41,946 nt of DNA from Catenulispora pinistramenti. Lineage in GTDB: Bacteria > Actinomycetota > Actinomycetes > Streptomycetales > Catenulisporaceae. Every line of letters starts with the position of its first letter. Positions within the stretch are counted from its first letter, which is position 1. A model generated the notes under the pieces. It was not told the DNA's origin, made no database searches, and worked only from the letters and a program-made list of their open reading frames with translations. The DNA is taken from contig NZ_JAAFYZ010000074.1 in the NCBI RefSeq assembly GCF_018274385.1, forward strand, positions 1-41,946. Direction: 5' to 3'. The translations under genes and the position numbers were made by a program. Below, in pieces: positions 1-41,946 of the stretch.

Positions 1-142
1 CCTACAGTGCCGGTGGCCGGGGGTCAAGTTCGCGCTGAACAAAACCGCAGCTCACACACCCAACCGCCGCGCGCGGACTTTACCCCCGGACACCGGTGCT
101 GTACCCCCCGGGCTGACGACGCGACCGAGGGGAACGGACCGT

Positions 143-404
143 AGCCACCCCACAAACCGCAGCCGCTGAGACTAGATCAGCCACCCGAGGGAACCGCGCT
201 AGTTTCCCTGAGGTTGCCGAGGCCCGCCGGAGGCCCGGCCCTTCACCACAGCCCTTGACCTTGCACTGGCTTACTGGAGTTGAAGAGGCCTGAGGTGAGG
301 CGGGGTTGTGAACGCGAAAACCGGCAGCCGATAGACAGACTCGCCGACCCGAACCCCGAACCGGCTCAACTATGACCGAAGGCCGTAAAAGGCTTTGAAA
401 ACCA
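143..404 (-). repeat. Dispersed ~260-bp non-coding repeat, copy A
   Basis: Read on the minus strand, this stretch matches 41658-41946 at the other end of the window, with long identical runs. One ~50-bp block covers the GGGCCTCCGGCGGGCC hairpin and the GGGAAACTAGCGCGGTTCCC stem-loop. An open frame crosses this copy on the minus strand, but in the other copy it is broken by a stop codon and a 20-bp insertion, so I treat the element as non-coding. No transposase lies nearby. The two copies are inverted relative to each other. It could be a non-autonomous mobile element or a structured intergenic repeat; the sequence alone does not decide. Confidence 0.8.
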
Positions 405-569
405 CAGATCAACCGTAACTCGATCAGCAAACTGCACCCCCCTACAAACTCCACCCGCGCCCACTTCCAGTTCCAGTTCCAGAATCCCGCAGCACCAGCC
501 GGGAACCGATCCCGTTCGGCGACCGGCACGTCGCGAACTACCGGGCAACGGTTGCCTGATGCGGTACTA
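405..569. other. Intergenic remainder left of the aldolase
   Basis: Positions 1-142 and 405-569 show no supportable gene. A short run of TTCCAG units lies near 465-481. Otherwise I see nothing recognisable here. Confidence 0.5.
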
Positions 570-614
570 GCTACCAGCCGAACGGCTACCAGCCGAACAG
601 CTACTAGCCGAACA
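570..614 (-). repeat. 15-bp tandem repeat (x3) covering the aldolase stop codon
   Basis: Three copies of a 15-bp unit (GCTACCAGCCGAACG and variants) lie at 570-584, 585-599 and 600-614. The innermost copy contains the last codons and the TAG stop of the minus-strand class II aldolase gene (stop at 604-606). The two outer copies carry TGG where the gene has TAG. Confidence 0.85.
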
Positions 615-1422
615 GGTCAGGGTCCGACACTACGATCTGGTCCCACAACGGCCGCGCCTGGAACCACCCGGCGAAGTGCCCGCCGATCTGCTCCCGCACC
701 ATCAGGGCCGTCTCCCGGTCGATCAGCTTCGGCGTGCCGGCCGCCATCGCCAGCAGCTGCGCCTGGCAGGAGCGCTCCATTGTCACGAACCACCACACGG
801 CTTCGGCGACCGACTCGCCGACCGTGATCAGGCCGTGGTTCTGCAGGATCGCGGCCTTGTGGTCGGCCAGTGCGGCGCCGATGCGCTTGCCCTCTTCGAC
901 GTCGCCGGCGACGCCGCGGTAGCCGGCGTAGAAGCCGTGGTCCTCGAAGAAGGCGCAGGCGTCCTGGGTGATCGGGTCCAGGGGGATGCCGAGGGCGGCG
1001 AAGGCCTTGCCGTGCAGGGAGTGGGAGTGGGCGGCGGCGATCACGTCCGGGCGGGCGCGGTGGACCTCGGCGTGGATGACGAAGGCGGCGCGGTTGACGT
1101 GGAAGCGGCCCTCCAGGACGTTGCCGTCGTGGTCGCAGCGGATCAGGTCGGAGGCCTTGATCTGGGTGAAGGACTGGCCGAAGCCGTTGACCCAGAAGGT
1201 GTCCGGGAACTCCGGGTCGCGCACCGTGATGTGGCCGGCCACGCCTTCGGAGAAGCCGAACCTGCCGAAGATCCGGAAGCCCGCGGCCAGCTGCTCCTTG
1301 CGATACTGGCGCTCGGCGGCGACGTCGTCTTCGAACGTCGGCGGGACCGGGAAGTAGAGCTCCTGCGCGGCGTTGCCCACGGCCTGCTCGACCTGCTGGA
1401 CGTCCGGTTTGGTGGTGGTCAT
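604..1422 (-). CDS. Class II aldolase/adducin family protein
   Basis: This 272-residue protein belongs to the class II aldolase/adducin fold (FucA/AraD-like zinc aldolases, decarboxylases and epimerases). The metal-binding histidines are visible in HSHSLHG (residues 132-138) and in QNHGL (194-198). The length suits the longer adducin-type bacterial members. ATG at 1422 is preceded by AGGAAGGG at good spacing. The gene diverges from a TetR regulator across an 85-bp gap that holds two operator-like palindromes, so it is the probable target of that regulator. The substrate cannot be told from sequence; cytosolic cleavage or isomerisation of a sugar phosphate or hydroxy acid is the family expectation. 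Confidence 0.85.
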   Translation of the reverse strand: MTTTKPDVQQVEQAVGNAAQELYFPVPPTFEDDVAAERQYRKEQLAAGFRIFGRFGFSEGVAGHITVRDPEFPDTFWVNGFGQSFTQIKASDLIRCDHDGNVLEGRFHVNRAAFVIHAEVHRARPDVIAAAHSHSLHGKAFAALGIPLDPITQDACAFFEDHGFYAGYRGVAGDVEEGKRIGAALADHKAAILQNHGLITVGESVAEAVWWFVTMERSCQAQLLAMAAGTPKLIDRETALMVREQIGGHFAGWFQARPLWDQIVVSDPDLFG

Positions 1423-1441
1423 GGCCGGCCCTTCCTAATCG

Positions 1442-1474
1442 GATACATTTCTGTATCGGATGCGTTCCTGTATC
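1442..1474. promoter_or_regulatory. Twin TetR-type operators between aldolase and TetR gene
   Basis: GATACATTTCTGTATC (1442-1457) has perfect 6-bp arms around a 4-bp spacer. A degenerate second copy, GATGCGTTCCTGTATC, follows at 1459-1474, 17 bp further on. The pair sits in the divergent promoter region and suits cooperative binding of TetR dimers that would repress both genes. Confidence 0.75.
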
Positions 1475-1507
1475 GTTGCCGGGGATGGGAAGAGGTGTCA
1501 AGGGTCC

Positions 1508-2122
1508 GTGCCCAAGGGGATGACGAAGCGCCGGCCGCAGACGCTGGCCAAGCTGCTTGACGCGGCACTGGAGGCGTTCGCCGAGAACGGATTCGGCGGC
1601 ACGCGCATCGAAGACGTCTGCGAACGCGCCGGCTACACGCGCGGTGCCTTCTACTCGAACTTCGCGAGCAAGGAGGAGCTGTTCTTCGCGCTCTTCGACC
1701 GGCACGCCGAGCGCGTCCTGGAGCGGTTCGAGAGGCAGGCGGCGGCCCTCGGCACCGGGCCGCTGACGGTGCAGGACATCGCTGCGGGGCTCGCGGACTT
1801 CGACCAGGACGAGCGCACCTGGTACCTGGTCACCACCGAGTTCACGCTGTCCGCGATCCGCGACCCCGGGGCGGCGCAACGGCTTGCGGAGCATGATGCG
1901 CGGCTGCGCGTGGAGGCGGTGCGGCTGCTGGGGGAGTTGCTGACGCGCGCCGGGATGCGCACGCGCGATGGCGTGGAACTGGAGTCGTTGGTCAGGATGC
2001 TGATCGCGGTTCGCGAGGGGGCATTGGCGCAGAGCTACGTGGAGCCGGGAGTCTTGCCGCCGGGGAGTCTGGAGCGGCTGTTCCTGCCGGCGTTGTTGGG
2101 GGCTGTCACCGAGGCTGTTTGA
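1508..2122 (+). CDS. TetR/AcrR family transcriptional regulator
   Basis: This is a one-component repressor of about 204 residues. The N-terminal helix-turn-helix includes the motif IEDVCERAGYTRGAFYSNFA, with the YSNF signature of the TetR recognition helix; the rest is a helical ligand and dimerisation domain. I chose GTG 1508, with AG-rich sequence upstream; ATG 1520 is an alternative that keeps the whole HTH. An open frame extends up to 1460, but that would put the coding start inside the operators. The gene probably controls itself and the divergent aldolase. Its 3' end overlaps the 3' end of the convergent MerR gene by 17 bases (2106-2122). Confidence 0.88.
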   Translation: MPKGMTKRRPQTLAKLLDAALEAFAENGFGGTRIEDVCERAGYTRGAFYSNFASKEELFFALFDRHAERVLERFERQAAALGTGPLTVQDIAAGLADFDQDERTWYLVTTEFTLSAIRDPGAAQRLAEHDARLRVEAVRLLGELLTRAGMRTRDGVELESLVRMLIAVREGALAQSYVEPGVLPPGSLERLFLPALLGAVTEAV

Positions 2123-2483
2123 CGCCGGTGATCACCAGCGGCCGACCGATGAGCGAGTCGAGGATTTCACGCGCGGTTTGCAGGTCTTCGATCTGCTTCG
2201 TGATGCGTGCGCGCTCGACGGCCAGCCCTTCGTGCAGCTCCGGGCAGCGTCCGGTCAGGACCACCGAGTCGTCGTAGACGTTCGGCAGGATCTCGGCGAT
2301 GGCCGACGTGCCGAGGCCCGCGGACAGCAGGACACGGATCCGATGGACGGTCGCCACGCTGCGGTCGTCATAGACGCGATAGCCGCTGGGCAGGCGTTCC
2401 GGGGCCAGGAGCCCTTGTTCCTCGTAGTAGCGCAGGGAACGGATCGAGGCGCCGGTGCGGCGGGAGAGTTCGCCGATCTTCAT
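2106..2483 (-). CDS. MerR family transcriptional regulator
   Basis: This 125-residue protein has the MerR winged helix at the very N-terminus (MKIGELSRRTGASIRSLRYY, then EEQGLL and GYRVYDD). A dimerisation coiled coil follows (about residues 85-115), and there is hardly any effector domain. It lacks the cysteine set of metal-sensing MerR proteins, so a small organic or redox effector is more likely. It is divergent from an imine-reductase-like gene whose promoter has MerR architecture, which makes that gene the obvious target. The 3' end overlaps the preceding TetR gene. Confidence 0.9.
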   Translation of the reverse strand: MKIGELSRRTGASIRSLRYYEEQGLLAPERLPSGYRVYDDRSVATVHRIRVLLSAGLGTSAIAEILPNVYDDSVVLTGRCPELHEGLAVERARITKQIEDLQTAREILDSLIGRPLVITGVKQPR

Positions 2484-2503
2484 GGGACCAGGAGAACCCC
2501 GGG

Positions 2504-2535
2504 TTGACTCTCACGTCAATGTGAGGCTTTAGCTT
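2504..2535 (+). promoter_or_regulatory. MerR-type promoter with stretched spacer
   Basis: TTGACT (2504-2509) and TAGCTT (2530-2535) are 20 bp apart, longer than the usual 17. The spacer holds the palindrome CTCACGTCAATGTGAG (2510-2525). This is the layout of MerR-activated promoters, where the regulator untwists an over-long spacer. The expected start point falls on or next to the ATG at 2542, so the mRNA is probably leaderless. Confidence 0.75.
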
Positions 2536-2541
2536 CGCGGC

Positions 2542-3495
2542 ATGAATAGTGACGGACAGAAGATCGCGGTGTTGGGACTCGGGCCCATGGGACGGGCGCT
2601 GGCCTCGGCGTTCGCCGGTGGCGGGCATGCGGTGACGGTGTGGAATCGGACGCCGGGGCGGATGCCGGCGGCGTTGGAGCTGGTCGCGGCGGCGGCGTTG
2701 TCGTCGGCCTCGGAATCGGCCTCGGAACCCGCGCCCGCGCCGGCGATATCGATTGCGGAGTCGGTGCAGTCGGCGGTTCACGCCGCGGAAGTGGTCGTGG
2801 CGTGCCTGATAGACAACGAGGTGGTGCGTCAAGTCGTCGACGGCGTCGACTTCGGCGGACGCCCCCTGGTCAACCTGACGAGCGGCGACCCCGGACAAGC
2901 GCGGGACATGGCGGCGTGGGCAGCGTCTCGCGGCATCGGCTACCTACCGGGGGCGATCCTCACCTCGACCCCGATGATCGGCACGCCGGCCGGCACGGTC
3001 CTGCTGAGCGGAGACGCCGCGATCCACGCGGCCGTGGCGCCCGCGTTGTCCGCTCTCGGCGGACGCATCGTCTACCTCGGCCCCGATCCGGCGCGGGCGA
3101 GCGCGTTCGACGTGGCGCTCCTCGATCTGTTCGCCACCGCGACGAACGGCCTGCTCCACGCCTTCGGGCTGGCCACCGCCGAGGGCATCGCCCCGACCGA
3201 GTTCGCGGCCTTCGCCACGGGCATCGGCTCCCTGCTCCCGGATATGGCGACCCGCTTCGCCGAACAGCTCGAAGCCGGAGACTTCCCCGGCACCCGCTCC
3301 ACGATCGCCTCGGCCGCCTCCGGCATCCGGCACGTCACCGCCGCCGCGCGGGCCCACGGCCTGGACACCGGCATGCTCGACACCGTGCGCCGGGCGATTG
3401 ATCGGGCCGTGGCTCAGGGGTACGGCGCGGACGGCCTCGGACGGTTGGCGACGGCTTTCCGGCTAGAGGTAGAACCAGGACGAATTAGTGAGTAA
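2542..3495 (+). CDS. NAD(P)-dependent beta-hydroxyacid/imine reductase-like dehydrogenase
   Basis: This 317-residue protein has an N-terminal Rossmann domain (VLGLGPMGRALA, residues ~10-21, then VWNRTPGR typical of NADPH preference). A C-terminal helical domain contains ALLDLFATATNGLLHAF, where imine reductases carry a catalytic Asp or Tyr. The overall pattern fits the 6-phosphogluconate-dehydrogenase-like superfamily, imine-reductase branch. An Ala/Ser/Glu/Pro-rich insertion lies around residues 50-70, after the cofactor loop. The gene is divergent from a MerR regulator and starts at the likely transcription start. NADPH-dependent reduction of a cyclic imine is an inference; hydroxyacid dehydrogenase activity is the alternative. 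Confidence 0.82.
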   Translation: MNSDGQKIAVLGLGPMGRALASAFAGGGHAVTVWNRTPGRMPAALELVAAAALSSASESASEPAPAPAISIAESVQSAVHAAEVVVACLIDNEVVRQVVDGVDFGGRPLVNLTSGDPGQARDMAAWAASRGIGYLPGAILTSTPMIGTPAGTVLLSGDAAIHAAVAPALSALGGRIVYLGPDPARASAFDVALLDLFATATNGLLHAFGLATAEGIAPTEFAAFATGIGSLLPDMATRFAEQLEAGDFPGTRSTIASAASGIRHVTAAARAHGLDTGMLDTVRRAIDRAVAQGYGADGLGRLATAFRLEVEPGRISE

Positions 3496-3593
3496 TAGCA
3501 ACGAATCCTGATCATCGAGCCCTCCGTCTGACCCCACCAGCCCTCGGCCGGCCAGCCCCCCGCCGACAAGTCCCCGACCGCCCGGCGATACCG

Positions 3594-3611
3594 TTTAAGC
3601 GATCGCTCAAA
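3594..3611. promoter_or_regulatory. TetR-type operator upstream of the epimerase gene
   Basis: TTTAAGCGATCGCTCAAA is a palindrome with a single mismatched pair around the core AGCGATCGCT. It lies 16 bases before the ATG at 3627, overlapping the expected promoter. No TetR gene lies next to this transcription unit, so the regulator would act from elsewhere or from the TetR genes further away in the window. Confidence 0.6.
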
Positions 3612-3626
3612 ACGGGAGGGCGCGAG

Positions 3627-4490
3627 ATGAAGATCGTGATACCTGGCGGGTCCGGCCAGGTCGGTGCGTTGCTGGAACGGGCCTTCACGGCGGCCGGACA
3701 CTCGGTCGTCGTGCTGAGCCGCGATCCGGTCCGGGCCGGCGAGGTGCGCTGGGACGGGCGGACGCTGGGGGCGTGGGCGGGGGAGATCGACGGGTGTGGC
3801 GTCGTCGTGAACCTGGCCGGCCGCAGCGTCAGCTGTCGCTACACGCCGGCGAACCTGCGGGAGATGATGGACTCGCGGGTCCGGTCGGCCCGCGTGGTCG
3901 GCCAGGCGATCGGCCGTGCCGAGCGGCCTCCGCGGGTCTGGCTCCAGGCCAGCACCGCCACGATCTATGCCCACACCTTCGGCCCGCCGCATGACGAGCG
4001 TGGTGTCATCGGCGGCGGCGGCGAGGCGAGGGTGCCGGGATACTGGGCCTACAGCGTCGAGATCGCCAAGAGCTGGGAACGCGAACAAGCCGAGGCCGAC
4101 ACCCCGCACACCCGCAAGGTCGCGCTCCGCTCGGCGATGGTGATGAGCCCGTCGCGCGCCGGCGTCTTCGACTACCTGTCCTGGCTCGCGCGCCCCGAGC
4201 TCAGCGGCGCCGTCAATCTGGCTGCTCCCGGACCGCTGCCCCAGCGCACCTTCATGCGCACGCTTCGGCAAGCGTGGGGCATGCCGATCGGGCTCCCGGC
4301 GACCAGGCAGATGGCCGCGATCGGCGCGTTCGGCGCGTTCGCGCTGCGCTCCGACACCGAGTTGCTGCTCAAGAGCCGCCGAGTCATCCCCGGCCGACTC
4401 CTCGATGCGGGCTTCCGGTTCAGCCACCCCGCCTGGCACGGCGCGGCGCGGGATCTGGTGCGCCGCACGCGTGCCGGCCGGGGGTGCTGA
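3627..4490 (+). CDS. TIGR01777-type SDR/epimerase (YfcH-like) with apparent internal deletion
   Basis: This 287-residue extended-SDR protein starts with MKIVIPGGSGQVG (nucleotide-binding glycine motif). It has the family landmarks VNLAGRSV, the Ser/Thr-rich ASTATIYAH and WEREQAEADTP, and ends in a DUF1731-like tail (LLLKSRRVIPGRLLDAGFRF). Family members normally carry about 30-35 residues between the VMSP...GVFD segment and PELSGAVNLAAPGPLP, including a GRQYVSWIH motif. Here the two blocks are almost joined (codons around 4150-4210). The reading frame is intact, so this is an in-frame loss or a divergent subgroup. GGGAGG precedes the start. Substrate is unknown for the family; the E. coli homologue is YfcH. 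Confidence 0.8.
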   Translation: MKIVIPGGSGQVGALLERAFTAAGHSVVVLSRDPVRAGEVRWDGRTLGAWAGEIDGCGVVVNLAGRSVSCRYTPANLREMMDSRVRSARVVGQAIGRAERPPRVWLQASTATIYAHTFGPPHDERGVIGGGGEARVPGYWAYSVEIAKSWEREQAEADTPHTRKVALRSAMVMSPSRAGVFDYLSWLARPELSGAVNLAAPGPLPQRTFMRTLRQAWGMPIGLPATRQMAAIGAFGAFALRSDTELLLKSRRVIPGRLLDAGFRFSHPAWHGAARDLVRRTRAGRGC

Positions 4491-4509
4491 CTGCCGATGC
4501 CGGAGTCGG

Positions 4510-4809
4510 CTACACCTCCGCGGCAGCCGACCACTGCACCACCAACTCGTCCTTCTCCCCGAAACGGATCAGGTGCCGGGCCACGACGTCCTCGACCGCG
4601 GCGAGCCGTTCGATGTCGTCGGCCCGCGCCTTCATGGACAGGGCGCCCGATTGCGCCGTCAGGGTGCAGTTGCCCGAGCAGAAGGTCAGGGCACCGGAGC
4701 GGCCGTCCTCCGCCTGCTCGGCGTCGACCTCGCGGCCCAGATGCGCCAGGAGCTGCTTCAGGTAGCGCTCGGGGCGCTCGGTGGGGACATTCGCGACGGA
4801 TTCGATCAT
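4510..4809 (-). CDS. DUF2218 family protein
   Basis: This 99-residue cytosolic protein begins MIESVANVPTERPERYLKQL and ends in DVVARHLIRFGEKDELVVQW, the two conserved blocks of DUF2218. No enzymatic role is established for the family; members often sit beside iron or siderophore genes, but none is present here. The frame stays open upstream to 5013, but that stretch is low-complexity and overlaps a tandem array, so I start at 4809. No clear ribosome binding site is visible. The 3' end faces the epimerase gene across 19 bp. Confidence 0.8.
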   Translation of the reverse strand: MIESVANVPTERPERYLKQLLAHLGREVDAEQAEDGRSGALTFCSGNCTLTAQSGALSMKARADDIERLAAVEDVVARHLIRFGEKDELVVQWSAAAEV

Positions 4810-4964
4810 GTGCCGATTATCGCCGCGCTGCCCCGCACCCGCCCTTCGCGCGAGCCGGGCACGCCGGTCGCGCTCCGGACTTGAGTCGCGCCCCGGAGTC
4901 GAGTTGCGTCGCGAAGCGGAGCCGCGCGCTGCTGCACCCGAGCCGCGCCCCCGCGCCGCATCCC

Positions 4965-5090
4965 GGCCGCTCTCCACATCCAGGCCGCGCCTCATATCCG
5001 GGCCGCTCTCCATGTCCGGGCTGCGCCCCCATTCAGGCCGCGCCCCACATCCAGGCGGTGCCCCACACTCAGGCCGCGTCCCTCACTTCC
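4965..5090 (-). repeat. 18-bp tandem array (about 7 copies) at the aldo/keto reductase stop
   Basis: On the plus strand about seven imperfect copies of an 18-bp unit (GGCCGCGCCCCACATCCA and variants) run from 4965 to about 5090; one is 17 bp long. The array begins at the TGA stop of the minus-strand aldo/keto reductase gene (5083-5085) and fills most of the gap before the DUF2218 gene. The variable units suggest slippage followed by decay. Confidence 0.8.
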
Positions 5091-6195
5091 CGGCAGCGGC
5101 CTCCGCGTCCCCCGCGTCCCCCTCGGCATCAGCCGAAGCCGCCGCCCGATCGTCCGCCGTCCGCCGCCGCAGGCGCGGCTGGCTCAGCGCCGGCGGCAGC
5201 CAGCCGCCGCCCTCGGCCACCCACACCAGGTCGGTGCCGGGCGGCACGATCTCATCGATGCGGTCCAGCAGCGCGTCGTCGAGGGTCACTTCCTGGCCGG
5301 CCAGGGAGGACTCCAGCTGGTCCATCGTGCGGGGGCCGATGATCACCGAGGTCACGCCCGGGTGCGCCAGCGGGAAGGCGGTCGCCAGCCGCGGCAGCGT
5401 GACGCCGGCCTCGTCGGCGAGCTTGAACAGTTCCTCGAGCGCGTCGTACTTCGCGGCGTTGGCCGGCAGCGAGGGGTCGAAGCGGTCGGCGCGCAGGGCC
5501 GCGCGGCCGACGCTGTAGTCCACTTCCTGGCCGCGGCGGAACTTGCCGCTCAGGAAGCCCCAGGCCAGCGGGCTCCAGGTGAGGACCCCCATGTTCAGCC
5601 GCTGGGCGGTGGGCAGGACCGCCCGCTCGATGTTCCGCGTGAGGATCGAGTAGGGCGGCTGCTCGGTGCGGAACTTCATCAGGCCGCGCCGTTCGGCCAC
5701 GTGCCAGGCCTCGACGATCTGTTCGGCCGGGAACGTGGAGCAGCCGAAGTTCCGGATCTTGCCGGCCCGGACCAGATCGGTCAGGACGCCCAGGGTCTCC
5801 TCGATGTCCGTCGTCGGGTCCGGGCGGTGGACCTGGTAGAGGTCGATCCAGTCCGTCTGCAGACGCCGCAGGCTGTCCTCGACGGCGCGGGTGATGTAGC
5901 GGCGGGAGTTGCCGCCGTGGTTGCGCTGGTCGTCGAGCGAGAAGTGGACCTTGGTCGCCAGCACGATGTCGTCGCGGCGGCCCTTCAGCGCCTTGCCGAC
6001 GATCCCCTCGGACTCCCCGGTGGAGTACATGTCCGCGGTGTCCACGAAGTTGATGCCGGCATCCAGGGCGGCGTGGATGATCCGCTCGCTGTCGGCGTGG
6101 TCGGGGTTGCCGATCTTGCCGAACATCATGGCGCCGAGGGCGTAGGTGCTCACTTCGATGCCGGTGGCACCGAGGACGCGGTAGTTCATCGTCAT
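5083..6195 (-). CDS. Aldo/keto reductase
   Basis: This 370-residue TIM-barrel oxidoreductase has the catalytic tetrad visible as D52 and Y57 (VDTADMYS), K82 (ATKVHF) and H123 (YQVHRPD). The NADPH-binding end is seen in SVIIGPRTMDQLE. It resembles the YajO/YdhF-type AKRs and probably reduces a carbonyl substrate with NADPH. The last ~35 residues (ending ASADAEGDAGDAEAAAGK) are a charged Ala/Asp tail absent from typical AKRs. The frame opens at 6234, but that is inside the promoter; ATG 6195 lies where transcription should start, so the message is probably leaderless. ATG 6189 is an alternative. Confidence 0.9.
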   Translation of the reverse strand: MTMNYRVLGATGIEVSTYALGAMMFGKIGNPDHADSERIIHAALDAGINFVDTADMYSTGESEGIVGKALKGRRDDIVLATKVHFSLDDQRNHGGNSRRYITRAVEDSLRRLQTDWIDLYQVHRPDPTTDIEETLGVLTDLVRAGKIRNFGCSTFPAEQIVEAWHVAERRGLMKFRTEQPPYSILTRNIERAVLPTAQRLNMGVLTWSPLAWGFLSGKFRRGQEVDYSVGRAALRADRFDPSLPANAAKYDALEELFKLADEAGVTLPRLATAFPLAHPGVTSVIIGPRTMDQLESSLAGQEVTLDDALLDRIDEIVPPGTDLVWVAEGGGWLPPALSQPRLRRRTADDRAAASADAEGDAGDAEAAAGK

Positions 6196-6203
6196 GGCCG
6201 CCG

Positions 6204-6234
6204 ACGCTACGACCTGGAGTCGACTCCAGGTCAA
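6204..6234 (-). promoter_or_regulatory. MerR-type promoter/operator of the aldo/keto reductase gene
   Basis: On the minus strand TTGACC (6234-6229) and TAGCGT (6209-6204) are separated by 19 bp. The region 6211-6232 is a perfect 22-bp palindrome, GACCTGGAGTC followed by its complement. This is classic MerR-activated promoter geometry. No MerR gene adjoins it, and the operator differs from that of the MerR at 2106-2483. Confidence 0.8.
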
Positions 6235-6286
6235 GTGGCGCCCGGCCGGACGGGCGCCCCCTGCGACTCCGCGACCCCGGCGGGGC

Positions 6287-6314
6287 CGCGGTGAAGTCCT
6301 AGGACTTCACCGCG
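6287..6314. terminator. Perfect 28-bp palindrome centred on the L,D-transpeptidase stop codon
   Basis: CGCGGTGAAGTCCT is followed directly by its own reverse complement, giving 28 bp without a mismatch or a loop. The TAG stop codon of the minus-strand L,D-transpeptidase (6299-6301) lies at the centre. It could act as a terminator, an RNA-stabilising hairpin, or a protein-binding site. There is no U-tract. Confidence 0.6.
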
Positions 6315-7558
6315 CTCCCGCTGAGCCACTGGTTCCAGTTCTCCTGCCAGTCCCCGTACCCGTTGCCCGGGGCGACCGTCTTCGGCGAGTTCTCCACCTG
6401 CACCAGGTCCCCGGGGATGGTGTTCTGGAACATCCAGGCCGCCCGGTCCAGGGACAGGCCCACGCAGCCGTGGCTGACGTTCGCATAGCCCTGAGACCCG
6501 ACCGACCACGGCGCGGCGTGGATGTAGGTGCCCGAATACGTCAGGTGGATCGCGTACCGCACGTTCGGGATGTCGTAGGCGTCGCCGAAGCCGACCGACT
6601 GCGAGGTCATCGTCATCGACGAGTTCTTGTCGATGACCGCCATGGTCCCGCCCCAGGTGTCGTCACCGGGCATGCCGCCGGTCACCGGCATCGACCGGAT
6701 CGCGCTGCCGTTCTGGTAGACCGTCATCTCGTGCTTGGACAGGTCCACCACCGACACCTGCTTGCGGCCGACGGTGAAGCCGAACGAGGTGTCGGCGCCG
6801 CCGTACTTCCCGGCCCCGGCCGGCACGCCGTCCAGGTTCAGCGACACCTGGACCTTGGTGCCGGGCTGCCAGTAGCTCTCCGGACGCCAGTCCAGCCGGG
6901 AGTCCGACAGCCAGCTCCAGTGCCCGGCCTGGGCCGGCGAGGTCTGCACGACCAGCGCCTTCTCCACCGCGGCGCGGTCGGTCACCGGGTGCGTGAACTG
7001 CACCAGGATCGGCATGCCGACGCCGACCGTGTCGCCGTTCTGCGGCTCGGTGGTCTGGAACTTCAGCTGCTCGTCGGCGCCCGGGGCGAAGGTGGTGAAC
7101 GACGAGGACCGGGTCACCTGGGTGCCGTCGGACGCGACGCCGGTCGCCGTCAGCGTGTAGTGGGTGCGGGTGCGCAGATGGTCGTCCGCGGTCCACACCG
7201 TGCCGTCGGGGTTCAGCGATCCCGGGATCGCGGCGCCGTCCGGGGCGGCCAGCGTCACGTCGGCCAGCCGTTCCCCGGCCTGCGCCGTCACGCTCACCGG
7301 GACCTCGGTCCGGATGTTCGTGGCGCCGTCGGTCGGCACGCTGGTCAGGGGGATCGGCGTGGCCACCGGCTGTACGGTGGCGCTCGCGGTGCCCGGCACC
7401 GCGGCCGAGCCTAGGGCGCCGCCGAGCAACGTGGCGACGGCGGCGACGCCGAGGGTCCGGCGGGGATGGCGCGGGGTCCCGGTGCGCACTCTGGTCTTCC
7501 TCAGGTTCGTGGCGGATGAGCGGTGCATACCGATACATGTGCGCCGCTTCCTCCTCAT
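6299..7558 (-). CDS. Exported L,D-transpeptidase (Ig-like domains plus YkuD)
   Basis: Up to 419 residues long. A basic N-terminus and hydrophobic segment (TLGVAAVATLLGGALGSAAV, about residues 35-54) lead to an Ala-rich cleavage region. Two Ig-like domains follow (~65-240), then a YkuD catalytic domain with H347 (HAAPW), H363 and C365 (SHGCVGL). This is the architecture of actinobacterial Ldt enzymes that make 3-3 peptidoglycan cross-links outside the membrane. The start is uncertain: ATG 7558 has no Shine-Dalgarno sequence, while ATG 7528 has AGGAGG about 21 bases upstream; both keep the signal peptide. Confidence 0.9.
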   Translation of the reverse strand: MRRKRRTCIGMHRSSATNLRKTRVRTGTPRHPRRTLGVAAVATLLGGALGSAAVPGTASATVQPVATPIPLTSVPTDGATNIRTEVPVSVTAQAGERLADVTLAAPDGAAIPGSLNPDGTVWTADDHLRTRTHYTLTATGVASDGTQVTRSSSFTTFAPGADEQLKFQTTEPQNGDTVGVGMPILVQFTHPVTDRAAVEKALVVQTSPAQAGHWSWLSDSRLDWRPESYWQPGTKVQVSLNLDGVPAGAGKYGGADTSFGFTVGRKQVSVVDLSKHEMTVYQNGSAIRSMPVTGGMPGDDTWGGTMAVIDKNSSMTMTSQSVGFGDAYDIPNVRYAIHLTYSGTYIHAAPWSVGSQGYANVSHGCVGLSLDRAAWMFQNTIPGDLVQVENSPKTVAPGNGYGDWQENWNQWLSGSAVKS

Positions 7559-7689
7559 ATATGCCGATCGATGAGCCGAACGGCGGAAGGCGCGCTGAGT
7601 TGTCCCCCGGATGTTTGAACAGCGACGCGTAGCGTCTCCATGTCGGGCGGCGGTGGGAGGCGGGTGGGGGAAAGTGGTTTCATTTCCCG

Positions 7690-8985
7690 GTGAGCGACGT
7701 AAATAAGTGGACCCCGGAACTGGCGGCCGCGGACCGGGACACGGTCTGGCACCCCTACGCCCCGATGCCCTCCACGGTCGAGCCGTTCCCGGTGGTCGGC
7801 GCCGACGGTGTCCGCATCCGGCTGGCCGACGGCCGGGAGCTCATCGACGGCATGGCCTCCTGGTGGTCGGCGATCCACGGCTACCGGCACCCGGTCCTGG
7901 ACCAGGCGGCCCGCGACCAGCTGGACTCCATGGCGCACGTCATGTTCGGCGGCCTCACCCACGCCCCGGCCGTCCGCCTGGCCGAGCGGCTGACCGCCCT
8001 GGCCCCGGCCGGGCTGGCGCACGTCTTCTTCGCCGACTCCGGCTCGGTCTCGGTCGAGGTCGCGATCAAGATGTGCCTGCAATACCAGCGCTCCCAGGGC
8101 CACGCCGCCCGCACCCGGCTGATGACCGTCCGCGGCGGCTACCACGGCGACACCTTCGGCGCGATGGCCGTCACCGACCCGGCCGGCAGCATGCACCAGC
8201 TGTGGGCCGACGTCCTGCCCCGGCACGTCTTCGCCGACCGCCCGCCGGCCACCCTCACCGAGGAGTACGCCGCACACCTGGCGGACCTGGCCGCCCGGCA
8301 CGCCGACACCCTGGCCGCGATCATCGTCGAACCGGTCGTCCAAGGCGCCGGCGGCATGCACTTCTACGACCCCGAGGTCCTCAAGGTCCTGCGCGCCATC
8401 TGCGACGAACACGGCCTGCTCCTGGTCTTCGACGAGATCGCCACCGGCTTCGGCCGCACCGGCGAGCTGTTCGCCGCCGACCACGCCGGCCTCACCCCGG
8501 ACATCATGACCGTCGGCAAGGCCATGACCGGCGGCTACCTGACGATGGCCGCGGTGCTGTGCACCACCGGCGTCGCCCACGGGATCTCCAGCGGCGAGGC
8601 CCCGGTGCTGATGCACGGGCCCACGTTCATGGCCAACCCGCTGGCGTGCGCCGTCGCCTACGCCTCCACCGGGCTGCTGCTCGACGGGACGTGGCGCACG
8701 CAGGTGGCCGGGATCGACAGGCTGCTGACCGCGCACTTGGAGCCGGCGCGGGAGCTGCCCGGCGTGGCGGATGTGCGGGTGCTGGGCGCGATCGGCGTGA
8801 TCGAGATGGAGCGGCCGACGGACATGCGGACGGCGACCAAGGCGGCGATGGACGAGGGGGTGTGGATCCGGCCCTTCGGGAAGCTGCTGTATGTGATGCC
8901 GCCTTATGTGACGCCGGAGGAGGACGTCGAGCGGATCGCGGCGGGGCTGGTGGCGGCGGCCCGGGCTTCGGCCGTCTTGACCTGA
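7690..8985 (+). CDS. bioA: Adenosylmethionine-8-amino-7-oxononanoate aminotransferase
   Basis: This 431-residue class III PLP aminotransferase of biotin synthesis converts KAPA to DAPA with S-adenosylmethionine as amino donor. The BioA signature [11 protein letters not shown], the phosphate-binding [20 protein letters not shown]248 in [12 protein letters not shown] (pairs with the pyridine nitrogen), the PLP lysine K277 (TVGKAMTGG) and GPTFMANP are all visible. It starts at GTG 7690. No bioB, bioD or bioF lies nearby, so the gene stands alone here, and no BirA/BioQ-type operator was recognised upstream. Confidence 0.93.
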
Positions 8986-9084
8986 CCGGCCGGGTGGGGG
9001 CCTGGCCACGATCGCCGATCCGGGTGGCCGGGCCGCGATCATTGCCCCTTCCGCGATGGATCGATAGGCCATACCTTTCGAAGG

Positions 9085-10230
9085 GTGACTGACCCCGCCG
9101 TGCCCGCCTTGGCCGGGCTCGACCCGGCCGCTGTCGCCGATTTCCTCGCCGCCAAGGCCCCGGAGTTGGGGGCCCGGGCCCCGTTGACCGCCGAGCTGAT
9201 CGCCGGCGGTCTTTCCAATCTCACCTACGAGCTGCGCGACGCCGATGGCCGCGCGTGGGTGCTGCGCCGGCCGCCGCTGGGGCACGTGCTGCCCACGGCG
9301 CACGACATGCGGCGTGAGTTCCGGGTGATCTCGGCGTTGGCCGGGACCGTGCCGGTCGCGCGGGCATACGTGCTCTGCGAAGACCCGGATGTGATCGGTG
9401 CGCCGTTCTACCTGATGGAGAAGGTTCAGGGCGTGGTGCTGCGGACGCGGGCACAGTGCGCGGCGCTCAGCGTGGCGCAGCGGCGGTCGGCGGCCGAGAG
9501 TCTGGTGGACGTGCTGGCCGCGGTGCACGCCGTGGATCCGGCGGCGGTCGGTCTGGCTGATTTCGGGCGGCCGGAAGGGTATCTGCACCGGCAGCTGGAT
9601 CGGTGGGATCGGCAGTACGCGGCGTCACAGAGTCGTGAGATCAGGGGTCTGTTCGAGCTCGGGGACGGGCTGCGCGCGGCGGTTCCGGTGACTCAGCGCT
9701 CGACGATTCTGCACGGCGACTACCGGCTGGACAACGTGATGGTGCGGCTGTCCGGCGGCACTGACGGTGCCGGCGTCGGCAGCAACGCCGACGGTGCCGG
9801 CGTCGGCAGCAACGCCGACACCGCTGGCACCGCCGACACTGCCGAAGTCCGCGTAGCCGCGGTCTTCGACTGGGAGATGTCCACCCTCGGCGACCCGCTG
9901 GCCGACCTCGGCCTGCTCCTCACCTACTGGGAGGACCCGGGCCACCCGCCGAAGGGCATCCTGACTGCCAGCGGCGGCGGCCTGACCAACCACGAGGGCT
10001 TCCTGAACAGCCGCGACCTTGTCGAGCGCTACCAGGCCGCGACCGGGCTGATCGTCGACGACCTGGACTGGTACGTAGCCTTCAGCCACTACAAGCTCGC
10101 GGTGATCCTGGAGGGCATCCACTACCGGCACGAGCACGGCCTGACCTTGGGCGAGGGTTTCGAGAAGGCCGGCACGGCGGTGCCCTCGCTGGTCGAGGCC
10201 GGCCGCCGCTACCTGGATCGGACCAGGTAG
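9085..10230 (+). CDS. Phosphotransferase family protein (ACAD10/APH-like kinase)
   Basis: This 381-residue kinase-fold protein is related to aminoglycoside phosphotransferases and the ACAD10 N-terminal kinase. It shows the nucleotide-binding lobe (GGLSNLTYEL, VLRRPPLG), the catalytic loop HGDYRLDN and the metal-binding FDWEMSTLGDPLADLG. A 27-bp perfect tandem duplication (9763-9789 and 9790-9816) and further Ala/Asp/Gly/Thr repeats add about 25 residues between these two motifs. That is a loop in the fold, so activity may survive. It starts at GTG 9085. Actinobacterial relatives often lie near acyl-CoA dehydrogenases and may phosphorylate hydroxyacyl-CoA substrates; no such neighbour is seen here. 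Confidence 0.85.
   Translation: MTDPAVPALAGLDPAAVADFLAAKAPELGARAPLTAELIAGGLSNLTYELRDADGRAWVLRRPPLGHVLPTAHDMRREFRVISALAGTVPVARAYVLCEDPDVIGAPFYLMEKVQGVVLRTRAQCAALSVAQRRSAAESLVDVLAAVHAVDPAAVGLADFGRPEGYLHRQLDRWDRQYAASQSREIRGLFELGDGLRAAVPVTQRSTILHGDYRLDNVMVRLSGGTDGAGVGSNADGAGVGSNADTAGTADTAEVRVAAVFDWEMSTLGDPLADLGLLLTYWEDPGHPPKGILTASGGGLTNHEGFLNSRDLVERYQAATGLIVDDLDWYVAFSHYKLAVILEGIHYRHEHGLTLGEGFEKAGTAVPSLVEAGRRYLDRTR
9763..9816 (+). repeat. 27-bp perfect tandem duplication inside the phosphotransferase gene
   Basis: Two identical 27-bp copies encode DGAGVGSNA twice, in frame, between the HGDYRLDN and FDWE motifs. Degenerate Ala/Thr/Asp codons follow to about 9840. Confidence 0.9.
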
Positions 10231-10329
10231 CGGGCGTGCCGGAGGAAGCGGAGGAGCCCGGAGCCCGACCGGGCCCCTACCGCTTGTGGGGCGGTTGCAG
10301 AGTATTGGGTTCTGCGAACCTTTGTCAGG

Positions 10330-10983
10330 CTAGTTGACGAAGACCAGCCCGGCGCTCTGCGTGGTGTCGGTGATCGGCCCCACCGCCCCGGCGAACGTCC
10401 CGGAGCTCGGGCACAGGCCCGAGCCGCTGAGCAGGGCGACGTTCTGGGTGGCGAAGCTGATGCCGTTGTTGCTGTTGGTCAGGCTGCCGTTGATCGCGGC
10501 GTCGCCGCTGGCGTTGTTGCCGTAGTCGCAGGTCACGTTGCCGCCCAGGATGGTGCCCAGGGTGACCTGCTCGTCCAGGCCGGTGACCGCCAGGGTCGGG
10601 CTGGTGCCGTCGGTCACGGTGCCGGTGGCGTTGCCGTTCAGCTCGACGCTGACCACGCTGGTGGTGCCGCCGATGGTCGAGCTGCAGCTCGACGGGTCGG
10701 CGTGCAGCTGGGTGATGCTCTCGGTGGCGGTCCCGGGGGCCGAGCCGTTGGCGGTGGCGCTGGCGGAGAACGCCCCGGTGCTGCAGTCGATGGTGCCGCT
10801 GCTGGTGGTGAACAGGAAGTCGCTGCTGATCGGGCCGGTCAGGACGTCGCCGACGTTGACGTTGGTCCCGCCGGCGCTGCCGACGGTCAGCACGCCGCCG
10901 GTGGCGGCGCCGGCCTGGCCGGCCGCGCCGATGACGAGGCCGGAGACGGCGAAGGCGGTCAGGGCGAGGGTACGGATACGCAT
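10330..10983 (-). CDS. Secreted protein of unknown function
   Basis: This 217-residue protein has a signal peptide (MRIRTLALTAFAVSGLVIGA, cleavage near AGA-AT). The mature part is rich in Gly, Ser, Thr and Asn, has four cysteines (in DCSTG, SSCSS, TCDYG and LCPSS) that could pair after export, and ends in AGLVFVN. The composition suggests an all-beta extracellular protein. I do not recognise a named family. It lies 7 bp downstream of another secreted protein gene on the same strand, so the two form an operon divergent from a TetR regulator. Confidence 0.8.
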   Translation of the reverse strand: MRIRTLALTAFAVSGLVIGAAGQAGAATGGVLTVGSAGGTNVNVGDVLTGPISSDFLFTTSSGTIDCSTGAFSASATANGSAPGTATESITQLHADPSSCSSTIGGTTSVVSVELNGNATGTVTDGTSPTLAVTGLDEQVTLGTILGGNVTCDYGNNASGDAAINGSLTNSNNGISFATQNVALLSGSGLCPSSGTFAGAVGPITDTTQSAGLVFVN

Positions 10984-10990
10984 GACGGAT

Positions 10991-11923
10991 TCACTTTCTG
11001 CTGGCGTTGATGGCGTTGGTCAGGTCGCTGTCGCTGGAGTCGACGGCGAGCGTGGTGGTGACGGAGGACAGCGTGATCGCGTTGTGGCCGGCCGCCGAGG
11101 GCAGGCCGAACAGCGAGTTCACGATCCAGTCCGCGGAGTCGAACAGGCCGCAGCCGCTGGAGCCCGGGACCGGCAGGGCGTTGTCGACCATGGTCGCGCC
11201 GGCGAAACCGACCACCGAGGACTTGAAGCCGTTCGGGTCGGCCTTGATCGAGATGGCGCCGGTGTTGCCCTTGACCGGCTGGTTCGGCGGCGGCGGGCTG
11301 GTGGTCCCGGCCGTCGGCTCCAGCATGATCGGCGTGCTGTCGGAGCCGACGTAGCAGTCCAGGCCGAGGAAGGCGTTGAGCAGGTGCAGCTTGATCGGCA
11401 GCTGGAACAGCGGGTAGTTCTCGCCGGCGGACAGCGGGGCGAAGTCCGTGATCGGGCCGGCCGGCTCGATCAGGACGATGGCACTGGTCACCCCGGGCCA
11501 GAAGTTGGACAGGCCGGGGATCGGCACGTCCAGCGGACTGGACTGGAGCTCGTTGCCGTCGGTCGGTGCGACCGTGGAGAACAGCGTCGCCGTGGTCTTG
11601 TCCGGGAAGGTGACGGTCGGGCCGCCCTTGGCCCAGGTGGCGCCGAAGGCGACGGTCATCGGTGAGGTGAAGTTCACCTGGGTGGAACCCACGGTGAACC
11701 CGCCACCGCCTATCGTGGCCACGACGCAGCCCACGACGGCCTGATCAGGATCCTGCATCTGGGTACTGGAGGTGGGACAGGTGCCCATACCCGTATACAG
11801 GCCCGAAGGCTGGCTGGTGGCCGCCGAAGACGGTGCGGCGGTGACCGCGACCAGCGCCAGGGCGGCCGCCACCGCGCAGAGTGTACGTTTTCGGAACCGG
11901 TGGAACAGGCCGGGAAAAGCCAT
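10991..11923 (-). CDS. Secreted protein of unknown function, first gene of a two-gene operon
   Basis: About 310 residues with a clear signal peptide (FRKRTLCAVAAALALVAVTA, cleavage near SSA-AT). The mature domain is beta-rich with cysteines in GTCPTSS, VGCVVAT, LDCYVG and SGCGLF. It contains a Pro-rich hinge (TTSPPPPNQPV) and ends NAINASRK. ATG 11923 has GGGAG 7 bases upstream; a GTG at 11929 is also open. I cannot name the family. The operator-like TGATACCGGCCGGTAACA lies ~110 bp upstream and recurs before the DUF6230 gene, linking this operon to that module. Confidence 0.8.
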   Translation of the reverse strand: MAFPGLFHRFRKRTLCAVAAALALVAVTAAPSSAATSQPSGLYTGMGTCPTSSTQMQDPDQAVVGCVVATIGGGGFTVGSTQVNFTSPMTVAFGATWAKGGPTVTFPDKTTATLFSTVAPTDGNELQSSPLDVPIPGLSNFWPGVTSAIVLIEPAGPITDFAPLSAGENYPLFQLPIKLHLLNAFLGLDCYVGSDSTPIMLEPTAGTTSPPPPNQPVKGNTGAISIKADPNGFKSSVVGFAGATMVDNALPVPGSSGCGLFDSADWIVNSLFGLPSAAGHNAITLSSVTTTLAVDSSDSDLTNAINASRK

Positions 11924-12033
11924 GTTCACGCTCCCTCGTCAGCGGGGATGTCAGATGGTGCGGGGACTGCGTCGCGACGACGCCTGTTGAGCCCAGAAGA
12001 ACGCTGCTGGTGATCTGAATCTGGATCACACAC

Positions 12034-12051
12034 TGATACCGGCCGGTAACA
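12034..12051. promoter_or_regulatory. Operator-like palindrome between secreted-protein operon and TetR gene
   Basis: TGATACCGGCCGGTAACA contains the 12-bp perfect palindrome TACCGGCCGGTA. A close relative on the opposite strand, TGTTACCGGCC plus AGTCACC, is found at 13090-13107 before the DUF6230 gene. The TetR protein encoded at 12109 is the likely binder. Confidence 0.7.
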
Positions 12052-12108
12052 AAACTCGTGGGAGTTGTAACTCCGCAGGGTTCGCCAGTCAAGTCCCCAG
12101 GGGAAAAG

Positions 12109-13047
12109 ATGGGTGTTTCTACCGTTCTGGCCCCGCTGCCCGGCGCGCGCTCCCCGCGCGATCCGCAGCGGGCGATCAAACGCGGGCCCAGCCGGGTGCC
12201 GCGCGAGCAGGTGGCGGCCACGCAACGGGACCGGCTCTACGACGGCCTGGTGCGCACCGTCGCCGAACGCGGATACGCGAACGCCTCGGTGAGCGACATC
12301 TGCCGGGCCTCCGGCGTCACGCGGCCGGCGTTCTACGAGCACTTCGAAAGCAAACAGGGGGCCTTCCTGGCCGCCTACCGGCACGGGACCGACGTGCTGT
12401 TCGCCATGCTGCGGCAGGCTTTCTGCGATGCGGCGCAGGAGCGTCAGGCTGCTGAGACAGGCGAGGCGGGCGAGGCAGGCGAGACCGCCGAGCCGATCGG
12501 GACGGCGCCCGCGCCCGCCGAGGGCGACGCGCCGTGCCCGCAGGCCGGATCCGCCGCTGCCGCCGCCGACGCCCCCGAGGTCGACATCGAGGCCGACATC
12601 GAGGTCGACATCGAGGCCTGGGCCCGGGCCACCTGCTCGGTGCTCGCCGTCCTGCTCGACGTGCTCAGCAGCGTCCCGGCGTTCGCCACCGCGGCGATCG
12701 TCGAGATCGACGCCGTGGGCCCGGCCGGGCGCCAGGCGCGGGCCGAACGGCTGCGTGACTTCGAGTCCTTCTTCACCCTGGCGCCGTCGGTCCCGGACGG
12801 CGTGTCCCGGGCGGAGGTGGTGAACAGCGTGGTCGCCGGCGCCTACGGGACGCTGTACCGGTACATCGCCGGCGGCCGCATCGCCGAACTGCCGGAACTG
12901 CTACCGGGGCTGGTCTACTTCGTGGTCGCGCCGTTCGCCGGACCGCAGAGCGCGGCACAGGCGGCGAAGGCGGCGTCCGCCGATCATCCCCGTTCGGTGG
13001 CGCCGTGTGTCCCGACGCAGGCCGACGCCGGTGTCGCCGGTGAGTGA
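12109..13047 (+). CDS. TetR family regulator with repeat-rich insertion
   Basis: About 312 residues, longer than the usual ~200. The HTH is seen in VSDICRASGVTRPAFYEHFE (residues ~63-82). An acidic low-complexity stretch follows from about residue 110 to 170, made of GEAGEAGETAE and EVDIEADIEVDIEA repeats that reflect 9- and 12-bp DNA repeats (12460-12620). Then comes a helical C-terminal ligand domain. ATG 12109 is preceded by AGGGGAAA; an upstream ATG at 12058 has no such site. It sits between two secreted-protein genes and the DUF6230/DUF6114 pair and probably represses both units through the shared TACCGGCC-type sites. Confidence 0.85.
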   Translation: MGVSTVLAPLPGARSPRDPQRAIKRGPSRVPREQVAATQRDRLYDGLVRTVAERGYANASVSDICRASGVTRPAFYEHFESKQGAFLAAYRHGTDVLFAMLRQAFCDAAQERQAAETGEAGEAGETAEPIGTAPAPAEGDAPCPQAGSAAAAADAPEVDIEADIEVDIEAWARATCSVLAVLLDVLSSVPAFATAAIVEIDAVGPAGRQARAERLRDFESFFTLAPSVPDGVSRAEVVNSVVAGAYGTLYRYIAGGRIAELPELLPGLVYFVVAPFAGPQSAAQAAKAASADHPRSVAPCVPTQADAGVAGE

Positions 13048-13089
13048 ATCAGTGTCCGAACGGTTGACCGATTCAAAACCCTGAGAGTA

Positions 13090-13107
13090 TGTTACCGGCC
13101 AGTCACC
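13090..13107. promoter_or_regulatory. Second operator-like site, upstream of the DUF6230 gene
   Basis: TGTTACCGGCCAGTCACC matches the reverse complement of the site at 12034-12051 over the TGTTACCGGCC half, with a degenerate second half. It lies about 110 bp before the DUF6230 start codon. Confidence 0.6.
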
Positions 13108-13215
13108 CTGTGTCGGGTGAGCCATGTCACATCCAGCTGTGCCGGTGCCGGTCGATCTCGTCCGACCGCCCCGGCCCTTCACGAACGCCTGGTGACAGGA
13201 ATGGAAAGGAGCCGA

Positions 13216-13830
13216 ATGGCGACCAAACCCGGCAAGGCGGAGGGCAAGGTCCGCTACCGCCGTGCCGCGATACCCGGGCTGGCCGCGCTCGCCATCACCG
13301 GTGGGCTCGTGATGGCGACCGCGCAGGGCGCCCTCGGCGTCCAGTTCGCGATCTCCGGCATGCCGTTCGTGGTGACCGCGGACCACCTGCACGGACAGAA
13401 CTTCGAGCAGTTCGGCGGCCTGGACAACGCCCTGGACAGCAAGAACCCCTGGCTGAAGAGCTCCAACGGTCAGGCCGTGGTGATGACCTCGGTCATCGGC
13501 GACGCGCAGATCACCAACCTGTGCCAGAGCGTCAACCTGGTCGGGATCAACCTGGTGATCCGGGCCGGCAACAAGGGCACCCCGGTGCACGCCACCAATC
13601 TGATCCTGGACTCCACCGACCTTTCCGGCGACGCGACCTTCCAGAACATCCAGATCGGCCGGGACGCGTCCAACCTGAGCGAAGACCAGGTGGTGGGCAA
13701 CAAGTACACCTTCGGCCAGCAGGCCGACACGGTGGACATCGACAACGTCCGGCAGGACAGCTACGCGACCACCGCGTCGACGTTCTCACTGCCGGGCCTG
13801 AACATGTCCTTCCAGAGTAAGGGCTGCTGA
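13216..13830 (+). CDS. DUF6230 family exported protein
   Basis: This 204-residue protein has one N-terminal hydrophobic segment (IPGLAALAITGGLVMATAQG). The body matches the DUF6230 pattern as I recall it: FAISGMPFVVTADHL, FEQFGGL, LCQSVNL, and FGQQADTVDIDNVRQDSYAT near the end. Relatives in Streptomyces are often labelled cholesterol esterase, but I see no GxSxG or other hydrolase motif. ATG 13216 has AAAGGAG at ideal spacing. It is followed after 3 bp by the DUF6114 gene, the usual partner. Surface or membrane-associated location is inferred. Confidence 0.85.
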   Translation: MATKPGKAEGKVRYRRAAIPGLAALAITGGLVMATAQGALGVQFAISGMPFVVTADHLHGQNFEQFGGLDNALDSKNPWLKSSNGQAVVMTSVIGDAQITNLCQSVNLVGINLVIRAGNKGTPVHATNLILDSTDLSGDATFQNIQIGRDASNLSEDQVVGNKYTFGQQADTVDIDNVRQDSYATTASTFSLPGLNMSFQSKGC

Positions 13831-13833
13831 GCG

Positions 13834-14301
13834 GTGACAGAGCACGAAGAAGGCGCGCCCGGCGTCCCGGAGGCCCAGCCGGCCCCCGAGCGGCGCGGGG
13901 CGCGCCGTGCCTTCCGGCACTGGCGCCGCACCCGGCCCTTCTGGGGCGGGCTGCTGGTGACCCTGGGCGGCGGGGAGATGCTGGCGCTGTACCGCGCGTC
14001 GTTGAAGGACACGATGCACATGGGCCTGTACGGCCTGGGCGGCTACCTCGTCCCGGTCCTGCTGGTGATCCTGGGTCTGAGCCTGATCTTCGACCCGCTG
14101 CACCGCACCTTCTACTCGGTGCTCTCCCTGCTGTTCTCCGTCGCCAGCTGGATGACCAGCAACCTCGGCGGCTTCATCATCGGCATGCTCCTGGCGATGG
14201 CCGGTGCCTCGCTGGCCTTCGGCTGGGCCGAATCGCAGCAGCCTGAGGAAGAGTCGGCGGCGGTGCAGGAGAAGGAGCCCGAAGGGCTGCCGACCGCCTG
14301 A
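13834..14301 (+). CDS. DUF6114 membrane protein
   Basis: This 155-residue protein has an Arg-rich cytoplasmic N-terminus (RRAFRHWRRTRPFWGG) and about four membrane segments between residues 35 and 130. It includes the conserved SWMTSNLGGFIIGMLLAMAG and ends in an acidic tail. It starts at GTG 13834, three bases after the stop of the DUF6230 gene, so the two are co-transcribed and probably translationally coupled. Function is unknown; partnership with the DUF6230 protein at the cell envelope is inferred from gene pairing. Confidence 0.85.
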   Translation: MTEHEEGAPGVPEAQPAPERRGARRAFRHWRRTRPFWGGLLVTLGGGEMLALYRASLKDTMHMGLYGLGGYLVPVLLVILGLSLIFDPLHRTFYSVLSLLFSVASWMTSNLGGFIIGMLLAMAGASLAFGWAESQQPEEESAAVQEKEPEGLPTA

Positions 14302-14365
14302 CGGTTTCGCTCCCCCCGAGGGTTCCGCGCTTCTGACGGCTCCGGGCTCCTGACGGGCCCCGCGC

Positions 14366-14389
14366 CGCGCCGCCGATCGGGGCGGCGCG
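14366..14389 (+). terminator. Hairpin downstream of the DUF6230/DUF6114 operon
   Basis: CGCGCCGCC pairs with GGCGGCGCG around a GATCGG loop, 65 bp after the DUF6114 stop and before the convergent TetR gene. There is no strong U-tract, as is common in actinomycetes. Confidence 0.6.
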
Positions 14390-14468
14390 TGTAATGCATG
14401 CTGCCGTCGCGATTCCGAACTTGATCGCGTTGCCGGCGACCCGACCGCCTTTCGGTCCGCGGGCTCCT

Positions 14469-15113
14469 CTATTTCCCGCGCTTTTCCAACTCGGCGCGCA
14501 TACCGGCGACGATGGCGTTCAGGCCGTAATCGAAGACCGCGTCGGGATCGCGCGCGGCGCCGACCGCGGCTACCAGGTTCGGGTACTGCGACATGTCCGG
14601 CATCCCGTCAGGCTGTCCCGCCGGTTCGGCGGTCTCAGGGGTCTCAGCAGCCTCGGCGGCGGGACTCCGCGCCCCTTCGCGCTCCAGTGCCGAGCCGGTG
14701 ATGTAGCTGCTGATGGCCAGCAGGCCGCGCAGCGCCTCTTCGGGCGCGAAGCCGGCGGCGCCGAGTGCTTCGAGCATCGATTCCAGTCCCGGGAACAGGT
14801 CCTCGGTGGGCTTGGTCTGCGCTGCCAGGCGGGCGCCGTCGCGGTGCTTGATCAGCCTTCCGTACTGGAGCCGGGAGCGTTCGATGAGCCAGTCGTCCCA
14901 GGCCTGGCCGGGGCGCGGGACCCGGAGTTCGGCGGGGCTCATCGCGACCAGCATGTGGTCCAGCAGCTCCTGCTTGTTCTTGAAGTGCCAGTAGAGCGCC
15001 GGCGCCTGGACGTCGAACTCCTTGGCCAGCCGGCGCATGGACAGCTTGTCCAGGCCGACCTCGTCCAGTAGCGCGATCGCGGTGTCGATGATCGCTTGGC
15101 GTTCCAGCTTCAC
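14469..15113 (-). CDS. TetR family regulator (TetR C-terminal domain type)
   Basis: This 214-residue repressor has the HTH in LSMRRLAKEFDVQAPALYWH (residues ~24-43), the ALYWHF motif typical of the classic TetR(A-D) group, and a TetR_C-like ligand domain. An Ala/Glu/Pro-rich loop (PAAEAAETPETAEPAG) replaces a short linker. It starts at GTG 15113 with only a weak ribosome site. It diverges from an FAD monooxygenase across 68 bp that hold two operators, a layout parallel to tetR and the tetracycline-modifying hydroxylases; the ligand is probably an aromatic compound or antibiotic. Confidence 0.88.
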   Translation of the reverse strand: MKLERQAIIDTAIALLDEVGLDKLSMRRLAKEFDVQAPALYWHFKNKQELLDHMLVAMSPAELRVPRPGQAWDDWLIERSRLQYGRLIKHRDGARLAAQTKPTEDLFPGLESMLEALGAAGFAPEEALRGLLAISSYITGSALEREGARSPAAEAAETPETAEPAGQPDGMPDMSQYPNLVAAVGAARDPDAVFDYGLNAIVAGMRAELEKRGK

Positions 15114-15121
15114 CTTGACAG

Positions 15122-15171
15122 CTTAACAGTGTTCAGGAGATGCTGGCCGCGAAGCACTTAACACTGTTAAG
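15122..15171. promoter_or_regulatory. Twin TetR operators of the regulator/monooxygenase divergon
   Basis: CTTAACACTGTTAAG (15157-15171) is a perfect 15-bp palindrome with a central C. CTTAACAGTGTTCAG (15122-15136) is a near copy, 35 bp away centre to centre. The first overlaps the AAGGAGG ribosome site of the monooxygenase, so binding would block its expression directly. Confidence 0.8.
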
Positions 15172-15181
15172 GAGGTGGGCG

Positions 15182-16720
15182 ATGCGTATCGTCATCGTCG
15201 GGGGCGGTCCGGTGGGCCTGATGGCCGCGTGTGAGCTGCGGCTGTACGGCATCGAGACGGTGGTGCTGGAGCGCCGCCCGGATATCGACCCCACTATCAA
15301 GGCCGGGGCGATCCAGGGCCGGGGCGTGGACGCGCTCGACCGGCGCGGGCTGGCCGACCGGGTGCGCGAGGCCGGCGGGGAGCGGTTGCTGGCCTTCCAG
15401 AACCTGATGCGGCAGCACGGAATCCGTGGGCATTTCTCCGGGATGTTCGTGCTCCGGGAGGGCAGCTACGGCGGCGAGCCCATGCTGCCGGTGGCACAGC
15501 AGGCGCTGGAGGAGGTGCTGAACAAGCGCGCGGCCGAACTCGGCGTCGAGGTCCGGCGCGGACACCGGGTCCTGGAGTGGCATCAGGACCCTGACGGCGT
15601 GACGCTGCGGGTGGCCGGACCCGAACCGGACCCGGAAGCCGACGCCGGCTCTGAGGCCGATCCCTACGAACTCCACGCCGACTGGCTGGTCGGCGCCGAC
15701 GGCGGGCGCTCGCTGGTCCGCAAGGGCGGCGCGTTCGCCTTCCCCGGCACCGACGGCATCATCACCGGCTACCAGGCCGTCGCAGAGCTCGACGACCCGG
15801 ACTTCGTCCCGCTCGGCTGGAACCGCCGCGAACACGGCATGGTGGTGAACGGCCCGAACCCCGGCCGCCTGCTGCTGGTCGAGTTCGACGGCCCGCCCGC
15901 CGACCGCGAAGCCCCGGTCAGCCCGGAGGAGTTGCAGAACGCCCTGCGCCGCATCAGCGGCACGCAAGTCAGCGTCAAGGCGATCACCACCGTGACCCGC
16001 TTTACCGACAACGCCCGCCAGGCCGACACCTACCGCGACGGCCGCGTCCTGCTGGCCGGGGACGCCGCGCACGTCCACTCGCCCTTCGGCGGCCAGGGCC
16101 TGAACCTGGGCCTGGGCGACGCGATGAACCTGGGCTGGAAACTGGCCCTGGTGGCGCGCGGCCAGGCCCCGGACAGCCTGCTCGACACCTACACCGCCGA
16201 GCGCCACCCGGTCGCCGCGCGCGTCCTGGACAACACCCGCGCCCAGGTCGCGCTCATGCGCCCGGGCCCGCACACCGACGCGCTGCGCGGCATCTTCGCC
16301 CAGCTCCTGGCGCACGACGACGCCAACCGCTGGCTCACCGACATGATGGGCGGCGACGATCTGCGCTACGACACCGGCTCCGGCCTGGACGCCGTCGGCC
16401 GGTTCTGTCCGGACCTGCGGCTCGACACACCCGAAGGCCCGGTTCGCCTGGCCGAACGGCTGCGCTCCGGCCGCGGGCAGCTGTTCGTCGTCACCGCGCA
16501 GGAGACGCCCGACGCCGCACTGACACCCGACGCCGCACTGTGGATCAAGACCGCCGCCGAGTGGAGCGACCGGGTCGAAGTGGCGGTGGGAACGAGTGTC
16601 GAAGCCCCGTCGCGGGCGGTGTTGGTCCGCCCGGACGGGTTCGTCGCCTGGACCGCGGAGTCGGAGCAGTCGCTCCCCGAAGCACTCGGACGCTGGTTCG
16701 GCCCCGCGGAGGGAGAATGA
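15182..16720 (+). CDS. FAD-dependent aromatic monooxygenase
   Basis: This 512-residue class A flavoprotein hydroxylase (PheA/TetX/RdmE-like) has the FAD motif IVGGGPVGLMAACEL at the N-terminus. It also has the dual FAD/NADPH DG motif (LVGADGGRSLVRK, ~170-182), the second FAD motif GDAAHVHSPFGGQGLNLGLGD (~293-313), and a thioredoxin-like C-terminal domain (from ~400). It probably hydroxylates a phenolic or polyketide substrate with NADPH and oxygen, for degradation, detoxification or resistance. ATG 15182 has AAGGAGGTG upstream. No polyketide synthase genes are nearby, so a resistance or catabolic role under the adjacent TetR is more likely than biosynthesis. Confidence 0.9.
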   Translation: MRIVIVGGGPVGLMAACELRLYGIETVVLERRPDIDPTIKAGAIQGRGVDALDRRGLADRVREAGGERLLAFQNLMRQHGIRGHFSGMFVLREGSYGGEPMLPVAQQALEEVLNKRAAELGVEVRRGHRVLEWHQDPDGVTLRVAGPEPDPEADAGSEADPYELHADWLVGADGGRSLVRKGGAFAFPGTDGIITGYQAVAELDDPDFVPLGWNRREHGMVVNGPNPGRLLLVEFDGPPADREAPVSPEELQNALRRISGTQVSVKAITTVTRFTDNARQADTYRDGRVLLAGDAAHVHSPFGGQGLNLGLGDAMNLGWKLALVARGQAPDSLLDTYTAERHPVAARVLDNTRAQVALMRPGPHTDALRGIFAQLLAHDDANRWLTDMMGGDDLRYDTGSGLDAVGRFCPDLRLDTPEGPVRLAERLRSGRGQLFVVTAQETPDAALTPDAALWIKTAAEWSDRVEVAVGTSVEAPSRAVLVRPDGFVAWTAESEQSLPEALGRWFGPAEGE

Positions 16721-16741
16721 GGCGGCCCGACCGGCGACGGC

Positions 16742-17290
16742 CTACGCCGCCGAAGGCTGCGCGAATCTCAGGATGTTGCCATACGGATCGATGACGCTGA
16801 ACGTCGGCCCGCCCGGCGCGTTCCGCTCCAGGCCCGGCCGCACTGGCGCGTTCGGCCGGGCCAGCACCTCCGCGTGCAGACCGAAGACGTCGGCGACCGG
16901 GATCCACGCCACCCCGTTCGGGCTGCCGTCGCCGTGGTGCTCGGACAGGTGGAGCACCGCCTCGGACCGGGACACCTGCACATACAGCGGCATGCCGGGC
17001 TCGAACCGGTGCTCCCAGTCCAGCGTGAAGCCCAGGAAATCAAGGTAGAACGGCAGCGCCGCCTCCACGGACAGCACCCGGAACACCGGGATCCCCGGGC
17101 TGATCTCCGGCGGCGCGGCCTTTCCCGACCGCCCGACCAGGGCGGCCAGCACGTTCCAGTCCTTCGCACCGACCTGGTGGGAGACCACCTCGAGGGCGAG
17201 GCTGTGCGGGATGTCGAACCCCGCCACCGCCAGTTCCTCCCGCAGGAGTCTGGCGAGGGCCTTGGCCCGGTCTGCTTCGATGGACGCCAT
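16742..17290 (-). CDS. Glyoxalase superfamily (VOC) protein
   Basis: This 182-residue protein has an N-terminal helical glyoxalase-related region (residues 1-60, ending GAKDWNVLAAL). A vicinal-oxygen-chelate domain follows (~65-180) with the bleomycin-resistance-protein pattern PVFRVLSVEAALPFYLDFLG and FSVIDPYGNILRF. Proteins of this build are usually annotated as glyoxalase/bleomycin resistance; ligand sequestration or a small metal-dependent reaction is possible. Convergent with the monooxygenase gene, 21 bp apart. Confidence 0.85.
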   Translation of the reverse strand: MASIEADRAKALARLLREELAVAGFDIPHSLALEVVSHQVGAKDWNVLAALVGRSGKAAPPEISPGIPVFRVLSVEAALPFYLDFLGFTLDWEHRFEPGMPLYVQVSRSEAVLHLSEHHGDGSPNGVAWIPVADVFGLHAEVLARPNAPVRPGLERNAPGGPTFSVIDPYGNILRFAQPSAA

Positions 17291-17456
17291 AGCGTCAGCC
17301 TTCCGCGCGGTCCGTCCTGCCGATGCCCGCGTTGTCGGCCGGCGCCGCGATCAGGAAGTGTGGATGCCGAAGGTCCTGTGATGCGTTCACCGAACCCCGA
17401 AGGGCGCGAGCGGCGGGCCGCACCAAGCCGGTACCGCTGCTAGTCCCCGGCGGCGC

Positions 17457-17563
17457 GGAACCAAAGCACCCTCACCGCCTCGGAACCAAAGCACCCTCAC
17501 CGCCTCGGAACCAAAGCACCCCTCTGCTTCAGGACCAAAGCACCCCGCCGCCTCAGAACCAAG
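17457..17563 (-). repeat. 25-bp tandem array beginning at the glcE stop codon
   Basis: Units starting GGAACCAAAGCACC lie at 17457-17481, 17482-17506 and 17507-17531; a 24-bp copy lies at 17532-17555. A partial fifth unit is the last codons of glcE itself (TTGGTTC then TGA on the minus strand; stop at 17553-17555). The first two units are identical. Confidence 0.9.
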
Positions 17564-18809
17564 GCGCGAACCGCCCCGGCGCGAACCGGTTCTCCGGATC
17601 GAAGTTCCCCTTCACCCGCCGCATCACCTCCACGCTGCCCGGCGCGCGTCCCCACGACTCCACCATCGCGTCCACCCCGGGCCGCCGCCGGCGCAGCATC
17701 ACGAAGCCGCCCACGGCCTCGACCGACGCGCGCCAGTTCTTCACCAGCTCGGCATGGGCCTTGGCGTCCGCGCCGGTGACCCGCACGGTGTACGCCCCGG
17801 TCGCCGGGCTGCACGTCAGCAGTGCCTTGACCCCGGCCCGGTCGGCCCACGCCGACAGCGCGCCGACCAGCCCGGGATCGACGCCGGGGCGGGTGGCGGC
17901 GCGCATCACGGTGTCGCCGGGCTCGGCCACGACCCGCGCCGCGTGCGACTCCCAGAAGCTGTGCGCCTCGCCGGCGTCGAGTTCGGCCAGGCTGCCGGTG
18001 AGCATGGACCGGGCCGCCGCCGCGCGCGCCGCCGCGCCGTCGGCCGTCCCGTCGAAGCGCACCGCCAGCACCTGCTCCGGCTCGCACCACTCCACCGCGC
18101 TCGGCTCGATCGCCGACTTGGTCAGGGCCCAGGTGAGGCGCTGCGCCGACGCGGTGTCGACGTCGCGGACCATCACCGTGCGCGAGGTCGCCGGGAGCGG
18201 GTGCACCCTTAATACGAGCTCTGCGACGACGCCCAGCGTGCCCAGCGAGCCGTGGCACAGCTTGGCCAGGTCGTAGCCGGCCACGTTCTTGATGACGTGC
18301 CCGCCGCTCTTGGCGATCGCGCCGTCCGGGAACACCATCGTCGCGCCGATCACCAGCTCCCGCAGCGAGCCGTAGGCCAGCCGGCGGGGCCCGGCGTCGC
18401 CGGTGGCCAGCAGCCCGCCGATGGTCGCCTCGGACCGGGCCGGGTCGTAGGGCAGCCACTGCCCGTGCTCGGCCAGTTCGGCCTGCAGCACGTCCAGCCG
18501 GATCCCGCCCTGGACGTGCACGGTCATGTCGGCCGGCCGGTGGTCCAGCACGCGGTCCATGCCGGCCAGCGAGACCGTGGTGCGGGCGTCGCGGACCGGT
18601 GCGCCCCAGGTGGTCGCGGTTCCGGTACCGCGTATCAGGACCGCGCCGACCGTCGAGACGGCGTCGCGCAGGTCCTTCACCGTGGTCGGCGTGATCGAGC
18701 GCGGGCTGGCCGGCGGTTCGGACGCCGCCGCGGCGCCGTCAGCCGGCGAAGTCCCGTTCGGGGCGGACTTCCCGTCGGGGGTGGAAGCGGAGGAGGGGGC
18801 GCCTACCAT
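17553..18809 (-). CDS. glcE: Glycolate oxidase-type FAD-binding subunit
   Basis: This 418-residue flavoprotein resembles GlcE. It has an N-terminal PCMH-type FAD domain (VLIRGTGTATTWG; ARSEATIGGLLATGD; GGHVIKNVAGYDLAKLCHGS) and a C-terminal cap. It ends VMRRVKGNFDPENRFAPGRF, the usual tail of this family. With GlcD and GlcF it would oxidise glycolate, or another 2-hydroxyacid, to the 2-oxoacid at the membrane. Its ATG overlaps the glcD stop by 7 bases (ATGGTAG), showing translational coupling. The N-terminal ~25 residues are low complexity. Confidence 0.85.
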   Translation of the reverse strand: MVGAPSSASTPDGKSAPNGTSPADGAAAASEPPASPRSITPTTVKDLRDAVSTVGAVLIRGTGTATTWGAPVRDARTTVSLAGMDRVLDHRPADMTVHVQGGIRLDVLQAELAEHGQWLPYDPARSEATIGGLLATGDAGPRRLAYGSLRELVIGATMVFPDGAIAKSGGHVIKNVAGYDLAKLCHGSLGTLGVVAELVLRVHPLPATSRTVMVRDVDTASAQRLTWALTKSAIEPSAVEWCEPEQVLAVRFDGTADGAAARAAAARSMLTGSLAELDAGEAHSFWESHAARVVAEPGDTVMRAATRPGVDPGLVGALSAWADRAGVKALLTCSPATGAYTVRVTGADAKAHAELVKNWRASVEAVGGFVMLRRRRPGVDAMVESWGRAPGSVEVMRRVKGNFDPENRFAPGRFAPWF

Positions 18810-20305
18810 CTCTGGATCTTTCCGGTCTCTTCGAGCGGGTGCGGCTGATAAGCCCCGGCCTTCGCCTCACCGCACAGTGCGGGAGTCGGGAACACCTTGC
18901 CGGGATTGCACAGCCCTGACGGGTCGAACGCGGCGCGCAGACGGTCCATGGCCGTCAGGTCCGCGGGGGAGAACATCTTGGGCATCGAGCAGGCCTTGTC
19001 CACGCCGATCCCGTGCTCGCCGGACAGCGAGCCGCCGAGCGCCACGCACAGCTCGGCGATGTCGGCCGCCAGCTTCTCGGCGGCCGGTCCCTCGCCGTCG
19101 GCTTCCCGGTACAGGACCAGCGGGTGCAGGTTGCCGTCGCCGGCGTGGAAGACATTGGCAACACGCAATCCGGCGGCCGCCGACAGGTCGGCGATCCCGG
19201 CGAGCGCCTCGGCCAGCCGGGTCCGCGGCACGACGCCGTCCTGCAGCAGGAATTCCGGGGACAGCCGCCCCATCGCGGCGAACGCCGCCTTGCGCCCGGC
19301 CCAGATCGCGGCCCGTTCCGCCTCGTCGGCGGCGATCCGCAGCCGGGTGCAGGCGTGCTCCGAACACAGGGCACTGACTTGGTCGAACAGCTCCGCGCAC
19401 TCCTCGCCGTGGCCGTCGAGCTCGATGATCAGCGAGGCCGCCGCCGCGCGGTCGTAGCCGGCGTGCACGGCGTCCTCACAGGCCCGGATGGCCAGGTTGT
19501 CCATCATCTCGATGGCCGCCGGCACGATCCCGGCGGCGATCACCGCGCTGACCGTCTCGCAGGCCGAGGGCACGTCCGGGAAGTCGGCGACCAGTGTGCG
19601 CACCGCTTCGGGCCTGCGCAGCAGGCGCACCGCGATCCGGGTGGCGACGCCGCAGGTCCCCTCGGCGCCGACGAACACGCCGCGCAGGTCGTAGCCGGGG
19701 GCGTCGTAGCAGGGGGCTTCGATGTCGTCCGAGCCGAGCACCGTGACGGTGCCGTCCGGCAGCACCGTCTCCACCGCCAGGACGTGGTGCGAGGTGAAGC
19801 CGTACTTCAGGCAGTGCGCGCCGCCGGAGTTCTCCGCGACGTTGCCGCCGATCGTGCAGACCACCTGAGAGGAGGGGTCCGGGGCGTAGTAGAGCCCGAA
19901 CTCGCCGGCGACCGCGCTGATGGACAGGTTGGTCGCGCCCGGCTCCACGATCGCCACCATTCGGTCCGGATCCACATCAAGTATCCGGTTGAGCTTCGCC
20001 AGGGCTATGACGACGCCGGACTCGGCCGGCAGCGCGCCGCCGGACAGCCCGGTGCCGGCGCCGCGGGCGACGTACGGGACGCCGTGGCGCAGACACGCCC
20101 GGACGATCGGGGCGACTTGGGAGCGGTCGGCCGGAAGCAGGACCAGACCGGGCAACACGCGGTGCGCGGTGAGGGCGTCGGTCTCGTACGCTCGGCGTTC
20201 GGCCTGCCCGGAGAGCACTCGAAGGCTCGGTCCGCACTCGGCGCTCACGTCCCGCAGGACCGCCGCCAGCGCTCGCCGCCGATCCGTCGCGGCCTGAAGT
20301 TCCAC
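18803..20305 (-). CDS. glcD: Glycolate oxidase-type FAD-linked subunit
   Basis: This 500-residue FAD-linked oxidase has the PCMH signature GAGTGLSGGALP, TIGGNVAENSGGAHCLKYG (~145-165), the C-terminal FAD-domain motif HAGDGNLHP, and GEHGIGVDK. It is the catalytic flavoprotein of the GlcDEF type; D-lactate or D-2-hydroxyglutarate are possible substrates. It starts at GTG 20305 with GAAGGAGG upstream. First gene of the glcDE unit, divergent from a GlxA/AraC-type regulator; the iron-sulphur subunit gene lies 3 kb away on the other strand. Confidence 0.9.
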   Translation of the reverse strand: MELQAATDRRRALAAVLRDVSAECGPSLRVLSGQAERRAYETDALTAHRVLPGLVLLPADRSQVAPIVRACLRHGVPYVARGAGTGLSGGALPAESGVVIALAKLNRILDVDPDRMVAIVEPGATNLSISAVAGEFGLYYAPDPSSQVVCTIGGNVAENSGGAHCLKYGFTSHHVLAVETVLPDGTVTVLGSDDIEAPCYDAPGYDLRGVFVGAEGTCGVATRIAVRLLRRPEAVRTLVADFPDVPSACETVSAVIAAGIVPAAIEMMDNLAIRACEDAVHAGYDRAAAASLIIELDGHGEECAELFDQVSALCSEHACTRLRIAADEAERAAIWAGRKAAFAAMGRLSPEFLLQDGVVPRTRLAEALAGIADLSAAAGLRVANVFHAGDGNLHPLVLYREADGEGPAAEKLAADIAELCVALGGSLSGEHGIGVDKACSMPKMFSPADLTAMDRLRAAFDPSGLCNPGKVFPTPALCGEAKAGAYQPHPLEETGKIQRW

Positions 20306-20369
20306 GCGCCGTGCCCCCTCCTTCGCCGTCCCCCCGCGCTGGGTGTCCCCGTACCGATCCTGTACTAGA

Positions 20370-20401
20370 TCACCACAGATTATTAGTAGGTCAACACAGA
20401 T
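20370..20401. promoter_or_regulatory. AraC-type direct repeats in the glcD/regulator gap
   Basis: TCACCACAGAT (20370-20380) and TCAACACAGAT (20391-20401) are 11-bp direct repeats with a 21-bp period, two helical turns. That is the spacing expected for an AraC-family dimer. They lie ~65 bp upstream of glcD. Confidence 0.6.
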
Positions 20402-20546
20402 GACCAGCGTGCGCCAGCCCAGCGGGGCCCGGCGCGGTGCCGCACGCGGGTGGACACCCGAGGCCCCTTCATGTATGTGTTCTGATAATCACCGGCCCGG
20501 CACGGCTTCCGATCCAAGTCGCAATCCCCTTTGCGCACAAAGGAAA

Positions 20547-21626
20547 ATGGCTCGTTCCGACGATCCATCTGGACCAGAGAGGTCAGCCCGCCGAATGACA
20601 CTGACTGCCCCCCGCCCGCGCCTGGCCCCCACGCGCGACCGGGGTACCGTCGCCGTCCTGCTGTTCCGGGACGCCCCCTTGTTCGAGTCGTCGATACCGA
20701 TCTCGGTGTTCGGCGTCGACCGGCGCGTCATGGGTCTGCCGTACTACCGGTTACTGGTGTGCGCCGGCGAGGCCGGACCGCTGGCCACCACCGGGTCGCT
20801 GCGGATCTCCACGCCGTTCGGCCTGTCCGGAGCCGACCAGGCCGGGACGGTGATCGTGCCGGCCTGGCGGGCGCCGGGGGAGCGCCCTCCGGAACCGGCG
20901 CTGGCCGCGGTGCGCAAGGCCCACAAGGAGGGCGCGCGGCTGGCCGCGTTCGACTCTGGGGTCTTCGTGCTCGCCGCGGCCGGCGTCCTGGACGGCCGCG
21001 GGGCCACCACGCACTGGATGTACGCGCCGGCCCTGGCCCGCCACCACCGCCGGGTGAAGGTGGACGCCCGCTCGATGCAGATCGACCACGGCGACGTGGT
21101 CACCGGGGCCGGCGCCGCGGCCGGCCTGGATCTGTGTCTGTACCTGGTCCGGACGGACCACGGCGCCGAGGCGGCCAGCGCGCTGGCCCGCCGCCTGGTG
21201 ATCGGCCCGGGCCGGCGCAGCGGCCAGGCCGCCTACTTCGACCGGCACCTGCCCAGCGAACTCGGCGCCGGCACGCCGATCGGCGACGCCATGGCCTGGG
21301 CCCTGGACCACCTGGCCGAGCCCTTCGACGTCGACGAGTTCGCCAAGCACTCGGCGATGTCCCGCCGCACCTTCGACCGGCGGTTCCTGGAGGTCACCGG
21401 CACCACGCCGCTGCGCTGGGTGAACTCCCAGCGGGTGATCGCGGCGCAGCGCATCCTGGAGTCCACCGATCTGCCGGTGGACGAGGTGGCCCGGCGCTCC
21501 GGCTTCGCCTCCGGCCCGGCGATGCGCGCCAACTTCCTGCGGGTGCTGGGCACCCAGCCGGCCCGCTACCGCGAGGCCTACCTGGCCTCCCGGGCCAGAG
21601 GCGGCCGGGAGGGCCGCGAGGGCTGA
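20547..21626 (+). CDS. GlxA family transcriptional regulator (GATase1-like plus AraC HTH)
   Basis: About 359 residues. The N-terminal DJ-1/PfpI-like domain (GTVAVLLFRDAPLFESSIPI; GARLAAFDSGVFVLAAAG) has Ser in place of the usual nucleophile Cys, so it is a sensor rather than an enzyme. The C-terminal AraC double HTH (~245-345) shows FAKHSAMSRRTFDRRFLEVT and VDEVARRSGFASGPAMRANF. ATG 20547 is preceded by AAAGGA; ATG 20595 is a shorter alternative. The 3' coding end is made of 9-bp repeats (GGCCGGGAG, GGCCGCGAG). Divergent from glcDE, which it probably controls. Confidence 0.88.
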   Translation: MARSDDPSGPERSARRMTLTAPRPRLAPTRDRGTVAVLLFRDAPLFESSIPISVFGVDRRVMGLPYYRLLVCAGEAGPLATTGSLRISTPFGLSGADQAGTVIVPAWRAPGERPPEPALAAVRKAHKEGARLAAFDSGVFVLAAAGVLDGRGATTHWMYAPALARHHRRVKVDARSMQIDHGDVVTGAGAAAGLDLCLYLVRTDHGAEAASALARRLVIGPGRRSGQAAYFDRHLPSELGAGTPIGDAMAWALDHLAEPFDVDEFAKHSAMSRRTFDRRFLEVTGTTPLRWVNSQRVIAAQRILESTDLPVDEVARRSGFASGPAMRANFLRVLGTQPARYREAYLASRARGGREGREG

Positions 21627-21834
21627 GGTTGTCGCCCGGTCCCTGATCCGAGCGACGATCAACCCGGTGCCGACAGCCACGGTCGGGTCGCGCCTGTGCG
21701 GCGTGGCCCCGGCTGTCGACCGGTGGCGGCGGCGCCCGAGCCGCCGCGCTGTCCGGCTACTGGCTCTCGGCTACTGGCTATGGCTTCGGCTACTGCCTAC
21801 TGCATACAGCCTGCTCTGAGGCCATCTGTCGGCC

Positions 21835-21870
21835 GTCTACTGGGCCCACGGCGTCTACTGGGCCCACGGC
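21835..21870 (-). repeat. 18-bp perfect tandem duplication covering the cupin stop codon
   Basis: GTCTACTGGGCCCACGGC is present twice, at 21835-21852 and 21853-21870. The inner copy holds the TAG stop and last codons of the minus-strand cupin gene (stop 21855-21857). Looser GGCTACTGG-like units continue outward to about 21760. Confidence 0.9.
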
Positions 21871-22229
21871 GGCGTGAACGACGCGCCGCCGACGATCGCC
21901 TTCATCCCGACCGAGGTCGCGGCCGTGAGCCGGGCCGGTTCCTGCCCGCTGGCGTTGCGGATCTGCAAGGTCGCGTGCGGCGGGACGATGACCGCGTCGC
22001 CGGGGCCGGCGGTCACCTCGCGGTCGGCCACGGTGGCCGAGACGGTGCCGCTGATCACGATGAACACCTCCTCGCGGTCCATGCTGTGGGTCTCGCTGCT
22101 CACGCCGGGCTCCAGGTCCAGGGCCCAGACGGCGAGTTCGCTGCTGCCGCGGGAGGGGACGGCCAGCGGCCGGAAGGTGAAGCCGTCGCGGGCGAAGTGC
22201 GGGGCGTCGGCAAGGGTGGACAAGGACAT
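21855..22229 (-). CDS. Cupin domain protein
   Basis: This 124-residue single-domain cupin shows motif 1 as the segment from ETHSMDREEVFIVISG and motif 2 as GDAVIVPPHATLQIRN. The His, Glu and His metal ligands are plausible (H48, E53/E54, H84 by eye). GGAGG precedes ATG 22229. The substrate is unknown; small cupins are often dioxygenases, isomerases or ligand binders. It is convergent with the GlxA-type regulator. Confidence 0.85.
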   Translation of the reverse strand: MSLSTLADAPHFARDGFTFRPLAVPSRGSSELAVWALDLEPGVSSETHSMDREEVFIVISGTVSATVADREVTAGPGDAVIVPPHATLQIRNASGQEPARLTAATSVGMKAIVGGASFTPPWAQ

Positions 22230-22376
22230 GGCAGCCTCCGGGGGGTGTCGCTAATGGTCAACGTGGTTGTCGATCTCCAGCCTAGGGCCCGACCGCCCAG
22301 ATCGCCAACCCGGTTGTCCATCTGCCCGGGCCGGGCTGCCTCAGTCATCCCCGCACGTCCCCACTAGGGTGGATCC

Positions 22377-23021
22377 ATGAGTGACAGGCTGGTGTGGATC
22401 GACTGCGAGATGACCGGGCTCGACCTGGACAAGGACGCCCTGATCGAGGTGGCCGTGCTGGTCACGGACTCCGAGCTGAACGTCCTGGGGGACGGGATCG
22501 ACGTGGTGATCGCGCCACCGGCCGAGGACCTGCCGGGCCTGCTGGCCGGCATGGTGGACGTGGTGCGCGAGATGCACACCGCCTCGGGCCTGCTGGAGGA
22601 GCTGTCCGGCGGCATCCCGATGGCCCAGGCCCAGGAGCGGGTCCTGGCCTACGTGCGCGAACACGTGCCGGAGGCCGGCAAGGCGCAGCTGGCCGGCAAC
22701 TCGGTCGGCACCGACCGCGGCTTCCTGGCCCGCGACATGCCCGAGCTCGAACAGCACCTGCACTACCGGATCGTGGACGTCTCCTCGATCAAGGAGCTGG
22801 CCCGCCGCTGGTACCCGCGGGTCTACTTCAACGCCCCGAAGAAGACCGGCAACCACCGCGCGCTGGGCGACATCCGCGACTCGATCGCCGAGCTGCGCTA
22901 CTACCGGGACGCGATCTTCGTCCCGCACCCCGGCCCGGACTCGGAGACCGCCCGCACCCTCGCGGCCCGGATCGAGGCCGGACCGGCCGCGGCCGGAGAC
23001 CAGGCCGGTACCGGGGCCTGA
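22377..23021 (+). CDS. orn: Oligoribonuclease
   Basis: This 214-residue DEDDh 3'-5' exonuclease degrades nano-RNAs and pGpG, and is essential in many bacteria. The catalytic residues are visible in WIDCEMTGLD (N-terminus), NSVGTDRGFLARDMP (~108-122) and NHRALGDIRDS (~162-172). The C-terminus carries a typical Ala/Gly-rich extension. TAGGGT lies 6 bases before the ATG, so transcription may be leaderless. It lies just upstream of tRNA-His, an arrangement also known in Streptomyces. Confidence 0.95.
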   Translation: MSDRLVWIDCEMTGLDLDKDALIEVAVLVTDSELNVLGDGIDVVIAPPAEDLPGLLAGMVDVVREMHTASGLLEELSGGIPMAQAQERVLAYVREHVPEAGKAQLAGNSVGTDRGFLARDMPELEQHLHYRIVDVSSIKELARRWYPRVYFNAPKKTGNHRALGDIRDSIAELRYYRDAIFVPHPGPDSETARTLAARIEAGPAAAGDQAGTGA

Positions 23022-23149
23022 CCTCGCGATCGGGCACCGCCGGGCCCGATGGAAAGGGTCGTGCGGAGCACCGCCGGATCCATGTATGCTTGGCGGTGCC
23101 AGCGCGGCGCGGGGCCCCGGGAACGGGAGTTCTGCGACGTGGGCAACAT

Positions 23150-23223
23150 GGTGGGCGTAGCTCAGTTGGTAGAGTCCTGGGTTGTGATCCCAGTTGTCGC
23201 GGGTTCGAGCCCCGTCGCTCACC
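23150..23223 (+). tRNA. tRNA-His (anticodon GTG)
   Basis: A full cloverleaf can be folded. The acceptor stem GTGGGCG pairs with CGCTCAC (one G-U), the D-arm is AGCTCAGTTGGTAGAG, and the anticodon stem is CTGGG/CCCAG around TTGTGAT with GTG at 23184-23186. The T-arm is CGGGTTCGAGCCCCG. The extra G at 23150 opposite C 23223 is the G-1:C73 pair unique to tRNA-His. The CCA end is not encoded. Confidence 0.97.
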
Positions 23224-23311
23224 CTCCATGGAGCGGTCTCTGATCTCGTCAATCGAGAACAGGGGCCGCTTTCGTCTTTACTGCGATCTTCCGCTCAGTA
23301 CACTGCCCGCC

Positions 23312-24634
23312 ATGGGCGAGTACGGCGAGAACCTGGACGACCTGACCGCGAAGTGCGTCCACTGCGGGTTCTGCCTCCCGGCGTGTCCCACCTACGCGCT
23401 CACCGGTGACGAGAACGACTCCCCGCGAGGCCGCATCCATCTGATGCGCCAGGTGCTCGAAGGCCAGGCCGAACTCGACGACGCGGTCGCCGAGCACATC
23501 GACTCCTGCCTCGGCTGCCTGTCCTGCGTCAGCGCCTGCCCCTCCGGCGTCCAGTACGACCGGATCATCGAGGAGTTCCGGCCGGAGGTGGAGGAGGCTT
23601 ACGCCGAACACCGCGGCGACCGCGCCTTCCGGGAACTGGTCTTCGGCCTGTTCCCGCACCCGGCCCGGCTGCGGGTGGCGGCGGTGGGCGCGGTGGCGTA
23701 CCGCCGGACGGGTGGTGCGGCGCTGGTCCGTTCCAGTGGACTTCTGCGCCGCTTCCCGAAGCTGGCCGCCATGGAGGCGCTGATGCCGGCCACCACGCTG
23801 CGCAAGGCGTGGAGTTCGCTGCCGGCCAGCACCTTGCCGGACGGGGAACCGCGCCGCACCGTCGCCATGGTCGCAGGGTGCGTGCAACGGGTGTTCTTCG
23901 GCGACGTCAACGCCGCGACCGCGCGGGTGCTGCGCGCCGAGGGCTGCCGGGTCGTGGTGCCGGACCAAGGCTGCTGCGGCGCGCTGTCGCTGCACGCCGG
24001 CCGGGACCAGGAGGCCAAGCGCTATGCCCGCAAGCTCATCGACTCCTTCCGGCACCCGGCGCAGCTCGGTGCGGTACCGCTGAGCGACCTGGACGCGGTG
24101 GTGGTCAACGTCGCCGGCTGCGGCTCCACTCTGAAGCAGTACGGCGAACTGCTGGCCGACGACCCCGAGTACGCCGAACCGGCCGCGGAGTTCGCGGCGA
24201 AGGTCCGCGACGTCTCCGAGGTCCTGGCCGACCTCGATCCGATCGCCGAGCGGCATCCGGTCCGGGCGCGCGTCGCCTACCACGACGCCTGCCACCTGGC
24301 GCACGGCCAGGGCGTCCGGGCGCAGCCGCGCAAGCTGCTCGGCGACGTGCCGGGCCTTGAGGTGGCCGAACCGGCCGAGGCGGCGTTCTGCTGCGGCTCG
24401 GCGGGTGTCCACAACCTGGTCCGGCCGGAGGCGGCCGAGGAGTTGGGACGCCGCAAGGCCGAGCGGATCCGGGCCACGAATCCTGATCTGGTGGCCACCG
24501 GGAACCCCGGCTGCCTGCTGCAGATCCAGCGGTATCTCGGGGACGCCACGCCGGTGGTGCATCCGATCGAGATCATCGACGCCTCGATCAGGGGGTTGAC
24601 GCTCAATCCGCGGCGGCGGCGCGCCGGTTCCTGA
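23312..24634 (+). CDS. glcF: Glycolate oxidase-type iron-sulphur subunit
   Basis: This 440-residue protein has two 4Fe-4S motifs (CVHCGFCLPACP at ~15-26 and CLGCLSCVSACP at ~67-78). Two cysteine-rich CCG domains follow (DQGCCGALSLHAG and AAFCCGSAGVHNL), as in GlcF and LutA/HdrB-type electron-transfer subunits. It would pass electrons from the GlcD/GlcE flavins to the quinone pool. No other Fe-S oxidoreductase is nearby, so it is the natural partner of glcDE although it lies on the opposite strand, separated by regulator, cupin, orn and tRNA-His. Its 3' end is 3 bp from the next, convergent gene. Confidence 0.9.
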   Translation: MGEYGENLDDLTAKCVHCGFCLPACPTYALTGDENDSPRGRIHLMRQVLEGQAELDDAVAEHIDSCLGCLSCVSACPSGVQYDRIIEEFRPEVEEAYAEHRGDRAFRELVFGLFPHPARLRVAAVGAVAYRRTGGAALVRSSGLLRRFPKLAAMEALMPATTLRKAWSSLPASTLPDGEPRRTVAMVAGCVQRVFFGDVNAATARVLRAEGCRVVVPDQGCCGALSLHAGRDQEAKRYARKLIDSFRHPAQLGAVPLSDLDAVVVNVAGCGSTLKQYGELLADDPEYAEPAAEFAAKVRDVSEVLADLDPIAERHPVRARVAYHDACHLAHGQGVRAQPRKLLGDVPGLEVAEPAEAAFCCGSAGVHNLVRPEAAEELGRRKAERIRATNPDLVATGNPGCLLQIQRYLGDATPVVHPIEIIDASIRGLTLNPRRRRAGS

Positions 24635-24637
24635 CCC

Positions 24638-25549
24638 TCAGTCCGAGGTGGCCCGCTGGATCCTTCGTCGCTTCCAGGCCGGCCACCACCGGTCCAGCAG
24701 GAAGTAGGTGATGATGCCCAGGCTGATCGCCACCAGGTGCTCCCGGCCGGCCAGGTTCGGCAGGATCGCCGCCTCGCCGCCCATCGACACCGCGGTCAGC
24801 GCCACCACCCAGTACGTGCGCAGCCGCAGCGCCAGGTAGATCAGCAGCGACACCACCGCGACCGAGGGGCCGGTGTCGACCTGGAAGTTGTCGATCTGCG
24901 GGGTGCCGATGTGCAGCCAGTTGCTGGCGTAGACCATCACCCGGGCGGCCATCGAGGTGACCGCGCTGGTGATCATCGCGATCATGATCATCCGCTTCCA
25001 GCCCAGCCAGCACTCCGCGATCCCGAAGGCGATCAGCACCTGGGTCATCGCGCCCCAGGCCGGCAGGTCCGGGGCCGGGGCGAACAGCGACAGCGGGAGC
25101 TGCGGCAGCAGCTTCCAGATCGGCTCGCCCTGCCGGACCCCGGCCACGTCCAGGACGAACGCCAGCCCGTGGGGCCGGTTCATCTCCAGGATCCACAGGA
25201 CCCCGATCGTCAGCACGCACAGCAGCGTGCACGGGATCGCCATCAGCTTGCGGGTCCGGAGTTCCCGGACCGGCACCGAGAAGAAGACGGCCATGTCGCG
25301 GGCGAAGGTGCGCACGACGGCCAGCGCGAAGCGGGTCACCGGGGCGCGGCGGCGCTCCGGGGCGTCCGGGTCTGTCGGGGCGGTGGCGGTCCCGACCGGG
25401 TCGCCGACGGCCGGTCCGACCGGTCCGGCCGGTCCGACCGGTCCGTCTGACCTGTCCGGGCCGGCCACTGCCCCCCCGAGTTCACGGCCGGGTTCGGGGC
25501 CGGGGTCGGCCGGGCCCGGCGTCCTTTCGGTCACGGTGTCATTCGCCAT
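24638..25549 (-). CDS. Multi-pass membrane protein, possibly rhomboid-like
   Basis: This 303-residue protein has a long Pro/Gly/Asp-rich cytoplasmic N-terminus containing GPVGPAGPVGPAVGDPVG. About six membrane segments lie between residues 105 and 290, and the C-terminus is basic (RWWPAWKRRRIQRATSD). The segment DTGPSVAVVSLLIYLAL and the spacing of helices recall rhomboid-like folds, but I see no GxSG catalytic serine. I do not assign a function. GGGGGGAC precedes ATG 25549. Divergent from asnB. Confidence 0.75.
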   Translation of the reverse strand: MANDTVTERTPGPADPGPEPGRELGGAVAGPDRSDGPVGPAGPVGPAVGDPVGTATAPTDPDAPERRRAPVTRFALAVVRTFARDMAVFFSVPVRELRTRKLMAIPCTLLCVLTIGVLWILEMNRPHGLAFVLDVAGVRQGEPIWKLLPQLPLSLFAPAPDLPAWGAMTQVLIAFGIAECWLGWKRMIMIAMITSAVTSMAARVMVYASNWLHIGTPQIDNFQVDTGPSVAVVSLLIYLALRLRTYWVVALTAVSMGGEAAILPNLAGREHLVAISLGIITYFLLDRWWPAWKRRRIQRATSD

Positions 25550-25811
25550 CGTCGTCCCCCCGGATCGGTAGCCGTGGCGTCCGGCATGGGCGGATGCGCT
25601 GGAAATTCGCCTCCGCCTCCGATGGTAGCAACGTCGGAAGATTCCACGCCGGGCCGGGCGCGTGGCACAGCGACGTCGGGACGGATCACGCCGGTACCCC
25701 TGCCCGCTCGAAGATCACACTACTCGGCGTCGCACGGGCGTCACCCGCTCGTCGTATAGGTTTGGCTCAGCGCGCGGCAGGTTCAACATACGGCGAGGAG
25801 TGGCACGGTAC

Positions 25812-28475
25812 ATGTGCGGTATCGCGGGTGTCTTCGGGGCCCATGACGAGGCCATGCTCAAGCGGATGGGCGACGCCATCGCCCACCGGGGGCCCGACGG
25901 CGAGGGCGTCTATAGCGACGGGGCGGAGGTCGGCTATGCCCACCGCCGCCTGGCCATCATCGACCGGGCGCACGGCGACCAGCCGTTCGTCACCGAGGAC
26001 GGCCGCTATGCCGCCGTCTATAACGGCGAGGTCTACAACTACCGGGAGCTGATGGCCGAGCTGGAAGCCCTCGGCCGCACCTTCCGCACGGTCTGCGACA
26101 CCGAAGTGGTGGTCCAGGCCTTCGCCGAGTGGGGCGAGGCGGCCTTCGACCGCTTCAACGGCATGTTCGCCATCGCCATCCACGACACCGAGACCGGCAA
26201 GAGCTACCTGGCCCGCGACCACTTCGGCATCAAGCCGCTCTACCTGGCCTCGGTCACCGGCGCCGACGACAGCCACCGGCTGGTCTTCGGCTCGGAGATC
26301 AAGGCGATCCTGGCCTCGGGCCTGGTCGAGGCGGCCCCGGACGACGTCACGCTCTATCGCTACCTGCGCTTCCGCATCCATGAGGACTCCGACCGCACCT
26401 TCTTCGCCGGCATCGAGAAGGTCCGCCCGGGCGAGCTGGTCGTCCTGGACGGCACCGGCGTCCAGCGCCGGATGTTCACCACGCTGCGTGAGGACCTGCT
26501 GGCCGACGGCCCGCGCTCGCCGTTCACCAAGGACACCACCAAGGAGTTCAAGGAGCGGCTGACCGAGTCGATCCGGATGCGCCTGGTCGGTGAGGTCCCG
26601 GTGGGCACGGCGCTCTCCGGCGGCCTGGACTCCTCCACGGTGGTCGCGGTCATCAGCAAGCTGATGAAGCAGCACGCGAAGGACGTGGAGTCGGTCGGCT
26701 CGGAGCAGAACAGCTTCTCCGCGGTCTTCCCCGGCAGCGTCAACGACGAGGAGCGCTACGTCGACGCCGTCCTGGCCAAGGCTGACGGTCCCGTGAACTG
26801 CCACAAGATCCACCCGAACCCGGACGAGTTCCTGGAAGACCTCGCCGACTTCGTGCGGACCCAGGAGGAGCCGACCATCTCCACCGGCCCCTACGCGCAG
26901 TACAAGGTGATGCAGGAGGCCACCAAGCACGTCACCGTCCTGCTCGACGGGCAGGGCGCGGACGAGATGATGGCCGGGTACCTGCCGTACTACTTCGTCT
27001 ACCTGCGCCAGCTGCGCAAGGAGAAGCAGTACGGGAAGCTGATGCGCGAGGTGGTCTCCTCCACCGACGTGCTCTCCCGCTACGGCAAGCAGGTGGTCCG
27101 CGGCAAGATCGGCCTGGACCAGCCGGTGGACATCCGGCAGATGCTGGACAAGGGCTTCGCCAAGCAGCACAAGGGCGAGACGTTCAGCCCGGTGCCGGAC
27201 GACCTGAGGGCCCGGCTGGTCGAGGACATCTTCGCCAACTCGCTGCCCTCGCTGCTGCGTTACGAGGACCGCAACACCATGCGGTTCTCGCTGGAGGGCC
27301 GCGTGCCCTTCCTGGACTTCAACCTGGTGCGCTACCTGTTCACCCTGGAGCCCGAGGCGATCATCAAGGGCGGCTGGAACAAGAAGATCCTGCGCGACTC
27401 GGTGCGCGGGCTGCTGCCGGACCAGATCGTCGACCGCCGCAACAAGATCGGCTTCACGACGCCGGAGCGCGAGTGGTTCCTGCGGATCAAGAACCACGTG
27501 CACACGGTCTTCCGCTCGGACTCCTTCGGTTCCCGGCCCTACTTCGACCAGGCCTCGGTGCTGCGCGCGTTCGAGGAGTTCATCGCCGGCAAGAACAGCG
27601 ACACGATGCTGTTCTGGCGGATGCTCAACGTCGAGCTCTGGCTGCGCACCTTCGTCGACGCCCCCGGTACCCACGTGGACTCCACGACCTCGGCGGTCAA
27701 GGAGTACTTCGCGGCCAACCCCGGCAAGCAGATCGCGATCAGCACCGCCTCCAGCGGCCAGGTGCTCCGCTTCCCGATCCAGACCGACGCCTTCGCCAAG
27801 GGCGACGACTTCCACACCAAGATCTCCGAGTACGGCGCGGAGTTCGCCGCCAAGGCGGCCGAGTCCGACGACCACGCCGAGGCGCTGAACAGCCCCTGGT
27901 TCCTGGCGGTCAGCGAGAAGGTGGTCGCGATCTCCCAGGGCCGCAGCTACTTCCTGTGGGAGATCAAGCCCTCCTTCGCGGCCCGCAAGCTGCAGAAGTT
28001 CGTGGTCCGCACCCCGGCCGGCATCGGCCTGGGCTCCCCGGAGACCATGCAGCTGGCGATCCAGGAGGCCGGCCTGCCGCGCATCGTCGCGGCCTCCGCG
28101 GCCGGCGCCGTCGGCAAGGTCGTCGGCCGCAAGGGCCTGTTCTACCAGCTGGCCGGACCCGCGGTGCGGGCCATCGACGGCCCGACGCAGTACTCGCTGT
28201 ACCCGTCGAACGTCTCGGCGAAGCTGGCCCCGGCGCAGCCCGACAAGGCCGCCGCCGAGCTGGCCGACCGGATCCGCAAGGTGCTGCCCGCCACGGCCGC
28301 CCAGACCTTCCAGGGCGTGGCCATCATCGACGCCAACGACCTGGGCTGCAACATCCTCGGGCAGGCCACCACGGTCGGCGAGGACAAGATCGCGGAGATG
28401 TTCGAGGACAACCCGCTGGGGCAGGGCGCGCAGCGCACGCCGCTGGCCGTGGTGGTGCTCCCGAAGCAGAAGTAG
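25812..28475 (+). CDS. asnB: Asparagine synthase (glutamine-hydrolysing) fused to a CofE-like C-terminal domain
   Basis: 887 residues, about 250-270 longer than usual AsnB. The class II glutaminase domain starts at Cys2 (MCGIAGVFG), with AHRGPDGEG and AVYNGEVYNYREL. The synthetase domain carries the pyrophosphate loop LSGGLDSS (S269-S275) and the conserved LEGRVPFLD, and ends near FVDAP (~617). Residues ~630-887 resemble F420-0:L-glutamate ligase: LRFPIQTDAFAKGDDF, SEKVVAISQGRSYF, KPSFAARKL, RTPAGIGLGSPETM and DNPLGQGAQRTPLAVVV. ATG 25812 puts the nucleophile Cys at position 2; GAGGAG lies 12 bases upstream and TATAGG near 25755. The frame opens earlier (25662), but no such start could make an active glutaminase. 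Whether the product makes asparagine or another amide is open. Confidence 0.88.
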   Translation: MCGIAGVFGAHDEAMLKRMGDAIAHRGPDGEGVYSDGAEVGYAHRRLAIIDRAHGDQPFVTEDGRYAAVYNGEVYNYRELMAELEALGRTFRTVCDTEVVVQAFAEWGEAAFDRFNGMFAIAIHDTETGKSYLARDHFGIKPLYLASVTGADDSHRLVFGSEIKAILASGLVEAAPDDVTLYRYLRFRIHEDSDRTFFAGIEKVRPGELVVLDGTGVQRRMFTTLREDLLADGPRSPFTKDTTKEFKERLTESIRMRLVGEVPVGTALSGGLDSSTVVAVISKLMKQHAKDVESVGSEQNSFSAVFPGSVNDEERYVDAVLAKADGPVNCHKIHPNPDEFLEDLADFVRTQEEPTISTGPYAQYKVMQEATKHVTVLLDGQGADEMMAGYLPYYFVYLRQLRKEKQYGKLMREVVSSTDVLSRYGKQVVRGKIGLDQPVDIRQMLDKGFAKQHKGETFSPVPDDLRARLVEDIFANSLPSLLRYEDRNTMRFSLEGRVPFLDFNLVRYLFTLEPEAIIKGGWNKKILRDSVRGLLPDQIVDRRNKIGFTTPEREWFLRIKNHVHTVFRSDSFGSRPYFDQASVLRAFEEFIAGKNSDTMLFWRMLNVELWLRTFVDAPGTHVDSTTSAVKEYFAANPGKQIAISTASSGQVLRFPIQTDAFAKGDDFHTKISEYGAEFAAKAAESDDHAEALNSPWFLAVSEKVVAISQGRSYFLWEIKPSFAARKLQKFVVRTPAGIGLGSPETMQLAIQEAGLPRIVAASAAGAVGKVVGRKGLFYQLAGPAVRAIDGPTQYSLYPSNVSAKLAPAQPDKAAAELADRIRKVLPATAAQTFQGVAIIDANDLGCNILGQATTVGEDKIAEMFEDNPLGQGAQRTPLAVVVLPKQK

Positions 28476-28490
28476 TGCTGGGAAGCTGAT

Positions 28491-28556
28491 CGATCACCGG
28501 TCGATCACCGGTCGATCACCGGTCGATCGTCAGTCGATCGTCAGTCGATCACCAGT
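28491..28556. repeat. 11-bp tandem array (x6) between asnB stop and terminator
   Basis: Six 11-bp units: three CGATCACCGGT, two CGATCGTCAGT and one CGATCACCAGT. The unit period equals about one helical turn. It begins 15 bases after the asnB stop and touches the terminator hairpin. Confidence 0.95.
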
Positions 28557-28557
28557 T

Positions 28558-28594
28558 CGGCAGGCCCGGTTCCGTTCGCGGACCGGGCCTGCCG
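28558..28594 (+). terminator. Terminator of asnB
   Basis: CGGCAGGCCCGGT pairs perfectly with ACCGGGCCTGCCG around an 11-base loop. It lies 82 bp after the asnB stop. Confidence 0.85.
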
Positions 28595-28674
28595 CGTGTT
28601 CGGACACCCCGTCAGACACAGACCATTGCCCCAACGCTGGAGCAGACGGCCCAAGCCCAGCTAATCTACGGCTC

Positions 28675-29262
28675 GTGACTATCGAAGACGACGACGACCT
28701 CGCCCTGCCCGCGGCGCTGGCCGCGATAGCCGCGATCGGTTTCCCGCTGGATCTGGAGGCCGACGAGGACGAGGACGAGGAGCGCGCCGAACCCGACGAG
28801 GACGACGCGCCCGAAGACCCCCCGGTGGACTTCGAACCCTTCGAGGAGTTCCTGGACCCCGACGACGCCACCGACTGGTTCCGCGGCTGGACCGCCAACC
28901 AGGACGTCGACGCCGACCAGTTCCGCGTCTTCGGCCAGAGCGCGGACGGCGGCTACGCCGCCTTCTGGCTGGTCCGCGAAGACGCCACGCTGGCCGAACA
29001 GCCGATCGTGTTCCTCGGCTCCGACGGCGAGACCGGAGTGGTCGCCTGCGACCTGCCCTCGTTCCTGTGGCTGGTGGCCGACGGCTCAGGACCCTACGAA
29101 GCGGTGGAACACCCGACCCGCCGAAGCCGGCCCCACCCGGAGTTCACGGCGATCGCCGAGAAGCACGCCGGCACCGACCCGATGACGGCCCGCCAGGTGG
29201 TCGCCGCGGCCCGGGACGAGTTCCCGGACTTCGAGGACACCATGGTGGAACTCTCGCGCTGA
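28675..29262 (+). CDS. SMI1/KNR4 (SUKH)-like protein
   Basis: This 195-residue cytosolic protein has a very acidic stretch (LEADEDEDEERAEPDEDDAPED, about residues 24-45). A SUKH-like core follows with WFRGWTANQDVDADQFRVFG, AAFWLVRE, PIVFLGSDGETGVVACDL and FLWLVADG. SUKH proteins include immunity proteins of toxin systems, but many actinobacterial members stand alone, and no toxin gene is visible here. It starts at GTG 28675 after a 90-bp gap behind the asnB terminator, so it is transcribed separately. Confidence 0.75.
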   Translation: MTIEDDDDLALPAALAAIAAIGFPLDLEADEDEDEERAEPDEDDAPEDPPVDFEPFEEFLDPDDATDWFRGWTANQDVDADQFRVFGQSADGGYAAFWLVREDATLAEQPIVFLGSDGETGVVACDLPSFLWLVADGSGPYEAVEHPTRRSRPHPEFTAIAEKHAGTDPMTARQVVAAARDEFPDFEDTMVELSR

Positions 29263-29295
29263 GGCGCGGCAAGAGGAAAACGGCCCGGAACGATG

Positions 29296-29317
29296 CGGGC
29301 GGCAACGGCGCCGCCCG
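29296..29317. terminator. Hairpin between convergent genes
   Basis: CGGGCGGC pairs with GCCGCCCG around AACGGC, 33 bp after the SUKH-like stop and just before the end of the minus-strand small gene. It can serve both. Confidence 0.5.
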
Positions 29318-29318
29318 G

Positions 29319-29540
29319 TCATCGGCCGGGGTGCTCGTTCCGGTACCGCTGCGGGATCACAGTCAACGGCAGCGCTTCGCCGGTGGCGCGTGACCGGACG
29401 GCCGTCGGTCGCAACAGGGGCCGAGGCCCCGGCCCCCGCGCGATCCACTCACTGAGCGGTACTTCGATGGTCCCCATCGGATGCTCGACGGTCACCATCA
29501 GATCATCGGGATCCCGGTCCCGGCCCCAGTCCTCGGCCAC
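29319..29540 (-). CDS. Small conserved-type hypothetical protein
   Basis: About 73 residues, MAEDWGRDRDPDDLMVTVEH from GTG 29540, with a body EVPLSEWIARGPGPRPLLRP ending RYRNEHPGR. The start codon lies 4 bases after the TGA of the upstream CMD gene, which suggests coupled translation; the frame opens slightly earlier, at ATG 29564. Last gene of the cholesterol-oxidase operon by position. I know of no function. Confidence 0.65.
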   Translation of the reverse strand: MAEDWGRDRDPDDLMVTVEHPMGTIEVPLSEWIARGPGPRPLLRPTAVRSRATGEALPLTVIPQRYRNEHPGR

Positions 29541-29544
29541 CCGA

Positions 29545-30020
29545 TCAGTGTCCCGGCAGCACACACACCGCGTCGATCCCCAGCACGTGGTTGAGCCGCC
29601 CGAAGGCCAGCCAGGACCCCAGACACATCGTCAGCTCGACTATCTCAGCCTGCGAATAGCAGTCGAGCATGCGCTGCCAGAACTCCGCGTCGAGGCCGTG
29701 GTGGTCCAGGGCGTAGCGCTCGGCGTACTCGGCGGCCAGCTTCGCCCGCCGGTCCAGGACTTCGGTGGTTCGCCACTCGGCGACCGCCGCGTCGAAGCCG
29801 TCCTCGACCTTCACGCCGGCGCGCTCGGTGCGCCAGTCCAGGCAGAACAGGCAGCCGTTGATCTGGGCGATCCGCAACCGGGCCGCCTCGAACTCCCGCA
29901 GCCCCAACGTCGTGTGCTGATACACGGCCATCGAGAACGCGGCCGCCGCCGGTCCGATGCCGGGCACCATCTCGCCCCACACGTAACCGATCGGCTCCTT
30001 GTCCTGCGGTATATCGATGA

Positions 30021-30024
<4 letters not shown>
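29545..30024 (-). CDS. Carboxymuconolactone decarboxylase family (AhpD-like) protein
   Basis: This 159-residue all-helical protein has the CMD/AhpD core including LRIAQINGCLFCLDWRTERA, where the CLFC cysteine pair matches the redox-active CxxC of AhpD. It could be a peroxidase-like disulphide enzyme or a decarboxylase. GTG 30024 overlaps the TGA of the upstream gene (GTGA), a sign of translational coupling; the open frame up to 30042 is ignored for that reason. Third gene in the cholesterol-oxidase operon. Confidence 0.87.
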
Positions 30025-32781
<2,757 letters not shown>

Positions 32782-32872
32782 CTACCGCCACCGTGAGAAG
32801 TCACGCACTTACTGACAAGTAATATAACGGAGCATCAGATCAAAAACCCCAGGTAGATCATGCTGTATCGGC

Positions 32873-33478
32873 TCACCGAGGGGTTTGACTCCGATACGTG
32901 TGGCCCAATTCCGGACCCAGCCCGAAGTAGTGCCGGAAGTTGTAGATCAGCGGACTCCACGCCGCCGGTTCCACGTAGTTCGTCCCGGCGATGACGACCG
33001 CCGCATCGGCGTGCACCTTCAGCACTTGGGCCTGGACGATGAGGAAGTCCCCGGTGACGCCGAGCCGGGCCGGCGCCACCCGGGCCTCGAACTGCAATCC
33101 GCACTCCGCGACCCGCGGCGGGTTGACAACCACAGACTCCTGAGATGTGAACCCTGATACAGCGAACTTGTCAGGCTCATACCGCATCCCCGCCGGCTTG
33201 CTCTCCGGCACCGGGAACCGGCCCGTCACCCCGGCCAGCGACTCGATCTGCTTCCACAGATGCGGTCCGGGCACGTTGATCACGATGTCCGGACGCCGCG
33301 CGAGGTTGTACGCGCTCTGGCCGTCCGCGCCGAGGCCGAGGACGATCGTGTAACCGAGTGCCCACGCCGACGAGATCGGCGCGAGATTGGCCGAGCCGTC
33401 GTCGTTCTCCGTGGACAGCAGGACCACCGGGGTGCCGAAATACAGGATCGTCGGCTCGATCGGGACATGCTCGCTCAT
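32873..33478 (-). CDS. Flavin reductase family protein
   Basis: This 201-residue FMN-binding split-barrel protein has the substrate/flavin region TPVVLLSTENDDGSANLAPI (residues ~16-35), DIVINVPGPHLWKQIE, and a C-terminal NFRHYFGLG. Members reduce flavin for two-component monooxygenases or are flavoproteins with other roles. ATG 33478 begins the conserved domain; the frame runs further upstream through the divergent ArsR gene, which is not real coding. Probably controlled by the adjacent ArsR-type regulator. Confidence 0.85.
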   Translation of the reverse strand: MSEHVPIEPTILYFGTPVVLLSTENDDGSANLAPISSAWALGYTIVLGLGADGQSAYNLARRPDIVINVPGPHLWKQIESLAGVTGRFPVPESKPAGMRYEPDKFAVSGFTSQESVVVNPPRVAECGLQFEARVAPARLGVTGDFLIVQAQVLKVHADAAVVIAGTNYVEPAAWSPLIYNFRHYFGLGPELGHTYRSQTPR

Positions 33479-33530
33479 GAACCGAAGGTAGGCAGCGGAC
33501 ACTTCGGCGGCGGCCGAACCGTGGCCGGAC

Positions 33531-33536
33531 CATAAT
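33531..33536 (+). promoter_or_regulatory. -10 element of the ArsR-type regulator gene
   Basis: CATAAT lies 7 bases before the ATG at 33544, so the message is probably leaderless. No clear -35 was seen. Confidence 0.5.
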
Positions 33537-33543
33537 CGCTGGT

Positions 33544-34287
33544 ATGAGCACCACCGGCCCCGTCCCCGCGGACCCCACCCTCGCCGGCTCCGAACTGGCC
33601 GCGATGGCCCGCCTGCTGGCCGACGGCACCCGCGCCACCTTCTGCCTGGCCCTGCTCGACGGCCGCGCCTGGACCCCGACCGAGCTGGCCCGGTACGCCG
33701 GCGTCGCGCCGTCCACCACCACCGAGCACCTGAACACCATGGTCGCCGGCGGGCTGCTGGCCGAGGAACGCCAGGGCCGGCACCGCTACGTGCGGCTGGC
33801 CGGCCAGCCGATCGCCGAGCTGATCGAGACCATGGCCGCCGCCGCACCGGTCCGGCCCGCCCAGGCCCCGCGCACGCTGTCCGCCGACAGCCGGCGGCGC
33901 GCGCTGGCCCACGCCCGCACCTGCTACGACCATCTGGCCGGCCGGGTCGGCGTGGCGATCGCCGAGGCGATGACCGAGCGCGCGTTCGTGGAGTGGGAGC
34001 ACGGCCTGAAGCTCACGCCGGGTGGCGAACGCTGGCTCGCCGAGCTCGCGATCGAGGTCCCGGTCTCGGCCAGACGCCCGGCGCTGCGGCCGTGTCTGGA
34101 CTGGACCGAACGCCGCCCGCACCTGGCCGGAGCCGTCGGCGCGGCGCTGTGCGGCCACGCGCTGGACAAGGGCTGGATCCGGCGGGTCGGCAGCAGCCGC
34201 GCGGTGCTCGTCACCCCGGTCGGCCGCGACGTCCTCACCACCTGGCTGGGCCTGTCCGCGGAGCTGCTGACGCCGGCCACGAACTGA
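33544..34287 (+). CDS. ArsR family winged-helix regulator
   Basis: This 247-residue protein has an N-terminal winged helix (MARLLADGTRATFCLALLDG, ELARYAGVAPSTTTEHLNTM, GGLLAEERQGRHRYVRL). An ~140-residue C-terminal domain follows with GHALDKGWIRRVGSSRAVLV, as in longer metal-independent ArsR-like regulators. The metal-binding Cys pattern of arsenic sensors is absent. It is divergent from the flavin reductase gene across 65 bp, so it is a likely regulator of that gene. Confidence 0.85.
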   Translation: MSTTGPVPADPTLAGSELAAMARLLADGTRATFCLALLDGRAWTPTELARYAGVAPSTTTEHLNTMVAGGLLAEERQGRHRYVRLAGQPIAELIETMAAAAPVRPAQAPRTLSADSRRRALAHARTCYDHLAGRVGVAIAEAMTERAFVEWEHGLKLTPGGERWLAELAIEVPVSARRPALRPCLDWTERRPHLAGAVGAALCGHALDKGWIRRVGSSRAVLVTPVGRDVLTTWLGLSAELLTPATN

Positions 34288-34518
34288 TTCAGTTCTCTGA
34301 TTCACCTGTCGGACCCGTTCGGCCACGGTGCTATGCCGCATTGCGGTGGCGGGCGCTGAAGCGGCGCGCCAGCCGGCACCCGGCCCGCGCCCGAGCGACA
34401 CCGAATCAGAGCACGCATAGGGTCACCGGCACGCGGCCCGGGTTCCGGCGGATCCGTTCTTCGGGTGCCAGTGGGAGCGGGCCGCGCGTCCCATTCGGGT
34501 CCGACAAGGGGTGGTGTC

Positions 34519-35982
34519 ATGTCAGCATCCTCAATCAGTGTGCGAAGAGCCCTGGCGTTCCTCGGAATGCTGGTGCTCACGGCCGCCGCGCTGGTGGTCG
34601 CTCCGGCCGGCCGGGCGCACGCCGCCGCCAACGTCGCGGTGCAGCTCGGCTACGCCGACAACCTGCGCGCGAATCCCAACAACTTCCCGACTCCGTGGGA
34701 GGGCGCGCCGGACGTCACCTACGGCGGCTGTACCGGCGGCTGCACCTTCGACGCCGGTGCGGTGCGGGTCATCAACAACACCGGGGTCGACGTCAGCGTC
34801 GACTACATCAAGGTGAGCTTCGGCACCTGCGTGTTCGACATCTGGCGGCACAACGTACCGCTCGGGGTGAACGGGCAGTACATCGTCACCCAGACGATCA
34901 ACTCCTTCAGCTCCGGCTGCACCTCCGACGGCTCCTTCGACACCTCCGACATCGGGCCGAACGGCGCGAGCTGGTCCGGCAACTGCAACCAGTCCGGCGT
35001 GGTGCCGGTCGTCACGGTGTCCATCGACGGTGTGGTCAGCAGCTTCAACGACAGCGGCAAGATCCTGAACACCGGCGGCGTCGACGGCGCCTCCTGCGGG
35101 ATGGGCAACGAGTCCCAGCAGTGGGCCCCGGTCGGCAGCGTCTCCTGCCCGGGCTCGATCCTGTCGCTGGCGCCGCCGCAGCAGGAGCTGGCGGTCGGTT
35201 CGCAGGCCTCTGTCACCGCCAACTACGTCAACAGCTGCGGCGACCCGCTCCAGGGCGCGCCGATCGCGTTCAAGGTCTCCGCCGGCCCGAACGACGGCCT
35301 GACCGGGACCGGTACCACCGACGCCGCGGGCAACGCGACGTTCAGCTATACCAGTACGACTTCGGGGACTGACACAGTCGGCTCCTCGACGTCGAACCCG
35401 GCCGGCACCGTCAGCTCCAACAACGTCAGCGTCATCTGGGACATCCTGCTGACCGGCCGCGCCTACGGCCTGGAGTCCTCCGGCCTGCTCGGCATCACGC
35501 CGACACCCCAGGCCGGCCCGGTCGCGACCACCGTGGCCGGCAACAGCTCCCCGCCGTGCGTGGTCACCATCAGCGGCCTGATCAACGCCGGCACCCTGTG
35601 CGCGAACGTCACCACCGCACTCGACCCGGACTCCTCCACCGCCAACGCCTCGGTCCAGCACGTCGGCATCGGCCTGCTCGGCATCCCGGCGATCCAGATC
35701 GGTGCGGTCACATCCACCTCGCACTCGGTCTGCGCCGGCAGCACCGGCGGCGCGACCATCGCCTCCATCACGGTCGGCGGCATCGCGGTCCCGGTCAGCC
35801 TCACCCCGGGCCCGAACACCACGGTGAACCTGCTCGGGATCAAGCTGATCCTGAACGAGCAGCTCCCCACCGACACCGGCACCGACCACACGCTGACGGT
35901 CAACGCGGTGCACGTGATCGTGCCCGGGCTGCTGGACACGATCGTGGCCTCGTCGACCAGTGACATCCACGGGTGTGTCTGA
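34519..35982 (+). CDS. Secreted choice-of-anchor P family protein with Ig-like domain
   Basis: 487 residues. A signal peptide (RRALAFLGMLVLTAAALVVA) is followed by a cysteine-rich N-terminal domain (~35-220), a Big_1/invasin-like Ig domain (ELAVGSQASVTANYVNSCGD to NNVSVIW), and a C-terminal domain with TVNLLGIKLILNEQ, LTVNAVHVIVPGLLDTIV and ASSTSDIHGC. The last block matches choice-of-anchor P proteins of actinobacteria. It is probably a cell-surface or released protein; no sortase signal is present. ATG 34519 follows AAGGGGTGG. Transcription ends at a strong hairpin at 36028-36062. Confidence 0.78.
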   Translation: MSASSISVRRALAFLGMLVLTAAALVVAPAGRAHAAANVAVQLGYADNLRANPNNFPTPWEGAPDVTYGGCTGGCTFDAGAVRVINNTGVDVSVDYIKVSFGTCVFDIWRHNVPLGVNGQYIVTQTINSFSSGCTSDGSFDTSDIGPNGASWSGNCNQSGVVPVVTVSIDGVVSSFNDSGKILNTGGVDGASCGMGNESQQWAPVGSVSCPGSILSLAPPQQELAVGSQASVTANYVNSCGDPLQGAPIAFKVSAGPNDGLTGTGTTDAAGNATFSYTSTTSGTDTVGSSTSNPAGTVSSNNVSVIWDILLTGRAYGLESSGLLGITPTPQAGPVATTVAGNSSPPCVVTISGLINAGTLCANVTTALDPDSSTANASVQHVGIGLLGIPAIQIGAVTSTSHSVCAGSTGGATIASITVGGIAVPVSLTPGPNTTVNLLGIKLILNEQLPTDTGTDHTLTVNAVHVIVPGLLDTIVASSTSDIHGCV

Positions 35983-36027
35983 GCGACGTGTCTGAGCTCT
36001 GAGATGAGATAGGAGCCGCGAAAAGTG

Positions 36028-36062
36028 ACGGCCCTGGCCGGGGAATCCCCGGCCAGGGCCGT
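36028..36062. terminator. Bidirectional terminator
   Basis: A 16-bp perfect stem (ACGGCCCTGGCCGGGG and complement) with loop AAT lies between the convergent choice-of-anchor P and lipoprotein genes. Confidence 0.9.
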
Positions 36063-36123
36063 CCATCGTGTGCCTTACCGCGGGCGGCGCGTCGTCACGT
36101 TCCGCCCGCGCGCTGTGCGGAAC

Positions 36124-36711
36124 TCAGCCGCAGGTCGTGCCCAGCGCGGTCATGTCAGTCGTGACCGCGGTCTCGTCAGGCTGCTTGCCGGAGGCGGCGG
36201 CATTGGCGATGTTGGTCAGGTCGTCGCCGACCTTGTTGATCGCCGCGGCCTTCGACGGGTCGGTGGACTTGCCCGCGTCAGCGTGGAACTTGCCGCCGAG
36301 GGTCTTGAACGCGGCGATCGCGGCTGCGGGATTGGTGCCGACGCTGCCCATCGATGAGCCGAGGGTGGACAGGTCCGACATCGCCGCCTGGCACCCCGGG
36401 TCGCTACCGCCGAGCGCGCCGGTGGTGCCGCCGGTCGAGCTGGAGTCGTCCGAGGACGAGTCGCCGCCGGTCGTGCCCGAGGTGTCAGAAGAAGTAGCGC
36501 CGCCGGTGCTGCCGCCCGTCGAGGACCCCCCGGTCGACGAGGTGCCGCCGGTGGACCCCGCCGCCGAGGTGTGGCCGGTGAGCGGGTTGCTGCTGCTTGC
36601 GGACGTCGTGCCGGACGAAGAACAGCCCCCGAGCAGGATCACCGACGAGGCCAGGGCTGCGCCGACGAGAGCCCGGACGCCACGCGTGGTGGACATTGGT
36701 GTTACCCCCAT
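36124..36711 (-). CDS. Lipoprotein of unknown function
   Basis: 195 residues. The lipobox LLGGC follows a hydrophobic signal (LVGAALASSVILLGGC), so the mature protein would be anchored outside the membrane. A Ser/Thr/Gly linker (GGSSTGGSTGGATSSDTSG, to about residue 100) leads to a small helical domain with two Cys (DPGCQAAMSDL and TTCG). Alternative starts are ATG 36711 and ATG 36696. Function unknown. Confidence 0.8.
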   Translation of the reverse strand: MGVTPMSTTRGVRALVGAALASSVILLGGCSSSGTTSASSSNPLTGHTSAAGSTGGTSSTGGSSTGGSTGGATSSDTSGTTGGDSSSDDSSSTGGTTGALGGSDPGCQAAMSDLSTLGSSMGSVGTNPAAAIAAFKTLGGKFHADAGKSTDPSKAAAINKVGDDLTNIANAAASGKQPDETAVTTDMTALGTTCG

Positions 36712-36826
36712 TGTTGTGTATCGGACGTGCGAAGTGCCTCGCCACGCTACCGCAACGGGTTGACGGCGAGTGCACAGACCGGAGGGATATCCCTTAAAGA
36801 CGATGCCAAACGTGAGCGGCTCGCGA

Positions 36827-37318
36827 TCATCGCGTGATATCGATCATTGAGATGATCTCCAGCGCCGCGGCGACCGTCGCCGCCAGTGTCTCCGTCACCG
36901 GAATCCCGAACCTGCGCCCCAGCCGGACCAGATACCGGTTCCGCTCGGGATTCGGGCAGTCCGGCGGGCAGCCGAGCACTGTGCGGCCTGAGCGCACGGT
37001 GAACCCGAACTCGACGTTTGTGGTGAAACCCGGCATGGTGCGCAGATCGCGCGGGATCCAGAACAGGACCGCCGACGCGCGGTCCAGTCCGTCCCACTCC
37101 CACTCGATCTGGTCCTCGTACTCGGTGTCCGACAGGCCGCCGGGGTTCTCCGGAACCAGGATGTGCAACGTCGCAGGCAAGGTCCACGCGGCGTCCAGCG
37201 CCTCGATCGCCTGTGGACGCCAGGAGGCGACGGCCGCCGAGCGCGGGGTCGGGCCGGCCAGGAACACGCTCGGCCCGGCCGGGATCGGCTCGCGGGCCCA
37301 CACGACGGAAACAGTCAT
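36827..37318 (-). CDS. Nucleoside 2-deoxyribosyltransferase-like protein
   Basis: 163 residues. The pattern SVFLAGPTPR, YEDQIEWEWDGLDRASAVLFWI and MPGFTTNVEFGF is that of the nucleoside 2-deoxyribosyltransferase-like family, with the conserved Glu in NVEFG. Such proteins cleave or transfer N-glycosidic bonds of nucleosides or nucleotides; the acceptor is not predictable. ATG 37318 begins the conserved domain; an extra 24 codons upstream are open but low complexity. Monocistronic on the minus strand. Confidence 0.8.
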   Translation of the reverse strand: MTVSVVWAREPIPAGPSVFLAGPTPRSAAVASWRPQAIEALDAAWTLPATLHILVPENPGGLSDTEYEDQIEWEWDGLDRASAVLFWIPRDLRTMPGFTTNVEFGFTVRSGRTVLGCPPDCPNPERNRYLVRLGRRFGIPVTETLAATVAAALEIISMIDITR

Positions 37319-37453
37319 GCGGTCATCATCGGGGGGACCGGGTGCCTTCGGGCAACGCCCGGCACCCGGAGTTCTCCCCGAATCCATCATCCGCGGCTAC
37401 TTTGCGAAGGAAGAGCGACATCTCAATCCTCTGTCGAAGACAGGAGCCCGCGT

Positions 37454-38911
37454 ATGTCGTTGTCCCGTCGTCGTCTGGTCACCACAGCCGCCGCCACCTC
37501 CGCGCTGTCCCTACTGCCGCCCTCGCTGACCGAGGCGATGGCCGCGGCCGCCCCGGATCCGCGGCTGCACTCGCTGGACCAGATCGAGCACGTCATGATC
37601 CTGATGCAGGAGAACCGCAGCTTCGACCACTACTTCGGCACGATGTCCGGGGTGCGGGGGTTCGGGGACCGCGACGTCGTCCGCCTGCCCGACGGCCGCC
37701 CGGTGTTCTACCAGCCGGACGCCGCCAACCCCGACGGCTACACCCTGCCCTTCCGCGTCGACACCACCAAGACCAGCGGGGCCAAGTACCCCAGCACCGA
37801 CCACGGCTGGCCGGCCCAGCACGCGTCCTGGAACTCCGGCGCGATGGACGGCTGGCTGGCCGCGCACCGCCTCACCGACGGCGGGCCCTGGACCATGGGC
37901 TACCACACGCGCCAGGACGTGCCGTTCCACTACGCGCTCGCCGACGCCTTCACCGTGTGCGACAACTACCACTGCTCGGTCTTCGGCCCCACGCATCCCA
38001 ACCGGGTGATGGCGATCAGCGGCACCAACGACCCGCACGGCGTGGCCGGCGGCCCGGTGGTGAGCAACGCCAACCCGGTGCCGTTCCGCTGGACCACCTA
38101 CGCCGAACGCCTGGAAGCCGCCGGTATCAGCTGGCGCTACTACGTCGCCAACACCGCGGGCTCGGATCTGGGCTGGTTCCAGGCCTTCCAGGACGCTCCC
38201 AAGGACTCCTCGCTGTGGATCAACGGCGTGCAGGCCCGGCCGCCGCAGGCGATCGCCGACGACATCGCCAACGGCGACCTGCCCGCCGTCAGCTGGCTGA
38301 ACTCGCAGTACCAGCCCTCGATCGGGCTGCCGGAGGCCAGCGAGCACCCGCCGGGGCTGCCCGGGGCCGGGGCGAAGTACATCTGGGACGTGCTGGACGC
38401 GCTCGGCCAGAACCCCGACGTGTGGGCCAAGACCGTGCTGATCATCACCTACGACGAGAACGACGGCCAGTTCGACCACGTGCCGCCGCCCACCGCGCCG
38501 CCCGGCACGCCGGGGGAGTGGATCACCGTCGACCCGCTGCCGGCGGACTGTGGCGGCTTCGCGGGCCCCAACGGCCTCGGGTTCCGGGTGCCGACGCTCG
38601 TCGTCTCGCCGTGGAGCGCCGGCGGCTACGTGTGCTCGGAGGTCTTCGACCACACCTCGACGCTGCGCTTCCTGGAGCGCCGGTTCGGCATCTGGGAGCC
38701 GAACATCAGCGACTGGCGCCGCCGCACGGTGGGTGACCTGACGCGGACGCTGCGTATGCACGAGCCGCACCGGGCGTTCCCGAAGCTCCCGGACGCCGAG
38801 GCGCTGTACCAGACCGAGCTGAACGAGGTCGCGACGCTGCCCGCGCCGGTGCCGCCCACGGAGCAGAGCATGCCGCGCCAGGACCCGGGACGCCGCCGCC
38901 GGGTGGGGTGA
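37454..38911 (+). CDS. Tat-exported phospholipase C/acid phosphatase-type phosphoesterase
   Basis: 485 residues. It starts with a twin-arginine-like signal (MSLSRRRLVTTAAATSALSL). The phosphoesterase family PF04185 is shown by MILMQENRSFDHYFGTMSGV (metal-binding Glu/Asn), FGPTHPNRVM, and TYDENDGQFDHVPPP near residue 335. The family includes non-specific phospholipases C and acid phosphatase AcpA; the ENRSFDHYFGT and DENDGQFDHV forms favour phospholipase C. AGGAG precedes ATG 37454. The basic C-terminus (RRRRVG) ends before a strong terminator. An extracellular or envelope phospholipid/phosphate-scavenging role is inferred. Confidence 0.88.
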   Translation: MSLSRRRLVTTAAATSALSLLPPSLTEAMAAAAPDPRLHSLDQIEHVMILMQENRSFDHYFGTMSGVRGFGDRDVVRLPDGRPVFYQPDAANPDGYTLPFRVDTTKTSGAKYPSTDHGWPAQHASWNSGAMDGWLAAHRLTDGGPWTMGYHTRQDVPFHYALADAFTVCDNYHCSVFGPTHPNRVMAISGTNDPHGVAGGPVVSNANPVPFRWTTYAERLEAAGISWRYYVANTAGSDLGWFQAFQDAPKDSSLWINGVQARPPQAIADDIANGDLPAVSWLNSQYQPSIGLPEASEHPPGLPGAGAKYIWDVLDALGQNPDVWAKTVLIITYDENDGQFDHVPPPTAPPGTPGEWITVDPLPADCGGFAGPNGLGFRVPTLVVSPWSAGGYVCSEVFDHTSTLRFLERRFGIWEPNISDWRRRTVGDLTRTLRMHEPHRAFPKLPDAEALYQTELNEVATLPAPVPPTEQSMPRQDPGRRRRVG

Positions 38912-38942
38912 CCGGGCGGGCTGAATAGTTCCTTTTGCGCCC

Positions 38943-38979
38943 CTGGGAAGGTCCTGAGATCACCTCAGGCCCTTCCCGG
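38943..38979 (+). terminator. Terminator of the phospholipase gene
   Basis: A 16-bp stem (CTGGGAAGGTCCTGAG with CTCAGGCCCTTCCCGG, one mismatch and one G-T pair) with loop ATCAC is followed by TTTCAG. It lies 32 bp after the stop. Confidence 0.85.
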
Positions 38980-38984
38980 TTTCA

Positions 38985-40027
<1,043 letters not shown>

Positions 40028-40053
40028 GTTTGACAGCACACTGCTTCACCCGG

Positions 40054-40080
40054 CCCCGGCCCGCCTTGTGCGGGCCGGGG
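40054..40080 (+). terminator. Terminator of the Rpf-like gene
   Basis: CCCCGGCCCGC pairs perfectly with GCGGGCCGGGG around CTTGT, 26 bp after the stop; the convergent kinase gene lies just beyond. Confidence 0.85.
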
Positions 40081-40122
40081 CTGTGGCTCGTACTCGTACC
40101 CTTACTCCCTTATGACGCCGAC

Positions 40123-40737
40123 TTATGACGCCGAAGCCCCGCGGGCCGCCGCGACGGCCTCCAGCGCGAGCTTCAGCGAGGTCTCAGCGTCCTGCTTCGC
40201 CGAGTCCATGACCGCGTGCGGCTCCGGCCATGCCTCCCACTGCCCCCGCATCCGCAGCACGTGCTCCCACGGCACCGTCGGCCGCCAGCCGGGGATGCCC
40301 CGGTCCCGGCCCTCCACCCGCGAGCGGTGCAGCTCCGCGTCCGAGCAGACGCACTCCACGCCGACCAGGCGCGCCCCGAGATTCTCCGTCACCCGCCGAT
40401 ACCGCTCCCGGGCCTGGACCTCGTGCCCGGTCACGTCGAGCACCACGTCCAGCCCCAGCTGCAACTGCCGGGCCAGTGCCGCCACGATCATCATCTCCGC
40501 CACCGGGACCTGGTTGTCGTTCGTCAGCACCCGGAACGGCGTCAGCGCCCCGAGCTGCCAGTCCATGGAGAACACCGCCGCGCGAAGCTCCCGGGCCAGA
40601 CCCTCGGCAAGCGTGCTCTTCCCGGCCCCCGGCACCCCGGCGACCAGCACCGCGACCGGCGTCGCATCGGGGTCCAGCGGAGTCAGGCGCTCATAGACTC
40701 CGAACGCGTATTCAGCCAACGCGGCGTCATCAGTCAT
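40123..40737 (-). CDS. AAA/P-loop kinase-like protein
   Basis: 204 residues with a Walker A motif VAGVPGAGKSTLAEGLAREL (~31-50). It also has VVLDVTGHEVQARERYRRVT (a walker-B/lid-type region) and a DAELHRSRVEGRDRG segment typical of AAA_33 small kinases and zeta-toxin-like phosphotransferases. The substrate is unknown; an antitoxin-like partner gene is not present, so a toxin role is not supported. ATG 40737 is chosen; the open frame upstream to 40821 is in the divergent promoter region. Confidence 0.8.
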   Translation of the reverse strand: MTDDAALAEYAFGVYERLTPLDPDATPVAVLVAGVPGAGKSTLAEGLARELRAAVFSMDWQLGALTPFRVLTNDNQVPVAEMMIVAALARQLQLGLDVVLDVTGHEVQARERYRRVTENLGARLVGVECVCSDAELHRSRVEGRDRGIPGWRPTVPWEHVLRMRGQWEAWPEPHAVMDSAKQDAETSLKLALEAVAAARGASAS

Positions 40738-40826
40738 AGAAACGACCCTAGGCAGGCGCCCGGCCGAAGTGCGTCCCCATTCGCTGACGGCGAACGCCCT
40801 GCCGACGATCACCGGCACCATCGCCT

Positions 40827-40832
40827 AGCCTG
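40827..40832 (+). promoter_or_regulatory. -10 element of the dienelactone hydrolase gene
   Basis: TAGCCT lies 5 bases before the ATG at 40838, which implies a leaderless message. Confidence 0.45.
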
Positions 40833-40837
40833 GACCC

Positions 40838-41599
40838 ATGCCCGCAGCTTCGGTGTCCACCAAAACGTTGCAGATTCCCACCCCTGACGGCCAGTCCGAC
40901 GCCTTCGCCGCGTTCCCCGACGACGGCGGGCGCCACCCGGGGGTGCTGATGTACCCGGACGGCTTCGGCATCCGGCCGGTACTGCGGGAGATGGCCGGCG
41001 AACTGGCCGGGCACGGGTACTACGTGCTCGTCCCCAACTACTTCTACCGAACCGGCCCGACCCCGGTGATCGAACTTCCCGACTACATCGGAGAAGAGGC
41101 CAGGCCCGCGATCTTCGCCCGGCTGATGCCCATGATCGCGGCGCACACCAACGAACATGTCCTAGTGGACGCCGAGGCCTATCTCAGTTTCCTCACCGCC
41201 CAGCCCGAGGTCGGCACCGGACCGGTCGCGGTGACCGGCTACTGCATCGGCGGCCTGTGGGCACTGCGCACCGCCGCGGCCCACCCCGCCCAGGTAGCCG
41301 CCTTCGCCGGATTCCACAGCCCGGTGGTCGCCGACGGACCCGACGGCCTGCACCGACTGCTTTCGCAGATCACTGCCGAGGTCCACCTCGGCCACGCCGA
41401 ATCCGACATGACACCCGAAGCACTGAACGAACTCAACGAGGCCTTGGACGCCGCCGGTGTCGGCCACAGCTCTGAGATCTACCCCGGCACCATCCACGGC
41501 TTCACCATGTCCGACACCGACGCCTTCAACTCCGACGCGCGGCAGCTGCACTGGGACCGCCTGCTCGGCCTCCTTCGCCGGACGCTCGTCGACGGGTGA
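40838..41599 (+). CDS. Dienelactone hydrolase family protein
   Basis: 253-residue alpha/beta hydrolase. The DLH triad is visible as Cys in VTGYCIGGLWAL (~131-142), Asp in GHAESDMTPEAL (~189) and His in PGTIHGFTM (~225). The fold matches DLH over its full length. It hydrolyses an ester or lactone in the cytosol; the substrate is not given by context. The stop is followed by ~60 bp and then by repeat copy B. Confidence 0.88.
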   Translation: MPAASVSTKTLQIPTPDGQSDAFAAFPDDGGRHPGVLMYPDGFGIRPVLREMAGELAGHGYYVLVPNYFYRTGPTPVIELPDYIGEEARPAIFARLMPMIAAHTNEHVLVDAEAYLSFLTAQPEVGTGPVAVTGYCIGGLWALRTAAAHPAQVAAFAGFHSPVVADGPDGLHRLLSQITAEVHLGHAESDMTPEALNELNEALDAAGVGHSSEIYPGTIHGFTMSDTDAFNSDARQLHWDRLLGLLRRTLVDG

Positions 41600-41657
41600 G
41601 GTCTGGTTCGGGTCTTTTGGGAGAGGGCTGGGGTTTGCTGGCCGGGTTGCGGTTGGG

Positions 41658-41946
41658 GTGTGGTTTGAAAGGCGATTTTTACGGCCTTCGGTCATAGTTG
41701 TGCCGGTTCGGGGTTCGGGGTGGTGGGTGTGTTTGTCGGCTGCCGGTTCGCGGGTTCACAACCCCGGCCGCACCTCAGGCCTCTTCAACTCCAGTTAGCC
41801 AGTGCAAGATCAAGAGCTGAAGGTCAAGGTCAAGGGCTGTGATGAAGGGCCGGGCCTCCGGCGGGCCTCGGCAACCTCAGGGAAACTAGCGCGGTTCCCT
41901 AGGGTGGCCGATCTAGTCTCAGCGGCTGCGGTTTGTGGGGTGGTGC
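41658..41946 (+). repeat. Dispersed ~260-bp non-coding repeat, copy B (runs off the window)
   Basis: Matches copy A (143-404, minus) from TGTGGTTT at 41660 to GTGGGGTGG at the window end. Compared with A it has a 20-bp insertion around 41810-41829 that looks like a local duplication of the (A/G)TCAAG(A/G)GCTG segment, and a TAG in the frame that is open in A. It may continue beyond the window. Confidence 0.85.

What the first reader, a model, noticed from the sequence alone, without database searches (positions are those of the whole stretch)
25812..28475. AsnB fused to an F420-0:glutamate ligase (CofE)-like domain
The asnB product is 887 residues, with complete glutaminase and synthetase domains up to ~617. 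It then carries ~260 residues whose motifs (SEKVVAISQGR, KPSFAARKL, GIGLGSPETM, DNPLGQGAQRTP) resemble CofE-type F420-0:gamma-glutamyl ligases. One enzyme family makes an amide from glutamine nitrogen, the other a gamma-glutamyl amide bond. A single polypeptide with both suggests an undescribed amidation or glutamylation reaction, perhaps on a cofactor. The AsnB part is certain from motifs; the CofE identity is by pattern recognition; the joint function is inference.
Basis: partly seen in the sequence, partly recalled or inferred. Interest (0 to 1): 0.8.

Follow-up and report, generated by a model that had tools for sequence, protein, structure and literature searches.

The report
AsnB fused to a CofE-like ligase
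A soil actinomycete carries one protein that joins an asparagine-synthetase-type amidating enzyme to a relative of the enzyme that puts glutamate tails on cofactor F420; the pairing recurs in distant bacteria, and its surroundings hint at a role in building the cell wall rather than in making a cofactor.

Summary
Window 25812-28475 (+) encodes one 887-residue protein: a complete AsnB-type amidotransferase (to ~617), then a CofE-like domain. It is no frameshift artefact: the fusion is in all 10 sampled genomes of the genus (Catenulispora) and recurs in Roizmanbacteria, Saccharibacteria, Actinomadura and other actinobacteria; in five more genomes the two genes are separate neighbours. The linked AsnBs group together in a tree. 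The domain belongs to a divergent CofE-like subfamily, and the genome has its own FbiB, FolC and an ordinary AsnB, so a cofactor role is not supported. Context hints at peptidoglycan: some CofE-like genes sit beside murJ, mraZ/ftsI or a MurT-GatD protein, and the genus lacks MurT (0/10) while other genera of its family have it (4/4). But three of five fused genomes outside the genus have MurT too, and many CofE-like genes occur without AsnB. Best reading: a two-site amidating/ligating enzyme acting on a cell-wall precursor; substrate and reaction are inferred. New variant of a known kind, testable.

The parts
25812..28475 (+). AsnB-CofE-like fusion gene, 887 aa
   Evidence: single open frame; in 10 of 10 sampled genomes of the genus and in other phyla
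25815..25817 (+). Cys2, N-terminal nucleophile of the glutaminase site once Met1 is removed
   Evidence: MCG[IV]AG start in the fused relatives that could be read at this end; role recalled for class II amidotransferases
25941..26315 (+). glutaminase domain GATase_7, residues 44-168
   Evidence: PF13537 147.7 bits
26544..27647 (+). Asn_synthase domain, residues 245-612, with SGGLDSS loop
   Evidence: PF00733 229.4 bits
26952..26954 (+). Gln381 of LDGQGADE, aligned with Glu of E. coli GEGSDE
   Evidence: phmmer alignment to 1ct9; Q or N in 15 of 15 CofE-linked AsnBs and in 6 of 25 unlinked
27252..27275 (+). LLRYEDRN, signature of CofE-linked AsnBs (residues 481-488)
   Evidence: ED[RK]N in 15 of 15 linked and 0 of 25 unlinked AsnBs
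27663..27785 (+). linker and start of the C-terminal part, residues 618-658
   Evidence: weakly conserved between relatives
27786..28472 (+). CofE-like ligase domain, residues 659-887 (Pfam match 659-824)
   Evidence: PF01996, fold match to CofE, hhalign probability 96.6
28176..28178 (+). Asp789 (IDGPT), aligned with the Asp of CofE GIDASN
   Evidence: hhalign; kept, by eye, in every row that covers it; metal role recalled
28329..28331 (+). Asp840 (DAND), aligned with the first Asp of CofE TDTNGR
   Evidence: hhalign; kept, by eye, in every row that covers it; metal role recalled

Best explanation
The protein is a genuine two-enzyme fusion. Shown: an AsnB-type glutamine amidotransferase that groups with other CofE-linked AsnBs, followed by a domain with the CofE fold, of a subfamily that does not look like the F420 enzyme. 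Inferred mechanism: the N-terminal glutaminase site splits Gln into Glu and ammonia; the AsnB synthetase site adenylates a carboxylate and amidates it; the CofE-like site phosphorylates a carboxylate with GTP and Mn2+ and joins it to an amine (an amino acid, or ammonia from the glutaminase). Inferred substrate: a peptidoglycan precursor, whose stem holds a gamma-linked D-glutamate with a free alpha-carboxylate and a diamino acid, rather than free aspartate or a cofactor. Most likely the fusion amidates or extends the stem peptide, a job done in other Gram-positives by MurT-GatD and AsnB/LtsA. My estimates: real CofE-fold fusion 0.97; both sites catalytically active 0.75; cell-wall precursor as substrate 0.42; D-Glu alpha-carboxyl amidation in particular 0.22.
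For: Domains and fold. Recurrent pairing: fusions in the genus (10 of 10), Roizmanbacteria L019, Saccharibacteria L020 and a further Patescibacteria genome L052, Actinomadura L021, and actinobacterial L098, L099, L103; separate adjacent genes, asnB then cofE-like, in L057, L063, L071, L118 (Patescibacteria) and L100 (Actinomycetota). The 15 linked AsnBs lie on one side of one branch against 27 unlinked ones (support 76/95; 74% of 200 bootstrap trees; shuffled mean 12.5 changes, 0 of 500 shuffles as low), although their hosts are Actinomycetota and candidate-phyla bacteria. They share ED[RK]N and Q/N at the E. coli Glu348 position, unlike the ordinary AsnB L149 of the same genome. Cell-wall context: MurJ 3-80 nt from the CofE-like gene in L110, L112, L113, L122, L123 and from the fusion in L022, and 1.1-2.1 kb away in L115 and L111, i.e. 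8 of 55 loci (with MurJ queries taken from L113 and L022; six of the eight confirmed by Pfam); mraZ 109-280 nt downstream and ftsI further on in L053, L054; a protein with MurT and GatD parts 291 nt upstream in L107. MurT_C is absent from 10 of 10 genomes of the genus but present in 4 of 4 genomes of the other genera of the family and in 16 of the 17 genomes of the order that were tested; in Patescibacteria 0 of 24 carriers of the CofE-like gene have it against 6 of 24 non-carriers (Fisher p 0.022). Precedents: AsnB homologues amidate mDAP in peptidoglycan (PMC8554201, section 18 and passages); a COG1478 member can replace FolC in Chlamydia (PMC1971073, passage); the CofE mechanism is modelled on MurD and FPGS (PMC8498797, PMC10861534, passages).
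Against: Outside the genus, 3 of the 5 fused actinobacterial genomes tested have MurT as well (G480, G062, G063; not G492, G755), so the two are not strict alternatives. 14 of 24 Patescibacteria carriers of the CofE-like gene have no AsnB found (genome completeness not told), and the two are not significantly associated there (10/24 v 5/24, p 0.21). Absence of MurT in the genus is one evolutionary event; comparison groups are not corrected for relatedness, and the Patescibacteria non-carriers were simply 24 of the 355. In the CofE-like tree the AsnB-linked rows do not form one group (6 changes). Neighbours in the window itself (Fe-S/CCG protein, GMC oxidoreductase, several ORFs without Pfam match) say nothing about the cell wall; in Roizmanbacteria they are nadE and, by eye, glutamine synthetase and gatCAB. 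The MurJ genes in the six close pairs are convergent, so not co-transcribed, and all but L022 belong to distant CofE-like members. Other members sit beside an aminotransferase or an Orn/Lys/Arg decarboxylase, or are fused to adenylate kinase, so the subfamily may have several functions. TIGR01536 (asparagine synthase) scores above its cut-off.
Confidence: 0.42

Rival explanations
1. It is an asparagine synthetase whose CofE-like domain is regulatory or structural, or uses the glutamate released by the glutaminase in a side reaction.
For: TIGR01536 above cut-off; in G060, G061 and G307 the fusion is the only PF00733 match at E 1e-10; Roizmanbacteria neighbourhood of nadE and, by eye, glutamine synthetase and gatCAB.
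Against: The own genome has an ordinary AsnB with GESADE; linked AsnBs carry Q or N where E. coli AsnB has Glu348, a residue recalled as essential for the synthetase step; the CofE core Asps are kept, by eye, in every family row that covers them.
Confidence: 0.24
2. An amidated small peptide is the product: the CofE-like site makes a gamma-glutamyl or other dipeptide and the AsnB site amidates it, as in N-acetylglutaminylglutamine amide osmolyte synthesis (pathway recalled).
For: TIGR03104 (N-acetylglutaminylglutamine amidotransferase) scores 319 bits, but below its cut-off of 570.1.
Against: Solo CofE-like genes without AsnB; part of the context is cell-wall. The partner gene of that pathway was not searched for.
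Confidence: 0.15
3. Polyglutamylation of F420 or folate by the CofE-like domain, with AsnB supplying glutamate.
For: CofE homology; COG1478 member FolC2 stands in for FolC in Chlamydia (PMC1971073, passage).
Against: Own genome has FbiB and FolC; FolC is as frequent in Patescibacteria with as without the CofE-like gene (5 of 24 each) and is present in G061, G219 and G426, where asnB and cofE-like are linked; no NCBIfam CofE model matches the domain, and seven relatives reach only 15.8-34.9 bits with TIGR01916 against 180.65.
Confidence: 0.07
4. Accidental or assembly-made fusion of two neighbouring genes.
For: In the MAG L022/G063 the gene has one in-frame TAG.
Against: Fusion in frame in 10 of 10 genomes of the genus and in two separate groups over distant bacteria.
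Confidence: 0.02

Closest known systems
CofE / FbiB N-terminal domain (F420-0:gamma-glutamyl ligase, PF01996, COG1478)
   Same: fold, the GDD...EKVVA..QGR...PS..A region, two core Asp positions
   Different: segment GIGLGSPETM...FY..AG..IDGPT stands in the place of the CofE middle part and the C-terminal half is shorter (alignment); no match to the CofE equivalog models
AsnB asparagine synthetase (TIGR01536) and AsnB/LtsA peptidoglycan mDAP amidotransferases
   Same: class II glutaminase + PP-loop synthetase architecture; AsnB relatives that amidate mDAP are published (PMC8554201)
   Different: groups apart from the 27 unlinked AsnBs sampled, Q/N at the Glu348 position and ED[RK]N; carries a second ligase domain; not compared with LtsA reference sequences here
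MurT-GatD lipid II isoglutaminyl synthase
   Same: pairing of a glutaminase with a ligase that activates a carboxylate (inference); one shared neighbourhood and a partly complementary distribution
   Different: both halves are from other families; the fusion protein has no MurT or GatD domain match
FolC2 (Chlamydia CT611, COG1478 standing in for FolC)
   Same: CofE homologue with a non-F420 job (PMC1971073)
   Different: FolC is already present in the own genome and in several linked genomes; CT611 itself was not compared
N-acetylglutaminylglutamine amidotransferase (TIGR03104)
   Same: AsnB-like enzyme working beside a peptide-forming enzyme (recalled)
   Different: score 319 bits, cut-off 570.1; no CofE domain

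Membership tests
CofE (F420-0:L-glutamate ligase) | PF01996 similarity and CofE fold | tested here: met
   28.2 bits for the domain alone, cut-off 25 (23.6 in the whole protein); Z 12.0 to 2phn
CofE (F420-0:L-glutamate ligase) | match to the CofE equivalog models (TIGR01916 and others) | tested here: not met
   no NCBIfam match at E 1 for the domain; seven relatives 15.8-34.9 bits, cut-off 180.65
CofE (F420-0:L-glutamate ligase) | the F420 ligase of its genome | tested here: inconclusive
   a better CofE/FbiB exists at G000:C101, 179 bits, which makes a second one needless but does not exclude it
CofE (F420-0:L-glutamate ligase) | GTP-dependent glutamate ligation to F420-0 | not testable with these tools
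   needs an enzyme assay
AsnB asparagine synthetase | TIGR01536 above cut-off, Cys2 and SGGLDSS motifs | tested here: met
   410.3 bits, cut-off 267.1; motifs
AsnB asparagine synthetase | Glu at the E. coli Glu348 position (role recalled) | tested here: not met
   Gln381
AsnB asparagine synthetase | makes Asn from Asp | not testable with these tools
   needs an assay
LtsA-type mDAP-amidating AsnB | falls in the clade of proven mDAP amidotransferases | not tested
   no reference sequences were compared
MurT-GatD | MurT_C (PF08353) and GATase_3 domains | tested here: not met
   not among the five Pfam families of the protein; MurT_C not found in the genome
FolC2 | stands in for a missing FolC | tested here: not met
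   FolC 336.2 bits in the own genome

The most novel reading that the evidence does not exclude
AsnB-CofE is a second, unrelated solution to amidating (or aminoacylating) the D-glutamate of the peptidoglycan stem: the CofE-like site phosphorylates the alpha-carboxylate of gamma-linked D-Glu with GTP and the AsnB glutaminase supplies the nitrogen, replacing MurT-GatD in Catenulispora and in part of the Patescibacteria.
Probability: 0.2. Interest if true: 0.85.

Novelty: new variant of a known kind. Interest (0 to 1): 0.6.

Why it matters
It shows a recurrent pair (AsnB + CofE-like), apparently spread by horizontal transfer, in Actinomycetota and candidate-phyla bacteria, and a CofE-like subfamily for which I found no assigned function. 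If it acts on peptidoglycan, it would explain how Catenulispora, and perhaps many Patescibacteria, do without MurT, and would give a fold known from cofactor tailing a role in cell-wall amidation. Such proteins are probably annotated simply as asparagine synthase or F420 ligase (not checked), which would mislead metabolic models.

Tried and rejected
Folate role: the FolC search showed no complementary pattern. Obligate pairing of the two genes in Patescibacteria: not found (14 of 24 carriers lack a detected AsnB). Gln at the Glu348 position as a unique mark: rejected, 5 of 25 unlinked AsnBs also have Gln and one has Asn; only ED[RK]N is exclusive in this sample. Neighbourhood of L102 and L104: the ORF beside the CofE-like gene is a sigma-70 factor, no use. 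Full-length structure: mean pLDDT 49.9, not used, so nothing is said about how the two halves sit together. PDB sequence search with the domain found one chance-level hit (E 0.17) and with its profile none. Plasmid collection: no match; phages and E. coli genomes were not searched. Literature: three searches combining F420 / gamma-glutamyl ligase with asparagine synth(ase) or with candidate phyla radiation found no paper in the held library; papers on Glu348 were not found, so that role is recalled, as is the metal role of the CofE Asps (one search did not show it). The Patescibacteria and Actinomycetota scans are samples (379 and 396 genomes); at most 6 first-look candidates were scored per genome, so hits may be under-counted. 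L101 (G504) reaches the contig end and could not be classed. Rows dropped: in the AsnB residue table two long-branch rows (L184, L185), 40 of 42 remain; in the CofE-like tree three truncated rows, 48 of 51 remain. MurT test: 17 of the 46 order genomes were included, cut only to fit the 80-handle limit and before any result was seen.
Full report
WHAT IS THERE. The frame 25812-28475 (+) is open over 887 codons. Residues 1 to about 617 are a complete AsnB: GATase_7, Asn_synthase and TIGR01536, all above their cut-offs, with MCG at the start and SGGLDSS. Residues 659-887 are a CofE-like domain: PF01996 at 28.2 bits when scanned alone (cut-off 25) and 23.6 bits inside the whole protein. A template-free model of the domain (pLDDT 78.9) matches A. 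fulgidus CofE (2phn, 2g9i, 7uld) and nothing else clearly: Foldseek E 2.0e-6 to 5.8e-5, the next hit 2.4; Z 11.2-12.0, the next 4.5. A profile of 51 relatives aligned to two true CofEs gives hhalign probability 96.6, E 5.2e-10; two core Asp residues of CofE (GIDASN, TDTNGR) fall on IDGPT (Asp789) and DAND (Asp840). That these bind the metals is recalled, not read in a call.

WHERE IT OCCURS. The host is a Catenulispora: the domain is 99% identical to C. pinisilvae NH11 (L014). Of 60 relatives, 10 of 10 genomes of the genus (own genome included) have it and 0 of 50 others; in all 10 the AsnB motifs are in frame with it. The genome collection scan adds Roizmanbacteria (L019, 900 aa), Saccharibacteria (L020, 881 aa), Actinomadura roseirufa (L021, 903 aa) and a Micromonosporaceae MAG (L022; one in-frame TAG). 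A profile scan of 379 Patescibacteria genomes finds 24 with the CofE-like gene: 2 fused (L020, L052), 4 directly downstream of a separate asnB (L057, L063, L071, L118; in L063 asnB is split into two frames), 18 with no asnB recognised in the stretch fetched, some of which are cut by contig ends. Of 396 Actinomycetota genomes 25 have it (a lower bound): fused in the own genome, L098, L099 and L103, adjacent in L100, one undecided (L101), 19 with no asnB recognised in the stretch fetched.

THE PAIR. A tree of 42 AsnB proteins puts all 15 CofE-linked ones on one side of one branch (76/95; 74% of 200 bootstrap trees; 0 of 500 shuffles as low), while the hosts are Actinomycetota and candidate-phyla bacteria. 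Two fused groups appear: that of the window (7 rows), whose sister L057 has separate adjacent genes, and L098/L099/L103, whose sister L100 has separate adjacent genes. So on this tree the genes fused at least twice, or fused once and split twice. The CofE-like tree recovers the same two fused groups (99/98 each) and the L057 sister (88/90), but leaves L100 unplaced and does not unite all AsnB-linked rows (6 changes). Linked AsnBs share ED[RK]N (15 of 15 against 0 of 25) and Q or N at the position of E. coli Glu348 (15 of 15 against 6 of 25). The same genome holds an ordinary AsnB (L149, GESADE) and a third, weak PF00733 protein.

PROBABLY NOT A COFACTOR ENZYME. The genome has its own FbiB-type CofE and FolC. 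The domain matches no NCBIfam model. In Patescibacteria FolC is equally common with and without the CofE-like gene (5 of 24 each, over the cut-off). A precedent for a CofE homologue with another job is FolC2 of Chlamydia (PMC1971073, passage).

THE CELL-WALL LEAD. MurJ lies 3-80 nt from the CofE-like gene in L110, L112, L113, L122, L123 and from the fusion in L022, and 1.1-2.1 kb away in L115 and L111: 8 of 55 loci (six confirmed by Pfam). In L053 and L054 it precedes mraZ and ftsI. In L107 it follows a protein with MurT and GatD parts. MurT_C is missing from 10 of 10 genomes of the genus, present in 4 of 4 genomes of other genera of the family and in 16 of 17 tested genomes of the order. Among the 24 other actinobacterial carriers it is present in 3, among 23 non-carriers in 11 (8 of 9 of the same class, 3 of 14 of the rest). 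Against the idea, fused G062, G063 and G480 have it; fused G492 and G755 do not. In Patescibacteria 0 of 24 carriers have it, nor does G060 with the Roizmanbacteria fusion, and 6 of 24 of the non-carriers tested do. Fisher p values are 2.5e-7 (order), 0.011 (other actinobacteria) and 0.022 (Patescibacteria), but relatedness is not corrected for, and the loss in the genus is one event. AsnB homologues that amidate mDAP in peptidoglycan are published (PMC8554201, section 18 and passages); murT-gatD homologues are described in Streptomyces coelicolor, with the function taken from S. aureus (PMC6001138, passages); and the CofE mechanism is modelled on MurD and FPGS (PMC10861534, PMC8498797, passages). 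The genus Actinospica, sister to Catenulispora in 16S trees, is told apart from it by a set of chemical traits that includes the wall diamino acid (PMC9308616, passages); whether it is among the unnamed family genomes tested is not known, and no amidation data for Catenulispora were found.

MECHANISM. Most likely: the glutaminase releases ammonia from Gln; the AsnB site amidates one carboxylate through an adenylate; the CofE-like site activates another (or the same) with GTP and Mn2+ and joins it to an amine. The peptidoglycan stem, with gamma-linked D-Glu and a diamino acid, offers such carboxylates and resembles the gamma-glutamyl chain that CofE handles. All of this paragraph is inference. 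The full-length model was too poor to judge the arrangement of the sites.

AGAINST. MurT and the fusion coexist in 3 of 5 fused genomes outside the genus; solo CofE-like genes abound without a detected AsnB (14 of 24 Patescibacteria carriers); the window's own neighbours are uninformative; other CofE-like members sit beside aminotransferase or decarboxylase genes or are fused to adenylate kinase.

VERDICT. Observation confirmed; CofE identity confirmed as homology and fold; cofactor role not supported; reaction open, with a testable cell-wall lead.

Noticed in passing
L127:3-1847 (-) and L128 start (G063, Micromonosporaceae MAG): A second CofE-like C-terminus on a 615-aa frame without any Pfam match at E 0.001; it may continue on L128, whose following genes look like purK and purE (by eye).
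   Followed up: partly
L066:6076-7488 (+), L068:3-1241 (-): CofE-like domain fused to adenylate kinase (Pfam) inside a ribosomal-protein/secY run (by eye); in L068 the CofE-like gene lies next to an adenylate-kinase-like gene (by eye).
   Followed up: partly
L057:5997-7670 (-): The asnB beside the CofE-like gene starts MSAIVG and lacks the nucleophile Cys and the RGPDG stretch, so its glutaminase looks degenerate or its start was misread.
   Followed up: no
L107:3823-6048 (+): MurT and GatD parts in one 741-aa protein, upstream of a CofE-like gene and followed by a carbamate-kinase-like gene (the latter by eye).
   Followed up: partly
L063:6640-8471 (-): asnB upstream of the CofE-like gene is split into two frames (198 and 412 aa).
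   Followed up: no
L116, L117, L125 and L108: Distant CofE-like genes sit next to a class-III aminotransferase (Pfam for L116, by eye for L117 and L125) and an Orn/Lys/Arg decarboxylase (L108, Pfam), hinting at other roles.
   Followed up: partly
window 22394-24634 (+): 746-aa protein with 4Fe-4S and CCG (cysteine-rich) domains upstream of the fusion gene.
   Followed up: no
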